From positions 1 through 64,000 of the forward strand of contig NZ_APLF01000001.1 in assembly GCF_000355905.1 (NCBI RefSeq): a DNA stretch of 64,000 bases, read 5' to 3'. Origin of the DNA: Psychroflexus gondwanensis ACAM 44. Its GTDB lineage: Bacteria; Bacteroidota; Bacteroidia; Flavobacteriales; Flavobacteriaceae. A program made the translations under genes and the position numbers. Positions 1-64,000 of the stretch are shown in pieces (the first letter of the stretch is position 1; each line of letters opens with the position of its first letter). The notes under the pieces are model-generated. The model ran no database searches and was not told where the DNA came from. It worked only from the letters and a program-made list of their open reading frames with translations.

Positions 1-362
1 ATCTCTGCATCACAAACTGCAAAAGTAGTGATATAGGGGCGTAGCCCTGATATCTTCGTAACACAAACTGGAACCGTAATGATCTAGGGGCGTAGCCCTG
101 GCATCTTCGTAACACAAACTGCAACCGTAATGATCTAGGGGCGTAGCCCTGATATCTCTGTAACATAAACTGCAAACCTCATAATATAAGGGCGTAGCCC
201 TGGCATCTTCGTAAAACAAACTGCAAAAGTAATGATATAGGGGCGTAGCCCTGGCATCTCTGCATCACAAACTGTAACCGTAATGATCTAGGGGCGTAGC
301 CCTGATATCTTCGTAACACAAACTGAAAACCTCATAATGTAGGGGCGTAGCCCTGGCATCTT
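1..362 (+). repeat. 51-bp tandem repeat array with hairpin core (array 1)
   Basis: Seven copies of the core GGGGCGTAGCCCTG start at about 36, 87, 138, 189, 240, 291 and 342, each exactly 51 bp apart. The core folds as GGGC-GTA-GCCC. The rest of each unit is conserved in part (CATCTTCGTAACACAAACTG is typical) with small variations such as AACCGTAATGATCT against AAACCTCATAATGT. The array is cut by the window start, so the true copy number is unknown. Its core is the reverse complement of the core in the arrays at 1357-1765 and 2270-2891, so this array is inverted relative to them. Because 51 is a multiple of three, it yields a long but meaningless reading frame on the minus strand. Confidence 0.95.
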
Positions 363-454
363 TTCTAGCCTAAAATTTGAATTATAAAAATGAACCTCAT
401 TATAAATCAGAGTTTTAGATTTCGATAACTACTGCTATTTATAAAAGCACGATT

Positions 455-877
455 CTAACCACTGCCTTTCCCTTTCAAATACATTTCTGGTGTTAAAACG
501 GCTAGCTCACTTTTTTTGTAATCTTTTATATTTCTTGTCAAAATTATTTTTACTTGCCCATTTTCTATAGCAGAAAAATTTTGTAAAGCATCTTCAAAAT
601 CCTTAAAATCTGAATTTAAAGCTCCAAAAACAGTCTCTTTATCCATTTTTAAAATATCAATTATACTAAGAAGCTGCTTTAATTTCTCGATGATAATCTC
701 ATGTTTTGCTGTTTTTCTCAATAAATAGTACACATTACAAATAACGACTGGAGTCGTAAAACCCCTTAGCTTATCTTCTGCACATAGATTAAAAATTCCG
801 GCAGCAAATTCAGCAAATGGTTGTCGGTCAAAGAAGAAATCTAAGATTACATCTGTGTCTATAAAAGCCTTATCCAT
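455..877 (-). CDS. PIN-domain toxin (VapC-like ribonuclease)
   Basis: This 140-residue protein looks like a PIN-domain endoribonuclease, the toxin half of a toxin-antitoxin pair. The N-terminal strand carries Asp7, Asp9 and Asp13 (FIDTDVILD). A second acidic cluster, DFEDAL at about 93-98, and Asp119 in LTRNIKDY complete the metal-binding site usual for PIN proteins. The start codon abuts the stop codon of the gene upstream (878-1132), so the two are probably translationally coupled. The RNA target cannot be told from sequence. The pair lies between hairpin-repeat arrays of opposite orientation, which fits mobile or accessory DNA. Confidence 0.85.
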   Translation of the reverse strand: MDKAFIDTDVILDFFFDRQPFAEFAAGIFNLCAEDKLRGFTTPVVICNVYYLLRKTAKHEIIIEKLKQLLSIIDILKMDKETVFGALNSDFKDFEDALQNFSAIENGQVKIILTRNIKDYKKSELAVLTPEMYLKGKGSG

Positions 878-1132
878 CTATAAATATTTTCCCTCCAGTC
901 TTTTTCTAAGTTCTTTTTTATAATTCATATCCTCTTTAGGAATTTTAAAAGAACCCCTTAGAGATTTAACTATTGGACTAAGTTTCTCAGCTTTTTGATC
1001 GTGCTCTTCTTTGGTCAAGATTTTTAAATAGTTCTCAACAATATCAGACAAACTGCGATTTTTATCTTTCGCATATTGTTTCGCTTTTTTTATAATTTTC
1101 TGCTCTATCGTTAATGTTAGCTTTGTATTCAT
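878..1132 (-). CDS. RHH-type antitoxin (DUF6364-like)
   Basis: This 84-residue protein begins with a strand-helix-helix pattern (TKLTLTIEQKIIKKAKQYAK, then NRSLSDIVENYLKIL) typical of ribbon-helix-helix DNA-binding antitoxins. The C-terminal half is charged and probably wraps the PIN toxin encoded directly downstream. Antitoxin-first order with zero spacing is usual for such pairs. Autoregulation is expected: an ACACGTGT palindrome and a TATATTTG box lie upstream. The DUF6364 assignment is from memory of the family, not from a search. Confidence 0.8.
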   Translation of the reverse strand: MNTKLTLTIEQKIIKKAKQYAKDKNRSLSDIVENYLKILTKEEHDQKAEKLSPIVKSLRGSFKIPKEDMNYKKELRKRLEGKYL

Positions 1133-1356
1133 CTCTTATAACTTAAATAAGTATGTACAAATATAAGAAGATTATTGATACACGTGTGTTTTTTATAATA
1201 ATAGCACGTAATAGCTTAAGGGCTTGGGCAAGCCTGTAGTTTCGGTATCGAAAATGATAGACATGAAGTGGAGTTTTAGACTATGAAATTAGCAAAAAGC
1301 AAAGTTTAAAATAGCTTTATTCTGAATTTATCTCTGCTAGATTATGAGATTTCGAA
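1133..1356. other. Intergenic region without recognised gene
   Basis: Besides the putative promoter and operator of the antitoxin gene, this stretch contains a short hairpin GGCTTG-GG-CAAGCC at 1221-1234. I see no convincing reading frame or RNA gene here. The hairpin is not followed by a T-run on either strand, so it is not a clear terminator. Confidence 0.5.
1158..1187 (-). promoter_or_regulatory. Putative promoter and operator of the toxin-antitoxin pair
   Basis: On the minus strand TATATTTG (1165 to 1158) matches the Bacteroidota -7 box TAnnTTTG, 25 bases before the antitoxin start. A perfect 8-bp palindrome, ACACGTGT (1180-1187), lies in the -33 region, where an RHH antitoxin could bind. 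No TTG is found at -33. The promoter and operator roles are inferred. Confidence 0.4.
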
Positions 1357-1765
1357 AGAGCTAACGCCCCTAACTAAGATGTCAGGGCTACGCCCCTAAT
1401 ATCATGATTCCTCTCCTCAGCCCGACGAAGATTTCAGGGCTACGCCCCTGTCTAAGATGTCAGGGCTAAAGCCCCTACTATCATGATGCCACTCATCAGC
1501 CCGACGAAGATGTCAGGGCCACGCCCCTGTCTAAGATTACAGGGCTAAAGCCCCTACTATCATGATGCCACTCATCAGCCCGGCGAAGATTTCAGGGCTA
1601 CACCCCTGTCTAAGATGTCAGGGCTACGCCCCTAATATCATGATTCCTCTCCTCAGCCCGACGAAGATTTCAGGGCTACGCCCCTGTCTAAGATGTCAGG
1701 GCTAAAGCCCCTACTATCATGATGCCACTCATCAGCCCGGCGAAGATGCCAAGGCTAACGCCCCT
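1357..1765 (-). repeat. 26/52-bp hairpin repeat array, downstream side of the transposase (array 2)
   Basis: About eleven cores of the form CAGGGCTACGCCCCT, with variants such as GGGCTAAAGCCC, start at 1357, 1383, 1435, 1461, 1514, 1540, 1593, 1619, 1671, 1697 and 1751. Spacing alternates between about 52 and 26 bp. The longer linker contains a second small palindrome, TGATG-CCACT-CATCA, and a CGAAGAT or CTAAGAT motif. The last core ends ten bases from the stop codon of the IS200-like gene. The segments 1374-1503 and 1610-1739 are identical, 236 bp apart, a recent internal duplication. Confidence 0.93.
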
Positions 1766-1775
1766 AGCATCTTTG

Positions 1776-2237
1776 TTAATCATACCATTCAAATAGATAT
1801 TTCGCATCATATTCAATTTCAAATTTTTTGAGAAGTGACAAATATTCATCCTTGAACGTTTGCTTTTTATGATGTTCAGGCTGATTCAAAATGTATTTTA
1901 CTACCCTGTCGATATGGGATTTGGAATAGGTAAAAGCCCCGTAACCATTTTGCCAATGGAATTTACCAGAGATGAATTTTTTCTCATTAAGCCATTTAGA
2001 AGAACCTGATTTTACCTGTTCCATGAGCTTAGAGGGGGAAATTTCTGGATGCATCCCTACGAAGATGTGTGTATGGTCAGGATTGCAATAGATCGCATAG
2101 GTTTTGCATTTTTGCTTGGTAATTATACCGCACATCACCTTTTCCAATTCGTCTCTGAAGGAATCTTTGATTAAGTTTTGTCGTCTTTTTACAGAGAAAA
2201 CAAATTGGATGTATAACTGTGTGTATGTATTTGCCAT
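1776..2237 (-). CDS. REP-associated IS200/IS605-type Y1 transposase (TnpA-like)
   Basis: This 153-residue HUH single-strand transposase has the histidine pair His55-Thr-His57 (NPDHTHIFV), the WQNGYGAFTYSKS segment at about 95-107, and the probable catalytic Tyr115 in VVKYILNQPEHH. All key residues are present, so it may be active. There is no TnpB partner. It is flanked closely on both sides by arrays of a small imperfect palindrome, the arrangement known for REP-associated tyrosine transposases (RAYTs), which recognise such hairpins. Upstream of the start codon is a short tandem GTTACGAAG followed by the first core of array 3. Whether it moves the arrays is inference. Confidence 0.9.
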   Translation of the reverse strand: MANTYTQLYIQFVFSVKRRQNLIKDSFRDELEKVMCGIITKQKCKTYAIYCNPDHTHIFVGMHPEISPSKLMEQVKSGSSKWLNEKKFISGKFHWQNGYGAFTYSKSHIDRVVKYILNQPEHHKKQTFKDEYLSLLKKFEIEYDAKYLFEWYD

Positions 2238-2269
2238 TGGTACGAAGGTTACGAAGGTTACGAAGATTT

Positions 2270-2891
2270 CAGGGCTGACGCCCCTAGGTTAACGAGGTAT
2301 CAGAGCTACGCCCCTTACCAAGATTACAGGGCTACGCCCCTACTATCATGATGCCACTCATCAGCCCGACAAAGATGTCAGGGCCACGCCCCTGTCTAAG
2401 ATTACAGGGCTAAAGCCCCTACTATCATGATGCCACTCCTCAGCCCGGCGAAGATTACAGGGCTACGCCCCTACCATCATGATGCCACTCACCAGCCCGA
2501 CTAAGATTGCAGGGCTACGCCCCTTTACCAAGATTACAGGGCTACACCCCTACTATTATGATGCCACTCATCAGCCCGACTAAGATAGCAGGGCTACGCC
2601 CCTACTATCATGATGCCTCTCATCAGCCCGACGAAGATTACAGGGCTACGCCCCTACTATCATGATGCCTCTCCTCAGCCCGACTAAGATAGCAGGGCTA
2701 CGCCCCTACCATCATGATGCCACTCACCAGCCAGACTAAGATTACAGGGCTACGCCCCTTTACCAAGATTACAGGGCTACGCCCCTACTATCATGATGTC
2801 ACTCATCAGCCCGACCAAGATTACAGAGCTACGCCCCTACTATCATGATGCCTCTCATCAGCCCGACTAAGATAGCAGGGCTAACGCCCCT
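2270..2891 (-). repeat. 26/52-bp hairpin repeat array, upstream side of the transposase (array 3)
   Basis: Fifteen cores of CAGGGCTACGCCCCT and variants start at 2270, 2301, 2327, 2379, 2405, 2458, 2510, 2537, 2589, 2641, 2693, 2745, 2772, 2824 and 2876. After the first 31-bp step, steps are 52-53 or 26-27 bp. The 52-bp unit carries ACTATCATGATGCC, CTCATCAGCCCG and a CGAAGAT or CTAAGAT block before the core. Orientation is the same as array 2 and opposite to array 1. Some cores carry single changes (GGGCCACGCCCC, GGGCTACACCCC), and the first and last cores have a longer TGAC or TAAC loop. No gene is seen in this stretch. Confidence 0.93.
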
Positions 2892-2990
2892 TTTACTCCT
2901 TAAATATAAGAATATTATCGTTAAACATATCTTTTTAAGAAAGAGCAAAATTTAAAAGATCTCATTTTCATTTGGTATTAAACTTCAACA

Positions 2991-4073
2991 CTATTCACTT
3001 ATAATTTTATGCTGGTGACTGATGGATTCTTCGTGAATGGCCTTTAAAAATTTAGTGATAAATTCTTTGCTTAAATTGTTTTCAGCTCCAGCGGCAATCA
3101 TAGTATCCAGAATAGAATTCCAACGTTTGGACTGAAGAATCGCTACATTATTTTTCTTCTTAAGGTCACCTATCTCGTCTGCGATTTTCATTCGTTTTCC
3201 CAAAAGGTCTATCAGTTGATGATCTACGACATCGATTTTGGTCCTTAGGGTTTGAAGTTTGTTTTGGAAAGCTGTTGCCTCTGTAAATTCCTTACGCATT
3301 CTTAAGTCTACGGTCATTTGATCTAGAGCTTTAGGAGTAATTTGTTGACTAGCATCACTCCAGGCATTATCAGGATCGAAATGAGTTTCCACCATAATTC
3401 CGTCGAAATTAAGATCAAGCCCAGTCTGGCAAATATCAAAAATAATATCCCGTCGCCCTGCAATATGAGAGGGATCCAAAATAATAGGTAAGTCTGGGTA
3501 TTCCGACTGTAAATCGATAGCAATTTGCCATTCGGGATTATTTCTATATTTAGTTTTCTCGTAAGTAGAGAATCCTCTGTGAATCACACCCAAGTTTTTA
3601 ATTCCCGCATCATGAAGACGCTCTACAGCCCCCAACCATAAAGCCAAATCTGGATTGACCGGATTTTTGACTAAAACTATTTTATCGGTTCCTTTCAGGG
3701 CATCTGCGATGTCTTGAACAATAAAAGGACTTACTGTACTTCGAGCTCCAATCCACAGGACATCGATATCCGCTTTAAGCGCCATTTCTACATGCGTTTT
3801 ATTGGCTACTTCAGTTGCCAATTTAAGACCTGTTTCTGCTTTAGCGGTTTTCAGCCATTCTAAACCAATAGCACCAACACCTTCAAAATTACCTGGTCGT
3901 GTCCTGGGCTTCCAAATTCCCGCTCGCATGATGCTGGTATCTGTGTCTTTTAATTGGTGAGCGATTTTGACCACTTGCTCTTCTGTTTCTGCACTACAAG
4001 GCCCAGCAATGACTAAAGGATGATCTAAATTAAAGTCAGTTAACCATTGTCTTTGTGTTGTGTTAATTTCCAT
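2991..4073 (-). CDS. Bifunctional DAHP synthase / chorismate mutase
   Basis: The first enzyme of the shikimate pathway (condensing phosphoenolpyruvate with erythrose 4-phosphate) is fused to a chorismate mutase. Residues 1-265 form a type I-beta DAHP synthase barrel with GPCSAE at 24-29, KPRTRPGNFEGVG at 55-67 and the metal-site region DPSH at 200-203. Residues 272-355 are an AroQ-type helical mutase (LRTKIDVVDHQLIDLLGKRM). The length of 360 residues fits the Bacteroidota fusion. It is the last gene of the pheA operon and overlaps tyrA by 11 bases. The attenuator upstream of pheA would therefore make control of DAHP synthesis depend on Phe/Tyr supply. Confidence 0.93.
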   Translation of the reverse strand: MEINTTQRQWLTDFNLDHPLVIAGPCSAETEEQVVKIAHQLKDTDTSIMRAGIWKPRTRPGNFEGVGAIGLEWLKTAKAETGLKLATEVANKTHVEMALKADIDVLWIGARSTVSPFIVQDIADALKGTDKIVLVKNPVNPDLALWLGAVERLHDAGIKNLGVIHRGFSTYEKTKYRNNPEWQIAIDLQSEYPDLPIILDPSHIAGRRDIIFDICQTGLDLNFDGIMVETHFDPDNAWSDASQQITPKALDQMTVDLRMRKEFTEATAFQNKLQTLRTKIDVVDHQLIDLLGKRMKIADEIGDLKKKNNVAILQSKRWNSILDTMIAAGAENNLSKEFITKFLKAIHEESISHQHKIISE

Positions 4074-4932
4074 TCTCTTCTTTTTTTATGATTCCGTTTA
4101 AAATGGGTTTCAAGTCATTGACCTCTGCCAATTGTTGATGTATACCCATATAATTTTGAGTTTCTAGTTGCTTCTGAAAAGCTTTTAAATTCTGAATGTA
4201 TTCTTCCAAGGCGTACTGGACCTCCTCTTGATTTTCTTTGAAAATAGCCGTCCATGTCACAGGATTAGATTTGGCTAGTCTAACCGTAGAAGCAAAACCA
4301 CTGCCTGCCAAATCGAATATATCTCGATCGTTTTTTTCAATATCCAATACTGTTTTCCCCAGCATAAAGGAACTAATATGTGACAAATGAGAGACGTAGG
4401 CTAGGTGCTTGTCATGGGCTTTGGCCCCCATGTATTTTAGTGTCATGTGTAGAGGGGCGATTAAGCTCTTAGCCAGTTCTAAGAGACTAGCTTCTGTGTG
4501 TTCAACCTCACACAAAATCATAGTTTTGTGATCAAATAAAGAATCAAAAGCCGCTTCAGGTCCAGAAAATTCGGTCCCTGCAATAGGGTGAGCGGCTAAA
4601 AACTGATGCCGTTTCGGGTGTTTTGAAACCGCTTCACATAACTGTCCTTTGGTAGACCCCATATCCATCACCAAAGCTTGGGGATGAATTTTATCTAAAA
4701 TGTGTTGTAGTAATGGCGAGGCATGGTCCACAGGGATACTGAGGATAACAACGTCCATTTCAAACCATTCTGACTCTTCCAAAACTTGGTCGATGATATT
4801 CAAGGTTAGGGCCTTTTGTAAATGCTCAGGATTTGTATCCATCCCAAAAACTTGAAAGTCCGAGAAATTTCTCTTCATGGATAAAGCAAAAGATCCTCCT
4901 ATTAAACCTAAACCTATACATCCTATTTTCAT
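4063..4932 (-). CDS. tyrA: Prephenate dehydrogenase
   Basis: This NAD(P)-dependent enzyme oxidises prephenate to 4-hydroxyphenylpyruvate for tyrosine synthesis. The Rossmann motif GLGLIGG lies at residues 7-13, followed by the family segments HPIAGTEFSGPEAAF and HLAYVSHLSHISSFML. The 289-residue length is normal for a stand-alone TyrA without mutase; the mutase activity comes from the next gene. It overlaps the aminotransferase gene upstream by four bases (ATGA) and the DAHP synthase gene downstream by eleven, so it is clearly part of the same transcript. Confidence 0.93.
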   Translation of the reverse strand: MKIGCIGLGLIGGSFALSMKRNFSDFQVFGMDTNPEHLQKALTLNIIDQVLEESEWFEMDVVILSIPVDHASPLLQHILDKIHPQALVMDMGSTKGQLCEAVSKHPKRHQFLAAHPIAGTEFSGPEAAFDSLFDHKTMILCEVEHTEASLLELAKSLIAPLHMTLKYMGAKAHDKHLAYVSHLSHISSFMLGKTVLDIEKNDRDIFDLAGSGFASTVRLAKSNPVTWTAIFKENQEEVQYALEEYIQNLKAFQKQLETQNYMGIHQQLAEVNDLKPILNGIIKKEENGN

Positions 4933-6089
4933 ATGGCTTCAGATTTTGAGATTCGTTCTTTACAGATGCTAAGCTCCTCTTCAGAAACACATAATGAAAA
5001 GCGGAGATAATTAGACCCATTAGATCCAAAAACATCACCAGGGGTTACAAATACGTTTCTTTCGTATAAAAGCTCATCTGCCAGTTCTTTCGCAGATTGA
5101 GAGGAATTCACTTGGGCCCACACAAAAAGTCCAACTGCAGATTTATCAAAACTCAGGTTTAGCGTATCACACATCTCCCAAAGGATAGCCCTGCGGTTTT
5201 TGTAAACAGTATTTTGAGCTTCAAACCAGTCGTTTTTTAGCCCCAAGGCTTTGGTCGCAGCCTTTTGAATAGGGAAAAACATCCCACTATCCATATTGCT
5301 CTTCACCTTTAATACTGCTGAAATAAATTCAGAATGACCCACTAAAAACCCAACTCTGAATCCTGCTAAGTTGTATGACTTACTCAGCGAGTTTAATTCC
5401 ATACACACCTCTTTCGCCCCTTCCAATTGAAAAATAGAAAATTTATCATCGGTGAGTACCATGCTATAAGGATTGTCATTGACCAACAAGATATCATTGG
5501 CCTTGGCAAAATGTATCAGCTCTTGTAGCTTGACTCTATCTGCTGCTTGACCTGTCGGCATATTGGGATAGTTGATCCACATCAACTTCACCTTAGCCAA
5601 GTCTAATTTTTGAAGCGCTTCGAGATCGGGATGCCACGCATTGCCTGCTGTCAAATCATACGAGATAAGTTCAGCATTCAAAAGCTTGGTCGCCGCTTGG
5701 TAAGTGGGATATCCTGGATTGGGAACTAAAACCTGATCTCCCTCGTTTAAAAAAGCCATAGAAATTAAGGAAATGCCTTCTTTAGACCCCATCAGTGGAA
5801 GCACCTCGTTTTCTTTATCGATTTGGACTGCATAATGATTTTCATAAAAACGACACATCGCTTGTCTCAATTCATCTAAACCTTTATAGGCTTGGTATTG
5901 ATACGCCCCGTGTTGGGTTGTCGCCTTCACCAATTCGTCAACAACCTCTTGAGGAGGCGCTAAATCTGGACTTCCAATTCCTAGATTGATGATCGGTTTT
6001 CCTGCTTTTTTAAGTTGAGCAACTTCTCTCAGCTTTTTGCTGAAATAGTACTCTTCTGTTTTCTGGAGTCGATTGGATAATGAAATCAT
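4929..6089 (-). CDS. PLP-dependent aromatic/aspartate-type aminotransferase
   Basis: This is a fold-type I class I/II aminotransferase of 386 residues. The lysine that binds pyridoxal phosphate is in SLSKSYNLAGFRVG, and the N-terminal segment INLGIGSPDLAPP, the NYPNMPTG motif and the C-terminal NYLRFSLC are characteristic. Between pheA and tyrA it most likely transaminates phenylpyruvate and 4-hydroxyphenylpyruvate, the last step to Phe and Tyr. By sequence alone an LL-diaminopimelate or succinyldiaminopimelate type activity cannot be excluded. It overlaps both neighbours by four bases. Confidence 0.88.
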   Translation of the reverse strand: MISLSNRLQKTEEYYFSKKLREVAQLKKAGKPIINLGIGSPDLAPPQEVVDELVKATTQHGAYQYQAYKGLDELRQAMCRFYENHYAVQIDKENEVLPLMGSKEGISLISMAFLNEGDQVLVPNPGYPTYQAATKLLNAELISYDLTAGNAWHPDLEALQKLDLAKVKLMWINYPNMPTGQAADRVKLQELIHFAKANDILLVNDNPYSMVLTDDKFSIFQLEGAKEVCMELNSLSKSYNLAGFRVGFLVGHSEFISAVLKVKSNMDSGMFFPIQKAATKALGLKNDWFEAQNTVYKNRRAILWEMCDTLNLSFDKSAVGLFVWAQVNSSQSAKELADELLYERNVFVTPGDVFGSNGSNYLRFSLCVSEEELSICKERISKSEAI

Positions 6090-6910
6090 GACTTTCCACT
6101 TTTATATTGACCTACACAGGTCGGATTGATACTAAAATTTGATATGGCTTCAAAAGCGTCTTGAAAATGAGTTAGGCTTGTAAATGCTACGTCCACGATA
6201 AAAGCATACTTCCATACTTCCTCAGGAATGGGGATACTTTGAATCTTGGTTAAGTTTAATCCGTGATCGGCCATGACATTGAGGAGTTTGGCTAAACTTC
6301 CCGATTCATGTGCTATTTCAAATTTTAGCGTGGCCTTGTTCACTTCTTTAGTGGAGTTCCCTATTTTTTCGATAACGACAAAACGGGTTTCGTTAGTGCT
6401 ATGGTTTTGAACATCTTTCGCCATCACCTTCAAATTGAAAAGCTTTGCAGTCCCTTTTGGCACTAAAGCTCCGACTCCAAACAGGCGGTGTTCAGCAATA
6501 TGTTGAGCGGGGAGGGCCGTGTCTACATCTTCAATAAGATGGATGTGGCTATGGTTTCCAAAAAAATGACTACACTGATGCAGTGCCATTTGGTGAGACC
6601 TCACTTCTTTTAGGTCTTCAAATTCCTGTCCTGGCAGAGCCACCAAATTGTGACTTATATTTAGATAATGCTCTGCGGTCACTTGAAGATGGTGGTCCAA
6701 AATAAGGCGATAGTTGGGAAGGATACTTCCTGCTATAGAATTCTCAATAGCCATCACTCCTTTTTTACATTCTCCATCCATAACAGCGTGCACGAGTTTT
6801 TGGAATGTCATACATTCTAAAACCTCAACATCGGTTTCTCCAAAAAGCTCTGTAAGGGCTTTATAGTGATTCGATCCTTTTATACCTTGTATTGCTATCT
6901 TCAATCTCAT
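6086..6910 (-). CDS. pheA: Prephenate dehydratase
   Basis: This enzyme converts prephenate to phenylpyruvate. The 274-residue protein has a periplasmic-binding-like catalytic half with GVMAIENSIAGSI and the signature NETRFVVIE, and a C-terminal ACT regulatory domain (ESGSLAKLLNVMADHGLNLTKIQSIPI) through which phenylalanine normally inhibits. There is no mutase domain; that lies in the DAHP synthase fusion of the same operon. It is the first structural gene of the operon. Its start codon is only five bases after the T-run of a terminator hairpin (6916-6943), which shows attenuation control. Confidence 0.94.
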   Translation of the reverse strand: MRLKIAIQGIKGSNHYKALTELFGETDVEVLECMTFQKLVHAVMDGECKKGVMAIENSIAGSILPNYRLILDHHLQVTAEHYLNISHNLVALPGQEFEDLKEVRSHQMALHQCSHFFGNHSHIHLIEDVDTALPAQHIAEHRLFGVGALVPKGTAKLFNLKVMAKDVQNHSTNETRFVVIEKIGNSTKEVNKATLKFEIAHESGSLAKLLNVMADHGLNLTKIQSIPIPEEVWKYAFIVDVAFTSLTHFQDAFEAISNFSINPTCVGQYKSGKS

Positions 6911-6915
6911 AAATT

Positions 6916-6943
6916 AAAAAAGCCTCGTACGAAACGAGGCTTT
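6916..6943 (-). terminator. Attenuator terminator in front of pheA
   Basis: On the minus strand the RNA reads AAAGCCUCG-UUUCGUA-CGAGGCUUUUUU, a 9-bp stem with a U-run, ending just before the pheA start. Its 5' arm (6930-6939 as CCUCGUUUCG) is perfectly complementary over 10 bases to CGAAACGAGG at 6976-6985 inside the leader peptide gene. Pairing of those two segments would prevent the terminator. The mutually exclusive structures are seen directly in the sequence; their operation is inferred. Confidence 0.9.
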
Positions 6944-6971
6944 GTATATTTGATAATGAATTTATTTCATA

Positions 6972-7034
6972 TCAACCTCGTTTCGCTAGACTAGCAAAAT
7001 AAAAGTTGAAATAAAAATAAAAACGTGTTGTCAT
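6972..7034 (-). CDS. pheL: Phe/Tyr-rich leader peptide of the pheA operon
   Basis: A 20-codon open frame (MTTRFYFYFNFYFASLAKRG) lies 61 bases upstream of pheA. Nine consecutive codons include five Phe and three Tyr, the hallmark of a leader peptide whose translation senses charged tRNA-Phe and tRNA-Tyr. The last codons (GCG AAA CGA GGT TGA) form the antiterminator arm at 6976-6985. A ribosome reaching the stop would cover it and let the terminator form. A ribosome stalled at the Phe/Tyr codons would leave it free to pair with 6930-6939. The symbol pheL is used by analogy with enteric bacteria. Confidence 0.85.
   Translation of the reverse strand: MTTRFYFYFNFYFASLAKRG
6976..6985 (-). promoter_or_regulatory. 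Antiterminator arm of the phe/tyr attenuator
   Basis: The RNA segment CGAAACGAGG, at the 3' end of the leader peptide gene, is an exact complement of CCUCGUUUCG, the 5' arm of the terminator (6930-6939). Ten Watson-Crick pairs compete with the nine of the terminator. Confidence 0.8.
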
Positions 7035-7108
7035 TTGTAATGTAATATTAGACTAAATTAGAATTTATTTTGAATTAAATCCTATTAACTTCAATAAAAT
7101 TCAAAAGA

Positions 7109-8458
7109 TTAATTTTTTAGATACGACTTTTGTCTAGGAATCGTTAAAAATTCTTTTTGTCTCCCGTTCAGATAAATGACTTCCTCTCCATTAAAATAAG
7201 CCCCTTCTTCCAACATCACTCGGAACGGCCTTTCCCATTCGTCTAAGTAAACTTCAGCGTTAAGCTCTATCGCATACACCGTATTTGGGTGGAGTGGATA
7301 ATCACCAGAACCTGGTACTTTCCCTTGATTGTCCCACATGCCAATGGTAGGTCCTGCAGCATGACCATGATATCCCATGGGATGGGTATAAATAGTGCCG
7401 TTTATCCCTTCAGAACTCATGGTAGATCTAGCTGCTTGTAGAATTTCGTTCCCTGTTCTGCCAGTTTTAAAACTGGAAGTTAATATATCTTGTAGCCGAT
7501 TTCCAACGGCAAGAGCCTCTTTCAGGTATTGAGGGACTTCCTTTTCATCTGGTTTTAAAACGTATGCGAGTTCTTGTGTGTCTGTATTCAGTCTCAAATA
7601 GGTAATACCAAAATCCATATGTAAAATATCGCCAGGCCTAATAATTTCTGGATCTGGATTATTATCAAAGGTTCTCAAATGCTCCTTGCTTTCATTACTG
7701 CTTCTTTGTATATCAACCGTAGGGTGAAACCAAGTCTCTAGGCCAAGCGCTTTAATTTTATCTCTGTACCACCAAACCACATCTGTGGTGCTAGTTACTC
7801 CTGGAGTAATCACCTGCTCCGATAAACCCTCTTGGATAATATCATGAGCTATGGTTTGGATGTGTTTATAGGTTGCCATTTCTGAAGGTGTTCTCGTTTC
7901 CAACCAACTTACGGCAAGAGCTTCTGCAGAAGTTACCCTCTCTTGATAGGATTTGGGCAAGTACTCCATCAGCATTTTGTATTCGGTATGGTTTAGGCCA
8001 TCGGCATGTCCAAAATCTTCAGAAGTATTAATGCCGATCTGCTTTGGATTGCGTTCTTTAATCAGCTCTATCAATCGCTTCCATTGGTTAGGTTCGACCT
8101 CAGGATCCCATGCTTTTTTGAAATATGACCCCACGTTATATCTGGCTACTGCCAAAGTTTCCACCTTATCTTCTCCTTTGGGCTTATACATCACTAGTAT
8201 GGTTCTCCTCCGAGCCGCCAACCATGTGCTGGGCAGAAAGGTTTTGATAATCGGGTCTTCGTTATATTCTCTAGAGATCACCAACCACATGTCTATCCCA
8301 GAACGGTCCATTAGTTTTGGCAAAACTGTTTCTATACGTTCTCCGAGCCATTGATCGATAACTTCAGATTGTTCCTTTTGAGATAATACCGCTATATCTT
8401 GAGCATAGGTCATGCAGCAAAAGGTTGCTATAAAAAATAGGTTGAAAACTAATTTCAT
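7109..8458 (-). CDS. Exported M24-family metallopeptidase (Xaa-Pro aminopeptidase-like)
   Basis: This 449-residue protein has an N-terminal signal peptide (MKLVFNLFFIATFCCMTYAQ), a creatinase/prolidase-type N-terminal domain and a C-terminal pita-bread peptidase domain. Candidate metal ligands are Asp in LHMDFGI, Asp in NTDTQE, His in GYHGHAAGP, Glu in IELNAEV and Glu in MLEEGAYF. It probably trims N-terminal residues before proline in peptides outside the cytoplasm. The ligand segments deviate somewhat from the E. coli PepP pattern, so substrate class is uncertain. It lies between clpX and the phe leader with its own intergenic gaps, so it is probably monocistronic. Confidence 0.82.
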   Translation of the reverse strand: MKLVFNLFFIATFCCMTYAQDIAVLSQKEQSEVIDQWLGERIETVLPKLMDRSGIDMWLVISREYNEDPIIKTFLPSTWLAARRRTILVMYKPKGEDKVETLAVARYNVGSYFKKAWDPEVEPNQWKRLIELIKERNPKQIGINTSEDFGHADGLNHTEYKMLMEYLPKSYQERVTSAEALAVSWLETRTPSEMATYKHIQTIAHDIIQEGLSEQVITPGVTSTTDVVWWYRDKIKALGLETWFHPTVDIQRSSNESKEHLRTFDNNPDPEIIRPGDILHMDFGITYLRLNTDTQELAYVLKPDEKEVPQYLKEALAVGNRLQDILTSSFKTGRTGNEILQAARSTMSSEGINGTIYTHPMGYHGHAAGPTIGMWDNQGKVPGSGDYPLHPNTVYAIELNAEVYLDEWERPFRVMLEEGAYFNGEEVIYLNGRQKEFLTIPRQKSYLKN

Positions 8459-8504
8459 AGGTTGTTCTTTTTAATTCAGGATTAAAAATAGACATAAATT
8501 CAAC

Positions 8505-8535
8505 AAAAAACCTCATCAATATAATTTGATGAGGT
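8505..8535 (-). terminator. Intrinsic terminator after clpX
   Basis: On the minus strand ACCTCATCAA pairs with TTGATGAGGT (8510-8519 with 8526-8535) around a six-base loop and is followed by six T. It ends the clpP-clpX transcript before the M24 peptidase gene. Confidence 0.85.
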
Positions 8536-8567
8536 CTGTAAATATTTCTTGTAAAAGTAAGATGATG

Positions 8568-9800
8568 CTAACTCACTGCTTTCAGTTTTCTTAAGCTAGT
8601 TCTCTCTAAAGCTTTTTCAGCATAGGGTTTTGTTACTTTAAATTCGGTTTCATCACTTTCTGGCAAATCGAACATCGCATCGGTAAGGATAGCTTCACAA
8701 AGTGAACGTAAACCTCTTGCTCCAAGTTTATACTCTAAAGCCTTTTCGACGATAAAATCTAAAGCCCCATCGGTGATTTGAAAATCGATATCATCCATTT
8801 CAAACAGCTTTTGGTATTGCTTTATAATGGCATTTTTAGGCTCTGTCAAAATACGTCTTAACGTCTCCTTATCTAAAGGATCCATGTAGGTAAGGACAGG
8901 AAGACGACCAATAATCTCTGGAATAAGGCCGTAATCTTTTAAATCCTTAGGGATAATGTATTGAAGAATATTTTCTTTATCTACACTTTCACCTAATTTT
9001 GAAGCTCCATAACCAACTGCTTGCATGTTTAAACGCTTTGAGATGTTTTTCTCAATACCGTCAAACGCACCTCCAGCAATAAACAATATGTTTTCAGTAT
9101 TGACTTCAATAAATTTTTGATCTGGATGCTTACGACCTCCCTTAGGTGGTACATTAACTGTAGTTCCTTCTAAAAGTTTTAGCAAAGCTTGTTGAACACC
9201 TTCACCACTTACGTCTCTTGTAATAGAAGGGTTGTCACTTTTACGGGCGATTTTATCAATTTCATCGATAAATACAATTCCATGCTCAGCTTTTTCAGTA
9301 TTGTAATCTGCTGCAGCAAGAAGCTTAGTCAAAATGGCTTCCACATCTTCACCAACATATCCAGCTTCGGTTAACACCGTAGCATCTACAATGGCTAGGG
9401 GAACATTAAGCATTCTGGCTATGGTTTTGGCAACAAGTGTTTTACCTGTCCCCGTTTGCCCTGCCATAATGATATTGCTCTTTTGGATTTCAATATCGTC
9501 CTTGGATTTGGGTTGTAATAATCTTTTGTAGTGATTATAAACAGCCACAGACATCACCTTTTTGGTTTGGTCTTGACCAATGACATATTGATCTAAGAAA
9601 TCTTTAATAGCCTTAGGCTTTCTCAACTTCAATTCTGAAGAAAGCTCTTCTGTGCTATCCTGTTTGGATTCCTCAATAACGATTCCGTGAGCTTGTTCAA
9701 TACATCGGTCACAAATATGGGCGTCCAATCCTGCTATAAGTAGGTTGGTTTCTGCTTTTTTGCGTCCACAAAATGAACATTCTAACTCTTCTTTAGCCAT
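8568..9800 (-). CDS. clpX: ATP-dependent Clp protease ATP-binding subunit ClpX
   Basis: This is the AAA+ unfoldase of the ClpXP protease. The 410-residue protein starts with the four-cysteine zinc domain (CSFCGR at 9-14 and CDRC at 30-33), then Walker A GQTGTGKT, the pore loop GYVG, Walker B VFIDEIDK, and [12 protein letters not shown] with the arginine finger. Length is normal. It lies three bases after clpP and is co-transcribed with it; a terminator follows at 8505-8535. Confidence 0.97.
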
Positions 9801-9803
9801 AAT

Positions 9804-10478
9804 TTAGTCTCTAGTCAATATTTCATCAATCATTCCATACTCTTTCGCAGCATCTGCTTTCATCCAGAAATCTCTATCTCCGTCTTGGTAGACCTCATCG
9901 TAAGATTTTCCAGAATGTTTTGAAATGATCTTATATAATTCTTCTTTCAGCATGATGATTTGATTCGCTGTGATTTCAATATCATCTGCTTGTCCTTGCG
10001 CTCCACCCATAGGCTGGTGGATCATCACTCTTGAGTGAGGAAGACCACTTCGTTTTCCGGCTGTTCCTGCACAAAGCAGAACGGCTCCCATAGAAGCTGC
10101 TATGCCTGTATTGATTGTAGCCACATCTGGTTTTATAAACTGCATAGTATCATAAATCCCCAAACCGGCATAAACACTCCCTCCTGGAGAGTTAATGTAA
10201 ATCTGAATATCTTTTGAAGAATCTGTGCTTTCTAAAAACAAGAGTTGGGCTTGAATAATATTGGCCACTTGATCGTTGATAGGTAATCCTAAAAAAATAA
10301 TTCTATCCATCATCAATCTAGAAAAAACGTCCATAGCCACCGCATTCATCTGGCGCTCCTCAATAATATTTGGAGTCATGGCCGAAGGAGTCATGCTTGT
10401 AATAATTTTATCGTAATAATTGGCATTGACACCATGATCTTTGGTGGCAAAATTTTTGAATTCTTTATCCATTTTCAT
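9804..10478 (-). CDS. clpP: ATP-dependent Clp protease proteolytic subunit
   Basis: This is the serine peptidase core of ClpXP. The nucleophile lies in GIAASMGAVLL, the histidine in PHSRVMIHQP and the aspartate in the C-terminal part (DRDFWMKADAAKEYGMID). The 224 residues include an N-terminal extension of about 25 residues relative to E. coli mature ClpP, usual in Flavobacteriaceae. It is downstream of tig and directly upstream of clpX, the conserved tig-clpP-clpX order. Confidence 0.96.
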   Translation of the reverse strand: MKMDKEFKNFATKDHGVNANYYDKIITSMTPSAMTPNIIEERQMNAVAMDVFSRLMMDRIIFLGLPINDQVANIIQAQLLFLESTDSSKDIQIYINSPGGSVYAGLGIYDTMQFIKPDVATINTGIAASMGAVLLCAGTAGKRSGLPHSRVMIHQPMGGAQGQADDIEITANQIIMLKEELYKIISKHSGKSYDEVYQDGDRDFWMKADAAKEYGMIDEILTRD

Positions 10479-10503
10479 AGTATCCTCTGTATTTTAAAAC
10501 GAA

Positions 10504-10561
10504 TATAGCTCGAAGCTAAGATCTAGCATGCTTCTTTTACTAAATGTTAACTTCGAGCTAT
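10504..10561 (-). repeat. Long inverted repeat between tig and clpP
   Basis: ATAGCTCGAAGCTAA (10504-10518) faces TTAACTTCGAGCTAT (10547-10561), matching at 14 of 15 positions around a 28-base loop. On the minus strand it is followed by TATTCGTTTTAAAA, not a strict T-run. It may be a leaky terminator or a processing structure that separates tig from clpP. Confidence 0.6.
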
Positions 10562-10586
10562 CTCCTTTTATAGGTATAAAATTGAT

Positions 10587-11909
10587 TTATTTATAAATCG
10601 TATCTACAAATTCTTTATAGGTAACGTCCTTTTCTTCAATATTCATTTTCTCCTTGTAAAGTCCAAGTAATTTTTGAACCATTACTTCTTCAGAAAACTG
10701 TTTGACTTGCTCTTGATTAGACATCAAATTTTGAATGATTCCGTCCATTTGGTCTTCTGGAAAATCCATTTGACCAAATTGCATCATTTGCATTTTTATT
10801 TTTTCTTTAGCGACTTTCTTTACATCTTCCATCTCGACTTTAACACCGTTATCTTTCGCTATTTTAGCTTCAATAAGCTGGTACTTAATGCCTTTTTCGC
10901 TCTTTTCGTATTCTTCTTTAGCCTCTTCGACTGTCAATTGCTTTTCGCCTTGCGTTTGCAACCACTTTTTAAGAAATTCTGAAGGTAAATCCATGTTTGC
11001 CTTTTCAATGAGGTGCTCTGTGACATCATTAAAAAATTGCTGATCTCCTTGTTGTTGAAAAGTTTGCTTAGACTGTTCTGCTATTTTTTCTTTAGCTTCT
11101 TTTTCTGAAGAGACTTCTCCTTCACCAAAAGCTTTGTCGAACAATTCTTGATTAAGTTCTGCTAGAATCTGTTCGTTGATTTCTTTGATCGTAAACGTCA
11201 AATCAACTTTTAGACCCTCAGCTTTATCTTTTTCAATGCCAAGGTGAGTCGCTAGAGTATCGTCATCTTTAAAAAGCTTATTGGATTTTAAAGTCACTTG
11301 ATCTTCAACTTTTGCTCCTAAAAGCTCTTTTTGATTGGTCTTTCCATCGATATCTTCAACTTTGAAGGTGGCCTCATTTTCGATACCTTCTTCTTCATTG
11401 TGGAAAGTTCCAACCACAGTAAAGTTTTCCTTTACTTCGTTCTGAGGCTCGAGTTTCCCATATTGACGCTGAATGGTTTTGAGTTGGTTATCAATCATCT
11501 CCTCATCGGCAGAAATATTGTAATACTTCACTGGACCTTCACCTTCTAAAGTGACATCAAATTTTGGGACTAGTCCTAGTTCAAATTCAAAGTTATAATC
11601 GTCGGATTCCCAGTTTAAGTCGTCTTGTGGTTTAGGAAGTGGGTTCCCTAAAATCTCAAGCTTCTCTTCGGTGATATATGAGTTTAATGACTCTTGTAAT
11701 AATTTGTTGACTTCATCTACCAAAACAGATTTCCCGTACTGTTTTTTTATCATACCCATAGGGACCATTCCTTTTCTGAAACCAGGAATACTTGCTGTCT
11801 TACGATGGTCTTTAAGTAGTTTCTCTACCTTGGGACTATAGTCGTTTTTTTCAATTTTAATTTTGACTACAGAATTCAGTTGGTCTTTATCTTCTCTTGT
11901 TATATTCAT
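10587..11909 (-). CDS. tig: Trigger factor (ribosome-associated chaperone, peptidyl-prolyl isomerase)
   Basis: This protein binds the ribosome exit tunnel and folds nascent chains. The N-terminal ribosome-binding domain carries the signature PGFRKGMVPMGMIKKQYGK, followed by the isomerase and long helical C-terminal domains; the protein is 440 residues from the chosen start. I start it at MNITREDKDQL (11909) rather than the upstream ATG at 11936. Family members start there, and the upstream ATG overlaps the -7 box at 11934-11941. It precedes clpP and clpX on the same strand with a 108-base gap. Confidence 0.94.
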   Translation of the reverse strand: MNITREDKDQLNSVVKIKIEKNDYSPKVEKLLKDHRKTASIPGFRKGMVPMGMIKKQYGKSVLVDEVNKLLQESLNSYITEEKLEILGNPLPKPQDDLNWESDDYNFEFELGLVPKFDVTLEGEGPVKYYNISADEEMIDNQLKTIQRQYGKLEPQNEVKENFTVVGTFHNEEEGIENEATFKVEDIDGKTNQKELLGAKVEDQVTLKSNKLFKDDDTLATHLGIEKDKAEGLKVDLTFTIKEINEQILAELNQELFDKAFGEGEVSSEKEAKEKIAEQSKQTFQQQGDQQFFNDVTEHLIEKANMDLPSEFLKKWLQTQGEKQLTVEEAKEEYEKSEKGIKYQLIEAKIAKDNGVKVEMEDVKKVAKEKIKMQMMQFGQMDFPEDQMDGIIQNLMSNQEQVKQFSEEVMVQKLLGLYKEKMNIEEKDVTYKEFVDTIYK

Positions 11910-11933
11910 TTTAAAGAATTTTTTTTGGAGGTG

Positions 11934-11964
11934 CAAAATTACAATTTATTTCACTGCTTACCAA
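11934..11964 (-). promoter_or_regulatory. Promoter of tig (Bacteroidota type)
   Basis: On the minus strand TTG (11964-11962) and TAATTTTG (11941-11934) are separated by 20 bases. This agrees with the Bacteroidota -33 and -7 elements and is the best full promoter match I found in the window. The tig start lies 24 bases downstream. Confidence 0.6.
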
Positions 11965-12015
11965 GTTTTTATGCTGAAGGCTAGAGTATAAGGGTTTTAC
12001 ACTAAGCGTTAAATC

Positions 12016-12591
12016 TTAATCAATTTCAGAAGACAAGGATCTCGCTTCTTTTCTGAGTTTGATAAACATGATGACATCAAAAATAAAATGCGCAGCCATT
12101 GCCGAGAAAATATCAAAGTAACGAGTGAGATAGCCAAAGCCAGCTGAAATTAAAATCAGAAATACTCCATAGATAGATTTTTTCCAATCCTTTGTAGATA
12201 TATAGCCGTGGAGAACGACAAAAAGTATAGCCGCCCACCATAATCCCATAAGTGGCTGAAGTGCTCCTCGAAATAGAATTTCTTCACCTACGCCTGCACA
12301 TAAAGAATAAAACACAATATCGGTCCACTGTAGGTCTACCCCTTTAAAAAGCTTAGCGTAAAAAGTACTGGTCTCTCTTAACACAGGAAGTTTTAAAAGC
12401 AAAACTCCTATAATTGCTGCCACTGCTCCAAAACCAAGACCAATTGAAATAGAGGTGGCGAGATGATCATAATTGAACATCTCAAAATAATCAACTTCAT
12501 CAGAAAATGATAAAATAAAATAAGCTATTCCGCTAAAGCCAAAAAGAGTAAATATGGACATGGCAAGCATGGCCTTTTTGGTGACTACCAT
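12016..12591 (-). CDS. CPBP-family intramembrane metalloprotease (CAAX protease-like)
   Basis: This 191-residue membrane protein has about five or six hydrophobic segments. The family motifs are GVGEEILFRGALQPL (the EExxxR motif) near residue 98, a histidine in FVVLHGY, and HFIFDVI near the C-terminus. The family includes type II CAAX prenyl proteases and bacteriocin self-immunity proteins; the substrate is unknown here. It is 15 bases downstream of the holin-like gene and probably co-transcribed with it. Confidence 0.85.
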   Translation of the reverse strand: MVVTKKAMLAMSIFTLFGFSGIAYFILSFSDEVDYFEMFNYDHLATSISIGLGFGAVAAIIGVLLLKLPVLRETSTFYAKLFKGVDLQWTDIVFYSLCAGVGEEILFRGALQPLMGLWWAAILFVVLHGYISTKDWKKSIYGVFLILISAGFGYLTRYFDIFSAMAAHFIFDVIMFIKLRKEARSLSSEID

Positions 12592-12606
12592 GTATTGAAA
12601 TTTAGA

Positions 12607-12951
12607 TTACCTTTTTCGCTCTATAAGAGCGAACACGATAGATTGTAAGAAAGAAAGCAAAATACTAAATAATACTGCCCACCAAAATCCATCCACACGG
12701 AAAGCATCTACAAGCCAGTCTGCCATCAAAATGATAAATGCATTGATTGCCAGCAAGAACAAACCAAAGGTAACCACGGTAACGGGAAGGGTCAGAATCA
12801 ATAAAATTGGCTTTATAAAGATGTTAAGTAGCGCTAGAATTGCAGCCACAACAATAGCCGTAAAAAAGTCGGAGACATACACCCCACCTAGAATATTGGA
12901 TAATATGAGGACAATAAGTCCTGTAATAACAATTTGAAGTAAGGTTTTCAT
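12607..12951 (-). CDS. Phage holin family 4-type small membrane protein
   Basis: This 114-residue protein is almost entirely hydrophobic, with four predicted membrane segments and the internal pattern NIFIKPILLILTLPVTVVTFGLF typical of the PF04020 group, split here only for reading. Despite the family name these chromosomal proteins are not associated with prophages, and no phage genes are near. The role is unknown. It precedes the CPBP protease gene by 15 bases. Confidence 0.8.
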   Translation of the reverse strand: MKTLLQIVITGLIVLILSNILGGVYVSDFFTAIVVAAILALLNIFIKPILLILTLPVTVVTFGLFLLAINAFIILMADWLVDAFRVDGFWWAVLFSILLSFLQSIVFALIERKR

Positions 12952-12983
12952 AGGTCTGTTTTAAATTTTAAACTCTCTAATAT

Positions 12984-13018
12984 AAAAAAACTGCCTCAAC
13001 AATTAAGTTGAAGCAGTT
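12984..13018 (-). terminator. Intrinsic terminator after the SGNH lipoprotein gene
   Basis: On the minus strand AACTGCTTCAAC pairs with GTTGAGGCAGTT (13007-13018 with 12989-13000, one mismatch) around a six-base loop and runs into seven T. It ends the fadL-lipase transcript. Confidence 0.85.
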
Positions 13019-13039
13019 ATAATTATAATTAAGAAACGA

Positions 13040-14596
13040 TTAATTCACGTTGTCGGACAAAGATATGGTTCCATACTCTCCAACATTCACTTCTGGCAAA
13101 TTAGAACCATAAGTTTGGTTAATAGCTTTTAAAGTTTCGTTAGCTACGAGAGCATAACCCCGAGGGGTTAAATGCACACCATCCAAAGAAAATCCACCAC
13201 CAGTAACAAAGTCTGAAGTGATAATTCCACCTGGAAAGCTTAGGCCTTGTCCTACGCTCTGTAATAAAGCATCCACATCTACAAAAGCCAATCCATTAGC
13301 TTGTGCTAAAGATTGTATTGTAGAATTATATGAAAGTCTAGCATTGGAAATAGCACTAAGTTCACTAGAGTCTAATGCATCTTTATCATCAATACCATTC
13401 ACAGCCCCCAAAACCAATTGGGCTTGTTCTTGAGTAGGCGTACCTCCTTGTTGAAGGATTCCTAAAACTTGCAGAACTGCTGGTGAAAGAGCTACAGAAC
13501 CATAACCTTGTGCCAAAGCACCTTGATTGATGGTTAAAAGTAAAAGTTCACCTTCTTGCATTTGTCTAAATCCTAATGGATTAGTTTGAGTTGCAGGAAC
13601 ATCAATTAGAAAACGATTTGGGCCTTCATTAAATGTAATAGCATATTGAGCCGCTAGAGCTTGTGCTTGTGCGGGGGGCACTCCTTGCTGAATCAAGCCT
13701 TGAGTGAAAATTCCAGTAACTGCTTGGAAGAAGCCGGTTAAACTTCCCGCTGTAGCTGCATCCAGAACCAAAGCGTTGTTTGGAACCGTTGTAAAAAACG
13801 GGATGTCGGTAACATTTGGAATATTATAAACTACTCCTCCAGAAGCATTTGCACTCATTTCATTTATCAACTGAGTATAAACCCCTCCAAACACATTAGG
13901 GTCTGTAATATCGTTACCTCCATAAGTGGAAGGATCCAAATTTCCAGCTTGGTCTTCACCTGTTCCCCCACTGGTAGCATAGCCTAAGATATCATTATTT
14001 CCAATCCATAGCGAAAAGAAGCTCGGATTTTGAGCTGCAGCATCGGCAAGAACCGTAGTCGTTTCTGAAGTAGAAAATCTTACAAAATAAGGATTAGCCT
14101 GAGAGGGTAAACCTGCAGCAGCTCCATAACCTGGCGCCACTAGATGATAACTTTTTGCACCAGGGACTCCCATATTATTAAAGGGTCCCGATAATTTGTT
14201 GGTAACTTCAGTTTGAGGAGTTCCAGCAATTGGTGTTGGAGGAATAACTGGTTGTCCAGCATTGGAAGATAATACCAATCGATTATTGGTGATTTGGGTT
14301 CCGTTCAAAAGTAAACCTCCTAAATTATCAGCCATTAAAGGTTGAGTAAACTCACCTCCTCCTACGAGCTCAAATTGACCAGCAAGAATATTAGGATAGG
14401 AGTTTTCTTGTCCCTGTACGTAAAGTGCATTGTCTGCAAATCCAGCAGTTAGCGAGTTCCCTAAAGATACATAGTTGGAGAAATCAGCTTCACCGGGGGT
14501 GTAGACTTCGTTTTCTTCAATAGCGTCGTCAAATTCTGGTTCACAAGACAGAAGCCCTATGGCCAGAAACGGTAAATATTTTATGTAGTTTTTCAT
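13040..14596 (-). CDS. SGNH/GDSL-type hydrolase lipoprotein
   Basis: This 518-residue protein begins with a lipoprotein signal peptide and lipobox (GLLSC, Cys18). The SGNH blocks are visible as SLGNSLTAGFAD (the serine nucleophile in a GNSL variant of GDSL), SLWIGNNDIL (block III) and DGVHLTPRGYALVANE (the Asp-His pair). It is probably a surface-attached esterase or lipase. The gene lies ten bases after a FadL-type porin gene. An esterase releasing fatty acids with a porin taking them up is a natural pairing, but this is inference. A long Ala/Gln/Gly-rich middle part is lineage specific. Confidence 0.85.
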   Translation of the reverse strand: MKNYIKYLPFLAIGLLSCEPEFDDAIEENEVYTPGEADFSNYVSLGNSLTAGFADNALYVQGQENSYPNILAGQFELVGGGEFTQPLMADNLGGLLLNGTQITNNRLVLSSNAGQPVIPPTPIAGTPQTEVTNKLSGPFNNMGVPGAKSYHLVAPGYGAAAGLPSQANPYFVRFSTSETTTVLADAAAQNPSFFSLWIGNNDILGYATSGGTGEDQAGNLDPSTYGGNDITDPNVFGGVYTQLINEMSANASGGVVYNIPNVTDIPFFTTVPNNALVLDAATAGSLTGFFQAVTGIFTQGLIQQGVPPAQAQALAAQYAITFNEGPNRFLIDVPATQTNPLGFRQMQEGELLLLTINQGALAQGYGSVALSPAVLQVLGILQQGGTPTQEQAQLVLGAVNGIDDKDALDSSELSAISNARLSYNSTIQSLAQANGLAFVDVDALLQSVGQGLSFPGGIITSDFVTGGGFSLDGVHLTPRGYALVANETLKAINQTYGSNLPEVNVGEYGTISLSDNVN

Positions 14597-14605
14597 AGTC
14601 TTTAA

Positions 14606-15862
14606 TTATAATTTATAAGTCACTCCCAATCCTGGTAAGAATGCATTTGATTTGTAGGTTCCGCTAAAAGGTACACTTTGTCCATTTTCAAAATAAGAAT
14701 CATAAGAGGCATCTACTTCTTCAAATCTTAAGTACAGAAAAGAAGCATCTATAGCAAGCTTTTCTGAGACTTGAAAAGACAAACCTGCTGTATAACCATT
14801 TCCGTCGTTTCTTGGAGTTTCTGGCGCAAAAAATCCAGCTTGAACTGGAGATTCATCAAAATAGTAACCCGCTCTCAACGTCACATTGTCTGTTGCTTTA
14901 TATTGAGCACCAAATCTATAGATAGAAGCATTTTTGTAGTTCCTTGGATTAATAGACGTTGGAACATTTGGATTTCCAAATTCAATGTCTAGAGAATTAT
15001 AAACGTCCCAGAATGCTCTCTGATAATCGAAGGCAAATAACCATTTTTCATTAGGCTCGTAAGCAAACCCAAGGGTTAACTCGGCTGGAAGTGGCAAAGT
15101 GGCATTAAAGGTAGTTGTACCGTTTTGAGGCGTTAATGTTGAGTTTGGGAAATTACTAAAGGCGGCCTCACCTCCCTCAGCATTCAAGAGTATTTCGGAT
15201 CTATAATTAAATCCAATTCTCAATTCTTTAACAGGAGTAAACATAAAACTTCCACTCCATCCTGTATTGGTGACCCCAGTGTCGTCTACGGTAATATTGG
15301 ATCTATTTCCTTGCTCATCGGTAAGGGTACGGTTGGCATTTCTATTGAAATTGACATTCCCTGTCACAAAAATAGGTCCACCTCCAATACTAAAATGTTC
15401 GGATAGCTTTATAGAAACTAGGGGCTGTATAAAAATAGCCGCTAAGTTAATATCATTAACCAAGTGAGAACCTGCCCAATCTGGCTCCCACTCTACAGAG
15501 CTTCCATAAGGAGTCGTTACCGACAAACCTAAACTTAACCATTCATTGACTTTATAAGCCGCATGAAGATAAAACGGTGTTCCTGCACCTTGCTGGGTTT
15601 CTGCGAATTGCCCAGTAGACGTATTTTGCCATTTCACATTAGAAAAGACACCTGTTACCCCGGCAGAAACTGTGAATTTATCTTCCAAATAGACCATTCC
15701 TGATGGATTGAAAAATGCAATTTCCGCACTATTTACAACACCTACACCAGCATGACCCATCGCTAAAGCGCGCTGCCCTTGGGCTGCTACTCGATAGCCT
15801 CCTGCGTATACTGAAGCTGATGCAAAAATTAAAAGCATTCCTGAAATTAAAAAGTTCTTCAT
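14606..15862 (-). CDS. FadL/TodX-family outer membrane transport protein
   Basis: This is a beta-barrel porin of the OMPP1/FadL/TodX family that moves hydrophobic compounds such as long-chain fatty acids across the outer membrane. The 418-residue protein has a signal peptide (cleavage after SVYA) and the N-terminal hatch sequence GYRVAAQGQRALAMGHAG followed by NPSGMVYL, which is diagnostic. The C-terminus GLGVTYKL fits a final barrel strand. It is the first gene of a two-gene unit with the SGNH lipoprotein. Confidence 0.92.
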   Translation of the reverse strand: MKNFLISGMLLIFASASVYAGGYRVAAQGQRALAMGHAGVGVVNSAEIAFFNPSGMVYLEDKFTVSAGVTGVFSNVKWQNTSTGQFAETQQGAGTPFYLHAAYKVNEWLSLGLSVTTPYGSSVEWEPDWAGSHLVNDINLAAIFIQPLVSIKLSEHFSIGGGPIFVTGNVNFNRNANRTLTDEQGNRSNITVDDTGVTNTGWSGSFMFTPVKELRIGFNYRSEILLNAEGGEAAFSNFPNSTLTPQNGTTTFNATLPLPAELTLGFAYEPNEKWLFAFDYQRAFWDVYNSLDIEFGNPNVPTSINPRNYKNASIYRFGAQYKATDNVTLRAGYYFDESPVQAGFFAPETPRNDGNGYTAGLSFQVSEKLAIDASFLYLRFEEVDASYDSYFENGQSVPFSGTYKSNAFLPGLGVTYKL

Positions 15863-15907
15863 ATTGATTTTGATTTTGCTTAATTATGAAATTCTAAGAT
15901 TAGTGAT

Positions 15908-15915
15908 CAAATCTA
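15908..15915 (-). promoter_or_regulatory. Putative -7 box of the fadL-lipase operon
   Basis: TAGATTTG on the minus strand matches TAnnTTTG, 45 bases before the fadL start. No TTG is seen at the usual -33 distance. Confidence 0.35.
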
Positions 15916-15970
15916 TCATTTATTAACAATTTCACACCATAAATTTAAAATATAATGCATGCACTTTAAA

Positions 15971-16741
15971 TTAGTTTGTTTTCAAAAATTCTAAACTGAC
16001 TTGAAGGAAGTCCTCCCTTTCTTCTGCATGAACCCAATGACCAGAATTTTTAATGGCTTTAATCTCAAAATTTTCAAAATGAGAAGTTATACCTTTTTCA
16101 TCTTTATCTTGTATATAGTCTGAGTTCCCTCCTTTTAAAAATAAAGTTTCTCCTCCATATTTTGAATTTTGCGGTAAGCCTTTCCCCACTTCTTCGATAT
16201 TGTTTTTTAAAGCTTGTAGGTTTATTCTAAGGTTGAGTTCGTCTGGCGTCTTCCAATAAAGATTTTTTAAAAGAAATTGCCTTATTGCTTTTAAAGAAAT
16301 ATACTTGGCCAGAAGCTCATCTGCATCACTTCTAGAAGTGAGTTTAGCTTTAGCAATTTGAGTTAAACCCTCCAAGATTTGCTGGTGATGTTGTGGGTAA
16401 TATTTTGGGGCAATATCTACGATGATCAATCTATTAAGACTCTCTGGATATAAGGTTGCAAAGCGCATAGCGACTTTCCCTCCCATAGAATGACCAATGA
16501 TAGAGACCTTTTCTAAATGTTTATCCTCGAGATAATTCTTAAGGTCTTCGGCCATGAGTTCATAACTAAACGCAGGGTCATGGGGACTTCTTCCATGATT
16601 TCTTTGATCGACAAGGTGCACCTCAAACCCTTCTTTAGCGTAGGCATTGGCTAATGTTTTCCAATTATCGCCCATCCCCAAAAACCCATGTAAAATAACA
16701 AGGGGCTTACCCTTTCCTTTTATTTTTGAATGTAACTTCAT
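15971..16741 (-). CDS. Alpha/beta hydrolase (YbfF-like esterase)
   Basis: This 256-residue alpha/beta-fold hydrolase has an oxyanion-hole segment LHGFLGMGDNW, the nucleophile elbow GHSMGG and the C-terminal histidine in NSGHWVHAE. It resembles the YbfF-type acyl-CoA/ester hydrolases; the true substrate is unknown. The start codon abuts the pdxJ stop codon, so the two genes are co-transcribed, though no metabolic link is evident. Confidence 0.85.
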   Translation of the reverse strand: MKLHSKIKGKGKPLVILHGFLGMGDNWKTLANAYAKEGFEVHLVDQRNHGRSPHDPAFSYELMAEDLKNYLEDKHLEKVSIIGHSMGGKVAMRFATLYPESLNRLIIVDIAPKYYPQHHQQILEGLTQIAKAKLTSRSDADELLAKYISLKAIRQFLLKNLYWKTPDELNLRINLQALKNNIEEVGKGLPQNSKYGGETLFLKGGNSDYIQDKDEKGITSHFENFEIKAIKNSGHWVHAEEREDFLQVSLEFLKTN

Positions 16742-17455
16742 TTAGCTTAATTTTTTTAGATAAGATTTAACCACAGCCTCCAATCCATCATACAAAGCTT
16801 CTGAAATTAAAGCATGCCCAATAGATACTTCGTCTAAGAAAGGAATCGTTTGAGCAAAATATTCGATATTATCGAGTGACAGATCGTGTCCAGCATTAAT
16901 GCCTAAGCCTAAACGTTTGGCTTCTTCTGCACATTTTAAATAAGGAGCAATCGCTTTTTCTTTATCCTTTATGTATCCTTGAGCGTAAGCCTCGGTGTAG
17001 AGTTCTACTCTATCAGCCCCTATTTCTGAAGCTCCTTGAATCATTTGCACAGAGGGATCTACGAAAACTGAAGTTCTTATGCCATGAGCTTTAAATTCTG
17101 AAATTACCTCTTTCAAAAAATCCTTATGCTTTAGAGTGTCCCACCCAGCATTGGAAGTTAGTACATCTTCCCCATCTGGGACCAAAGTTACCTGAGCGGG
17201 TTTAGCATCTAGAACTAGAGCTATAAATTTCTGGTTAGGATTCCCTTCAATATTGAATTCGGTTTTGACCACTTTGGTTAGTTCATTGACATCGGCATAT
17301 CGGATGTGACGCTCATCTGGCCTAGGGTGAACAGTAATACCTTGAGCTCCAAAAGACTCTAAATGTTTTGCAGCTTCAACCACATTAGGAGTATCTCCTC
17401 CTCTAGCATTTCTAAGAGTCGCAATTTTATTGATGTTAACACTTAATCGTATCAT
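16742..17455 (-). CDS. pdxJ: Pyridoxine 5'-phosphate synthase
   Basis: PdxJ makes pyridoxine 5'-phosphate from 1-deoxyxylulose 5-phosphate and 3-amino-2-oxopropyl phosphate in the DXP-dependent vitamin B6 pathway. The 237-residue TIM barrel shows the family segments LSVNINKIATLRNARG, GITVHPRPDERHI and GINAGHDLSLDN. It is transcribed divergently from the CBS-domain gene at 17535. A TATTTTTG box lies at 17470-17477 upstream. Confidence 0.96.
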   Translation of the reverse strand: MIRLSVNINKIATLRNARGGDTPNVVEAAKHLESFGAQGITVHPRPDERHIRYADVNELTKVVKTEFNIEGNPNQKFIALVLDAKPAQVTLVPDGEDVLTSNAGWDTLKHKDFLKEVISEFKAHGIRTSVFVDPSVQMIQGASEIGADRVELYTEAYAQGYIKDKEKAIAPYLKCAEEAKRLGLGINAGHDLSLDNIEYFAQTIPFLDEVSIGHALISEALYDGLEAVVKSYLKKLS

Positions 17456-17469
17456 TGTTAGTTTTTAAA

Positions 17470-17477
17470 CAAAAATA
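17470..17477 (-). promoter_or_regulatory. Putative -7 box of pdxJ
   Basis: TATTTTTG on the minus strand fits TAnnTTTG and lies 14 bases before the pdxJ start codon. No clear -33 element is present. Confidence 0.35.
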
Positions 17478-17534
17478 CAATCAAATACGAGACTTTGCTT
17501 TGATTTTACGTATTTTGCATGAAAAGATCATCTT

Positions 17535-18191
17535 ATGATTTGGCAAAATTTTATTGACAAAACCTTACAACCTCTCGATATATCGAATTCAATTTCAGAA
17601 GTGGAGTCGGTTTTCAAGACCTCAACATTCAATCATCTTCCTGTCTTTAAGAAAGGCGTGTTTAAAGGAAGTATTAATGTAGACGACTTAATTGATTTAG
17701 ATAAAGACGAGCCACTTTCAAAATTTAAATACCTGATAGAGGTTTTTTATGTGGAAGCCCATAAAACCAATTTAGATCTTATCCATGAGTTTGCTAATCA
17801 TCAAACCAACTTGTTGCCCATTCTAGACCAAGACAAAAACTACATTGGCGTTATGAAGCTTGAGGATGTTTTGGATTTATTTGGGGAAAGTCCTTTTATT
17901 GCCAACGAAGGGGTAGTGATGATCTTAAGGAAAGAGAGAACCAAATTCTCTTTCAGTGAAGTCGCTCAACTTACTGAAACTCTTAATGCAAAGTTATCTG
18001 GCATGTATGTGAGTTATCTCTCCAAAGATATCGTAGAAATTACCGTAAAAGTAGAGCACCAAGGCATCAATGAAATTTTACAAACCTTTAGACGTTACGA
18101 TTATCAAATTGCTAGCGAACATCCCGAGGATCTTTTTGCTGAAGACCTTAAAGAACATTCCGACTACCTCAACAAATATTTAGACATATAG
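17535..18191 (+). CDS. CBS-domain pair protein with ACT-like C-terminus (AcuB-like)
   Basis: This 218-residue cytoplasmic protein contains two CBS motifs in roughly residues 1-125 (TFNHLPVFKKGVFKGSINVDDL and NLLPILDQDKNYIGVMKLEDV, each read as adjacent pieces) and an ACT-like C-terminal part (about 135-200). CBS pairs usually bind adenosine nucleotides. It lies 12 bases upstream of nadK on the same strand, an arrangement common in Flavobacteriaceae. A link to NAD(P) metabolism is conjecture. Confidence 0.85.
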   Translation: MIWQNFIDKTLQPLDISNSISEVESVFKTSTFNHLPVFKKGVFKGSINVDDLIDLDKDEPLSKFKYLIEVFYVEAHKTNLDLIHEFANHQTNLLPILDQDKNYIGVMKLEDVLDLFGESPFIANEGVVMILRKERTKFSFSEVAQLTETLNAKLSGMYVSYLSKDIVEITVKVEHQGINEILQTFRRYDYQIASEHPEDLFAEDLKEHSDYLNKYLDI

Positions 18192-18203
18192 CTTTAGTAA
18201 ATC

Positions 18204-19091
18204 ATGGTGAAACACGTCGCTATTTTTGGCCAATCTTTTTATCCGGAAACTGAAAAGTATCTCCTTCAACTACTCGATGTCCTCAACGAGCATCGTATAG
18301 ATGTGGTTATCGAGCAAGACTACTTTAGACTACTGAAAAAGGAGAAATCTATCCCTGAAATCAATAGCTTAAAAACATTTGTATCTCTCGACAAAACCAT
18401 AGATTTATTTTTTACCATAGGTGGAGATGGTACTATTCTGTCTGCGGTAAAGTTAGTAAAAGATCTCAACATTCCTATTATAGGTATCAACACTGGCAGA
18501 CTAGGTTTTTTGGCTACCGTTCCTAAAAACGAAATAAAAAAAAGCATAGAGGAAATTCTAGACGGAAAATACACCGTTTCCGAGCGGTCTATTTTGGAAG
18601 TCTCCTGCGAATCTCAGGAAGGCGCTCTACATTCTTTCCCCTTTGCCCTTAACGATATTGCCATAAGCCGAAAGGAAACCACTTCTATGATCACCATTGA
18701 GACTTGGCTGAATGATGAATTCCTCAATTCGTACTGGTCTGATGGTATTATTATTTCAACCCCAACGGGCTCCACAGGGTACTCTTTAAGTTGTGGGGGG
18801 CCTATTATTACTCCTCAAACCAAAAGTTTCGTCATCACTCCCATCGCACCGCATAATTTAAATGCCAGACCACTGGTTATCCCAGATGATTTAGAAATAA
18901 AGTTGAAAATTTCTGGTAGAGAAGATCAATACCTGATTGCGCTCGACTCTAGGTTGGCTAGTTTGGACAAAGACACCATTGTGCGCATCAAAAAAGCTGA
19001 CTTTAAGATTAAACTTGTTTGGCTATTTAGCGATAGCTTTATTACAACCCTCAGAAAAAAACTACTTTGGGGACAAGATAAACGCAACTAA
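18204..19091 (+). CDS. nadK: NAD kinase
   Basis: This enzyme phosphorylates NAD to NADP. The 295-residue protein contains the GGDGT motif (FTIGGDGTILSAV), the conserved segment NTGRLGFLA, and the nucleotide-binding TPTGSTGYSLSCGGPI. Length and order are as in other Flavobacteriaceae. It follows the CBS-domain gene and precedes a DUF6089 gene. Confidence 0.96.
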   Translation: MVKHVAIFGQSFYPETEKYLLQLLDVLNEHRIDVVIEQDYFRLLKKEKSIPEINSLKTFVSLDKTIDLFFTIGGDGTILSAVKLVKDLNIPIIGINTGRLGFLATVPKNEIKKSIEEILDGKYTVSERSILEVSCESQEGALHSFPFALNDIAISRKETTSMITIETWLNDEFLNSYWSDGIIISTPTGSTGYSLSCGGPIITPQTKSFVITPIAPHNLNARPLVIPDDLEIKLKISGREDQYLIALDSRLASLDKDTIVRIKKADFKIKLVWLFSDSFITTLRKKLLWGQDKRN

Positions 19092-19165
19092 AACAATAAA
19101 TCAAGTCAAATTGTGTTTTAAAATCACAAATGATTTAAAATGAAAACCAGTGAAATCAATATTTA

Positions 19166-19173
19166 TATATTTG
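19166..19173 (+). promoter_or_regulatory. Putative -7 box of the DUF6089-uppS-bamA operon
   Basis: TATATTTG fits TAnnTTTG exactly, 17 bases before the start codon at 19191. No -33 TTG is visible at the usual distance. Confidence 0.38.
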
Positions 19174-19190
19174 CAAACTTTTGAAACTCT

Positions 19191-19901
19191 ATGAGATATA
19201 TTCTTATTGGCATCTCCATTTGTCTTGGAATTCAGTTCGCGTCGGCTCAGACTTATGAAGCAGGTCTTATCTTGGGCGGAGTAAATTTTGTTGGTGATGT
19301 TGGGTCTTCTTCTTTTATGAAAGCAGAAGATTATCTGAGTCGAGATAAAGTCTCTTATGGTGCCATTTTAAAATGGAACAGAAGTCCGAGACATGCTTTT
19401 AGGTTTTCTGTATTGAGAGCAAACACCTTTGGAAACGATATAAGGTCCGATGAGCCCAGAAGATTTAATCGAAGATATTCTTTTGAGAGCAGCATTACAG
19501 AATTGTCGGTTGGTTTGGAATTGAACTTTTTTGAATGGGATTTACATGCGCTTAAACGGCCTCTTATTACTCCATATCTTTATACGGGTCCAACCTATTT
19601 TTTTACCAACGATTTTTTTGTAGAAAATGGTGAACTTGTAGAGGGAGATTCTACCTCAAATTTTGCTATTCCTCTTGTTATAGGTATAAAGGGAACCTTG
19701 AGTAGGCAATGGATACTAGCTGTTGAATTTGGTGCCAGATATACATTTACAGATAATTTGGACGGAAGTGCTCCAGATGAAATAAACAGTCAAACAAATT
19801 ATCCTACCTTTGGCAATTCTAATATGAATGATTGGTACATGTTTTCGGGACTTACACTCACTTATACATTTGGGCGTAAACCTTGTTATTGCAATTTTTA
19901 G
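19191..19901 (+). CDS. DUF6089-type outer membrane beta-barrel protein
   Basis: This 236-residue protein has a signal peptide ending in FASAQ and a beta-rich body with alternating aromatic residues. The N-terminal YEAGLILGGVNFVGDVGSS is typical of the Bacteroidota DUF6089 group. Function is unknown. Its place directly upstream of uppS and bamA in this phylum suggests a role in envelope assembly. The C-terminus ends in Phe, as outer membrane barrels often do. Confidence 0.8.
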   Translation: MRYILIGISICLGIQFASAQTYEAGLILGGVNFVGDVGSSSFMKAEDYLSRDKVSYGAILKWNRSPRHAFRFSVLRANTFGNDIRSDEPRRFNRRYSFESSITELSVGLELNFFEWDLHALKRPLITPYLYTGPTYFFTNDFFVENGELVEGDSTSNFAIPLVIGIKGTLSRQWILAVEFGARYTFTDNLDGSAPDEINSQTNYPTFGNSNMNDWYMFSGLTLTYTFGRKPCYCNF

Positions 19902-19904
19902 TGA

Positions 19905-20642
19905 ATGGATTTCAGATCAAACATAGATACAAAAAAACTTCCTAAGCACGTTGCCATCATCATGGATGGAAATGGGCGTTGGGCCAAAAAGCAGGGCTTA
20001 ATGCGCGTTAGAGGCCATGAAAAAGGAACTAAAGCCGTTAGAGAAACTGTAGAAAGCAGTGCTGAGTTAGGCATTGAAAATCTTACGCTTTACGCTTTTT
20101 CAACTGAAAATTGGAATAGGCCTAAACTAGAGATCCAAACCCTTATGAGGTTGTTAGTTTCTTCTTTAAAAGATGAGATTGATACCTTACAGGATAACAA
20201 AATTAGGCTTCAGGCAATTGGTTGTATTGAAAATTTACCCACCAAGGCCAAAAAGGAACTTAGAGAAGTTATCGAGAAGACGGCAGATAATTCTCATATG
20301 ACTTTAACCCTTGCTTTGAGTTACGGAGCAAGAGAAGAAATGATTCAAGCTGTCAAGCAAATTAGTCAAAAGGTGAAAAATAATATAATAGATTCTGAAA
20401 CTATTGATGAGTCTACAATAAATAATCATCTTTACACCCGAAATTTACCAGACGTAGATATGATGATTCGCACGAGTGGCGAGCAACGCATCAGTAATTT
20501 TTTACTCTGGCAAATGGCTTACGCGGAATTGTATTTTACAGAAACCCTCTGGCCAGATTTTAGAAAAGAAAACCTTTTTGAAGCAATTTACGAATATCAA
20601 AAAAGAGAAAGAAGATTTGGAAAAACAAGTGAACAACTCTAA
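19905..20642 (+). CDS. uppS: Undecaprenyl diphosphate synthase (isoprenyl transferase)
   Basis: This cis-prenyltransferase makes the C55 lipid carrier for peptidoglycan and polysaccharide export. The 245-residue protein has the catalytic motif IIMDGNGRWAKKQG with the metal-binding Asp, then FSTENW, ALSYGAREEM, and DMMIRTSGEQRISNFLLWQ near the C-terminus. It is three bases after the DUF6089 gene, and its 3' end overlaps the probable start of bamA. Confidence 0.95.
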   Translation: MDFRSNIDTKKLPKHVAIIMDGNGRWAKKQGLMRVRGHEKGTKAVRETVESSAELGIENLTLYAFSTENWNRPKLEIQTLMRLLVSSLKDEIDTLQDNKIRLQAIGCIENLPTKAKKELREVIEKTADNSHMTLTLALSYGAREEMIQAVKQISQKVKNNIIDSETIDESTINNHLYTRNLPDVDMMIRTSGEQRISNFLLWQMAYAELYFTETLWPDFRKENLFEAIYEYQKRERRFGKTSEQL

Positions 20643-23235
20643 GTGCACTACACTATTTTCTAGAGTTAACCTATATGTAACGACTCTAACACTACTGTTA
20701 TTTTTCGCCTTTGCGAATGCTCAGCAAACCCCTCAGCAAGCCGCCGGTAAAAAGTACACTTTAGGAAAGATAGAAGTTATTGGTTCCTCAAGCTATAACG
20801 AACAAACCGTGATTGCCTTTACAGGCCTTAAGGAAGGAGAAGAAATCTTCATTCCTGGTGATAGAATAAGTAAGGTTCTGAAAAAACTTTGGGATCTTGG
20901 TCTTTTTAGTGACATCAATTTTTACTTAAAAAACGTAGATGGTGATACCGCGGATTTGCAACTGGAAATCGTTGAAGTCCCTAAGCTTAATGAGGTAAAA
21001 GTAAGAGGAATTAAGAAGCGTAAGCGCTCTGAAATTATAAAAGACAACTCCATTCAAAAAAATACTAAAATCACTGAAAATTATGTGATAAACCTTCGAA
21101 ATAATATAGAAGAGAAGTATAAGGAGAAAGGTTTTCTTAACGCAAAAGCTAATATCATTACCAAGGCGGTCATAGACACTTCAAGTACGGACAACCTTGT
21201 TAATATGACGGTTGACATCAATACTGGTGATAAAGTAAAGATAAGCGAAATCAATATTAAAGGGAATGAAGAGTTTTCCGACTGGACTATAAAGCGGATG
21301 ATGAAGAAAACCAAAGAGAAATTTTTCTTAAGGTTTTGGAAACGTTCAAAATTCATTGAAGACGAATATGAAGCCGATAAAGATAAAATAGTAAAGAACT
21401 TTAAAGAAAAAGGATACCGTGATGCAAGAATAGTGAGCGATTCTGTTATTGTAAATTCCGATACTGATATTGCTATCAACATAGAGGTAAAGGAAGGGAA
21501 CCGCTATTATTTTGGAGAAATTGATTTCTTAGGAAATTCTGCATATACGGACGCTCAGTTAAAACAACTCATGGGGATTAGAAAAGGAGATCCTTACAAC
21601 GGAACTGTTTTACAGAATAAAATCGCCAATAATGAAAAACCGGATGCCGATGATTTTACCAATTTATACCAAAACAACGGATACCTATTTTCCAATATCA
21701 CTCCTGTAGAAACCCGAATTTATAACGATACTATTGACTTCGAAATACGAATCAACGAAGGAAAAATTGCCTACTTCAACGAAATTTTGGTCTCTGGTAA
21801 TGACAAGACGAATGACAACGTCATTTTTAGAAATTTGAGGACACGACCAGGACAACAATACAGCAAACAAGATGTCATGAATACGATTCGTGAACTTGGA
21901 CAGCTTGGATTTTTTAATGCTGAAAATCTTGAGCCAGAATTTAAAAATGTAGTCCCACAATCAGGTACTCTAGACCTTCAGTACGTGGTAGAGGAACAAG
22001 GCAGTAGCCAAATTGAGCTGCAAGGTGGTTATGGTGGTGGAGGCTTTATTGGAACTTTAGGTTTAAGATTCAACAACTTCTCCCTTAAAAATATTTTCAA
22101 CAAAGAAGCCTATAAACCTGTCCCTATGGGGGACGGCCAGTCTCTGTCTCTAAGAGCACAAGCAAGTTTAGCCTTTCAGAATTATAGCTTATCTTTTGTA
22201 GAACCCTGGTTGGGGGGCAAAAAGCCAGTACAGCTCTCTGTCTCATTATCTCAAACTATACAGTTCTTGTTCAACCCATTAACACGAAGAGCTGATAATG
22301 ATAGGAGTTTTACCATTTCTGGTATAAACGTTGGTTTCGCTAAGCGACTAAGGGAACCCGATCAAAACTTTACGTTATCCACATCGATTGGGTATCAGAA
22401 TTTTCAATTAAATAATTATAATATAGGATTATTTAGATTCCCTAATGGTACATCCAATAACCTATCATTCACCGTCGGATTAAACAGAAACAATACGTTT
22501 ACCAATCCTATTTTTCCAACAGGAGGTTCAGAATTCGATTTCTCTGTGAAATTTACTCTACCCTACTCAGCGTTTAACGATGTAGATTACGCCGGCCTTC
22601 GAGAGCAAAGAACAGAGGCTTTGGCCAATAATGATTCAGAGGCTTTAGCGGTGATCGATCAACAGCGATTCAACTGGTTAGAGTTTTATAAAGTAAAATT
22701 TAGTGGGGATTGGTATAATAATTTGTTTGATAAACTAGTTTTAAGGACACGTTTTGAATACGGATTCTTAGGAGCTTATAATAATGACAGAGGTATTCCT
22801 CCATTTGAACGTTTTTTCTTAGGAGGAGATGGCCTAGCCGGTTTTGCTTTAGATGGTCGTGAAATTATTGCTCTAAGAGGTTATCCTAACCAATCCATAT
22901 TACCTAGAACACGAACAGTTGGCGGAGAAGAAAGCTTTAATGATGGAGCGTCCATCTATAACAAATACACAATGGAATTGAGGTATCCTATTACATTAAA
23001 ACCTTCAGCTTCAATTTACGCACTTGCTTTTATGGAAGGTGGTGCTACTTTCGATCAGTTTAAAGATTTTACACCCTTTGAAATGAGTAGGTCTGCTGGT
23101 GCTGGTTTACGTATCTTTATGCCTGCTTTTGGCCTATTGGGTATAGACTTTGGTTATGGATTTGATCCCATACCTGGAAGTAATACAGGGCCAAATGGAT
23201 GGGAAACCCACTTTATTATCGGTCAGCAATTTTAA
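20629..23235 (+). CDS. bamA: Outer membrane assembly factor BamA (POTRA and Omp85 barrel)
   Basis: This is the central component of the outer membrane protein insertion machine. After a signal peptide (hydrophobic VTTLTLLLFFAFANA) come about five POTRA domains (roughly residues 40-450) and the Omp85 barrel with the conserved RGYP-type segment IALRGYPN and a C-terminal phenylalanine. An ATG at 20476 keeps the frame open but would add 51 residues before the signal peptide and lie wholly within uppS. The likely start is GTG at 20629 or TTG at 20617, both overlapping the end of uppS. The start is therefore uncertain and the rest secure. Confidence 0.9.
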   Translation: MNNSKCTTLFSRVNLYVTTLTLLLFFAFANAQQTPQQAAGKKYTLGKIEVIGSSSYNEQTVIAFTGLKEGEEIFIPGDRISKVLKKLWDLGLFSDINFYLKNVDGDTADLQLEIVEVPKLNEVKVRGIKKRKRSEIIKDNSIQKNTKITENYVINLRNNIEEKYKEKGFLNAKANIITKAVIDTSSTDNLVNMTVDINTGDKVKISEINIKGNEEFSDWTIKRMMKKTKEKFFLRFWKRSKFIEDEYEADKDKIVKNFKEKGYRDARIVSDSVIVNSDTDIAINIEVKEGNRYYFGEIDFLGNSAYTDAQLKQLMGIRKGDPYNGTVLQNKIANNEKPDADDFTNLYQNNGYLFSNITPVETRIYNDTIDFEIRINEGKIAYFNEILVSGNDKTNDNVIFRNLRTRPGQQYSKQDVMNTIRELGQLGFFNAENLEPEFKNVVPQSGTLDLQYVVEEQGSSQIELQGGYGGGGFIGTLGLRFNNFSLKNIFNKEAYKPVPMGDGQSLSLRAQASLAFQNYSLSFVEPWLGGKKPVQLSVSLSQTIQFLFNPLTRRADNDRSFTISGINVGFAKRLREPDQNFTLSTSIGYQNFQLNNYNIGLFRFPNGTSNNLSFTVGLNRNNTFTNPIFPTGGSEFDFSVKFTLPYSAFNDVDYAGLREQRTEALANNDSEALAVIDQQRFNWLEFYKVKFSGDWYNNLFDKLVLRTRFEYGFLGAYNNDRGIPPFERFFLGGDGLAGFALDGREIIALRGYPNQSILPRTRTVGGEESFNDGASIYNKYTMELRYPITLKPSASIYALAFMEGGATFDQFKDFTPFEMSRSAGAGLRIFMPAFGLLGIDFGYGFDPIPGSNTGPNGWETHFIIGQQF

Positions 23236-23264
23236 AACGGCATGATTTTTAATACATTCTAATT

Positions 23265-24068
23265 ATGAGATTTATTAATAGTGTTTTCTTTATTTGTTTT
23301 TGTGTTTTAACCTCTTTTGGGCAAGGTGGTCTAAAGATTGCCTACGTGGACATGGATTATATTCTAGATAATGTTCCCGAGTATAGGCAAGCCTCGAGCC
23401 AATTGGACTCTAAAGCTCAACAGTGGAGAACAGAAATTGAAAGCAAACAAAACGACATTGACAAGTTTAAGGATGAGTTAGAAAGTGAAAGACCTTTACT
23501 TACAGCAGATTTAATTCAAGATCTGGAGGATGAAATTGAATATCTTGAAAATCAGCTCTTGGAGTATCGCAATAAACGCTTTGGTGTTTCTGGGGATTTT
23601 ATTGTTCAAAAAAGGCAATTGATACAACCCATACAAGATCAAGTCTTTAATGCTATACAGGAAATTGGTGATAATAGAGATTATGATTTTATTTTTGAAA
23701 ACTCTGCAGATGCCTTACTTTTGTTTTCTGCAAAGCGACATGATTTAAGTGAAGTCATTTTGAAGCTCATCAATAGAAATTCTAGAGGAGCTGAAAAAGA
23801 GTCTTCCGATGTTTTGGAGGAAATAGGAGACTATAAGTCTGTTGAAAAAGCGGAAGAGGAAGAAGTTAAAAAAGAAGAAAAAGCTCAAGAAGAAGAAGCT
23901 AGAAAGGACGAACGAGAAGCTTTAATGGACGACCGCCAAAGAAAAAGAGATTCTTTGAGGGATGCAAGACAAAGAGAATTTGAAGAACGGAGAGAAAGAA
24001 TCTTAAAACAAAGAGAAGAAAGAGAAAAAGAAAGAGACTCTATTAGAAAAGCAAGAGAGAATAATTAA
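23265..24068 (+). CDS. OmpH/Skp-family periplasmic chaperone with long charged tail
   Basis: This 267-residue Skp-like protein has a signal peptide ending in TSFGQ, the conserved N-terminal strand KIAYVDMDYILDNVPEY and a long coiled-coil. Skp carries unfolded outer membrane proteins to BamA. Unlike the next gene, it has an extra C-terminal stretch of about 80 residues made almost only of Glu, Lys, Arg and Asp, likely a single long helix. It lies 29 bases after bamA. Confidence 0.9.
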   Translation: MRFINSVFFICFCVLTSFGQGGLKIAYVDMDYILDNVPEYRQASSQLDSKAQQWRTEIESKQNDIDKFKDELESERPLLTADLIQDLEDEIEYLENQLLEYRNKRFGVSGDFIVQKRQLIQPIQDQVFNAIQEIGDNRDYDFIFENSADALLLFSAKRHDLSEVILKLINRNSRGAEKESSDVLEEIGDYKSVEKAEEEEVKKEEKAQEEEARKDEREALMDDRQRKRDSLRDARQREFEERRERILKQREEREKERDSIRKARENN

Positions 24069-24095
24069 AAATAATCACTAAATTAAAATTAAAAA

Positions 24096-24605
24096 ATGAA
24101 AACTTTAAAAACAATCGCAATAGCTTTAGTATTGTCATTCGGATTAATGGCAACCTCAAATGCACAGTCGAAAGTAGCACACATTAACTCGCAAGAGTTT
24201 GTTCAGAACTTACCAACTTATAAGTCTGTAATGACAGAACTGGACCAACGAGAAAAAACATATCGTACTGAAATAGACGATTTGTTAAAAGAAGCTCAAA
24301 AAACAAACGAGCGTTACCAACGAGAAGCTGGCACTAAGACTGAAGAAGAAAACCAAAAGAGAGCAATGGAATTGCAGGAAATGCAACAATCCATCATGGA
24401 ATACAGACAAACCGCTTCTGAAGATCTTCAGAAAAAACAAGAAGAACTCATGAGACCTGTCTTAGAAAGAGCAAGAGAGGTTATCCAACAAGTTGCTAGA
24501 GCAAAAGGCTACGACTATGTTTTAGATTCTTCACTTGGAGCAGGAGTCCTTATGGCAGATGGTTACAACTTGATGGCAGATGCTAAAGCTGCTATTGGTG
24601 AGTAA
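24096..24605 (+). CDS. OmpH/Skp-family periplasmic chaperone
   Basis: This second, standard-length Skp homologue has 169 residues, a signal peptide ending in SNAQS, the strand KVAHINSQEFVQNLPTY, a coiled-coil from about 45 to 110, and a return segment YDYVLDSSLGAGVLMADG. It forms a tandem with the longer paralogue just upstream and a terminator follows. The tandem bamA-skp-skp order is usual in Bacteroidota. Confidence 0.93.
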   Translation: MKTLKTIAIALVLSFGLMATSNAQSKVAHINSQEFVQNLPTYKSVMTELDQREKTYRTEIDDLLKEAQKTNERYQREAGTKTEEENQKRAMELQEMQQSIMEYRQTASEDLQKKQEELMRPVLERAREVIQQVARAKGYDYVLDSSLGAGVLMADGYNLMADAKAAIGE

Positions 24606-24630
24606 TTAATTCACATTACATTTTTATAAA

Positions 24631-24659
24631 AAAAGACCATCTTTGTGATGGTCTTTTTT
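24631..24659 (+). terminator. Intrinsic terminator of the bamA-skp operon
   Basis: AAAGACCATC pairs with GATGGTCTTT (24632-24641 with 24647-24656) around TTTGT, and the T-run reaches 24659. The murI start codon lies only 13 bases further, so murI may depend on read-through or a start inside the hairpin region. Confidence 0.88.
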
Positions 24660-24672
24660 AGTTATACCTATT

Positions 24673-25461
24673 ATGTCTAAACATCCTATTGTATTATTTG
24701 ATTCTGGTGTTGGTGGTACATCTATCCTTAAGGAGGTTATCCACTTGCTTCCTCATGAAAATATAGTTTATCTGGCTGACAGTAAAAATGCTCCTTACGG
24801 GCTCCGAACAAGGCAAGATATCATCAACTTAAGTATTAAAAATACAGAGTTGGCTATTCAAATGGAGGCTAAGATGATCATTGTGGCCTGCAATACAGCA
24901 TCCACAAATGCTATTTCATTTTTAAGATCCCACTATACTCTTCCGTTTATAGGGATAGAACCCGCCATAAAGCCAGCAGCGCTAAATTCAAAAGCAAAAC
25001 GCATAGGTGTACTTGCTACTAAGGGCACTTTAAGCAGTGAATTATTCAAGCAGACCTCAGAGAGTTTTACTAAAGGTATAAACGTTATTGAAGTGATTGG
25101 AGAAGGAATAGTGGAAGCTGTTGAAGGTGGCTGGACCGATGATAAGACGTTTGTCGATAACTTGAATCAACAGATCCAACCTTTTATTAAAGAGGATATC
25201 GATTATTTGGTATTGGGGTGTACACATTTCCCTTACATCATTCCTTTGCTTAAAGAATTACTACCAAAGCATGTCACTATTATTGATTCTGGGAGGGCAG
25301 TCGCTAGACAAACTAAGGCTGTTTTGGAAGAACAGCATTTAAAAAATACAGAGGATAGTTTTGGACATATAAACATTTATACCAACACAGTCAACTCTTC
25401 TCATCTTCGAGAATTAATGAAGGATTTTAAAAATGTAAATATTACTCAAAAGGACTTTTAG
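24673..25461 (+). CDS. murI: Glutamate racemase
   Basis: This enzyme provides D-glutamate for peptidoglycan. The 262-residue protein has the catalytic pair of cysteines in VACNTAS and LGCTHFPY, and the N-terminal DSGVGGTSI. It overlaps the stop codon of the convergent PorP/SprF-like gene by a few bases. Confidence 0.95.
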   Translation: MSKHPIVLFDSGVGGTSILKEVIHLLPHENIVYLADSKNAPYGLRTRQDIINLSIKNTELAIQMEAKMIIVACNTASTNAISFLRSHYTLPFIGIEPAIKPAALNSKAKRIGVLATKGTLSSELFKQTSESFTKGINVIEVIGEGIVEAVEGGWTDDKTFVDNLNQQIQPFIKEDIDYLVLGCTHFPYIIPLLKELLPKHVTIIDSGRAVARQTKAVLEEQHLKNTEDSFGHINIYTNTVNSSHLRELMKDFKNVNITQKDF

Positions 25462-26504
25462 TAGTTTACCGCGGGGCAATTACACTTATAACGCTTTCTA
25501 TCTTCACCAAAATCATATCCTAAGGTAATCTGATGAAAACCACCTGTAGAAATCACATTCGAATTGGTTTGGTAGGAATAGGTATAGGCTACCATAAACC
25601 GATTGTAATTGAAGCCCAGAAAAGGTGACACATACTGGAGCTTTTGAGACTCTAGATCAGAGGAGCCAGAAGCTGCAAAATCTATCCCATCCAGAGCGGC
25701 TCTATAAGATAGCCCGCCCCAAATTTGACCAATATTAAGTTGGTAATACGCCTTCGCATTGAAATCGATATTGGATTGATTGAGAGCTTCTCTATGCTGA
25801 AAAAAAACTGAAGGTTCAAATAACCAGCGCGATTCTGGTAAAGTAATGGTATAACCAACCGAGGTCAGGTATTGTCTTTGATTTTCATTTTCGAAGATTT
25901 CAGAAAAAACTCTACGCTGCTGTGGGAGCAGATTTTTGAAAGTCACATGTGCAAAAAAATTCAAAAAGAAATATGAAACTCCGACGTCTGTATTGAATAA
26001 GGTCTCGGAACGTTGAGACCCGTCTATGGCTGGGTCTGGATTCACTATAGTGTTTAGACCTGTTTGGTCGAAACGATCCTGAAGAATATTGGCACTAAGT
26101 CCAAAGGAAAGTTGGTGGAGATCTGCTGTAGATCTGGAAAACATTAAATGGTAAGCAAAAGTAGCAGTGACCCCCTGTTGTGAAAATCTTCCATTGGAGT
26201 CATTATAAAAAATCCCTCCAAGTCCTACTTTATCATTTACTCTTCCATTGAGACTTAAGGTTTGCAAACTTGGCGCATCCTTTACATCCAACCACTGCTG
26301 CCTAGCTGTTAACCTAACTTTATTGTAGTTTGAGGCTCCTGCCATGGAGGGGTGAACCAAATAATAGTTGTCTGTCAAATAATCTGAGTAAATAGGTAAA
26401 CTGGACCCTTGAGAAAAAGCAGTAAAAGAGAAAATAGAGAGTACTAGAAATGCTAAGCCTCTATTGCTTTTGGGAAAAATTAAAAAACAGGATTTAAAAA
26501 ACAA
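25458..26504 (-). CDS. PorP/SprF-family type IX secretion system membrane protein
   Basis: This 348-residue outer membrane barrel protein has a signal peptide (SIFSFTAFSQG) and the family start SLPIYSDYLTDNYYLVHPSMAG followed by RLTARQQWLDVKDAPSLQTL, each read as separate blocks. Such proteins are partners of type IX secretion, some anchoring SprB-like adhesins for gliding. No adhesin gene is adjacent here, so its cargo is not known. The last residues (KCNCPAVNY) contain two cysteines. It converges with murI. Confidence 0.88.
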   Translation of the reverse strand: MFFKSCFLIFPKSNRGLAFLVLSIFSFTAFSQGSSLPIYSDYLTDNYYLVHPSMAGASNYNKVRLTARQQWLDVKDAPSLQTLSLNGRVNDKVGLGGIFYNDSNGRFSQQGVTATFAYHLMFSRSTADLHQLSFGLSANILQDRFDQTGLNTIVNPDPAIDGSQRSETLFNTDVGVSYFFLNFFAHVTFKNLLPQQRRVFSEIFENENQRQYLTSVGYTITLPESRWLFEPSVFFQHREALNQSNIDFNAKAYYQLNIGQIWGGLSYRAALDGIDFAASGSSDLESQKLQYVSPFLGFNYNRFMVAYTYSYQTNSNVISTGGFHQITLGYDFGEDRKRYKCNCPAVNY

Positions 26505-26542
26505 AAGGATTTAAAAAATTTAGTGAAAAATGGTTTTCAACA

Positions 26543-26550
26543 CAAATATA
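26543..26550 (-). promoter_or_regulatory. Putative -7 box of the PorP/SprF-like gene
   Basis: TATATTTG on the minus strand fits TAnnTTTG, 38 bases before the start codon at 26504. No -33 TTG at a usual distance. Confidence 0.35.
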
Positions 26551-26634
26551 AATTTTAAACTATCATATTAATCGTCTATAAGATCAAATTATTAATAGGA
26601 GCACAAAGATGAAGCTTTGATTCTATTGTTTTTG

Positions 26635-26642
26635 TAGTTTTG
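26635..26642 (+). promoter_or_regulatory. Putative -7 box of the Nfu gene
   Basis: TAGTTTTG fits TAnnTTTG, with a TTG 15 bases upstream (26617-26619), slightly closer than usual. It lies 15 bases before the ATG at 26658, which supports that start over the ATG just inside the box region. Confidence 0.4.
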
Positions 26643-26657
26643 CATAAAAGAACGATC

Positions 26658-27566
26658 ATGCAGAATTACACGGTTGAAATTAAAACTACCAACAAACCCT
26701 CTATCCTTAAATTTGAATTTAATGAGTTTTTGACAAAACAGAAGGGTTATGAGTATCATAATATAGAAGATGCGATGAAGTCTCCAATTGCTTCTCAGTT
26801 ATTCTACCTCCCCTTCGTCAAAACAGTTTATATTTCTCAAAACTTTATTGCTATTGAGAAGTTTAATATTGTGGAATGGGCAGATGTTCAAGACGAAGTC
26901 TCGGAGCAACTCCTAAAACATCTAAATGATGGCGGTAAAATAGTCGATGAAAAAGAAGAGGACTCTGTCAACAAAGTTCCTGTAACCGTCTATGCAGAAA
27001 GTACTCCTAACCCTTCAGTGATGAAATTTGTCGCTAATAAAAAACTGGTGTTGGAGTCTGCCGAATTTAAAAGTATAGATGATGCAGAACTCTCTCCTCT
27101 TGCTCAAAAATTATTTCACTTCCCTTTTGTAAAAGAGATATTTATGGATGAGAATTATATCTCCATCAATAAATACGACATGGCAGAGTGGGAACTTATT
27201 ACCAACGAATTAAGAGGCTTTATAAAAGATTATATCGAGGAAGGTGGAAAGATTTTGGAATCTGGAAAAGTCCAATCTGGAAACACAGAGGCCCCATCTC
27301 CAAAAATTGATACGAGTAATCTTGACGATATTTCTAAAGAGATTGTACAAATCCTGGAAGAATATGTGAAACCCGCTGTGGCCAGCGATGGAGGAAACAT
27401 CATGTTTAAGTCTTACAATACCGAGTCAAAAGATGTGCAAGTCATTTTACAAGGAGCTTGTAGTGGCTGCCCATCCTCTACCATCACCTTAAAAAATGGT
27501 ATTGAAACTATGCTTAAAGAAATGCTACAGGGTAAAGTAAACAGTGTAACAGCCTTTAATGGTTAG
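26658..27566 (+). CDS. Nfu-type iron-sulfur cluster carrier with duplicated N-terminal domain
   Basis: This scaffold or carrier for [4Fe-4S] clusters has 302 residues from MQNYTVEIK. Two copies of the Nfu N-terminal domain (about 1-95 and 108-200; compare SPIASQLFYLPFVKTVYIS with SPLAQKLFHFPFVKEIFM) precede a C-terminal NifU domain with the cluster-binding CSGCPSS. The codons before 26658 overlap the presumed promoter, so I start at the second ATG. It converges with lpxB, overlapping its stop codon. Confidence 0.9.
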   Translation: MQNYTVEIKTTNKPSILKFEFNEFLTKQKGYEYHNIEDAMKSPIASQLFYLPFVKTVYISQNFIAIEKFNIVEWADVQDEVSEQLLKHLNDGGKIVDEKEEDSVNKVPVTVYAESTPNPSVMKFVANKKLVLESAEFKSIDDAELSPLAQKLFHFPFVKEIFMDENYISINKYDMAEWELITNELRGFIKDYIEEGGKILESGKVQSGNTEAPSPKIDTSNLDDISKEIVQILEEYVKPAVASDGGNIMFKSYNTESKDVQVILQGACSGCPSSTITLKNGIETMLKEMLQGKVNSVTAFNG

Positions 27567-28675
27567 TTGAAAGAATTAACAATCAATTCGGCGGTTTTAC
27601 GACTTGCCCCTACTCCGCCGAGTTTTGTTTTCAATTCTTTATACTCCTTCAGCAAGTCTTCCCGCTTCTGAAGATCTAAGACTTTATCCAATTCTTGCCG
27701 AAGCTGTTTGACGTTGAAATCACTCTGAATGAGTTCTTTCACTACTTCACGATCCATTATTAAATTCACCAACGAGATAAAACGCAAATTGACAATTTGT
27801 TTAGCAATTAAATAAGACACAGCATTTGCTTTATAACAAACTACTTCCGGCACTTCAAACAAGGCGGTTTCTAAAGTCGCAGTCCCCGATGTCACAAGAG
27901 CTGCATGAGATTGACTCAATAAGTTATAAGTGTCGTTTTCTATCAATTTCACTTCTGAATTGGATACAATCGACTTATAAAATTCTTCATCTTGGCTTGG
28001 TGCTCCCGCAATTACAAATTGGTAAGACGGATAATGTTCTACTACTGAAAGCATAACCGATAGCATTTTGGAAATTTCTTGCTTTCTACTTCCTGGTAAC
28101 AAAGCAATAATAGGTTTATCTTCTAACTTATGCTTATGCTTAAAGGTTTCAAAGCTGATATCTTTTCGTCTATCAATCTGATCTAGTAAAGGGTGACCCA
28201 CAAAATGAACCGGAAAATCATGCTTATTCTCGTAAAAGTCTTTTTCAAAAGGCAAAATCACATACATATGATCTACATCTCTTTTTATGGCTTTAATGCG
28301 GCTTTCTTTCCACGCCCATATCTGCGGAGAAATATAATAATGTGTTGCAAACCCTAATTCTTTAGCCCATTGAGCAATTCTCATATTAAAACCAGGGTAA
28401 TCGATAAAGATGATAGCGTCTGGTTGATATTCTAATATATCGACTTTACAAAAATTAATATTCTTGAAAATAGTTTTAAGGTTAGTAATCACCTCCCAAA
28501 ACCCCATAAAAGCGAGTTCTCTATAGTGTTTTACAAGTGTTCCCCCAACCTTGGCCATAAGGTCACCTCCCCAAAATCTAAAATTTGCAGAGGTATCTTT
28601 ATCTTGTAAGGCTTGCATTAAATTGGAAGCGTGCAGATCTCCAGACGCTTCTCCTGCTATAATATAATATTTCAT
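27563..28675 (-). CDS. lpxB: Lipid-A-disaccharide synthase
   Basis: This glycosyltransferase (GT19) joins UDP-2,3-diacylglucosamine and lipid X to make the lipid A disaccharide. The 370-residue protein has the N-terminal AGEASGDLHASNLMQAL, the segment YYISPQIWAWKESRIKAIK and LLPGSRKQEI, all diagnostic. It stands alone on the minus strand between nfu and yicC. Confidence 0.95.
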   Translation of the reverse strand: MKYYIIAGEASGDLHASNLMQALQDKDTSANFRFWGGDLMAKVGGTLVKHYRELAFMGFWEVITNLKTIFKNINFCKVDILEYQPDAIIFIDYPGFNMRIAQWAKELGFATHYYISPQIWAWKESRIKAIKRDVDHMYVILPFEKDFYENKHDFPVHFVGHPLLDQIDRRKDISFETFKHKHKLEDKPIIALLPGSRKQEISKMLSVMLSVVEHYPSYQFVIAGAPSQDEEFYKSIVSNSEVKLIENDTYNLLSQSHAALVTSGTATLETALFEVPEVVCYKANAVSYLIAKQIVNLRFISLVNLIMDREVVKELIQSDFNVKQLRQELDKVLDLQKREDLLKEYKELKTKLGGVGASRKTAELIVNSFN

Positions 28676-28776
28676 GAACTCAGTTTACCTATCTACAATA
28701 GCGAAATTACAATAAATTCAGCATTACTCCTTGGGGGAATGCTAACTTCCACCTTCAAAGTTCCTGTGGGATTTGT

Positions 28777-28784
28777 TACCTTTG
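28777..28784 (+). promoter_or_regulatory. Putative -7 box of the yicC-gmk-nadD operon
   Basis: TACCTTTG fits TAnnTTTG exactly, 24 bases before the yicC start. A -33 TTG at the usual distance is not seen. Confidence 0.4.
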
Positions 28785-28808
28785 CGTAACTTTTTTACAT
28801 AAGATTTT

Positions 28809-29675
28809 ATGATTCAATCGATGACCGGTTACGGTAAAAGCAAATTGGAAGTAGCTGGCAAAACTTTTGTGGCAGAACTCAAATCTCTCAATAGTAAGCA
28901 TCTGGATGCTAACGTAAGGCTCCCTTCAGAATTTAGAGAGCTAGAACTTCCCCTTAGAAATAGATTATCGAAAGCCCTAGGCCGCGGTAAAGTAGACCTA
29001 TCCTTACAAGTAGAAAAGCACGAAGCAGAAAGCTCTGCGAAGATAAATATCAAAGTAGTTGAGAACTATCTAACGCAACTCAAGCAGCTTCCAGTGACGA
29101 CTTTTAAAGACGACAGCCGTTTACTTCAAATTGCGATGTCAATGCCAAACGCTTTGAGTTCAGAAAAAAATGAGCTAGAAAAAGAGGATTCTGAAGCGGT
29201 GTATAAAGTTTTGGAAATGGCTTTAGAACAGATTAATCAATTTAGAACCGATGAGGGAGAAGTCTTAAAAAAGGACTTTGAGCTTCGCATCAATAACCTC
29301 ACAGAATTACTTTTAAAAGTGAAAGATATTGATCCTGAACGTATCGCTCACGTGAAATCTAGATTGCGAAAAGGCATTGAGGATCTAAAGGAAAAAGTGG
29401 ATGAAAACCGCTTTGAACAAGAATTGATTTATTACATAGAAAAATACGATATCACCGAAGAAAAAACAAGGCTAGACAACCATTTAGCTTATTTCAATAA
29501 AGCTTTAAACTCATCAGATTCTAACGGTAGAAAATTAAATTTTATCTGCCAAGAAATAGGACGAGAGATCAATACCATAGGCAGTAAATCTAACTTTGCT
29601 CCCATGCAAAAAGCCGTTGTCCAAATGAAGGATGAGCTGGAAAAAATCAAAGAGCAACTCCTCAACGTATTATAG
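28809..29675 (+). CDS. yicC: YicC-family endoribonuclease-like protein
   Basis: This 288-residue protein has the family start MIQSMTGYGKSKLE, the ELKSLNSKHLDANVRLP segment and the C-terminal GRKLNFICQEIGREINTIGSK, then NFAPMQKAVVQMKDELEKIKEQ. YicC in E. coli acts on small RNA; the role in Bacteroidota is not established. It starts a tight three-gene unit with gmk and nadD (gaps of two bases). Confidence 0.93.
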   Translation: MIQSMTGYGKSKLEVAGKTFVAELKSLNSKHLDANVRLPSEFRELELPLRNRLSKALGRGKVDLSLQVEKHEAESSAKINIKVVENYLTQLKQLPVTTFKDDSRLLQIAMSMPNALSSEKNELEKEDSEAVYKVLEMALEQINQFRTDEGEVLKKDFELRINNLTELLLKVKDIDPERIAHVKSRLRKGIEDLKEKVDENRFEQELIYYIEKYDITEEKTRLDNHLAYFNKALNSSDSNGRKLNFICQEIGREINTIGSKSNFAPMQKAVVQMKDELEKIKEQLLNVL

Positions 29676-29677
29676 GC

Positions 29678-30256
29678 ATGAGCGACTCAAAACAAGGCAA
29701 ACTCATTGTGTTTTCTGCTCCATCTGGATCTGGCAAAACCACTATTGTAAAACATCTCTTAGGCCAGGAAGACTTAAATCTAGAGTTTTCGATTTCTGCA
29801 ACCTCAAGATCACCAAGAGAAAATGAAGTCGACGGCAAAGATTATTATTTTATGGATTTGAAGGAGTTCAAAACCCATATAAAAAACGATGACTTCTTGG
29901 AATGGGAAGAGGTCTACAGAGATAACTTTTACGGAACCCTAAATGCTGAGATAGATAGAATTTGGGCCATGGGAAAACATGTGGTTTTTGATATAGACGT
30001 TGTCGGCGGTTTGGATATTAAACGCATTTATCCCGAACAAACCTTAGCAGTGTTCGTTGAACCGCCAAGTATCGAGGAACTCAAAATCCGACTTAAAAAA
30101 AGGAAAACAGAGTCTGAAGATCGCATTGCTATGCGAGTTGCAAAGGCCTCTATTGAAATGGCAACCGCTCCACAGTTTGACCATATCATAGTGAATGAAG
30201 ATTTGGATAAAGCTCTCGACGAAGCCTATCACTTGGTAAAAGATTATATTCAATAG
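29678..30256 (+). CDS. gmk: Guanylate kinase
   Basis: This enzyme phosphorylates GMP to GDP. The 192-residue protein has the P-loop SAPSGSGKTTIVKHLL, the GMP-binding SATSRSPRENEVDGKDYYF and the lid region. It lies between yicC and nadD with two-base gaps. Confidence 0.96.
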   Translation: MSDSKQGKLIVFSAPSGSGKTTIVKHLLGQEDLNLEFSISATSRSPRENEVDGKDYYFMDLKEFKTHIKNDDFLEWEEVYRDNFYGTLNAEIDRIWAMGKHVVFDIDVVGGLDIKRIYPEQTLAVFVEPPSIEELKIRLKKRKTESEDRIAMRVAKASIEMATAPQFDHIIVNEDLDKALDEAYHLVKDYIQ

Positions 30257-30258
30257 AC

Positions 30259-30840
30259 ATGAAAAAAGTTGGCCTTTACTTTGGGACGTTCAATCCTTTT
30301 CACATCGGACATTTGATTATTGCAAATCATTTGGCAGAGCATACCGAGATGGACGAGGTTTGGCTTGTTATTACTCCACAAAGCCCGTTCAAAAAGAAAA
30401 AAAATCTTTTAGAAAACCATCATAGATTAGAGTTGGTATATCGAGGTACAGAAGATTATGATAAGCTAAAGCCTTGCGATGTTGAGTTTAACTTACCTCA
30501 ACCCAGTTATACCTCCAAGACGCTAGCAGAACTTAAAGATTCGCATCCAGACTTAGATTTTTCTTTGATTATGGGCGAGGATAATTTGGTAAATTTCCAT
30601 AAATGGAAAAACTTCCAAAATATTTTGGACAACCATGAGATCTATATTTGCCCACGACTCACTAAATCTGACGTTCCTGAGCAGTTCCTGAATCATCCAA
30701 AAATCCATTTGACCACCACACCTCAAATGGAAATATCGTCAACGCTAATAAGGAAAATGATAAAATCTGATAAGAATATACGTCCTCTTCTTCAGCACAA
30801 AGTCTGGGAATATATAGATGAGATGAATTTTTATAAATAA
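30259..30840 (+). CDS. nadD: Nicotinate-nucleotide adenylyltransferase
   Basis: This enzyme adenylates nicotinate mononucleotide in NAD synthesis. The 193-residue protein has the nucleotidyltransferase motif FGTFNPFHIGHLII and the C-terminal ISSTLIRKMI. The yicC-gmk-nadD order is conserved in Flavobacteriia. Confidence 0.95.
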   Translation: MKKVGLYFGTFNPFHIGHLIIANHLAEHTEMDEVWLVITPQSPFKKKKNLLENHHRLELVYRGTEDYDKLKPCDVEFNLPQPSYTSKTLAELKDSHPDLDFSLIMGEDNLVNFHKWKNFQNILDNHEIYICPRLTKSDVPEQFLNHPKIHLTTTPQMEISSTLIRKMIKSDKNIRPLLQHKVWEYIDEMNFYK

Positions 30841-30962
30841 TCGGAAATTTGAGCTTGCTTAAAAGGTCTGCTAATCCAAAAGTAAATGTGATTATCTTTA
30901 AGATTCTTTAAATGAACTCTTGAATATAGAAATTAAGATATATAGACACTAAAACAAAACAT

Positions 30963-31964
30963 ATGACTAATCCGAATTTTGGCGTTATAGGTGGTGGAAG
31001 CTGGGCTACCGCAATCGTAAAAATGCTATGTGAAAATGTACCGCAAGTGAACTGGTATATGAGGAACAAAGAAGTCATAACCCACATTGAGAAAGAGCAC
31101 CACAACCCAAATTACCTTAGCGCTGTAGAGTTTGATCCAAAGCAAATCAAGTTATCCGATGATATCAATAAGGTCATACAGGAATCAGATTTTCTAATCT
31201 TCGTTGTCCCTTCAGCCTTTTTAAAAAAAGAACTGGATAAAGTCACGGTCAGTTTAAAAGACAAAATCATATTTAGCGCTATAAAAGGGATTGTTCCAGA
31301 ATCTCAGAGTTTGGTTGGGGAACATTTTCATAATGAATACGATATCCCTTTCGACAAAATTGGGGTGATCACTGGACCCTGCCATGCAGAAGAAGTTGCT
31401 TTAGAACGCCTTTCTTATTTAACCTTGGCCTGTGCCAACGAAGAACATGCCAATACCCTAGCAAAGTATTTAAGAAGCGACTATATAAAATGCAATATTT
31501 CTGAAGACATTATCGGTACAGAATATGCTGCTGTACTCAAAAATATTTATGCGATTGCTGCAGGAATTGCTCATGGCTTAGGCTATGGTGATAATTTCCA
31601 AAGTGTCCTGATGAGTAATGCTATACGGGAGATGAATCGCTTCATCAAAAAACGCTTTAAGTTGAAACGAAATATCAACGATTCTGCGTATTTAGGAGAT
31701 TTATTGGTCACAGGATATTCAGTCTTTAGCCGTAATCGCTATTTTGGAAATATGATAGGAAAAGGCTACACGGTAAAAAGTGCTCAAATGGAAATGAGTA
31801 TGATAGCAGAAGGGTATTATGCCACTAACTCGGCTTACGAAATCAGTAAATCTTACGGGAATAAAAAACCTAAAACTCCTATTATCAACGCCGTTTATAA
31901 AGTCCTATACGAGGGTAAAAATCCAAAAGAAGTCTTTGCCAAACTAGCCGATAAGCTAAACTAA
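30963..31964 (+). CDS. gpsA: NAD(P)-dependent glycerol-3-phosphate dehydrogenase
   Basis: This enzyme reduces dihydroxyacetone phosphate to sn-glycerol 3-phosphate for phospholipid synthesis. The 333-residue protein has the Rossmann motif GGGSWATAIVK, SAIKGIVPES, GPCHAEEV and the catalytic-lysine region EYAAVLKNIYAIAAGIAHGLG. It is 13 bases upstream of an EamA transporter gene. Confidence 0.93.
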   Translation: MTNPNFGVIGGGSWATAIVKMLCENVPQVNWYMRNKEVITHIEKEHHNPNYLSAVEFDPKQIKLSDDINKVIQESDFLIFVVPSAFLKKELDKVTVSLKDKIIFSAIKGIVPESQSLVGEHFHNEYDIPFDKIGVITGPCHAEEVALERLSYLTLACANEEHANTLAKYLRSDYIKCNISEDIIGTEYAAVLKNIYAIAAGIAHGLGYGDNFQSVLMSNAIREMNRFIKKRFKLKRNINDSAYLGDLLVTGYSVFSRNRYFGNMIGKGYTVKSAQMEMSMIAEGYYATNSAYEISKSYGNKKPKTPIINAVYKVLYEGKNPKEVFAKLADKLN

Positions 31965-31977
31965 CCATTACTTTACT

Positions 31978-32877
31978 ATGAATTCTATTTTAAAAGGAGG
32001 GCTCCTAGTCGCTCTTGGCGCTTCCTGCTACGGATTGCTTACTACTTTCGTAAAACTGGCTTACGAGGAGCACTACACTCCTTACGAAGTCACCTTTGCT
32101 CAGCTTATCATTGGCTTTATTGCTTTAGTTGTTTTAAATCTCTTTTTGAAGAAAAGTGAGCCTCCTATCAAGGACCCAAAACTGAGACGCAAGACTATTT
32201 TTTATCTCATCCTATCGGGGACGTCTCTTGGGTTTACCAGCATTTTCTATTATTTGGCTATTCAATACATTACTGTTTCTGTGGGTATTGTCTTGTTGAT
32301 GCAAAGCGTATGCATAGGTGTTGTTTTGGATGGAATTATCAATAAGATAAAGCCTACTAAAAGAAAGATTTTTTCGGTTATCCTTATTTTGATAGGTACT
32401 GTTTTGGCGGCAGATCTTCTTGTCGAAGAACAAGATGTCGATTTTGCAGGCATAGGATATGGCATACTTGCCGCTTTGTCTTATACGGTTACCATTATGA
32501 CTTCCAATAGTGTTGGGCTTCAATATCACCCTATTACTCGAAGCAAATGGATGATGCTTGGCGGGCTCCTTGTTGTGTCTGTGATTACACTTCCAGAACT
32601 TATAGAGTATATGGACTTTGGCATTTTTATGGTATGGGGGCCAATTCTCGCCCTATTTGGGACTATCTTACCCCCCTTATTTTTTACAGCAGGCATGCCA
32701 AAAATAAATGTAGGCCTAGGCGCCATCATTTCTTCCATAGAATTGCCTGTAGCTGTTTTGATGGGTTATTTTGTCTTACAAGAAGAACAAACCCTTTATA
32801 AATGGATTGGAATAGCTCTCATTTTATCATCTATAGTATTGATGAATTTGAGAAAAGTCAAAAAGGATCCTCTTTAA
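31978..32877 (+). CDS. DMT-superfamily (EamA) transporter
   Basis: This 299-residue inner membrane protein has ten predicted helices in two EamA repeats (starting GLLVALGASCYGLLTTFVKLAY and GIGYGILAALSYTVTIM, read as separate pieces). Family members export metabolites or amino acids; the substrate is unknown. It probably shares a transcript with gpsA. It ends three bases from the convergent pheS-linked gene. Confidence 0.85.
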   Translation: MNSILKGGLLVALGASCYGLLTTFVKLAYEEHYTPYEVTFAQLIIGFIALVVLNLFLKKSEPPIKDPKLRRKTIFYLILSGTSLGFTSIFYYLAIQYITVSVGIVLLMQSVCIGVVLDGIINKIKPTKRKIFSVILILIGTVLAADLLVEEQDVDFAGIGYGILAALSYTVTIMTSNSVGLQYHPITRSKWMMLGGLLVVSVITLPELIEYMDFGIFMVWGPILALFGTILPPLFFTAGMPKINVGLGAIISSIELPVAVLMGYFVLQEEQTLYKWIGIALILSSIVLMNLRKVKKDPL

Positions 32878-32880
32878 GAA

Positions 32881-33282
32881 TTAATCTGCTATAATTCCTT
32901 TAGAGTTTAATAAGGGTAAATCTACTACCGCTTCGGGTTTCAGAGAGAATTTTGGAAACCTGAAATCCTTATGTAGGAGCTTTCCCCCTAAAAAATAAGT
33001 CACCTGAAAAATATTATCTACCTCTAAAACATCGTCATGAAGAAACTCGAGTTTGGCGAACGAATTAGCGGGCAGAACGTCTAACTTCTTCCTTAGAATA
33101 GACGTTGTTTTGACATTGCTTTCCCCTTTGGAAACCACCAAAGCAGTTTCTAAAGCCTCGGTATTATCGTTGATGAGGTAAATAGTCCATTCGTCTATTT
33201 TAAAGATGGAATTGAACTCATAAGAGGCGACAATGTAGACGTTTTCTACTTTTGGAATAGCTCTGTCGATGTCTTTTTTCAT
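32881..33282 (-). CDS. Conserved hypothetical protein linked to pheS
   Basis: This 133-residue soluble protein has no signal peptide and no motif that I recognise. The sequence alternates hydrophobic and polar residues (VENVYIVASYEFNSIFKIDEW, FHDFR-like PKFSLKPEAVVDLP), suggesting a beta-sandwich. It lies ten bases after pheS, so it is co-transcribed with it. Function unknown. Confidence 0.7.
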   Translation of the reverse strand: MKKDIDRAIPKVENVYIVASYEFNSIFKIDEWTIYLINDNTEALETALVVSKGESNVKTTSILRKKLDVLPANSFAKLEFLHDDVLEVDNIFQVTYFLGGKLLHKDFRFPKFSLKPEAVVDLPLLNSKGIIAD

Positions 33283-33292
33283 GTTGAAAAAC

Positions 33293-34315
33293 TTACAATG
33301 ACGATTTAAACTGTTCTAAGAAGCGAACATCGTTTTCGTAAAACATACGGATATCTCCTATTTGGTAAAGCAACATGGCTATACGCTCTATACCCATACC
33401 AAAAGCAAAACCGCTATACTCTTTGGGATCTATATTGCAATTCTTCAAGACATTTGGATCTACCATCCCACATCCCATAATTTCTAGCCAACCGGTCCCT
33501 TTGGTAATTCTATAATCGGTTTCGGTTTCTAGTCCCCAGTAAATATCAACTTCTGCACTAGGTTCTGTAAAGGGGAAGTAAGACGGTCTTAATCGAATTT
33601 TGGATTTGCCAAACAACTCTTGTGTAAAGTAAATCAAGGTTTGCTTCAGGTCTTTAAAAGATACATTTTTGTCTATGTACAAACCTTCTACTTGATGAAA
33701 AATACAGTGTGAGCGTGCAGAAATATCTTCATTTCTAAAGACTCTTCCTGGAGAAATCGTTCGTATAGGAGGCTTATTGTTTTCCATATACCTTACTTGG
33801 ACGCTCGAAGTGTGAGTTCGCAGCAAAATATCTTTAGGATCGGTTTGGATAAAAAAGGTATCCTGCATATCTCGAGCAGGATGGTATTCTGGAAGGTTTA
33901 AGGCCGTAAAATTATGCCAGTCGTCTTCTATTTCTGGACCTTCGGAAACGTTAAACCCAATATTAGAAAATATGGTTGTAATTCTGTTTTTGACTAAAGA
34001 AATAGGGTGTCTTGCGCCAATTTCAAGCGGCTCCCCGGGTCTTGAAAGGTCGCCGTATAGTCCTTTATCTTCCATTTTTGAAGCAATTTCAGATTTCAGT
34101 TGCTCCACTTTTGCTTGAGCTGAAACTTTCAACTCATTTATCGTTTTCCCAAACTCTTTCTTTTGTTCATTAGGTACGTTTTTAAATTCAGCGAAAAAGT
34201 CATTCAAAATTCCTTTTTTTCCTAAAAACCGAATTCTAAATTGCTCTAATTCCTCTGTTTTATCCGTTGCAAATTGCTCAACTTCATCTATATACGCCTT
34301 TATCTTATCTATCAT
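33293..34315 (-). CDS. pheS: Phenylalanine-tRNA ligase alpha subunit
   Basis: PheS charges tRNA-Phe together with PheT. The 340-residue protein has an N-terminal coiled-coil, the class II motif 2 region [13 protein letters not shown] and motif 3 [14 protein letters not shown]. The pheT gene is not in the window. It is followed by a small hypothetical gene at ten bases. Confidence 0.96.
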
Positions 34316-34337
34316 GCTGTTTGGTAAAATGAATTGG

Positions 34338-34345
34338 CAAATTTA
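34338..34345 (-). promoter_or_regulatory. Putative -7 box of pheS
   Basis: TAAATTTG on the minus strand fits TAnnTTTG, 22 bases before the pheS start. No -33 TTG is visible. Confidence 0.35.
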
Positions 34346-34394
34346 GAAAAAATAAGCAGCATATTCCCCAGAAAAAATATTAATTACTGGCCTA

Positions 34395-34748
34395 CTATTC
34401 TATGTACTCTCGTTTAAGAAAATAAGATACCAAAGCTTCTTTCATCAATACCGTTTGTTCTCCTGCTTTTAAAACTGGAAGTTTTGAAATATTATTGAAA
34501 TGTGGCCAACCATCTTCATCAACGAAGTCAAATTCATAGAATCCATAAGGCTCTAGAAGTGTACAGATAGCGATGTGCATCAAATTAACTTTATCGTCTT
34601 TTTTAAATTTGGCTTGTGGCTTGCCCAACTCTTGCACACCTACTAAATATATAATGGCATCGAGCTCCATCGTATCTCCATCTGCGAACTGAGTGGATAG
34701 TCTGTTTTGTAGGGTTTCCCAACGTTTTTTAAGTAATTCATCTCTCAT
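34395..34748 (-). CDS. Conserved hypothetical protein
   Basis: This 117-residue acidic soluble protein has no known motif; the segments ELDAIIYLVGVQELG and FYEFDFVDEDGWPHF are distinctive. It resembles small proteins widespread in Flavobacteriaceae, judged from memory only. It is divergent from the CvpA-family gene, and its start codon lies four bases from a TACCTTTG box, so the transcript may be leaderless. Confidence 0.72.
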   Translation of the reverse strand: MRDELLKKRWETLQNRLSTQFADGDTMELDAIIYLVGVQELGKPQAKFKKDDKVNLMHIAICTLLEPYGFYEFDFVDEDGWPHFNNISKLPVLKAGEQTVLMKEALVSYFLKREYIE

Positions 34749-34752
34749 ACTA

Positions 34753-34760
34753 CAAAGGTA
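34753..34760 (-). promoter_or_regulatory. Putative -7 box hugging the start at 34748
   Basis: TACCTTTG on the minus strand fits TAnnTTTG and ends only four bases before the ATG, suggesting a leaderless or nearly leaderless mRNA. Confidence 0.4.
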
Positions 34761-34780
34761 AATGCTTTCATCGATTTGAT

Positions 34781-34788
34781 TATATTTG
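34781..34788 (+). promoter_or_regulatory. Putative -7 box hugging the cvpA-type start
   Basis: TATATTTG fits TAnnTTTG and ends five bases before the ATG at 34794, again suggesting a leaderless mRNA. It faces the box at 34753-34760 of the divergent gene. Confidence 0.4.
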
Positions 34789-34793
34789 GCGAC

Positions 34794-35315
34794 ATGAATA
34801 TATTAGACATTATTCTTGGAGTTTTGCTTCTCATTGGTCTTATTAGAGGATTCCAGAGAGGCTTTATTTTAGAGCTTACGGGGATTATTGGCTTATTAGC
34901 AGGCATCTTTGGCGCTTTAGAATACAGTTACATTGCAGAAAGTTATCTTACTCGCTGGACGGACTGGTCGACCTCCAACATAGAAATTACTGGTTTTTTT
35001 ATTAGCTTCCTTATAATATCGCTCGTCGTATCGATTTTGGGTAAGATTTTGACTAAAATAGTTCATACCATAGCCTTAGGAATGATCAATCGACTACTAG
35101 GAGCCGTATTTGGAGTGGTTAAAACAGGATTATTTATTTTGATTTTGCTATTGATTTTTGAATACATCAACGCTAACGGTAGGTTTATTGCAATCACCAA
35201 ACTTCAAGACTCTATTATCGTATCGACTATAAAAGAAGTGAGCTCAACTCTTATTCCTTCTTTGGAGGAATTGCTAGAAGCAAGTGATTTGTTGGATAGT
35301 ACCGATGAAGCATAA
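34794..35315 (+). CDS. CvpA-family membrane protein
   Basis: This 173-residue protein has four hydrophobic helices and the CvpA start NILDIILGVLLLIGLIRGFQRG, read as one family block. CvpA-type proteins were linked to colicin V production and envelope integrity in Gram-negatives. I start at ATG 34794 because the upstream ATG at 34776 precedes the TATATTTG box. The stop codon overlaps a terminator stem shared with the convergent carbonic anhydrase gene. Confidence 0.88.
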   Translation: MNILDIILGVLLLIGLIRGFQRGFILELTGIIGLLAGIFGALEYSYIAESYLTRWTDWSTSNIEITGFFISFLIISLVVSILGKILTKIVHTIALGMINRLLGAVFGVVKTGLFILILLLIFEYINANGRFIAITKLQDSIIVSTIKEVSSTLIPSLEELLEASDLLDSTDEA

Positions 35316-35350
35316 AAAACCCCTGAAAACAACTTTCAAGGGTATGTTTT
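35313..35350 (-). terminator. Terminator between cvpA-type gene and carbonic anhydrase gene
   Basis: ACCCCTGAAA (35319-35328) faces TTTCAAGGGT (35334-35343). On the minus strand the single mismatch becomes a G-U pair and six T follow, so it ends the SulP-carbonic anhydrase transcript. On the plus strand four T follow after a few bases, so it may work weakly in both directions. Confidence 0.75.
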
Positions 35351-35357
35351 AAAAAAA

Positions 35358-35999
35358 CTAAAAGTCAGATGAAGACAGTAATTCTACTTTTCCAGATTGA
35401 AGGGAATAGACACCTCCTACAATCTTTATGTCTCCTTTATCCTCCATATCTTTCAAAATAGGACTCTTTTCGCGAACTCTATCGATAGTTAAGCGGACAT
35501 TTTTTTCGACCACATCATGAACAAATTTTTTATTGGTAGAATCCCTTTTACCTTCGGTTTTAACAGCTTCTACGGCTGGTTTTATATTGCTCAATAAATG
35601 AGTGATATTTCCTAATTCTATTCCATCACAAGCCGCACTTACAGCTCCACAACTCTCATGACCCATCACAAAAACGAGCTTACTCCCTGCCACCTTGCAA
35701 GCATACTCCATACTTCCAAGTATATCTTTATTCTCAAAATTACCCGCAACTCTAGCGACGAAAATATCACCTATACCTTGATCGAAAACAGTTTCCACAG
35801 GAACACGACTATCCACACACGATAGGATGACAGCTTTTGGATATTGACCAATGGTGGCACTCACCTTTAAAGCATTATAATCTCTAGAATGAAAATTATC
35901 TGATGTGAAACGACTATTTCCTTCTAGTAGATCTTTTAAGATTTCATCTGGAGTAAGCGCTTCTTGCTCTTGTTTAGTAATGATTTTATTTAATCTCAT
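35358..35999 (-). CDS. Beta-class carbonic anhydrase
   Basis: This enzyme interconverts CO2 and bicarbonate. The 213-residue protein has the zinc site residues in LSCVDSRVP (Cys and the Asp-Arg dyad) and VMGHESCGAV (His, Cys). There is no signal peptide, so it acts in the cytoplasm. It is two bases downstream of a SulP transporter gene, which suggests joint bicarbonate import or CO2 homeostasis. Confidence 0.93.
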   Translation of the reverse strand: MRLNKIITKQEQEALTPDEILKDLLEGNSRFTSDNFHSRDYNALKVSATIGQYPKAVILSCVDSRVPVETVFDQGIGDIFVARVAGNFENKDILGSMEYACKVAGSKLVFVMGHESCGAVSAACDGIELGNITHLLSNIKPAVEAVKTEGKRDSTNKKFVHDVVEKNVRLTIDRVREKSPILKDMEDKGDIKIVGGVYSLQSGKVELLSSSDF

Positions 36000-36001
36000 A
36001 A

Positions 36002-37567
36002 TTAGTAGTTTGACTTTAAATTAAAAAATTTCTGATAACTGTCTGGATTTTCAAATTTTCCTCGGTCTGAAATGATCGTTATATAAATATCCCTATTTTT
36101 AGCTTTGGTTTTAAAATCTTCAAGAATTTCCAAAATATCGTAATCCAAATATTTAGATTTTCTGATATCGATTTCAACATTGGAATGCTTTGCAATATCG
36201 TTAAGAGATTTTAAGATGGCCCCTTTATTGAAAAACGTAACTTCTTCAGCAAAAGTCATTTTTACAAGTTTCCCATCACCCGTTTTATCTTCTACATGTA
36301 AAAAATGTGAATTCTGATAGCTTTTAATGAGAATTACAATTAGACCTACAACAAGGCCCAAGCCTATTCCTGTGAGCAAATCACTTAAAACAATACCTCC
36401 TACAGTCACTATGAAAGGTAAAAACTGAGTCCTTCCAAGCTTAAACATCTTTACAAATAAAGAAGGTTTCGCTAGTTTATAGCCTACAATAAATAAGACT
36501 CCAGCAAGAACTGCTAGTGGGATGAGATTAAGTAAATCTGGGATAAAAACGACTGCGAGAAGCAACCATACCGCATGTAGTATTCCCGATAATTTAGTAC
36601 GTCCTCCAGATTGGATGTTGGCAGAACTTCTTACAATCACTTGTGTAATGGGTAAGCCTCCTATAAAGCCAGAGAGCATATTACCTGTTCCTTGAGCAAG
36701 CAATTCTCTATTTGTTGGTGTTACTCGCTTTCTAGGGTCTAGCTTATCTGTTGCTTCTACACTTAGTAGGGTTTCCAAACTAGCCACAACTGCAATAGTA
36801 AACCCGACAACCCAAACTTCGGAGCTTGTTATAATTGAAAAATCTGGAAAAGTGAATTGAGTCATAAAGTCTGAAAAGCTACTGGGTACAGGAACTGAAA
36901 CTAGATTGGAATCTGCAATTCCAAATACGCTGGCATCCTCTATAAATAACTTGTAGAGAATCCCCATAATAACAGCGACTAAAGGGCCTGGGATTACTTT
37001 AAAAAATTGGTATTTTTTTTCTAAAACCTTAGACCAAAATAACATAATCCCAATACTGATTAGTGTGATACTTAGAGTCCCTATAGAAAGCCCATCCCAA
37101 GCTAAGATGATATTATCTATCATTACCTTTATATTATAATGAAAAAACTCATAATTATCTGGTAAGCCAAAAGCCACAGAGAATTGCTTTAAAAAAATGA
37201 TGATACCAATTCCAGCTAGCATGCCCTTTATGACAGAGGACGGGAAATAATATCCAATGACTCCAGCTTTCAAAATACCTAATAAAATTTGAATAGCTCC
37301 TCCTATCACTACAGCTACCAAGAAGTACTCGTATTTACCTAAGCTTGCAATTGCACTAAGTACTATTACGGCAAGACCTGCTGCTGGACCGCTTACTCCT
37401 AATGAAGATCCACTTATGGAACCCACAACAAGCCCTCCTATTATTCCGGCTATAACTCCGGCAAAAAGCGGAGCTCCGCTGGCCAAGGCAATACCCAAAC
37501 ATAAGGGTAATGCCACAAAAAAGACAACTACACTTGAGGGTAGGTCTTTGTTTAAATGTTTAAACAT
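36002..37567 (-). CDS. SulP-family anion transporter with STAS domain
   Basis: This 521-residue inner membrane protein has 12-14 hydrophobic helices, a SulP-type start (DLPSSVVVFFVALPLCLGIALASG, a family block) and a C-terminal cytoplasmic STAS-like domain (about 430-515, VEIDIRKSKYLDYDILEIL). Because the carbonic anhydrase gene follows at two bases, bicarbonate is the likely substrate, but sulfate cannot be excluded. A 22-bp perfect palindrome lies in its leader at 37583-37604. Confidence 0.9.
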   Translation of the reverse strand: MFKHLNKDLPSSVVVFFVALPLCLGIALASGAPLFAGVIAGIIGGLVVGSISGSSLGVSGPAAGLAVIVLSAIASLGKYEYFLVAVVIGGAIQILLGILKAGVIGYYFPSSVIKGMLAGIGIIIFLKQFSVAFGLPDNYEFFHYNIKVMIDNIILAWDGLSIGTLSITLISIGIMLFWSKVLEKKYQFFKVIPGPLVAVIMGILYKLFIEDASVFGIADSNLVSVPVPSSFSDFMTQFTFPDFSIITSSEVWVVGFTIAVVASLETLLSVEATDKLDPRKRVTPTNRELLAQGTGNMLSGFIGGLPITQVIVRSSANIQSGGRTKLSGILHAVWLLLAVVFIPDLLNLIPLAVLAGVLFIVGYKLAKPSLFVKMFKLGRTQFLPFIVTVGGIVLSDLLTGIGLGLVVGLIVILIKSYQNSHFLHVEDKTGDGKLVKMTFAEEVTFFNKGAILKSLNDIAKHSNVEIDIRKSKYLDYDILEILEDFKTKAKNRDIYITIISDRGKFENPDSYQKFFNLKSNY

Positions 37568-37582
37568 AAAATTAATTTATCC

Positions 37583-37604
37583 ATGCTCTTTTAGAAAAGA
37601 GCAT
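37583..37604 (-). promoter_or_regulatory. Perfect hairpin in the SulP leader
   Basis: ATGCTCTTTT-AG-AAAAGAGCAT is a perfect inverted repeat, folding as a 9-bp stem with a four-base loop. It ends 16 bases before the SulP start codon. It lacks a T-run on the minus strand, so it is more likely an operator or mRNA structure than a terminator. Confidence 0.55.
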
Positions 37605-37645
37605 TTATTGATTTAATAGATAATTGAAAAAAATGGCGAATTCAA

Positions 37646-37936
37646 TTATAAAAAATCGGGAGGGGGACAGACTATTTTTTGATGAATAGCTTTGTAATTC
37701 AAAAGGTAAGGTGCCGTTGAACTGGATAAATCTCTATACGAGAAACCACTGGTCATTAAGTTTTCATCAACGATATAATCACTAAAAGATACACTGTTTT
37801 TTTCTGAATTTTCTTCCTCATTAGCATTGAACACAAAACTTATGTCAACACCGTCTTCTACCGTTAACATTAACAAAGTAGGAGTGATGATAAGGTTGGA
37901 AAAGGAAAAAAGAAGTATAAATATTTTTAATCTCAT
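37646..37936 (-). CDS. Small exported hypothetical protein (CPPPDFL C-terminus)
   Basis: This 96-residue protein has an N-terminal hydrophobic signal (LKIFILLFSFSNLIITPTLLML), an acidic middle (FNANEEENSEKNS) and the ending YKAIHQKIVCPPPDFL. I recall similar small flavobacterial proteins ending in a PPPEF/CPPPDF motif, but the function is unknown. It lies 78 bases upstream of the SulP gene on the same strand. A TATATTTG box is at 37945-37952. Confidence 0.7.
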   Translation of the reverse strand: MRLKIFILLFSFSNLIITPTLLMLTVEDGVDISFVFNANEEENSEKNSVSFSDYIVDENLMTSGFSYRDLSSSTAPYLLNYKAIHQKIVCPPPDFL

Positions 37937-37944
37937 ATATAATG

Positions 37945-37952
37945 CAAATATA
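37945..37952 (-). promoter_or_regulatory. Putative -7 box of the small exported protein / SulP operon
   Basis: TATATTTG on the minus strand fits TAnnTTTG, eight bases before the start at 37936. Confidence 0.38.
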
Positions 37953-37987
37953 TGGATTAATTACAAAAATGGGATGACTAGCTAGTG

Positions 37988-38737
37988 TTATAGTTTTTTT
38001 AAAATTGTAGTCTTGACCCATCCTTTAGACCCGTCGGAGAGTTCTATTTGAGTAAATTCTCTAAAGATAGAGCCCGTACTTACTTTAGTTCCTTTGTTCA
38101 ATTGAAAGTTAACATCGCTTCGTGGATTGGGCTCTACATGAGCTTGCACTTGATCTTGAAAGATGATAGCAAAAGACTGCTCGCCTAAAAATTGATTTTG
38201 AAAACGTCCAAATAGTAAACTCGTTGCTCCAAACACTAAAAATAAAGTGGCAACAAAAAAGTTGCTGCGTTTTTTACGAGTGGTTCCAGACCTGAAATAC
38301 AACACCATAAAAAAACCAAAACACAAAGAAAGAACGATACTTACCCAAGCCCAAGTATCCACCTTTAGCAAGTGTGTAGTAGTATAGACCATAGTGTTTA
38401 GATTGGACTCTGGTGCATTTTCAATCTTATCGATAGTTTGGGTATTGGCAATCTCAAGATTTTCTCTCACCTCTTGGTCTGCAGGGTTGAGTTGAAGTGC
38501 TTTTTCATAATGAAATATAGCATTGGCTAAATCATTTTGTTTAAAATAAGCGTTCCCCAAATTGAAGTATAATTCAGTTGAAACTAAGCCGTCATCCAAT
38601 AAACTGGAGTATAACTGGACAGCTTCAGGGAATTGGTCATCGGCATAAGCCTCGTTTGCTTTTTCAAAAGTATCTTCAGACTGAGAAAATCCAGTATAAC
38701 TGAGGAGTCCTATTAATATGTAGAGATAGTATTTCAT
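37988..38737 (-). CDS. batE: BatE: TPR and SH3-like aerotolerance protein
   Basis: This protein is the last gene of the Bat operon. From MKYYLYILIGLLSYTGFSQ (249 residues) it has a signal peptide, TPR units (NEAYADDQFPEAVQLYSSLL, YFNLGNAYFKQNDLANAIFHYEKAL, each a family repeat), two membrane segments in the middle and a C-terminal SH3-like domain (LNKGTKVSTGSIFREFTQIELSDGSKGWV in parts). I start six codons after the first ATG because this gives a clean signal peptide and a one-base gap to batD. Confidence 0.82.
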   Translation of the reverse strand: MKYYLYILIGLLSYTGFSQSEDTFEKANEAYADDQFPEAVQLYSSLLDDGLVSTELYFNLGNAYFKQNDLANAIFHYEKALQLNPADQEVRENLEIANTQTIDKIENAPESNLNTMVYTTTHLLKVDTWAWVSIVLSLCFGFFMVLYFRSGTTRKKRSNFFVATLFLVFGATSLLFGRFQNQFLGEQSFAIIFQDQVQAHVEPNPRSDVNFQLNKGTKVSTGSIFREFTQIELSDGSKGWVKTTILKKL

Positions 38738-38738
38738 A

Positions 38739-40496
38739 TTAAACTTCTTTATCAATTTCAGAAATCACTTTGGCGGCTTTTTCAAAATCAGACTGCATGT
38801 CCTTTGTGACTGAAGGAGAATATCTGGCCAATTCACAATTTTCAAGAAGTTTTAAAAATCGAGTCGTTGTTTCTTGAGAAATGCCTTTAGCACTCAAGAG
38901 CTCTTGAATTTTATCTTTGTGCATTTCCAAGGTCTGTATTTTCAATTTAGCTTTTAGATAATTATGCAAAGCTCTTTCTAAGGCTTCATAAAAAGGCTTA
39001 GAAGTTCCTAAATTCTTTTTAGCTTCAGATAAATAGCGCTTGGCCAACTTGTTCGCTCTTTTTCGTAGTAATTGATTCTGATCTGTTTCTCTGTTTTTTA
39101 CTTTCCCAAAAATCAGCATAAACGGTATCGCCAAAAAGGGGGCAAAGAATAATGTCCAGTATAATGGAGACTGGAAAAACTCTGGAGTATCTTTTTGCTT
39201 CAAGTTGGTCTTCAACTTTATATAATTGAAGTTGTTCTTCGAGGAAATTATATTTTGAGCTTTAGCATTATCTCCCCCTGAGGTTGTCACAGCCTCTCTC
39301 GGTCGCTCCGGTCCCGAATTCACTTTTATAGAGATAGGACTAGAATTTAAAGTCTCGTAGGATTCAGTTCTTGGGTTGAAATAAGAAAAAGGTACAGGTT
39401 GTATGGTATAATCTCCCTTGAATTCTGGAATCACAGTGTATTTTTCACTCACTCTACCCTGCATACCTAGACTCGACGTTCTTACGTTTTCTTGGCGCTC
39501 TGGCTCATAGACTTCAAATGAAGATGGCGTGCGGATTTCTGGCATATTGAACAGTTTCAAATTTCCTTTTCCACTCACTTCTGAAGTCAATTCCAAAGAC
39601 ATTTGAGCATCTAGTTCTTGTCTGTTAGCTTTTAGTTTAAAATCAAACTCACCTACCGCACCAGAGAAATTTTCTGGCTTACCTTCTTCTGGAAGAGGTT
39701 TCACATCTACAATTCGGGTATTGGCAGAAAAATTCTTTTCGACAACCTCATAGGTTCGTCTTCCAAAGAAATCCCTTTTGTCTGTGGGAACTTCTACAGA
39801 AACAGATAGAGATAAAGGTTCAATTTTCAACTCTCCTGTTCTTTGAGGATAAAGAACTGTTTTACGGAGTTCGACGTAACGATAAGGCTGTCCACCAAAT
39901 TCTCCTTGTTTCAGTTCTAATTGATCAATATTGATATTTTGACTCCAAAAGCCTTCAAACTTAGGATCATCCAAAGGTCTCCAGTTTCTAATGTTCACCG
40001 TAGGACTCAAAAAAAGCTTGTACACCACATAAATTCCTTCGTTGAGGTAGGGTTGGAATTTACTCACTTCTGCTATAAGATGTATGCCGTCGCCAGCCTG
40101 GGCAACTGCTTTAGATTGATTGGGGGTATCGACTGCAGCAGTGACTTCTATTTCAATTGGTGAGGTCTTGTAGACTTGACCCTCTACTGTAATTTCCGCT
40201 TGGCCAATAGTAATAGTCCCTCTTTTCTCTGGCTGAAAGAAATACGTAAACGTTTTTTGAAATGAACTCTTACCATTTTTCCAAGATTGAGAAAAAGATT
40301 GATTAGGGCCTCCAATTTTTTGAAGACCGTTGAAGTTTGGAGGTATAAAATCGTCTCCGTTAGCATCTACGGTAAAATCTACTTTTAAACGTTCGTTTAT
40401 TCCAATTTTTGTTCTACTAGCTTCTGCCGTAAAAGTAACTTGAGCTAACGAGGTTAGCCCTATTAAAAAAAACATTAAGAACGTTACACTTTTCAT
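38739..40496 (-). CDS. batD: BatD: oxygen-tolerance protein
   Basis: This 585-residue exported protein has a signal peptide (LIGLTSLAQ), several Ig-like BatD beta domains (for example QVTFTAEASRTKIGINERLKV), a membrane helix near residue 435 (LYWTLFFAPFLAIPFMLIFG) and a cytoplasmic helical tail. Bat proteins were linked to aerobic and oxidative stress tolerance in Bacteroides; the mechanism is unsettled. It sits between batC and batE. Confidence 0.88.
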   Translation of the reverse strand: MKSVTFLMFFLIGLTSLAQVTFTAEASRTKIGINERLKVDFTVDANGDDFIPPNFNGLQKIGGPNQSFSQSWKNGKSSFQKTFTYFFQPEKRGTITIGQAEITVEGQVYKTSPIEIEVTAAVDTPNQSKAVAQAGDGIHLIAEVSKFQPYLNEGIYVVYKLFLSPTVNIRNWRPLDDPKFEGFWSQNINIDQLELKQGEFGGQPYRYVELRKTVLYPQRTGELKIEPLSLSVSVEVPTDKRDFFGRRTYEVVEKNFSANTRIVDVKPLPEEGKPENFSGAVGEFDFKLKANRQELDAQMSLELTSEVSGKGNLKLFNMPEIRTPSSFEVYEPERQENVRTSSLGMQGRVSEKYTVIPEFKGDYTIQPVPFSYFNPRTESYETLNSSPISIKVNSGPERPREAVTTSGGDNAKAQNIISSKNNFNYIKLKTNLKQKDTPEFFQSPLYWTLFFAPFLAIPFMLIFGKVKNRETDQNQLLRKRANKLAKRYLSEAKKNLGTSKPFYEALERALHNYLKAKLKIQTLEMHKDKIQELLSAKGISQETTTRFLKLLENCELARYSPSVTKDMQSDFEKAAKVISEIDKEV

Positions 40497-40499
40497 GTT

Positions 40500-41372
40500 T
40501 TACCAGTCTTTTCCTGTTTTGGATTTCTGTCCTTTAGCTTTTTGTGCATTGAGTTTTTCCTGCACATCTTTCTCTTGATTCTCTATAGCTTCTAGCAAAC
40601 GCTCAATTTGCTCTGGTGAGATTTGTCCTTTTTTATTTTGAGGTTGTGGTGGCTGCTTTTGCTCATCCTTCCCTCCATCTCCTTCTTGTTCTTTTTCCTG
40701 CTTGCCTTTATCTCCTTCTTTATCTTTTTGATCTTCTTTGTTTTCGTTTTGATCGCCTTTGTCTTCCTCTTGATCTTTATTTTTGTTGTCTTTTTCCTTG
40801 TCCTCGTTATCGCCTTTGTCTTTATTATCCTTACTTTCATCTTCTTTTTTATCCTGACTTTTATCCTCTTTGTCGTCACCATCCTTACTGCCGTCGTTTT
40901 TCTCATCTTTCAATTTCGACTTGGCGTAAGCAAGATTATATCTGGTTTCTTCATCTGTAGGATTGTTCCGTAAAGCATCTTTATACGCATCTACAGCAAA
41001 TTGATATTGCTCCTCCTTCATGAAGGTGTTACCCAAGTTATGGTAACTTTTATGCTTTAGTGATTTATCCTCTGTAGACTCAATCGCCTCGATAAGACGA
41101 AGTTTAGCAGACTCAATTTCATTGTTTTCTAAATACAAATTTCCAAAATTGTAACTGATATCTGAGTTGTCTTGGTCCATCGCTTTAGCTTGTCGAACTT
41201 TAGCTTCAGAAATAGGAAAATTGCCCGCATTGATTTGCGCCTCTGCCAGTAATGTTTTGGTTTCCTTGGAAGCCTTAGACATGTTTTGAGCATTACCTAG
41301 GGCAACACCAAAGGCCAATATGGCTAAGGTTAATACTATTTTTCTTCTAAGCATCATCTTTTTCATGTTCAT
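40500..41372 (-). CDS. batC: BatC: TPR protein with charged low-complexity region
   Basis: This 290-residue exported protein has a signal peptide (LTLAILAFGVALGNAQ), three or so TPR units (about 60-155) and then about 100 residues composed mainly of Lys, Asp, Glu, Gln and Asn, followed by QISPEQIERLLEAIENQEKDVQ. Its start overlaps the end of batB by 26 bases; ATGs at 41366 and 41357 are alternatives. The low-complexity part creates long spurious antisense frames. Confidence 0.85.
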   Translation of the reverse strand: MNMKKMMLRRKIVLTLAILAFGVALGNAQNMSKASKETKTLLAEAQINAGNFPISEAKVRQAKAMDQDNSDISYNFGNLYLENNEIESAKLRLIEAIESTEDKSLKHKSYHNLGNTFMKEEQYQFAVDAYKDALRNNPTDEETRYNLAYAKSKLKDEKNDGSKDGDDKEDKSQDKKEDESKDNKDKGDNEDKEKDNKNKDQEEDKGDQNENKEDQKDKEGDKGKQEKEQEGDGGKDEQKQPPQPQNKKGQISPEQIERLLEAIENQEKDVQEKLNAQKAKGQKSKTGKDW

Positions 41373-42396
41373 TAAATAAATTTAATCTATTTATCCAAGC
41401 CGTTTTGCGCTCTAGTAGCAAGATATCAAATAGAACCAAAAATATACCAAAAGCTAGAAACCATTGGTATTTACTCTTAAAATCGGCAAATTGTTTTGCT
41501 TCAAACTCTGTTTTTTCAATTTTTTGTAATTCTTTTAAGATATCGTCAACAGCATCGGACGTGTTTGTCCCGTCTATGTAAGCCCCATTACCAATTTCAG
41601 CAATTTTTTGAAGAGTTTCCGTGTCTCGTTTAGTTATGACAATTTCTCCATTGTCATCTTTTAAGTAGGACTGAATTCTACCTTCTTTTTTAATAGGAAT
41701 AGGATCTCCTCGTTCGGTTCCTACGCCAATAGTATATATTTTAATTCCTTCAGCAGCAGCTGTTTCTGCCATGCTTTCAACATTACTGTCATGATCTTCA
41801 CCTTCAGAAAGTATAATTAAGACTTTATTGGTTTGATCATCGTCATTATAATACGATTTGGCTAGGTCTATAGCTTGCGAAATGGCTGTACCTTGACTAG
41901 AAACCATATCTGTATTCATGCTTTGCAAAAAGGTCTTTGTACTCGCATAATCCGTCGTAATGGGCACTTGAGGAAAAGCGCTCCCCGCATAACCTACTAA
42001 TCCCACGCGGTCTGCCGTAAGCTTATTCACTATTTCGGTGATGATTCGCTTCGATTTTTCCAGTCTATTAGGAGCGATATCTTCGGCTAACATACTTTTT
42101 GAAACATCCAGGGCAAAGACAATATCTACTCCTTCTCGCTTGATAGTTTCCATTTTGGTCCCTAGTTTTGGATTGACTAAAGCCATGACAAAACAACAAA
42201 AGGCAAGGGCTAAAACTATGAACTTTAAATTGGCTTTAAAACTCGATTGATTGGGCGCCAGCTTTTTAAAAAGCTTGGTGTCTGCAAATTTATGTTGAGC
42301 TTTCTTTTTCCAATACACATGGCTCAAGAACAAAAACAACAAGATTGGTAACACTAGGAAACCCCAAAAATAAATTTGTTCTTCTATTATAAACAT
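41347..42396 (-). CDS. batB: BatB: VWA-domain membrane protein
   Basis: This 349-residue protein has N-terminal membrane helices, a von Willebrand A domain with the MIDAS motif DVSKSMLAE and TDGE-like LSEGEDHDSN, and a C-terminal helix. It abuts batA and presumably works with it in the membrane. The MIDAS suggests Mg-dependent protein binding. Confidence 0.9.
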   Translation of the reverse strand: MFIIEEQIYFWGFLVLPILLFLFLSHVYWKKKAQHKFADTKLFKKLAPNQSSFKANLKFIVLALAFCCFVMALVNPKLGTKMETIKREGVDIVFALDVSKSMLAEDIAPNRLEKSKRIITEIVNKLTADRVGLVGYAGSAFPQVPITTDYASTKTFLQSMNTDMVSSQGTAISQAIDLAKSYYNDDDQTNKVLIILSEGEDHDSNVESMAETAAAEGIKIYTIGVGTERGDPIPIKKEGRIQSYLKDDNGEIVITKRDTETLQKIAEIGNGAYIDGTNTSDAVDDILKELQKIEKTEFEAKQFADFKSKYQWFLAFGIFLVLFDILLLERKTAWINRLNLFNEHEKDDA

Positions 42397-43401
42397 TTAT
42401 ACAAAGCTTCTAAAAAGTGTGTGTTTCAATAAAAATTCTATAAATAATAAACCTCCAGCTAGAATAAGGAAGAGTCTATATTTCTCATCGTAATTATAAA
42501 ACTTAAATTCTTCAATTTCTGTTTTTTCTAAGGCGTCAATCTCTTCATAAATAGCTTCAAACTTTTGATTGTCGGTGGCTCTAAAATATTTACCGCCGTT
42601 ACTTTCAGCTATGGTTTTAAGCAAAGCTTCATCGATTTTGACTTCCATATTTCTGTATTCAAATTGTCCGTTTGCTTTTATCCCCACAGGAGATAATGCC
42701 ATACCATTGCTGCCTACTCCAATGGTGTAGGTTTTAATATCGTATTCCGTAGCGAGTTGTGTTGCTGTTTTAGGATCTATAAAACCCGCATTGTTCTCAC
42801 CATCTGTCAATAAAATAATCACTTTACTTTTGGCCTTACTATCTTTCAATTTATTGACAGAGGTTGCCAATCCCATGCCTATAGCAGTTCCTCCTTCTAT
42901 ATTTTGAGTATACTCCAGATCGTTGATAGCATTAAATATGATAGACTTATCACTGGTTAAAGGGGTTTTAGTATAACTTTCTCCAGCGTAAATCACAAGT
43001 CCAATACGATCGTTTGGTCGACCTTCTATAAAATTAATAGCTACTTTTTTTAAAGCTTCCAGCCGGTTGGGTTCCAAATCTCTAGCCAACATACTGGCAG
43101 AGATATCTACAGCCATAATTATATCGATTCCTTCTGTTTTCTTGACTTTGGTTGTTACATCTACTGTTCTTGGTCTTGCCATCGCTATAGTTAATAACAC
43201 CAAGGCTAGCATTTTTAAGATAAAGAGAAGAGGACGTAACTTTGCTAAAGTACTTTTCTTAAACCCTTGCGTACTAGACATCTTTAAGCTAGCATTTTGT
43301 TGATCTCTTTTTTTCCAATACCAAAACACCGCTAATGGAATGGAAAGTAGTAACCAAAACCAGCTTGGATTTTCAAAAGTAAAGTTTTCAAAAATCATCA
43401 T
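42397..43401 (-). CDS. batA: BatA: VWA-domain membrane protein
   Basis: This 334-residue protein is built like BatB: two N-terminal hydrophobic segments, a VWA domain with MIDAS DISASMLARD and LLTDGENNAG, and a C-terminal helix. It overlaps the BatD-like gene upstream by four bases and abuts batB downstream. Confidence 0.91.
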   Translation of the reverse strand: MMIFENFTFENPSWFWLLLSIPLAVFWYWKKRDQQNASLKMSSTQGFKKSTLAKLRPLLFILKMLALVLLTIAMARPRTVDVTTKVKKTEGIDIIMAVDISASMLARDLEPNRLEALKKVAINFIEGRPNDRIGLVIYAGESYTKTPLTSDKSIIFNAINDLEYTQNIEGGTAIGMGLATSVNKLKDSKAKSKVIILLTDGENNAGFIDPKTATQLATEYDIKTYTIGVGSNGMALSPVGIKANGQFEYRNMEVKIDEALLKTIAESNGGKYFRATDNQKFEAIYEEIDALEKTEIEEFKFYNYDEKYRLFLILAGGLLFIEFLLKHTLFRSFV

Positions 43402-45038
43402 TTTCCTAAAGATTTAAATTCAACTGCATTGATAATTCGTTTAGTAATGCTTTCTCCATATTCGTCATCACCATCATGGATGATGATGATTTGCTGGAAT
43501 CCTCCTTTACCAAAATTCAAAATTTGATATTCTTTTCTAATGTCGCTTTTTGTAATCGGGTTTTCTATGGCAAAACTTCCAAATACTTTTTTCCCTTTCA
43601 CCCCTCCAATAGTTTCAAACTCTTCAGATTTAGTCACGATATTATAAGCCCCTCTTTCTTCAAAATCAGTGTAAATTCCATCTACAACAGCATCTAGATC
43701 TATCTCTTGAGCTTCTTTAAAACGTATTTGATTGAGCAGTATATAAAGGCTTTGGTACATAGATCCAGAGCTATACATCTCGCTGTCTGCTACATTCTGT
43801 TTTAGACTTTCAGGAAGTTCGTAATCCCCTCGAACCAGGACTTCTGGTGTGGTCATACTCATTGGCGGAACTCCATAATCACTGGTCATCCAATCGCCTT
43901 CCAGTAATTCTTTGGTTGGGTTCCCTATAATACTATCTTTAACATAAGCATAGCCTTTGGTGGCTATCACCGCAGAAACTACAGCGATAATCAATACTGC
44001 TCCGAGGATTATTCCTACAATCCATTTTTGTTTTCTTCGTTTCTTCGCTAGAGCTTCTTGAAACGCTTTGTCTTTTTTCTTTTCCTCCTCTGTAATTTGC
44101 GGAATAGCACTTTGAACGTTTTTCAGAAAATTTTCAATTTGCTTTCTATCCGATTTCAGGGTGATGAGATCTGGTTTGCTTTTGGCGAATTTTGCTAGAT
44201 CTGCTCTCCTTAAAATCTTTTCATACTCTGCTATGATATCGTCTTTCAACGCTAGCTTTTTCTTTTCTTTTCTGAAGATTAATTCTGAAATAAGCTCATT
44301 GGTAGTATATTCCATCGCTCTTATTTCTAGTTTTTCTTCCAAGTATCTTCTGGTAATATTGGTGAGTTCTGTAATATACTCCTTAAAATTTCTAGACTCT
44401 AGTGCAGAGGATTTATCTAGTTCTTTAAGATAAATCATCGCTTGTTGGAAAGGAGGAATTCTCTTTTTGGCTAAGTCTCTTTTCTTCTTGAATTTGAATA
44501 ATAAGAAAGCTATAATGGCTAATACTGCTATAATTCCTATCGCCCACCAAAACCAAGATGCAATACGGAAAGGCTTTTCTACTCCAATTGATGGTTTTAT
44601 AGGAAACAACTTTTGTTGAGTCGTATCCAAAACCACATCGTTCACTCTTATCCTAAGGGAGTCTGTGTAAAATGCCTTATCGTTTATTTTCACCAATTGC
44701 GGTGGAACGGAGTAGGTTCCAGAATCGAATTGTGTAAGTTTATAAAGCTTGGTGAGTTTAAAGTTTTTTGCTTCAGGTTGAGTGGTATCGATTTTATAAT
44801 CTTCCACCATTTCCAAGGGCACAAAAGTTTGATCTTTTGGAAACACTACAAAGTCTTCGTTGCTTATATTTTCAACTTCAATAGTATAATCTACCTGCTC
44901 TCCAATTTTAATGGTATCCGCATTGGTTTTGAACTTTACCTCTTGTGAATAAGCGTAACCAAAAACAAACACTAGGATAATACTCAAAGTGAGTTTCCTT
45001 GTTATATCGAAGTTATAGGGATGTAATGGCTTTTGCAT
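43398..45038 (-). CDS. BatD-like protein of the moxR-bat operon
   Basis: This 546-residue membrane protein has a signal peptide (YAYSQ), an Ig-like domain resembling BatD (EVKFKTNADTIKIGEQVDY), a membrane helix near 164-186, a cytoplasmic helical domain with RRYLEEKLEIRAMEYTTNEL, a second helix near 340-360 and a C-terminal globular domain of about 180 residues that I do not recognise (LLEGDWMTSDYGVPP). It lies between the DUF58 gene and batA, the position of the DUF4381-like component in related operons. Confidence 0.78.
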   Translation of the reverse strand: MQKPLHPYNFDITRKLTLSIILVFVFGYAYSQEVKFKTNADTIKIGEQVDYTIEVENISNEDFVVFPKDQTFVPLEMVEDYKIDTTQPEAKNFKLTKLYKLTQFDSGTYSVPPQLVKINDKAFYTDSLRIRVNDVVLDTTQQKLFPIKPSIGVEKPFRIASWFWWAIGIIAVLAIIAFLLFKFKKKRDLAKKRIPPFQQAMIYLKELDKSSALESRNFKEYITELTNITRRYLEEKLEIRAMEYTTNELISELIFRKEKKKLALKDDIIAEYEKILRRADLAKFAKSKPDLITLKSDRKQIENFLKNVQSAIPQITEEEKKKDKAFQEALAKKRRKQKWIVGIILGAVLIIAVVSAVIATKGYAYVKDSIIGNPTKELLEGDWMTSDYGVPPMSMTTPEVLVRGDYELPESLKQNVADSEMYSSGSMYQSLYILLNQIRFKEAQEIDLDAVVDGIYTDFEERGAYNIVTKSEEFETIGGVKGKKVFGSFAIENPITKSDIRKEYQILNFGKGGFQQIIIIHDGDDEYGESITKRIINAVEFKSLGK

Positions 45039-45043
45039 AACTC

Positions 45044-45907
45044 TTATCTGGATTTGAAATAGCCAAGGAGTTTTATCACGTAGTTTTCATCGACTCGATT
45101 GCTTAAATAGCCGGATCCACTTAGCTTGAAGGCTCTTTGAAAATAATCCACTCGGTCCCTATACTGTTTTGTGAAGGTTTTCCTTGTCGATTTACTTGAC
45201 GTATTTACCCATATTGCCTCTCCTGTTTCGGCATCTCGCATTTGAACCATTCCCAAATTAGGGAGTTCTTCTTCTCTCTCATCGAAAATACGGATTCCTG
45301 TGACATCATGCTTCTTCCCTAAAATCTTTAAAGTATGCTCGTAGTCGTCGGATAAAAAATCTGACAACACAAACACTATCGCTTTTTTCTTCATCATATC
45401 TATAAGATATTTGAAGGCTTTTGTCAAGTCGGTAGTTTTATGAGAAGGCTTAAACTCAATGAGTTCCCTTATAATTCGCAAAACATGCATTCTCCCTTTT
45501 TTAGGTGGGATATAAAGCTCTATTTGATCTGAAAATAACATCAGACCAATTTTATCATTATTTTGGGTGGCCGAAAAAGCTAAGGTAGCTGCCATTTCAG
45601 TTATGATATCCTTTTTGAAGGTTTCTCTAGTCCCAAAGACAGTAGATTCTGAAATATCCACGAGCAACATCATCGTTAACTCCCGTTCTTCTTCAAACAC
45701 TTTTATAAAAGGCTCATTGTACCGAGCAGTCACATTCCAATCTATAGACCTTACATCATCTCCAAACTGGTAGGCTCTCACTTCACTAAACGTCATCCCC
45801 CGCCCTTTGAATGTAGAATGGTATTCTCCACCAAAAACATGATCGCTTAACCGACGCGTTTTGATTTCTATTTTTCTAACTTTCTTTAAAAGCGATTTGG
45901 TATCCAT
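45044..45907 (-). CDS. DUF58-family protein of the MoxR/Bat operon
   Basis: This 287-residue cytoplasmic protein has the DUF58 signature GRGMTFSEVRAYQFGDDVRSIDWN and a VWA-like fold with LLVDISESTVFG. DUF58 proteins go with MoxR ATPases and VWA proteins, probably as chaperone-client adaptors. It is 98 bases after moxR and five before the BatD-like gene. Confidence 0.92.
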   Translation of the reverse strand: MDTKSLLKKVRKIEIKTRRLSDHVFGGEYHSTFKGRGMTFSEVRAYQFGDDVRSIDWNVTARYNEPFIKVFEEERELTMMLLVDISESTVFGTRETFKKDIITEMAATLAFSATQNNDKIGLMLFSDQIELYIPPKKGRMHVLRIIRELIEFKPSHKTTDLTKAFKYLIDMMKKKAIVFVLSDFLSDDYEHTLKILGKKHDVTGIRIFDEREEELPNLGMVQMRDAETGEAIWVNTSSKSTRKTFTKQYRDRVDYFQRAFKLSGSGYLSNRVDENYVIKLLGYFKSR

Positions 45908-46005
45908 GGATTCTGCAAACTAATGATTCGATCTAGAACTAAATCGTTAAGGTATTTTAATTATTAAGCGATTTAAAATTTGTGCATATAGGTTTGAACT
46001 TAAAT

Positions 46006-47010
46006 TTACGGCACTTCTATTTCGTTTATAATTTTGCTTATTAGATCTTCAGATTTTATATTTTCTGCCTCGGCTTCGTAGGTAATTCCGACTCTGTGTC
46101 TTAACACATCGTAGACTACTGCTCTAACGTCTTCTGGTATAACATAACCTCTTCTTTTGATAAAAGCATAACATTTTGCTGCTATCGCCAAATTGATACT
46201 TCCCCTTGGAGAAGCTCCAAAACTGATTAGAGGCTTAATCTCGGCCAATTTATATTTCTCAGGATAACGAGTAGCAAAAACAATATCCAAAATATATTTT
46301 TCAATCTTTTCGTCCATATACACCTCCCTCACAGCGCTTTGAGCTCTCAGGATTTGCTCGGTAGAAATAACTGGATTCACTTTCCCAAAGCTGTTATCGA
46401 GATTGGCCCTCATCACCAATTGCTCATCTTGAATGGTTGGATAATCTATAACGGTTTTCAACATAAACCTATCCACTTGAGCTTCGGGTAAAGGGTATGT
46501 TCCTTCTTGTTCTACGGGATTTTGAGTGGCCATTACCAAGAAGGGCTTGTCCAATATAAACGTTTCATCTCCAATAGTCACTTGCTTTTCCTGCATAGCT
46601 TCTAGCAGGGCAGATTGTACTTTGGCGGGCGCACGATTGATCTCATCGGTTAAAACAAAATTGGCGAAAATCGGGCCTTTTTTAATGCTGAAATCATTTT
46701 CTTTCATATTGAAAATCATAGTCCCTACAACATCAGCAGGAAGTAAGTCTGGCGTAAATTGAATCCTACTAAAACTTCCTTGTACTGCTTTCGCTAACGT
46801 GTTAATCGCCAAGGTTTTTGCCAAGCCTGGCACCCCTTCTAGTAAAATATGGCCTTGTCCCAATAAACCTATCAATAACCTTTCAATCATGTGCTTTTGA
46901 CCAACGATCACTTTATTCATTTCGTTGGTAAGAATGTCTACAAAAGCACTTTCTTTTTCTATTTTTTCGTTAATCGAGGCAATGTCTACATTAGCTTGAT
47001 CCTGATCCAT
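46006..47010 (-). CDS. MoxR-family AAA+ ATPase
   Basis: This 334-residue ATPase has Walker A LEGVPGLAKT, Walker B FVLTDEINRAPAKVQSALLEAM, sensor ATQNPVEQEGTYPLPEAQVDRFM and the C-terminal lid. MoxR proteins act as chaperones maturing VWA proteins, here BatA and BatB. It is the first gene of the Bat operon. Confidence 0.94.
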   Translation of the reverse strand: MDQDQANVDIASINEKIEKESAFVDILTNEMNKVIVGQKHMIERLLIGLLGQGHILLEGVPGLAKTLAINTLAKAVQGSFSRIQFTPDLLPADVVGTMIFNMKENDFSIKKGPIFANFVLTDEINRAPAKVQSALLEAMQEKQVTIGDETFILDKPFLVMATQNPVEQEGTYPLPEAQVDRFMLKTVIDYPTIQDEQLVMRANLDNSFGKVNPVISTEQILRAQSAVREVYMDEKIEKYILDIVFATRYPEKYKLAEIKPLISFGASPRGSINLAIAAKCYAFIKRRGYVIPEDVRAVVYDVLRHRVGITYEAEAENIKSEDLISKIINEIEVP

Positions 47011-47164
47011 ATCTAATTTCTTATAGCGTTATAACTTAATCTTATATCAAGTTGCAAATTGAAAATTAAATTCATTCTGTGTTGTTAAGGCTTGGTTAAA
47101 AATAAAGGATTTACCATAAGCTTATGAGTCTGGGTAAAATATCAATAAATATATAAGAAATACT

Positions 47165-48376
47165 TTACATTTTATAGATCCACTGTTCCGGATTTAGTTT
47201 GGAAGTGTTCTTAAACAATTGAAAGATGAGAGTCGTTTTACCGGAGGAAGAGTTGATTCCTATTTCACCCAGTTCTTCTCCTCGTTCTACCTTATCTCCA
47301 GATTTTACAAATACTTTTTGAAGATTATTGTAGATGGACAAATAATCCCCGTGTCTTACCATAACCACAACATTGGCCCCTGGGATTTTACTTACCTGGC
47401 TTACCTCTCCTTCAAAAACAGCTCTTGCGGTGCCGTTTTTCTCAGTATCTATCCTTACCCCATTACTCATTATCTTAATGGTTTTGACAATGGGGTGAGG
47501 GCGTTCACCAAAGCGCATAGACACAACTCCAGATTTTACTGGCCAAGGAAGCTTGCCTTTATTGTTGGCAAAATCTTTGGCTAAAGCCTTTGCCTCTGGA
47601 GTAAGCTCAAAGGTTGCCTTGGCATCCGATCCTACTTTTTTATTCTCTTTCGCGATAGCTTCCCGTATCAATCTATCGATTTCACGATCTATCCTGCTCA
47701 CTTCTTTTTGCTTTTGATTAAGCTCCAAAGCATATTTTTTCTTCTGTTTATTGATACTGGCCAGAAGTTGTTCTTGCGTATTTTTATCACTCACCAGCCT
47801 AGATTTCGTTTGGCGATTTTCTGCTAAAATTTTTTCTTGGTCTCTGCGCTGCTCAAACAAAGTTGAGTTGAGATTTTGCAGTGCTTTGGTTTGCGCCATA
47901 ACCTCAACCCCTTGCTTTTTGCGGTATTGTGCAAACTGCTTCATGTATTGAATCCTTTTGTAAGCTTGCAGAAAAGACTCCGAAGAAAACAAAAACATGA
48001 TCCTGCTTTTATTGGATTTACTTCTATAGGACTTCTGTATCATTTGCTCATAATCGTCCTTGAGTTGTATAAGCTCATTTCGAAACCTATCAATTTTATT
48101 GGCATTGCTAGTGATTTCTCTTGTCAGCAAATTGGCCTCTTGGTTATTGACCTGGATTAATCTTTCTGTCGCTTTAATTCTATTCTGAAGGTCTTCAAAC
48201 TCACTTAAAGCCGATCTCCCTTTTGTTTCTGTAGTTCTTATAATTTTATTGATCTCGTCAATTTCCTGCTGAATGGCTTGACGTTTGGCTTCAAGCTCCA
48301 CCCGAGTTTGCGTAAAAGCCTGTTGGCTCGCACAAACTATGAGGAAGACAAATATGTACTGAAGGTATTTCATCAA
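47165..48376 (-). CDS. EnvC-like coiled-coil protein with degenerate LytM (M23) domain
   Basis: This 403-residue exported protein has a signal peptide (CASQQAFTQ), long coiled-coils over about 25-250 and a C-terminal LytM domain. The peptidase zinc residues are not intact: the usual HGVDI is NGVRID and the usual HxH is YNNL, while RHGDYLSIY remains. As in E. coli EnvC, this suggests an activator of amidases that split the septal wall, rather than a peptidase. It is last in the operon that starts with the flippase. Confidence 0.87.
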   Translation of the reverse strand: MMKYLQYIFVFLIVCASQQAFTQTRVELEAKRQAIQQEIDEINKIIRTTETKGRSALSEFEDLQNRIKATERLIQVNNQEANLLTREITSNANKIDRFRNELIQLKDDYEQMIQKSYRSKSNKSRIMFLFSSESFLQAYKRIQYMKQFAQYRKKQGVEVMAQTKALQNLNSTLFEQRRDQEKILAENRQTKSRLVSDKNTQEQLLASINKQKKKYALELNQKQKEVSRIDREIDRLIREAIAKENKKVGSDAKATFELTPEAKALAKDFANNKGKLPWPVKSGVVSMRFGERPHPIVKTIKIMSNGVRIDTEKNGTARAVFEGEVSQVSKIPGANVVVMVRHGDYLSIYNNLQKVFVKSGDKVERGEELGEIGINSSSGKTTLIFQLFKNTSKLNPEQWIYKM

Positions 48377-49146
48377 AATCCTAAGAGTTCGTAGTTATTT
48401 GGAATAGAGAAGGGGAAGCTGAGTTCTTCATCAAAATTAACCGAGCGATAATCTAGATCAATTCTCACTTTCTCATCAGCATTTTGGGCAGTCATCCTTA
48501 TTTTGGAAGGAAATTTCTTTTTATTGATCAATTGAAATCGTTCGTAATCTACCACCAAACTTTCGTTATTTTGATTCCGAAGTGATTGAGATTTCATTTC
48601 AAATTGACGCCCATCTATACTCGCCGAATAGGCTAAAATATTTTTGACATTCTGCAAAAAGATATATGTATTCTCATCGAAGAGCATTTGTTTCTTTTCC
48701 AGATCGAACATTGGTTTGCCTATTAATAAATTCTGAAGATTTTGAAAGTTTACATCGACTCCAAGAAACTCTTTGGCCATGGAAAAATCGCCATCAAAGT
48801 AAGTTTTATTTATCTTTTCGTAATACATAAACCGATCTGGAGTAATATACACTTTGGCAACAGTCAATAACCCCATTAATTTTGCACTCATCCAAATCGT
48901 CTTATCTTTTTCAATTCTGTATGAAATAGTAATAGACTGGGAATCATCTTCAGCCTCATACTTCGCTTTCATAGTCCCATTGGCCGTTTTAAAGTCGGCA
49001 AAATTATCTTCATACCTATTTATGACCACTCTAGCTGATTTTTCTTTCAACCCAGAACCCGAATTGCTTTTTAAGGACTTGCAACTTGAAATAGTTAACA
49101 CTACCAACAAGGCCAAGCTAATATGTAAAAAATGACGATTCATCAA
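48373..49146 (-). CDS. DUF4292 lipoprotein
   Basis: This 257-residue protein has a lipoprotein signal (LTISSCK, Cys22) and a beta-rich body reminiscent of LolA/LolB folds (ANGTMKAKYEAEDDSQSITI; MSAKLMGLLTVAKVYITPD). Role unknown, perhaps in lipoprotein or lipid handling. It overlaps both neighbours by four bases (TPR gene upstream, EnvC-like downstream). Confidence 0.82.
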   Translation of the reverse strand: MMNRHFLHISLALLVVLTISSCKSLKSNSGSGLKEKSARVVINRYEDNFADFKTANGTMKAKYEAEDDSQSITISYRIEKDKTIWMSAKLMGLLTVAKVYITPDRFMYYEKINKTYFDGDFSMAKEFLGVDVNFQNLQNLLIGKPMFDLEKKQMLFDENTYIFLQNVKNILAYSASIDGRQFEMKSQSLRNQNNESLVVDYERFQLINKKKFPSKIRMTAQNADEKVRIDLDYRSVNFDEELSFPFSIPNNYELLGF

Positions 49147-50507
49147 TTTGCTATTATTATTAATTTCTTCTTGTAAGCCTCAGCTTTTTGAATTTCACCT
49201 AATGCTAAATAGGACTCTTTCAAAATTTCAAACATGCTTCGCTTTAGTTTATTATCCTCGAAAATATAGTCCAAACCTTCTTCCAAAACCTCAATAGCTG
49301 CTTGGTGTTTTTTCAATTTGTTCAAAGCTAATCCTTTACTATAATATAGCAATGCTTGCGAAGGGTAACTCTGTAAAGCTTCTTCACTGGTGTTGAATAG
49401 GTCCTCGAACTTATCTAACTCCACTTCAAGCTCAATGATATTTGTTATTAACCTGAAATCATTAGGCTTATTGCGTAAAGCAGATTTATAATTGTCTAAG
49501 GCTTTCTGCTTATCTCTAGATTTGTAAAATTCTCCTAATTCTGCTTTGCTGGATGAGTTCTTTTCTGAGGTGAGTGCGGAGTCTAATACGCTTACAAAAG
49601 CGTCTTGGGCATCTGGATTTTGGAGAGCAAACGCTTTGAAGGTGTTGATTACTTTTACTTTATCTTTTTCTTCTAGAGTAAGGCTTTCCACAACTTTTTG
49701 ACTGTAAGCTTTAGCTTTGGGGATATTTCTAGTCACCAAATAAGCTAATGCTAACTCTACATTAATTTCTGGGTTAAATACAGAGTGTTCTTGCACAAGA
49801 ATCCCAACTTTTATAGATTCTTCTGGAGAGTTATTAAGCCTATAAAGCTCCATAAGGTATGTTGCCGCTCGAGTATCTTCCAAAGAATTTTGAAACCTGT
49901 CTTCAAAATATTTGATCCCTTTTTTTAAGAGGTTCCCTTCTTTATAAATGACCATTCGGAATTGATCTCGAAACTCGTCTAAACCCTCTCTAGCATCAAA
50001 ACGATCCAATGCTTGTAAAGCTTTTTGATATTCATTTTGAATCAAATACAAATTCGACAACTCTTGATAATATACTGGATCCTTTTCAGCTATAAATTGG
50101 GCTACCTCTATAGCATCATCATACCTTTTCTGCATGGAATAGACATAAAACAACTGCCTGTGAATGTTTATATTTTCTATGTATTTTGGATCTTCTAAAG
50201 TCTTTTTAAAAAAGGTTTCTGCCTTATCGTAGGCTCCCAAATCGATGTAGTTTTTGGCTAATTCGTAATACACCGCCGTATTTTCGGGCTGAAGCTTTAA
50301 GCATTTTTCTAATTCTTCTATCGCTTTTTGAGGATTTTCTACAGCCCTTTGGGCGATCGCTTTAAAGAAAGTCTCTTGAAATTCGTCTGTGTTATCTCCA
50401 AGATTATCCACGTTGATCTCTTCAGATAAATTGTCTTTTTCCTGAGCATAACTGTAAAAGGACAGCAGCATTAGCAGACAACAAAAAAGACGAACCTGTT
50501 TTGACAT
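49143..50507 (-). CDS. Exported TPR-repeat protein
   Basis: This 454-residue protein has a signal peptide (LLSFYSYAQ) and about ten TPR or TPR-like repeats from residue 45 to the end. Such proteins are scaffolds in the periplasm. It is conserved in Flavobacteriia next to the DUF4292 lipoprotein and the EnvC-like protein. It lies six bases after the nucleotidyltransferase gene. Confidence 0.87.
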   Translation of the reverse strand: MSKQVRLFCCLLMLLSFYSYAQEKDNLSEEINVDNLGDNTDEFQETFFKAIAQRAVENPQKAIEELEKCLKLQPENTAVYYELAKNYIDLGAYDKAETFFKKTLEDPKYIENINIHRQLFYVYSMQKRYDDAIEVAQFIAEKDPVYYQELSNLYLIQNEYQKALQALDRFDAREGLDEFRDQFRMVIYKEGNLLKKGIKYFEDRFQNSLEDTRAATYLMELYRLNNSPEESIKVGILVQEHSVFNPEINVELALAYLVTRNIPKAKAYSQKVVESLTLEEKDKVKVINTFKAFALQNPDAQDAFVSVLDSALTSEKNSSSKAELGEFYKSRDKQKALDNYKSALRNKPNDFRLITNIIELEVELDKFEDLFNTSEEALQSYPSQALLYYSKGLALNKLKKHQAAIEVLEEGLDYIFEDNKLKRSMFEILKESYLALGEIQKAEAYKKKLIIIAN

Positions 50508-50513
50508 ACTTTT

Positions 50514-51527
50514 TTAATCTAAAACCGAATAATCTCCTATGCTTACGGAAGTGAAATTCCCATCAAATTTGGCGAAGTTCCCTATCATAGCCTTATCGAG
50601 CTTAGCATTAAGAACCTGTGAGTTTTCTTGAATCAAGGAGTTTTTAATGGATGAATTATCAATCATTGTACCATTTCCAATGGAAACATTTGGACCGATT
50701 TTAGCATTTTTCAAAAACACGTTTTCCCCAATAAAACAAGGCTCTATAATTTCAGAATTTACAATTTTTACGGAAGAAGAAATCAATTGTTCTTTTTGGT
50801 CTTCATGAATAAATTTCAGCATTCTAGAATTCGTCTCAACGGTCACCTGTTTATTGCCACAATCCATCCATTCATCAACCTGTCCTGGTTTAAAAATAGC
50901 ACCATTTTCTTTCATCTTCTTAATCCCATCATTGATTTGGTATTCACCGCCATGCATGATGTTTTCTTCAATGACTTTCTCCAACTGAGTTTTGAGCTGT
51001 GAGACTTCTTTAAAATAGTAAATCCCAATCACTGCCAGGTCAGAAACAAAGTCCTTAGATTTTTCTACTAACTCTGTGATTTGCCCTTTGTCATTCAATT
51101 TTATGACCCCAAAAGCTTCAGGGTTTTCTACCTGTTTCACCCACATAACTGCATCGGCTTCTTTGTCTAATTTGAAATCAGCTTTAAACAGGGTATCGGC
51201 ATAGGCAATTACAGCAGGACCGCTCAATGAGTCTTTAGCACACATAATGGCATGACCCGTTCCTAAAGGTTTATCTTGATAATAAATAGTCGATTTCGCC
51301 TTTAAACCTGTCGCAATCTCTTTCAGCTTTGTTTCAATTTCAACACCAAAATCTTCAGAAATAATAAAAGCTATTTCATCAATTTCATCTTCAAGTACAT
51401 CTGCAATACCTTCAACCAAACGCTGTACAATAGGTTTTCCAGCAATAGGTATTAAGGGTTTCGGAATGGTAAGTGTATGTGGTCTTAGTCTTGAGCCTCT
51501 TCCGGCCATGGGAACTATAATTTTCAT
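50514..51527 (-). CDS. Sugar-phosphate nucleotidyltransferase with left-handed beta-helix
   Basis: This 337-residue protein has the nucleotidyltransferase signature GRGSRLRPHTLTIPKPLIPI and YADTLF, and a C-terminal hexapeptide-repeat region (CFIGENVFLKNAKIGPNVSIG). It resembles glucose-1-phosphate thymidylyl/uridylyl transferases; the exact sugar is not clear. With dut and the flippase it suggests production of an envelope glycan precursor. Confidence 0.87.
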   Translation of the reverse strand: MKIIVPMAGRGSRLRPHTLTIPKPLIPIAGKPIVQRLVEGIADVLEDEIDEIAFIISEDFGVEIETKLKEIATGLKAKSTIYYQDKPLGTGHAIMCAKDSLSGPAVIAYADTLFKADFKLDKEADAVMWVKQVENPEAFGVIKLNDKGQITELVEKSKDFVSDLAVIGIYYFKEVSQLKTQLEKVIEENIMHGGEYQINDGIKKMKENGAIFKPGQVDEWMDCGNKQVTVETNSRMLKFIHEDQKEQLISSSVKIVNSEIIEPCFIGENVFLKNAKIGPNVSIGNGTMIDNSSIKNSLIQENSQVLNAKLDKAMIGNFAKFDGNFTSVSIGDYSVLD

Positions 51528-51536
51528 AAAGTAAAT

Positions 51537-52178
51537 TTAATAATTTTTTGCACTAAGATAGCCTTCCGCTCTTACATGCTTGTAAATTTCTGATATGTTT
51601 TCTGGGATCTCTGCTCGAATAAACCAATTAACATCAAGTCCGCAGAAAATTGCCATTTTCATTAAAGGGGGGTTATCTACGATAAGGCCACCTAATTCTT
51701 TGAGGTTTTCTTCTAGCTCTAGTAGGTAATCTTGGTCTAATTTATCGATGAGAACAAGAATTTTATAAGCTCTAGCGATGAGCGCTACCCCTATTTTTTT
51801 AAATTTACGCGGCGTAGCTTTAATAATATGAGGGTTATTATGTTTTAAAACTTCCTTCAATAAAAGCAAGTTTAGACTAGCCTCTCCAAATTTATCTTTG
51901 GTAACTTTAACGTGTTCGGTTATATCCCCACTCAAAAAACGGATGTCCATATTTAAATATCCCACAGAGTAAAATTCCTTGTCAAACAGTTTCGTTCTTT
52001 CTTTAATATTCTCTTCCATTTGGGAGCGCTTATCTTCTAAACTAGTGGAACTCACCAGTTCAAAATGTAAACGCTTAGCCAGTATCTTATCTTTCTTCAG
52101 CAGGCGCAATATGAGCTTATCTTTTTCTTTGTCTGGAAGAAAGCTAAGTGCTTCTTTAAAGTCTTTTTCGAATGTCAT
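51537..52178 (-). CDS. Conserved hypothetical protein
   Basis: This 213-residue soluble, mostly helical protein has no motif I recognise. The N-terminal part is rich in Lys and Leu (FLPDKEKDKLILRLLKKDKIL) and the C-terminus contains NPPLMKMAIFCGLDVNWFIR. It lies between dut and the nucleotidyltransferase gene on the same strand and is probably co-transcribed. Function unknown. Confidence 0.7.
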   Translation of the reverse strand: MTFEKDFKEALSFLPDKEKDKLILRLLKKDKILAKRLHFELVSSTSLEDKRSQMEENIKERTKLFDKEFYSVGYLNMDIRFLSGDITEHVKVTKDKFGEASLNLLLLKEVLKHNNPHIIKATPRKFKKIGVALIARAYKILVLIDKLDQDYLLELEENLKELGGLIVDNPPLMKMAIFCGLDVNWFIRAEIPENISEIYKHVRAEGYLSAKNY

Positions 52179-52235
52179 ATCTATCTAAAATTAAAAGTAG
52201 AACCCTCCGTTCTTGATTTGCTTTTAAAATACCTA

Positions 52236-52667
52236 TTATTGTCCCGTACTTCCAAATCCTCCTTCCCCTCTTTGAGTTTCTGTTAGGGTATCTTCTTCTT
52301 GCCACTCCGCTTGTTCGTGTTGTGCTAGAACAAGTTGAGCGATACGATCGCCTGAATTTATGGTAAAGGTTTCTTTGGATAGATTCACCAGAATAACTCC
52401 AATTTCTCCACGGTAATCTGCATCTATAGTGCCTGGAGAATTGAGAACGGTAATGCCTTTTTTGAGAGCCAAACCGCTTCTTGGTCTTACTTGGGCTTCC
52501 ACACCAAAAGGAAGTTCTATAAAAAGTCCTGTTTTGACAAGACAGCGCTCTAAGCTTTCTAAATGAATAGGTTCCTTAATATTTGCTTTAAGGTCTACTC
52601 CTGCAGATTGAGACGTCTCATACTTAGGCAATTCAAAATCGGAACGATTGATAATCTTTACTTTCAT
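52236..52667 (-). CDS. dut: dUTP diphosphatase
   Basis: This enzyme hydrolyses dUTP to dUMP and diphosphate. The 143-residue protein shows all trimeric dUTPase motifs: [40 protein letters not shown] and the glycine-rich [10 protein letters not shown] tail. It lies two bases after the flippase gene. Confidence 0.96.
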
Positions 52668-52669
52668 GG

Positions 52670-54124
52670 TTATTTTGTTTTTATAAGTCTTTGGAGTTCC
52701 TCTTTTTCGTTGAAATAAACTCCACTACAGAAAACTATAATAAGAGAAATTCCCACTAGGTAATTTTCTCTAAAGTAATAAAACGAAAGTATAGAAAATA
52801 GAATTGAAACACCTAAGTAGATTAATATTTTACCATATTTATAAGGAATGGCATAATGCTTTTGGCCTAAGAAAAACGAAAGTAACATCATGCTAGCATA
52901 AGCAGTTAAGGTAGCAATAGCAGATCCTACATACCCTATTTTAGGAATTAACCAAATATTGATTCCTATTGTAAAAAGCGCTCCAATTGAGGAAATATAG
53001 GCACCATAATGAGTTTTGTCTGTGACTTTATACCAAACAGATAGATTATGATAAATTCCTAAAAACAAATTGGCCAGTAGAATAATTGGAACAATCTTCA
53101 TGGCTTCCCAATAGCTTTCATCTTGAATTAAAAGCTGTTTAAAGAGGTCTGCAAATACCATAACGCCCAATAAAATTATAGAACCAACAATCACAAAATA
53201 TTTGGTGATCATCGCGTAAGCTGTTTTGGGATTTTTGCTAGACGCATGGCTAAAAAAGAAAGGCTCTATACCCAATCTGAACGCCGTAGCAAAGAGAGTC
53301 ATAAACATCCCCAGCTTATAGCAAGCCGAGTAAATCCCAATTTGCTCTTTAGCTATATTTTCTGGTAACATCCGTTCCAAAAACAAGCGATCTACAACTT
53401 CATTGATAGAAAAGGCTAAGCCCGCAACCAAAACCGGAAGACCATAGGACATCATAGATTTCCATAAACTCCAGTTAAATTGAAATTTGATTTTCTTAAA
53501 GAAATCGAATAAGAGAAACAAAGTAACCCCACTGGCAATTAGCATAGAGATAAAGATGTAAGTCACTTCAAAATTGGGAATATAGATCGATTGGAAAAAA
53601 GAATTTGTTTCAGACCATTGACCCAAATAGAGGAGAAAAAACACGCTCAAACCCAAATTAATGGCAACATTCACAGTTTTGATAAATGCAAATTTTACAG
53701 GTTGGTTGGTCGCTCTTAACCAGGAAAATGGGATAATAGCCAAAGCATCTAAAGCCAAAATCCAAATGATGATTTGTAGATTTTGAGGATTAATCCGTGT
53801 GAAATTTTCAATGTTTGATATCGATAGGTAGGCTAAGGCTAGAAAAGCTAGAGTTGTGATGAGAATAGACCAAGTGGAGGTGTGTATCACTTGAGATTTA
53901 TCTTCTTCTTTATTATAAAACCTGAAAAAAGCCGTTTCCATCCCATAGGCTAAAATCACATTGAAAATAACAAAGTAGGAGAAGATGATGGAGTAATCTC
54001 CAAAAGAAGTATTTTCTAGGACCCCTGTATATAAGGGAACCAAAATAACTGAAAGCATCCTCGGGATTACTGTCGCTACTCCGTAAATAAAGGTGTTTTT
54101 AAAAAGCTTTTTATAGATACTCAC
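52670..54124 (-). CDS. Polysaccharide flippase (Wzx/MOP superfamily)
   Basis: This 484-residue inner membrane protein has about 14 hydrophobic helices and the N-terminal segment [24 protein letters not shown] typical of polysaccharide biosynthesis/export proteins of the MOP superfamily. It likely flips a lipid-linked glycan. It starts an operon with dut, a hypothetical gene, the sugar nucleotidyltransferase, TPR, DUF4292 and EnvC-like genes. Confidence 0.88.
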
Positions 54125-54142
54125 CCGAAAAATTCATTTTTT

Positions 54143-54190
54143 CAAATGTAGTAAATTATAAAGTCGAACCGTGACAAAATAAGTTGTCAC
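54143..54190 (-). promoter_or_regulatory. Putative promoter and operator of the flippase operon
   Basis: On the minus strand TACATTTG (54150-54143) fits TAnnTTTG, 18 bases before the start codon. A perfect inverted repeat GTGACAA-(6)-TTGTCAC (54171-54190) overlaps the -33 region, with a TTG 24 bases from the box, a little farther than usual. A third GTCAC lies nearby at about 54208-54212. Confidence 0.45.
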
Positions 54191-54601
54191 ATAACTTGGT
54201 AATCTGTCACCCTAAACTTGACTGAATGCAACTGGTAGGCTGACTTATTTCAGGGTCTTCAATTCTCTTGACTTTTAATATTCTAAGATTCCGAAAACCC
54301 CTCTTAAAATTTCATTGGTCGGGTTAGAAAGAGAGTTTTCCTAAATTGAGATGCCTCCTCTTCAAGTTCAGCATACCTTACCTACTCAACAGAAATTAAG
54401 ATATCATCCAATTCATAAGTTCCATCATTAGCTTCACCACCGCTGCCTATATATCTAAAGGCGATGTAACCATCCCCTTCAAAACAGGACATTAATGTTG
54501 GGTTACTGAAAAAACGTTATAATCTTAAACGACTGTAAGAATTCTTAGTTATTACCCGCCGTTTTTGTTGGAATATTATTTAAGCTGATTAAAATAATTG
54601 T
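54191..54601. other. Gene-poor stretch with a decayed gene fragment
   Basis: No intact gene is seen. The middle holds a fragment of an exported beta-domain protein (54382-54519, minus). The rest (54191-54381 and 54520-54601) has no clear frame, RNA gene or terminator. This gap separates the core flippase operon from the accessory-looking operon at 54602-59037. Confidence 0.6.
54382..54519 (-). pseudogene. C-terminal fragment of a secreted DUF5017/choice-of-anchor-type protein
   Basis: On the minus strand an open frame ending at 54382 reads in part GDGYIAFRYIGSGGEANDG, then TYELDDILIS and a stop. This is the typical end of a jelly-roll (DUF5017, choice-of-anchor) domain in exported flavobacterial proteins. 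In the same frame a stop codon lies about 45 codons upstream, and no signal peptide or longer gene exists. It is a remnant left by deletion of the rest. Confidence 0.65.
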
Positions 54602-56458
54602 TTAATAAAGTTGTTGCTTGAAATAATCACTCGTCTCTTTGTCTTTACAATATATATAGCAGCCCTTCATCCCCCTAGTCATTAAGGTTCTATAGGTATT
54701 TTTGATTATCTCTTTTAAAAGTGATTTCCAATATTCTGGATTAACCTTTATGCCACTTTTCCAGCCAAACACAGTTCTATCACCCTTATCACGTTTTATA
54801 GGCTGTACTAATATTTCTCCATCCCGAACAATGAGGTCTTCTCCAATAATAACACCTACGTAGTCAAGTTCGAGCCCCTGAGCTGTATGAATACATCCGA
54901 TTTCAGTAACAGATTCTTCATCTATAACCCATTTGCCACCATAATCAGTCATATTCCACTTCATATTAAAGCCAAATTCCTCCTCTTTGAAATCGTAAAC
55001 GTCAGGATTCTTTTTACTATCCCAAGCCCAACAATAGCCTGCCACTAATCTTGCTTTATTGTTTATTTTATTTTTTTTAAAGATTTCTTGCTGAAGAGCT
55101 AAAGGATCATCAAAAACTTTAAAATCGTATTCATAATCAAGGCTTTCTAAATCAAAATTTGCAGTTTCTCTAATTTGCAAAACATTATCTAGCCAAGCTA
55201 AGTAACCGTCAGAACCATTACATCTAAACTGCGATTCTAATTTTAGTTTAGTAACGCCTATTTTTCGTTCTTCAGCAAACTTCTCTATTAAATAAGATTC
55301 ACCGTAATCGTCTACAGAAACACGTTGATTCTTATCAATGAAGAATATTGATGATAAAGCTGTTTCTAAAATCTCAATGATTTGGTTTTTTCCTCTTTTT
55401 AAAAACCCAGTACGTTCTGTCAAGCGATGTGCCTCATCAACTATAAGAGTGTTTATTGCGTTTTCAGGTGCGTTGATAAACGTTCCCGAACCTACAAATA
55501 GATTTTTAAGTTCAACTTTTTTCTTTGTTCCAGATAATTTTTCAAAGTACACATCTCGTGGGGCAGAAGTTTTAGTAACATACTGCGACATCTTGCCTCT
55601 TCTGTTAAGCTCTACCAACAAATTTATAGCAACAACAGATTTACCTGTGCCTGGACCACCCTCTACAATAAGTACATTTTTATTTTTTTCATTTGACTTG
55701 ATTCCTAAATCCAAAGCTGTCTCATATACAACTTTTTGGTCATCAATCATTACAAACTCTTGATTCCCTTTGATCATGTTTTTTAAGCTATCAGCAAGGC
55801 TTTTGGTAGGTTTAATTTTACCATTGTCGATGCGGAACATAATATTGGAATGGTCACCTTCTTTTATGAAGCGTTTTATAAACTCTCTTAGCTTGATCGC
55901 ATCAGGTTGAAGGAAAACTGGCGCTTTTTCTATGTAATAGCTGTAAAATTCGTTGGTGATATTATCGTCAGGTTCATAATTGTGAAGGTAAGCGCAAGGG
56001 TGCAATTTAATGTTCTCTTCGTCTACTGTGGCATTAAATGATTGTAATAAGGCTGCATATGACCAAGCTTGATAGGAGGGGTGACTTGTTTCTGTGACAC
56101 CGTGTTGAAATCTTGTTTTTACAATTCCATCCTTTGGGGTTAATTCAGCTTGTTGCCATTGCTTTAACTCCACAATAATGACATTTTCTTGACCTTCAGA
56201 AGTGCCTGATACAATAAAATCAACTCTTTTTGAAGTTTGAGGTAAATGGTACTCAATAGAAATCCCACAATCTTCAGGGATTTCATTATCATATAGCACT
56301 CTATCCATATACTGAAGTGAGTTCTGAAAAGACCTCAACTCGTTATTAGCTACTTTTTTACCAGTACGTTCAAGTATCTGTTGGGAAACAATATTATGGA
56401 TATTATTAGTTAAAATATCATCACTAAATTTTTTTTTGGTCTTGTTGTAAACAAGCAT
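54602..56458 (-). CDS. PD-(D/E)XK nuclease fused to SF1-type helicase (DUF2075-like)
   Basis: This 618-residue protein has a probable PD-(D/E)XK endonuclease domain at about 60-110 (Asp80 in KRVDFIV; Glu97 and Lys99 in VIIVELKQW). The helicase part follows: Walker A EGGPGTGKS at 266-274, Walker B LIVDEAH at 338-344, LESQFRCNG at 408-415, IHTAQGLELDYVGVIIG at 523-539 and YRTLMTRGMKG at 589-599. This is the DUF2075/Schlafen-group-3-like arrangement. It is the last gene of a three-gene operon after a MazG-like and a TPR/HExxH gene. A role in DNA or RNA restriction is inferred. Confidence 0.87.
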   Translation of the reverse strand: MLVYNKTKKKFSDDILTNNIHNIVSQQILERTGKKVANNELRSFQNSLQYMDRVLYDNEIPEDCGISIEYHLPQTSKRVDFIVSGTSEGQENVIIVELKQWQQAELTPKDGIVKTRFQHGVTETSHPSYQAWSYAALLQSFNATVDEENIKLHPCAYLHNYEPDDNITNEFYSYYIEKAPVFLQPDAIKLREFIKRFIKEGDHSNIMFRIDNGKIKPTKSLADSLKNMIKGNQEFVMIDDQKVVYETALDLGIKSNEKNKNVLIVEGGPGTGKSVVAINLLVELNRRGKMSQYVTKTSAPRDVYFEKLSGTKKKVELKNLFVGSGTFINAPENAINTLIVDEAHRLTERTGFLKRGKNQIIEILETALSSIFFIDKNQRVSVDDYGESYLIEKFAEERKIGVTKLKLESQFRCNGSDGYLAWLDNVLQIRETANFDLESLDYEYDFKVFDDPLALQQEIFKKNKINNKARLVAGYCWAWDSKKNPDVYDFKEEEFGFNMKWNMTDYGGKWVIDEESVTEIGCIHTAQGLELDYVGVIIGEDLIVRDGEILVQPIKRDKGDRTVFGWKSGIKVNPEYWKSLLKEIIKNTYRTLMTRGMKGCYIYCKDKETSDYFKQQLY

Positions 56459-56481
56459 ATACTTAAGTTTTTGTTAGTGAA

Positions 56482-57087
56482 TTATAGTTTATTGTATTTA
56501 GTATTGACACCTTTAGATTTTGAAATTGGATACTTTTTTGAGTTTATTTTAATCTTTTCCAAGGTGACTGATTCTAGGTCAATTCCCAAATCTGTGGCGA
56601 TGTACAACAAATAGGAAAAAACATCAGCGACCTCCTCATTGATTTGGTCTTTATTAGTGGTTGAGATATCTTTCCAAAGAAAACATTCTAGTAATTCACT
56701 GGCTTCGATAGATAATGCCATTGACAGATCTTTAGGATTGTGGAATTGTTTCCAATCTCTTTCTTCTCTAAACACCTCTAAGGCTTCAATAATTGGGTTA
56801 AGTGAAGAGTTAATGCCTCTGTATATAACAAGTAAAACTGATGCCTTTATTTCGACTCTAGATAGGCTTAAAACATCATTCTCAAGAATAATGGTTTCAT
56901 CTATACTTCCAAAACTTACCGACTTGTATGCATTTTCGTTTAAAAATTGATTAATTCCACTTTCTAAGTTTAAAACTGATCCAAATTCTTCAGCTAGGAA
57001 TAGCTTATTGAAATTGCCTTCTCTATCTAAGAAACCATTGTAAGCCGATGCTTCTTTATCGTTTCTGGGAAAATGGATGCTTATCAT
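56482..57087 (-). CDS. MazG-like nucleotide pyrophosphohydrolase with extra N-terminal domain
   Basis: Residues 98-190 of this 201-residue protein form a MazG-like all-alpha NTP pyrophosphohydrolase. Its metal-binding acidic residues are Glu128, Glu131 and Glu134 in SIEASELLE and Glu152, Asp155 in EEVADVFSYL, and FREERDWKQFHNPKDL is typical of the small MazG-like subgroup. Residues 1-97 are a separate beta-rich domain that I do not recognise. It lies nine bases after the TPR/HExxH gene and 23 before the nuclease-helicase gene. It may hydrolyse noncanonical or alarm nucleotides; the substrate is unknown. Confidence 0.84.
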   Translation of the reverse strand: MISIHFPRNDKEASAYNGFLDREGNFNKLFLAEEFGSVLNLESGINQFLNENAYKSVSFGSIDETIILENDVLSLSRVEIKASVLLVIYRGINSSLNPIIEALEVFREERDWKQFHNPKDLSMALSIEASELLECFLWKDISTTNKDQINEEVADVFSYLLYIATDLGIDLESVTLEKIKINSKKYPISKSKGVNTKYNKL

Positions 57088-57096
57088 GACTTGATT

Positions 57097-59037
57097 TTAA
57101 AGTGCTTGTTGCGCTATTTCATATTCTTTATCGAAAGGCATACCTAGTTGTGGAAGCATTTCAGGTATTCCAACTGCCCAACTCACATAGTAATATGCCA
57201 AAGCCTGAAAACCTGACATTTTTTTATCTATTGAAGGTACATCATAATTATTTTTGGATGGATCAATGCCAGTCATCCCTAAAGTACCAAATTCGAATGC
57301 AATTTTTTTAATTTCTGCTTTTGGTTTACTAACAAAAAAGTCCAATGCTTCAACCATGTACATTACAACAGCAGTATTAACCTCATCACTGCTATGTGAT
57401 TCAACAAACTTTTTACGTTCTTCGATAACATAATCAGATTCTTTACTTTCTAAACCATAGGGGTCTTTGTTGACATCACTAATTACATCCTCAGCTGTTT
57501 TAGACTTATTTATGCTTTCTTTTTTAAGCTCAAATAAATCGTCTAACTCTAAATCTTCAGCCCAGTGTTGTAAAAGTTCATATTCTTCAGATGGTTCTTT
57601 ATCCTTTAAATATTCAAGGTATTCTTGATAAAAATTTTCTGCTTGTTTTCGTTCAATTTTGTTAGACTTAAATTCAGCGATTAAATCAATCCCGTAAAAA
57701 TCTTTGTACCACAGGGCATTTACTAAGTTCAAAACTTTTGATTTCGAGATGATGGTTTTAGGCATCATTCTTACCACCTCTTTATCGGTTGTTGCTTTAA
57801 TACCATCCGAGATGATTTTGAACAATGACAGTAATTGAATGGGTCTTGCTTTGCTGTGCTTGCTATAAATGCTATGCTCAATAAACAAGTCGATCGGTGT
57901 ATTAAATACCTGAGAATTTAAGCCATTGAACAGGGATGTAATTAGCTTTATTATATTTTCGGAAGGGATGCCTTTTTTTAGAAGCCCTGTTTTATAATTG
58001 TTTAGTTTTTGAAAAAATTTATCTTGGTGTGATTGATTTGATGTGAATAAAAAATTATTTTCTAGTTTACGAGCTTCAGCGATAAGTTCAAGGTGATACA
58101 ACTCGTGTAGCATCAAGTGTGGTACAGTTAAGTCCAGTTTTTTGTAAAACAATCTGTGATGATCTCTATTGTGATACTCAGCCACTTCTAATTTAGCAGG
58201 CGTATCTATATTTTCTGAAAGTTCAATATCGATTTCTTTACCTGTCTTTTTTATCAAATCATCTTTCAAATAATGAATATCCGATTCAACTTCAGCTAAA
58301 TTATTTTTGGTTAATTCCTTTGCTATTTCAATTGAAAGCCTCTGGGCGTTCTCATAGACCTCTTCTTTAGGTTTTGAGCATTTTATAGCCTTGATTACCA
58401 TTTCGAAAGCATTATCGAACTCTTTTAGATTATAATGCACCAGTGCTGTACCATACAAAGCATTTGGGAATTTATTATTCACTTTAATTGATTCTTCAAA
58501 AAAGTTTTTGGCTTCAGTTAAATGGTTTTGTTGCGCTAAAAGACTTCCAATGTTTGATAAAGAATAATAATCGTTTGGATCGAATTTTAAAGCAGTATTC
58601 CAATAGTTTAATGCTCTTGCAGTATCGGAATTCTTATAATAAAGATTTCCCATTAAAATCAATGCATACGTATTTTTAGGATTTAATTTTAGAGCTGAAA
58701 TCAAGTAATCTTCGGCTTGTGCCATATTATCAGTTTCAAAATGAATTTGTGCTAAAATTCGGTTAAGCTCTGAAGAATATGGATATAATGGTAGTAGTTT
58801 TTTTGCTTTAGATAAGGCTTTTTTAAAATCACCTTTTTCGCACAAACCAATGAGATTTTTATGAATGTCATCTGGTATGAGATTAATGTCATCTATTTCG
58901 ATTTCAGCTACATCTTCGATTAATTTAAAGTTGAAATCTCGGTAAGTTTCTTTGAGATGACTAATAATGTTTTCATTGTTCTTATCTCTTAAATTTAGGA
59001 TTTGCGCTAAATCTAATAAGGCAATCTTTATTTTCAT
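57097..59037 (-). CDS. TPR protein with HExxH putative metallopeptidase domain
   Basis: This 646-residue soluble protein has a short N-terminal domain, about five TPR units at 63-225 (for example ALILMGNLYYKNSDTARAL and SLSNIGSLLAQQNHLTEA) and a helical middle with the zinc-binding motif HELYH at 311-315, preceded by VPHLML. Glu321 may help, but the third metal ligand is not certain. The C-terminal 250 residues are unknown. It is the first gene of the three-gene operon. A TPR sensor linked to a peptidase fits a switch activated by a ligand, but this is inference. Confidence 0.75.
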   Translation of the reverse strand: MKIKIALLDLAQILNLRDKNNENIISHLKETYRDFNFKLIEDVAEIEIDDINLIPDDIHKNLIGLCEKGDFKKALSKAKKLLPLYPYSSELNRILAQIHFETDNMAQAEDYLISALKLNPKNTYALILMGNLYYKNSDTARALNYWNTALKFDPNDYYSLSNIGSLLAQQNHLTEAKNFFEESIKVNNKFPNALYGTALVHYNLKEFDNAFEMVIKAIKCSKPKEEVYENAQRLSIEIAKELTKNNLAEVESDIHYLKDDLIKKTGKEIDIELSENIDTPAKLEVAEYHNRDHHRLFYKKLDLTVPHLMLHELYHLELIAEARKLENNFLFTSNQSHQDKFFQKLNNYKTGLLKKGIPSENIIKLITSLFNGLNSQVFNTPIDLFIEHSIYSKHSKARPIQLLSLFKIISDGIKATTDKEVVRMMPKTIISKSKVLNLVNALWYKDFYGIDLIAEFKSNKIERKQAENFYQEYLEYLKDKEPSEEYELLQHWAEDLELDDLFELKKESINKSKTAEDVISDVNKDPYGLESKESDYVIEERKKFVESHSSDEVNTAVVMYMVEALDFFVSKPKAEIKKIAFEFGTLGMTGIDPSKNNYDVPSIDKKMSGFQALAYYYVSWAVGIPEMLPQLGMPFDKEYEIAQQAL

Positions 59038-59059
59038 TACTGGAATTTAAGTTCAGTTA

Positions 59060-59067
59060 CAAATGTA
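59060..59067 (-). promoter_or_regulatory. Putative -7 box of the three-gene operon
   Basis: TACATTTG on the minus strand fits TAnnTTTG, 22 bases before the start at 59037, and lies in a near palindrome GTTACAAATGTAA (59056-59068). No TTG is seen at -33. The same box sequence precedes the flippase operon. Confidence 0.42.
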
Positions 59068-59129
59068 ATTAATTAGATGAATTTTTATATTTAAAACATA
59101 TAATATCCTTTATGTGTAATTAGTATAAA

Positions 59130-60242
59130 ATGATTTCAAATCTGAAATTTAGAAGTCTAGTTTTGGGATTTATAGTCCTTTTATACAGCTGTTCCTCGGT
59201 GCAAAACCCGTCATCGACAAATGAAAAATCGGAAGAATTCCTTATCAATACTATAGGTTTTTATAATTTGGAAAATTTATTCGACACTGAAGATGACCCC
59301 ACTAAATTTGATGAAAGTTCTCCCATTATGGAAATTGCAGAAGGCGAACGCGAGGCTGTCTACAAAGCTAAAGTCACAAATATGGCTAAAGTCATTGCAG
59401 ACTTAGGGTCTGATGTAACAGGAACGGCACCGGCACTCATTGGCGTATGTGAAGTTGAAAACTTTAAAGTGTTGCAAGATGTAGTAAATGACCCCTACTT
59501 ATCTAATTACAATTACGGGATAATCCATTACAACTCACCGGATGCAAGGAGTATCGACGTGGCATTGCTGTATAGAAAAAGCATATTCAGGCCTATCCAC
59601 TCCAAGGCTCATGAACTCGTGCTGTATAGCGATACCGATAGAACAAAGCGAAGGTATACGAGAGATCAGCTTTATGTTAAGGGGAAATTGGACGGTGAAG
59701 AGATGCATTTTATCGTAAATCACTGGCCCTCTAGAAGAGGAGGCGAAAAACGCAGCCGCCCCAACCGAGTTAACGCTGCCAAACTCACTAAAAAAATTAA
59801 AGATTCAATTCAAACCCAAGACCCCTATGCGAAAATCCTAATCATGGGAGATTTTAACGATGGCCCTTATAATGAAAGTATAAAAGAGGTTTTGGAAGCC
59901 AAAGAATTTTCAGAAAATTTAGGAATAAGGGGACTCTATAATCCCTTTGAAAAGCTTTTTAAAAAAGGCATAGGCACCATCGCTTGGAGAGATACTTGGG
60001 ATTTATTTGATATGATTCTGGTCTCGAAACCCTTAATTTACACCACCGATTACTCAAGCTATACGCTTTACCAGGCCAATATTTTTAATCCGTATTATCT
60101 ACAAAATCCAAAAGGCCGCTTTAAAGGCTACCCATTTCGCTCCTTTGCCGATGGTGGATTTACCAATGGCTATAGTGACCACTTTCCGGTGTACTTATAT
60201 CTGATTAAGAAAAAGTCGGTAGACACCTTGCCTTCTGACTAG
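59130..60242 (+). CDS. Endonuclease/exonuclease/phosphatase-family lipoprotein
   Basis: This 370-residue protein has a lipoprotein signal (LLYSCSS, Cys21) and the EEP fold: IGFYNLENLFDT, GVCEVEN (catalytic Glu), NHWPSRRGG (His), MGDFNDGP (Asp/Asn) and YSDHFPVY (Asp-His). Such proteins are extracytoplasmic nucleases or phosphodiesterases. It is divergent from the three-gene operon, and a tRNA gene follows 81 bases downstream. It is likely core genome in this family. Confidence 0.9.
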   Translation: MISNLKFRSLVLGFIVLLYSCSSVQNPSSTNEKSEEFLINTIGFYNLENLFDTEDDPTKFDESSPIMEIAEGEREAVYKAKVTNMAKVIADLGSDVTGTAPALIGVCEVENFKVLQDVVNDPYLSNYNYGIIHYNSPDARSIDVALLYRKSIFRPIHSKAHELVLYSDTDRTKRRYTRDQLYVKGKLDGEEMHFIVNHWPSRRGGEKRSRPNRVNAAKLTKKIKDSIQTQDPYAKILIMGDFNDGPYNESIKEVLEAKEFSENLGIRGLYNPFEKLFKKGIGTIAWRDTWDLFDMILVSKPLIYTTDYSSYTLYQANIFNPYYLQNPKGRFKGYPFRSFADGGFTNGYSDHFPVYLYLIKKKSVDTLPSD

Positions 60243-60323
60243 AATTTCTATCTCATAGTTCGTGTTGGTTTTTATATTCAGTTCAACTTTTTCAATTAAC
60301 TTTGAAAATTTTAAACCTATAAC

Positions 60324-60395
60324 AGCTCCGTAGTTCAATGGATAGAACAAAAGTTTCCTAAACTTTAGATCTAAGTTCGATTCTTAGCGGAGCTA
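60324..60395 (+). tRNA. tRNA-Arg (anticodon CCT)
   Basis: A full cloverleaf can be drawn: acceptor AGCTCCG with CGGAGCT, D-stem GTTC with GAAC, anticodon stem AAAGT with ACTTT around loop TTCCTAA (anticodon CCT, reading AGG), a four-base variable loop, and T-stem CTAAG with CTTAG around TTCGATT. The discriminator is A at 60395. CCA is not encoded. It has 72 bases and no gene overlaps it credibly. Confidence 0.95.
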
Positions 60396-60706
60396 CTATA
60401 CTTGAATCGAAACTTTTCATATAGCAGACCATTTCATTAGTCAATTCAAAATCAGGAAAACGGTTATTCTCCAAGTTGTCTTCACAATACGCTTTTATAA
60501 AACTGATACAACAGAAAATGTGATTCCTAAAAGTCAAATTCATTATAAATCGAGTATTCTCGAAGTTGAAAAATTCAAGTTAAATATAGACTTATTGATT
60601 GCACGGCTTTACCTTGGATCAGATAGTTTGAAGTTTCAAACTTTGATGAGCAGGTTTCTTTATTAAAATATAGCTTTACTTTAGGATGGGATTATGCTGT
60701 AAATTC
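60396..60706. other. Intergenic region after tRNA-Arg
   Basis: No supported gene. A 61-codon minus-strand frame (60358-60543) runs into the tRNA gene and shows no known motif; it is probably chance or a remnant. I see no repeat of the tRNA 3' end here or elsewhere in the window, so there is no sign of an integrated element. Confidence 0.5.
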
Positions 60707-63370
60707 TTAAAATCTAAATTTCAAATACGCCATAAAATACTGTGGAACCGCACGATAGACCAAGTCGCCTCTTTGAAAATTTGTGATGGAACTAAAAGTA
60801 TAAGACCTAGTATCAAAAATGTTCTGAGCATCTACCCCAAAAACGTAAGATTTATCTTTTGGCCGGTATTCCAAATTAAAACTACTCGTTTGGTAAGTTT
60901 CAGAATTGACTTCAAATACTTCATTTCTGAAATTTCCAAACACCCGATCGTAAAGTCTTAATACAGTTTCAAGTTTTCCATTATAAATCGTATTCGTATT
61001 GGTTGACTCGCCAATTTCTCCAGAATTTGAATTTATACTTCCAGAGAACTTAAAATTTAAAATCCCATCCCAATAGGTTGTCCCTCTAAAATAATACAAG
61101 TCGCTGTCATTGGTGACATTGAAAAGCTCACTATTTAGTATTGAAGGATTTTCAAAAACGGTTTTAGTATAACCGACTTTGAAGCTTGAATCTACAAAGG
61201 ATAAGTAAGTAGTAAAGCCTAATCTTCCCGCCAACAGACTTCCCCCAGGAATAAATAAACGCCTTGATACGTTCAAGCCTTCACTCAACAGATTATCTGC
61301 CGATAGTTGTTGATTATAGTCAGAATAGGAGATCCCAGCCTCAAACAAAATCCTTTTTTTGGGTCTGGAAAAGATATAATTAAAAGAATATTGATTTCTG
61401 GAAATGCTTTCGAGCCTGTTGAGACCCAAAATCAAATTTCTATAATTTTGCACGATGAAGTTGCTGTTCAAATCACTTAAAGTTGGCAATTCATTGATTT
61501 TCTTATATCTAATCGTAAAACTACCCAGTTTAGTTTTCCTAAGCCTTAAAGTGAGATTGGGATTAAAAAACAGAAAGCTTCTAGAATCTAGTGTTGTTCT
61601 TAAATTCACATTGGACAGTTCGAGATCCCCTTCAGCAATAAGCTTGTCTGGAATAAATTCATACTGAGTTTTAAAACTCACAAAAGATTTTAATCTTGTT
61701 TCTGAATTTGTTCCCGATAAACTATCGATTTCAATACTATTAGTAGTACTTCCACGATCGCTTGTTATGTGGTTAAAATCGCGTTCTTGATTTAAAATCC
61801 CCGTTTTGAATGCATACGTCAGCTTATTAACTTTAAAAATAGCACTGCCTTCCAAACCTTGATAAACGGTATTGTCTTTTATTTCAGTTTCGAGTTTGCT
61901 TGAATTGGAGGCTTCGTCTGGAGAAATGGTGTTTGGATTTATAGTAAACCCTTGTTGGTCTTGGTTGGCTCCTGTAAAGCCATAAAAAGTGAGCGCTCCG
62001 TTTGTTATCTTTTTGGTAAAGTGCACATTGGTAGATAAGCTAAGGTTACGTTCGTCTAAAACCTGAGCAATGTTATCCCTAGAATTGAAAAGCAATTCAT
62101 GATTCACATCAGAATTATTAACCGATAAGTCAGTTTGAAAGGTGATAAAGTGATCTTCATCTATAGAATGTTTTATTTCAAAGTCATTTCTAAGATTGAG
62201 GTTTTTGGTTTGAAACGCATTGTCTTCTTGAAAATTGATGGTTTCGTTTGGTAAAAAATAGGAGGTAAGATTGGTATAATCACTTTGAAATTGGTCTGCT
62301 GTCACAAACAAGGAATTTCTTAGTTTACTGTCTTTCCAAATGGTCTTATTGGCCAAGAGATTATTGGATACACTCTCATTTTCCACGTAAAATTTGTCAT
62401 CAATCAATATCGAGTTTGGATTTAAGTTCAAAAATGAATCTTGATCCAAACTATAGTTTTCATCAAAATCATTGAACCCCATTTGCTGGTAGACGTAATT
62501 ATTGAGTTGCTCTCCTGCTGGCTTGCCAACTGAATTGATATTACCCAAATCCAGAAGTTTCACCTCGGGTCGTATAAGCCCCAGATTAAGATCTACTTCG
62601 TAGCGACTATCATTGCCGATTCCTGTTTTTAAAGCTCCAAACCAAATAGATTTGGCTTTATCTTTTAATTTTAAATTGAGTACCACCGCTTCGCTATCTA
62701 GAAATTGCTTCAACACTGGGTTTTCACTATAGTTATTGATGACTTCAACTTTGCTGAGTACATCGGCGCTAAGGTTTTTGGAAATGGTTTTATAATTTTT
62801 GTCGGCAAGGTCATCTCCTTCTATCAATATTTTTTGAATGCTTTTGCCTTGTGCTTTTATATTTCCATCATCGTCTATTTCAATACCTGGTAAATTTTTT
62901 AAGACATCTTCAACAGTTTGCTCTGTTTCGTTAATAAAAGCAGAAACTCTGTAGGCTACCGTATCCCTATTGACTTTAATTTTTTCTTCAGTTTCAAGAA
63001 CCACCGTATTAAGCTGTTCAACTTTTGGAGTTAAACTGAAATTTTGAGTAATATTTCGCCCTGCTGTAGTATTTACTAAAACGTGTTGCGACTCATAACC
63101 AAAACTACTCACCTTTAAATACAATGAATCTGCATCAGCTTTTATCGATAACTCATATTTCCCATTTTCTGTAGAATAGGTGTACCCCAAAAACTTATTT
63201 GTAGAAGAACTTATGACGATGCTAGACCCTTCGAGAGGTAAATTTGATCCAACTTCTAAGACTTGACCTTTAATATCTAGCTTTTGAGCCTGAGCCAAAA
63301 ATGGCATCAATAAGCTTAAATATATAACTATAAGTCGAATAGGTTTAAGAAGTATGCTTAGTGTGATCAA
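60707..63370 (-). CDS. TonB-dependent receptor-like outer membrane protein
   Basis: This 887-residue protein has a signal peptide (LMPFLAQAQ), a carboxypeptidase regulatory-like domain (about 30-115, KLDIKGQVLEVGSNLPLEGSS), a plug-like domain (VEDVLKNLPGIEIDDDG; DVLSKVEVINNYSENPVL) and a large beta-barrel ending in YLKFRF. It belongs to the flavobacterial group found beside GLPGLI proteins; substrate unknown. The GLPGLI gene lies 22 bases upstream on the same strand. Confidence 0.88.
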   Translation of the reverse strand: MITLSILLKPIRLIVIYLSLLMPFLAQAQKLDIKGQVLEVGSNLPLEGSSIVISSSTNKFLGYTYSTENGKYELSIKADADSLYLKVSSFGYESQHVLVNTTAGRNITQNFSLTPKVEQLNTVVLETEEKIKVNRDTVAYRVSAFINETEQTVEDVLKNLPGIEIDDDGNIKAQGKSIQKILIEGDDLADKNYKTISKNLSADVLSKVEVINNYSENPVLKQFLDSEAVVLNLKLKDKAKSIWFGALKTGIGNDSRYEVDLNLGLIRPEVKLLDLGNINSVGKPAGEQLNNYVYQQMGFNDFDENYSLDQDSFLNLNPNSILIDDKFYVENESVSNNLLANKTIWKDSKLRNSLFVTADQFQSDYTNLTSYFLPNETINFQEDNAFQTKNLNLRNDFEIKHSIDEDHFITFQTDLSVNNSDVNHELLFNSRDNIAQVLDERNLSLSTNVHFTKKITNGALTFYGFTGANQDQQGFTINPNTISPDEASNSSKLETEIKDNTVYQGLEGSAIFKVNKLTYAFKTGILNQERDFNHITSDRGSTTNSIEIDSLSGTNSETRLKSFVSFKTQYEFIPDKLIAEGDLELSNVNLRTTLDSRSFLFFNPNLTLRLRKTKLGSFTIRYKKINELPTLSDLNSNFIVQNYRNLILGLNRLESISRNQYSFNYIFSRPKKRILFEAGISYSDYNQQLSADNLLSEGLNVSRRLFIPGGSLLAGRLGFTTYLSFVDSSFKVGYTKTVFENPSILNSELFNVTNDSDLYYFRGTTYWDGILNFKFSGSINSNSGEIGESTNTNTIYNGKLETVLRLYDRVFGNFRNEVFEVNSETYQTSSFNLEYRPKDKSYVFGVDAQNIFDTRSYTFSSITNFQRGDLVYRAVPQYFMAYLKFRF

Positions 63371-63392
63371 GGATTAAGTTTAGTTTGTATTA

Positions 63393-64000
63393 CTATTCAA
63401 TTTCATAAACTTCTATATAACTATTTGTTTTCAAAACTTTCGATTTCGAGCCAGATACACCCATGTTTTCTGCTATCATCCTACCTCCCATTCTAGCATC
63501 AAGAAAAGCTTTGATTAGAAATTTTTTATGTTCCTCATAAGAAATCCACGAAGACTTAGGATTTTTTATAGGTTTGAGTAAATAAGAGTGCTTGGTAGGG
63601 TATTCTATATTTTTAAAATACCAATAGATTTCTTTATCAGTATCATAAGCTTCCAAAATTAAACCCGGCAAGCCTACTAGTTTCCATGGGCCGTAAGGCA
63701 AAGGAATTTGTGGCGTAAACCAAGCGGTATAATCTCGCCCTCTAAAGTGGGCGGTTGCTTTTTGAACTTTATAAACTCCTATCATTTTTGTTTCTTCTGC
63801 TATGTCCCAAGGAATGTCTATGGTGTTATCCTTGACGTATTTAAACCCTAAATCACGTGAATACAAGATTTTTTCTTTTGGAGTATAATAATATCGAAAA
63901 CCTTCGGGATTAGTCGCAACAGTAATAGAATGCCTTGCCTCAGGACTAACTTGGAAAGATTTTTGCTCTCTAATGTGTCCACCTTCCAAAGAATCTTTTC
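63393..64000 (-). CDS. GLPGLI-family protein (partial, N-terminus beyond the window)
   Basis: The C-terminal 202 or so residues of a GLPGLI-family protein are present, with the signature WFTPQIPLPYGPWKLVGLPGLILE. The frame continues upstream without a stop (KDSLEGGHIREQKSF) and is cut by the window end at 64000, so the TTG at 63989 is not the real start. These proteins are exported and of unknown function, usually paired with the TonB-dependent receptor that follows here. Confidence 0.88.
   Translation of the reverse strand, partial: KDSLEGGHIREQKSFQVSPEARHSITVATNPEGFRYYYTPKEKILYSRDLGFKYVKDNTIDIPWDIAEETKMIGVYKVQKATAHFRGRDYTAWFTPQIPLPYGPWKLVGLPGLILEAYDTDKEIYWYFKNIEYPTKHSYLLKPIKNPKSSWISYEEHKKFLIKAFLDARMGGRMIAENMGVSGSKSKVLKTNSYIEVYEIE

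Follow-up and report, generated by a model that had tools for sequence, protein, structure and literature searches.

What is the three-gene run that lies within a 64,000-nucleotide stretch of Psychroflexus gondwanensis ACAM 44 (hereafter the window), and does it serve defence? Its genes encode a TPR protein with an HExxH motif, a MazG-like protein and a nuclease-helicase, and the first-pass annotation read them as a candidate antiphage system. Our results favor a real, mobile and modular cassette with a probable role in conflict, although not one fixed three-gene system.

The operon and its chromosomal slot

The mechanically called ORFs of the trio are all intact on the reverse strand, are separated by gaps of 9 and 23 bases and belong to the families that had been claimed, so that the proposed three-gene run stands (Table 1). 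The run had also been credited with its own -7 box. A consensus-like sequence, TACATTTG, which we take to be a match to the Bacteroidota -7 consensus, is indeed present 22 bases ahead of the start codon of the TPR gene, but the pattern is common in the window (98 observed versus 81.7 expected) and TACATTTG alone is therefore weak promoter evidence. Both flanking features described earlier are real: a tRNA-Arg is located at 60324-60396, and the gene remnant on the other side is the end of a 471-aa gene in sister genome G763.

Table 1. Positions of the operon, its motifs and the surrounding block in the window.
Feature	Position	Strand	Basis
Acquired block, replaced two genes conserved in congeners	54493..59080		DNA comparison with sister genome G763
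123-base remnant, end of the replaced 471-aa gene	54370..54492		88.6% identical to L136:9054-9176 (sister genome G763)
TPR + HExxH (zincin-like) protein, operon gene 1	57097..59037	-	646 aa; ORF, TPR Pfam matches
HELYH, residues 311-315 of TPR protein	58093..58107	-	HExxH in 16/17 aligned rows, L053 without
Glu387, candidate third zinc ligand of TPR protein	57877..57879	-	invariant in 20/20 rows
MazG-like, predicted nucleotide pyrophosphohydrolase, operon gene 2	56482..57087	-	201 aa; PF12643 1.5e-16
ExxE half of MazG metal site (E128, E131)	56695..56706	-	alignment
ExxD half of MazG metal site (E152, D155)	56623..56634	-	alignment
PD-(D/E)XK-type nuclease motif + Schlafen-group-3 (DUF2075) SF1 helicase, operon gene 3	54602..56458	-	618 aa; PF09848 5.1e-97
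D80...E97-x-K99 PD-(D/E)XK motif of helicase	56162..56221	-	alignment
Walker A GGPGTGKS (267-274) of helicase	55637..55660	-	alignment
Candidate -7 promoter box TACATTTG	59060..59067	-	inside acquired block

The trio is a block acquired by replacing resident genes. DNA homology to G763 stops at 54492 and restarts at 59081, and in all eight congeners inspected the slot holds two conserved genes, one of 471-491 aa and one of 951-957 aa that looks TonB-receptor-like on inspection, and no trio gene; the 957-aa gene was absent elsewhere in the window's genome, a 62-contig assembly, at E<=1e-10. The flanks, in turn, are shared by the genus: a flippase gene has a homologue in 25 of 27 genomes and an endonuclease/exonuclease/phosphatase-like gene in 26 of 27, the own genome included in both counts and both names given by inspection. 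GC content is 31.6-34.5% in the trio genes versus 36.7% in the window; their GC3 is 0.27-0.30, and the flanking genes have values of 0.35 and 0.40. A core housekeeping operon, which had been named as an outcome that would speak against the proposal, can be rejected on the absence from the slot in congeners together with the rarity of the TPR-HExxH protein, which 5 of the order's 395 genomes have, the window's own among them. The slot itself is variable, with other extra genes in G763, G355, G747 and G742. In G763 it encodes a 397-aa protein with a HELCH motif and, by inspection, an HTH-like N-terminus, together with a 173-aa partner (L136:7103-8825); this is another HExxH protein at the same hotspot.

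The MazG-helicase pair

The conserved co-occurrence that the first-pass annotation had proposed to look for is there: the three families recur in conserved order, as accessory and mobile genes. The order is found at eight other loci, and the window trio is thus not a product of chance. These are L003 (Formosa maritima), L004 (Indibacter alkaliphilus), L035, L052, L065, L155, L071 (Microcystis record PP438423) and L069, a Marivirga plasmid where the trio has decayed and the frames are broken. At L052 one gene is inserted between MazG and helicase (L052:10372-11463, 363 aa, no Pfam match at E<=0.01). On a Hymenobacter plasmid (L070) the TPR protein and MazG are followed by a large gene other than this helicase, and two genes of the PF09848 type are present at a distance of over 4 kb. 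A scan of genome contigs gave three loci, one matching the TPR part only, and a scan of viral contigs one partial relative, cut by the contig end. The L071 record (PP438423.1) is named a Microcystis phage. Among the 10 of its proteins that were scanned, one had a weak terminase/FtsK-like match and none was clearly structural; other matches were to ParA, replication-initiation and integrase/invertase proteins, and the record may be a plasmid or an integrative element.

The conserved core, however, is the pair of MazG and helicase. In a phylum sample of 395 genomes, MazG matches occur in 27 genomes (29 places) and PF09848 in 42, and the two occur together in 18 (Fisher p 1.6e-13). Seventeen of the 29 MazG places lie just upstream of a PF09848 gene on the same strand, within 1.9 kb of the helicase domain, one of these pairs (G172) having a gene in between. 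The TPR protein accompanies 3 of the 17 pairs, namely those of the window, G202 and G172, and is also found with other systems; the fixed three-gene system first proposed is rejected on these grounds. Nor is the pair confined to Bacteroidota. Among eight plasmid records with the helicase, six also have a MazG match; the two genes adjoin on plasmids of Halalkalicoccus (an archaeon), Priestia and Marivirga, the gap from MazG to the downstream helicase being 8 bases in Halalkalicoccus jeotgali and 62 in Priestia aryabhattai (match coordinates). On the Halomonas plasmid MazG follows the helicase by about 700 bases, on one Hymenobacter plasmid roughly 4 kb, spanning the record start, separate the two and on the other MazG stands with the TPR gene, and the two Methanosphaera records gave no MazG match.

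Gene 2 is predicted to be a MazG-family pyrophosphohydrolase of the dCTPase-like kind, and would hydrolyse NTPs or dNTPs. Its C-terminal half matches dCTP pyrophosphatase 1 structures (RS21-C6) at about 3e-14 among PDB chains and, like these solved dCTPases, the protein carries the ExxE...ExxD metal site, with Glu152 invariant across 20 aligned rows, 19 of which are MazG; the 108-aa second gene of L045 that makes up the remaining row was rejected as MazG on alignment. In contrast to dCTP pyrophosphatase 1, the window protein has a genetic tie to a nuclease-helicase and some 95 additional residues at its N-terminus (56803-57087), which have no convincing Pfam family and are common, among the 20 rows, only to the window and the Marivirga plasmid copy. 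The window MazG is an outlier, being 45-51% identical to those of the other trio loci, which are 58-74% identical to one another.

The helicase matches PF09848 full-length over the helicase domain, scoring 325.8 bits where the cut-off is 24, and has intact Walker motifs, Walker B being DEAH, as in Schlafen group 3 (DUF2075) helicases. It differs from Schlafen proteins in its N-terminus, where a conserved D...ExK motif predicts a PD-(D/E)XK-type nuclease and where AlbA_2, the Schlafen core, was absent among 20 Pfam matches at E<=1. In a 14-row alignment D80 is invariant and E97 and K99 reach at least 90%, one row (L070:12857) being a non-homologue that was rejected as a helicase on this alignment. 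The nuclease is exchangeable, since other loci carry a GIY-YIG domain in place of the PD-(D/E)XK type of the window. The window helicase shares 78-79% identity with its L065 and L003 counterparts, whereas helicases of the two nuclease types are only 25-35% identical across trio loci; as MazG is kept at 58-74% outside the window copy, it is MazG that stays constant and the nuclease-helicase that is exchanged.

In ten of the GIY-YIG helicases the last domain is of the S24 (LexA/UmuD) type (PF00717 at 1e-7 in L004), and each of the ten has an Ala-Gly bond, a GESMN serine and a YT(V/I)K lysine. Self-cleavage in S24 proteins depends on an Ala-Gly bond and a Ser-Lys dyad, according to the available text of PMC8565304. 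The domain is missing from two of the three GIY-YIG helicases that adjoin a TPR-HExxH gene (L035 and L155; L004 has it) and from none of the nine without such a gene. The association should be interpreted with some caution, since a one-sided Fisher p of ~0.045 was obtained from rows that are not all independent (L073 and L083 are of one genus), with fragment L086 omitted and L084 in two pieces. Moreover, PD-(D/E)XK helicases end after the helicase and have no S24 either with or without the TPR protein, which argues against a strict rule by which a cis domain is swapped for a trans partner.

The TPR-HExxH protein and its partners

TPR repeats in gene 1 were recognised by Pfam; the HExxH region has no convincing Pfam or NCBIfam family, and no convincing DNA-binding domain match was found in Pfam. 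We consider the protein zincin-like, and a putative peptidase. H307, H311, E312, H315 and E387 are invariant in an alignment of 20 rows (L053, which has no HExxH, excluded), so that the protein combines an HExxH motif with a downstream Glu, the sequence pattern of gluzincin-type zincins. The predicted full-length model is confident (pLDDT 87.6), and the matches listed in a fold search with it were all of TPR-type or long helical-repeat proteins. In the model of the C-terminal part (pLDDT 87.1) three strands accompany the HExxH helix and a long helix carrying E387. This part gave no Foldseek match at E<=0.001, and the best VIA-align matches were weak: 3iuk, MATCAP (7z5g/7z6s), 6mdx, selecase (4qhj) and 4gaa, all of which we take to be zincins, appeared amid unrelated helical proteins, which is at most suggestive of a zincin relation.

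The same protein stands beside unrelated systems. At L036/L161 its gene shares an operon with brxA, brxB, brxC and pglX and stands 15 bases ahead of brxA. It comes directly before a type III-like Mod gene at L045, before the genes of an SNF2 helicase and a type IIG enzyme at L038, and before methylase and restriction genes of type II at L156. Type IIG genes lie near it at L154, type III genes at L160 and IetS genes at L157. In one genus it occurs without MazG, and the HExxH region is present in 21 of the 395 phylum genomes, as counted from the listing, a tally of 60 including TPR-only matches. Two solo genes (L039, L048) are convergent with Y-family polymerase (IMS) genes. A tree of 26 rows, from which fragments and L053 were left out and in which L052 is a long branch, implies partner swaps between systems. 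On its starred branches at least three label changes per trio type are required, although three may equal one gain and two losses; the trio copy of L035 is sister to the type IIG-linked L038, and that of L155 nests with BREX- and restriction-modification-linked copies. The labels are clustered overall, and the nine solo copies form one group.

The TPR protein is also the fastest-evolving member of the trio: between L003 and L065 it is 57% identical, versus 74% for MazG and 84% for the helicase. The window copy has an end branch of 1.27 against a median of 0.37 in the 26-row tree. Both observations are as expected under recognition pressure; relaxed constraint is the alternative.

Function of the cassette

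The first-pass annotation did not recognise the trio as a named system, and we likewise found no name for the exact combination, while each part is of a known kind. With PADLOC 2023 the window MazG had no model match at E<=1, the TPR protein matched only two TPR models and the helicase gave partial matches to PDC-S41 (2.3e-15, residues 14-286) and, over its core, to AbiO (1.3e-10) and Nhi (4.6e-10), so that the component proteins do not make up a system named there. Among the papers listed in literature searches, none describes the trio or joins DUF2075, MazG and defense; those listed for the names of the helicase were unrelated by title. In TPR-CHAT of Craspase, TPR repeats and a peptidase form one protein, which is linked to a nuclease effector. 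The window protein resembles it in that arrangement but is of the HExxH type, has no CHAT peptidase match at E<=1 in Pfam and stands in an operon without CRISPR genes. The main text on BREX diversity (PMC12839542) contains none of six relevant terms. DefensePredictor (2026) names MazG as a predicted, uncharacterised and unvalidated defence domain in the available text of PMC13092281, whose main text does not contain the word helicase.

Proximity to known defence genes, suggested earlier as a check, was found for many copies (BREX, RdrB, PbeA/PbeC, GmrSD, type II/IIG/III restriction). For 20 system loci we took the 115 proteins encoded up to 4.5 kb away and compared them with 129 control proteins of the same genomes (ORFs of at least 150 aa with no internal stop; 131 before L107:1213-4446 and L101:5851-9000 were omitted). 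The comparison is descriptive and covers the best 25 families on each side: PADLOC models matched by neighbours (122 families) included RdrA/RdrB, BrxB/BrxC, PbeA, DrmD/DrmA, HEC-06, PD-Lambda-2 and SspE, and controls (98 families) gave HsdS models together with a mad5 row and three PDC rows, each matched by a single member. By individual matching, at least 10 of the 20 loci have a defence-type neighbour, in some cases weak or a few kb away (L036, L037, L038, L052, L065, L077, L078, L081, L082, L083); among these are PbeA/PbeC at L065, RdrB at L077, a weak RdrA at L083, PDC-M28B at L078, Ppl at L082, PDC-S60 at L081, GmrSD at L052 and RES at L037. The single large neighbours of L035, L084 and L085 had no defence-family match. 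The neighbourhood supports a defence role but does not prove it.

Some of these surroundings deserve description. The trio of L003 lies beside a Piwi gene, and the stretch around it also has a tyrosine-integrase-like gene that follows a TrmE-like gene (by inspection). Downstream of the Piwi gene, at L003:14171-15519, a gene with a weak HATPase_c match and a DUF4325/STAS-like gene resemble the CapK/CapS controllers in the available text of PMC13373217. Near the Indibacter trio, ORFs with repeated FNSCMVRLK blocks (L004:13695-14578) suggest a repeat array, perhaps CRISPR.

From neighbours and mobility we infer a defence role, and on balance we lean towards a horizontally acquired cassette against phages or mobile elements, in which MazG and the nuclease-helicase are the effector and the TPR-zincin a sensor or gate. 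The biochemical steps had been sketched in the first-pass annotation as sensing with a possible protease, nucleotide signalling or depletion, and nucleic acid attack, and would run as follows. The TPR superhelix would bind an infection-linked protein or peptide, whereupon the HExxH domain would be switched on, cut a partner and free the effector. MazG would then lower or remove particular (d)NTPs and stall replication or transcription, and the helicase would move along exposed nucleic acid, which its PD-(D/E)XK domain would cut. A bolder form of this reading, drawn from the S24 distribution described above, in which the TPR-zincin is a portable proteolytic gate acting in trans, exchangeable on the nuclease-helicase immune effector and also serving BREX and restriction, we regard as rather doubtful.

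The TPR-zincin might instead control transcription as CapH+CapP does, a damage-activated metallopeptidase relieving repression of the adjoining immune operon. Immune-operon controllers that include a metallopeptidase are already known, and CapH+CapP and CapW/BrxR control adjacent BREX, Pycsar, CBASS and DISARM operons (available text of PMC13373217). The likeness is that an HExxH protein adjoins diverse immune operons, the TPR gene preceding BREX at L036, Mod at L045, type II genes at L156 and MazG-helicase pairs, and at L003 an HTH gene lies just upstream. However, L003 is hardly typical: a scan of 10 upstream proteins (74-223 aa) from nine loci gave an HTH match at one locus, and no HTH-like ORF, and hence no candidate adjacent repressor, adjoins the window operon. 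The protein itself, with TPR repeats, without an ImmA/IrrE match in Pfam, without a consistent HTH partner and lacking the DNA-binding domain looked for above, also departs from CapH+CapP, and we consider such a controller unlikely.

MazG/dCTPase relatives sanitise nucleotide pools. Given the PDB relatives of the window MazG, the LexA-type S24 domains of sister helicases and the two solo TPR copies beside polymerase genes, a stress module could be imagined in which MazG clears damaged dNTPs while damaged DNA is processed by the nuclease-helicase; yet the patchy distribution, the replacement of resident genes, plasmid carriage and the defence neighbours fit it poorly, making it quite improbable. 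Carriage on plasmids (Marivirga, Hymenobacter) and on a 22-kb record that has matches to ParA, replication-initiation and integrase proteins, together with the apparent position of L003 inside an integrated element, would suit an exclusion or addiction module that benefits the element carrying it rather than protecting the cell. Against such a module, which we judge very unlikely, no integrase or plasmid gene is visible beside the window copy and many copies are on long chromosomal contigs.

The most valuable observation for the defence cassette that we favor is the portable TPR-HExxH partner with its possible protease gate. If true, one peptidase-like protein would be a plug-in for unrelated immune systems, and a single mechanism could be tested across BREX, restriction-modification and MazG-helicase systems. 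Prokaryotic Schlafen-type helicases would gain a concrete operon partner in MazG, and nucleotide destruction would thereby be tied to nucleic-acid cleavage.
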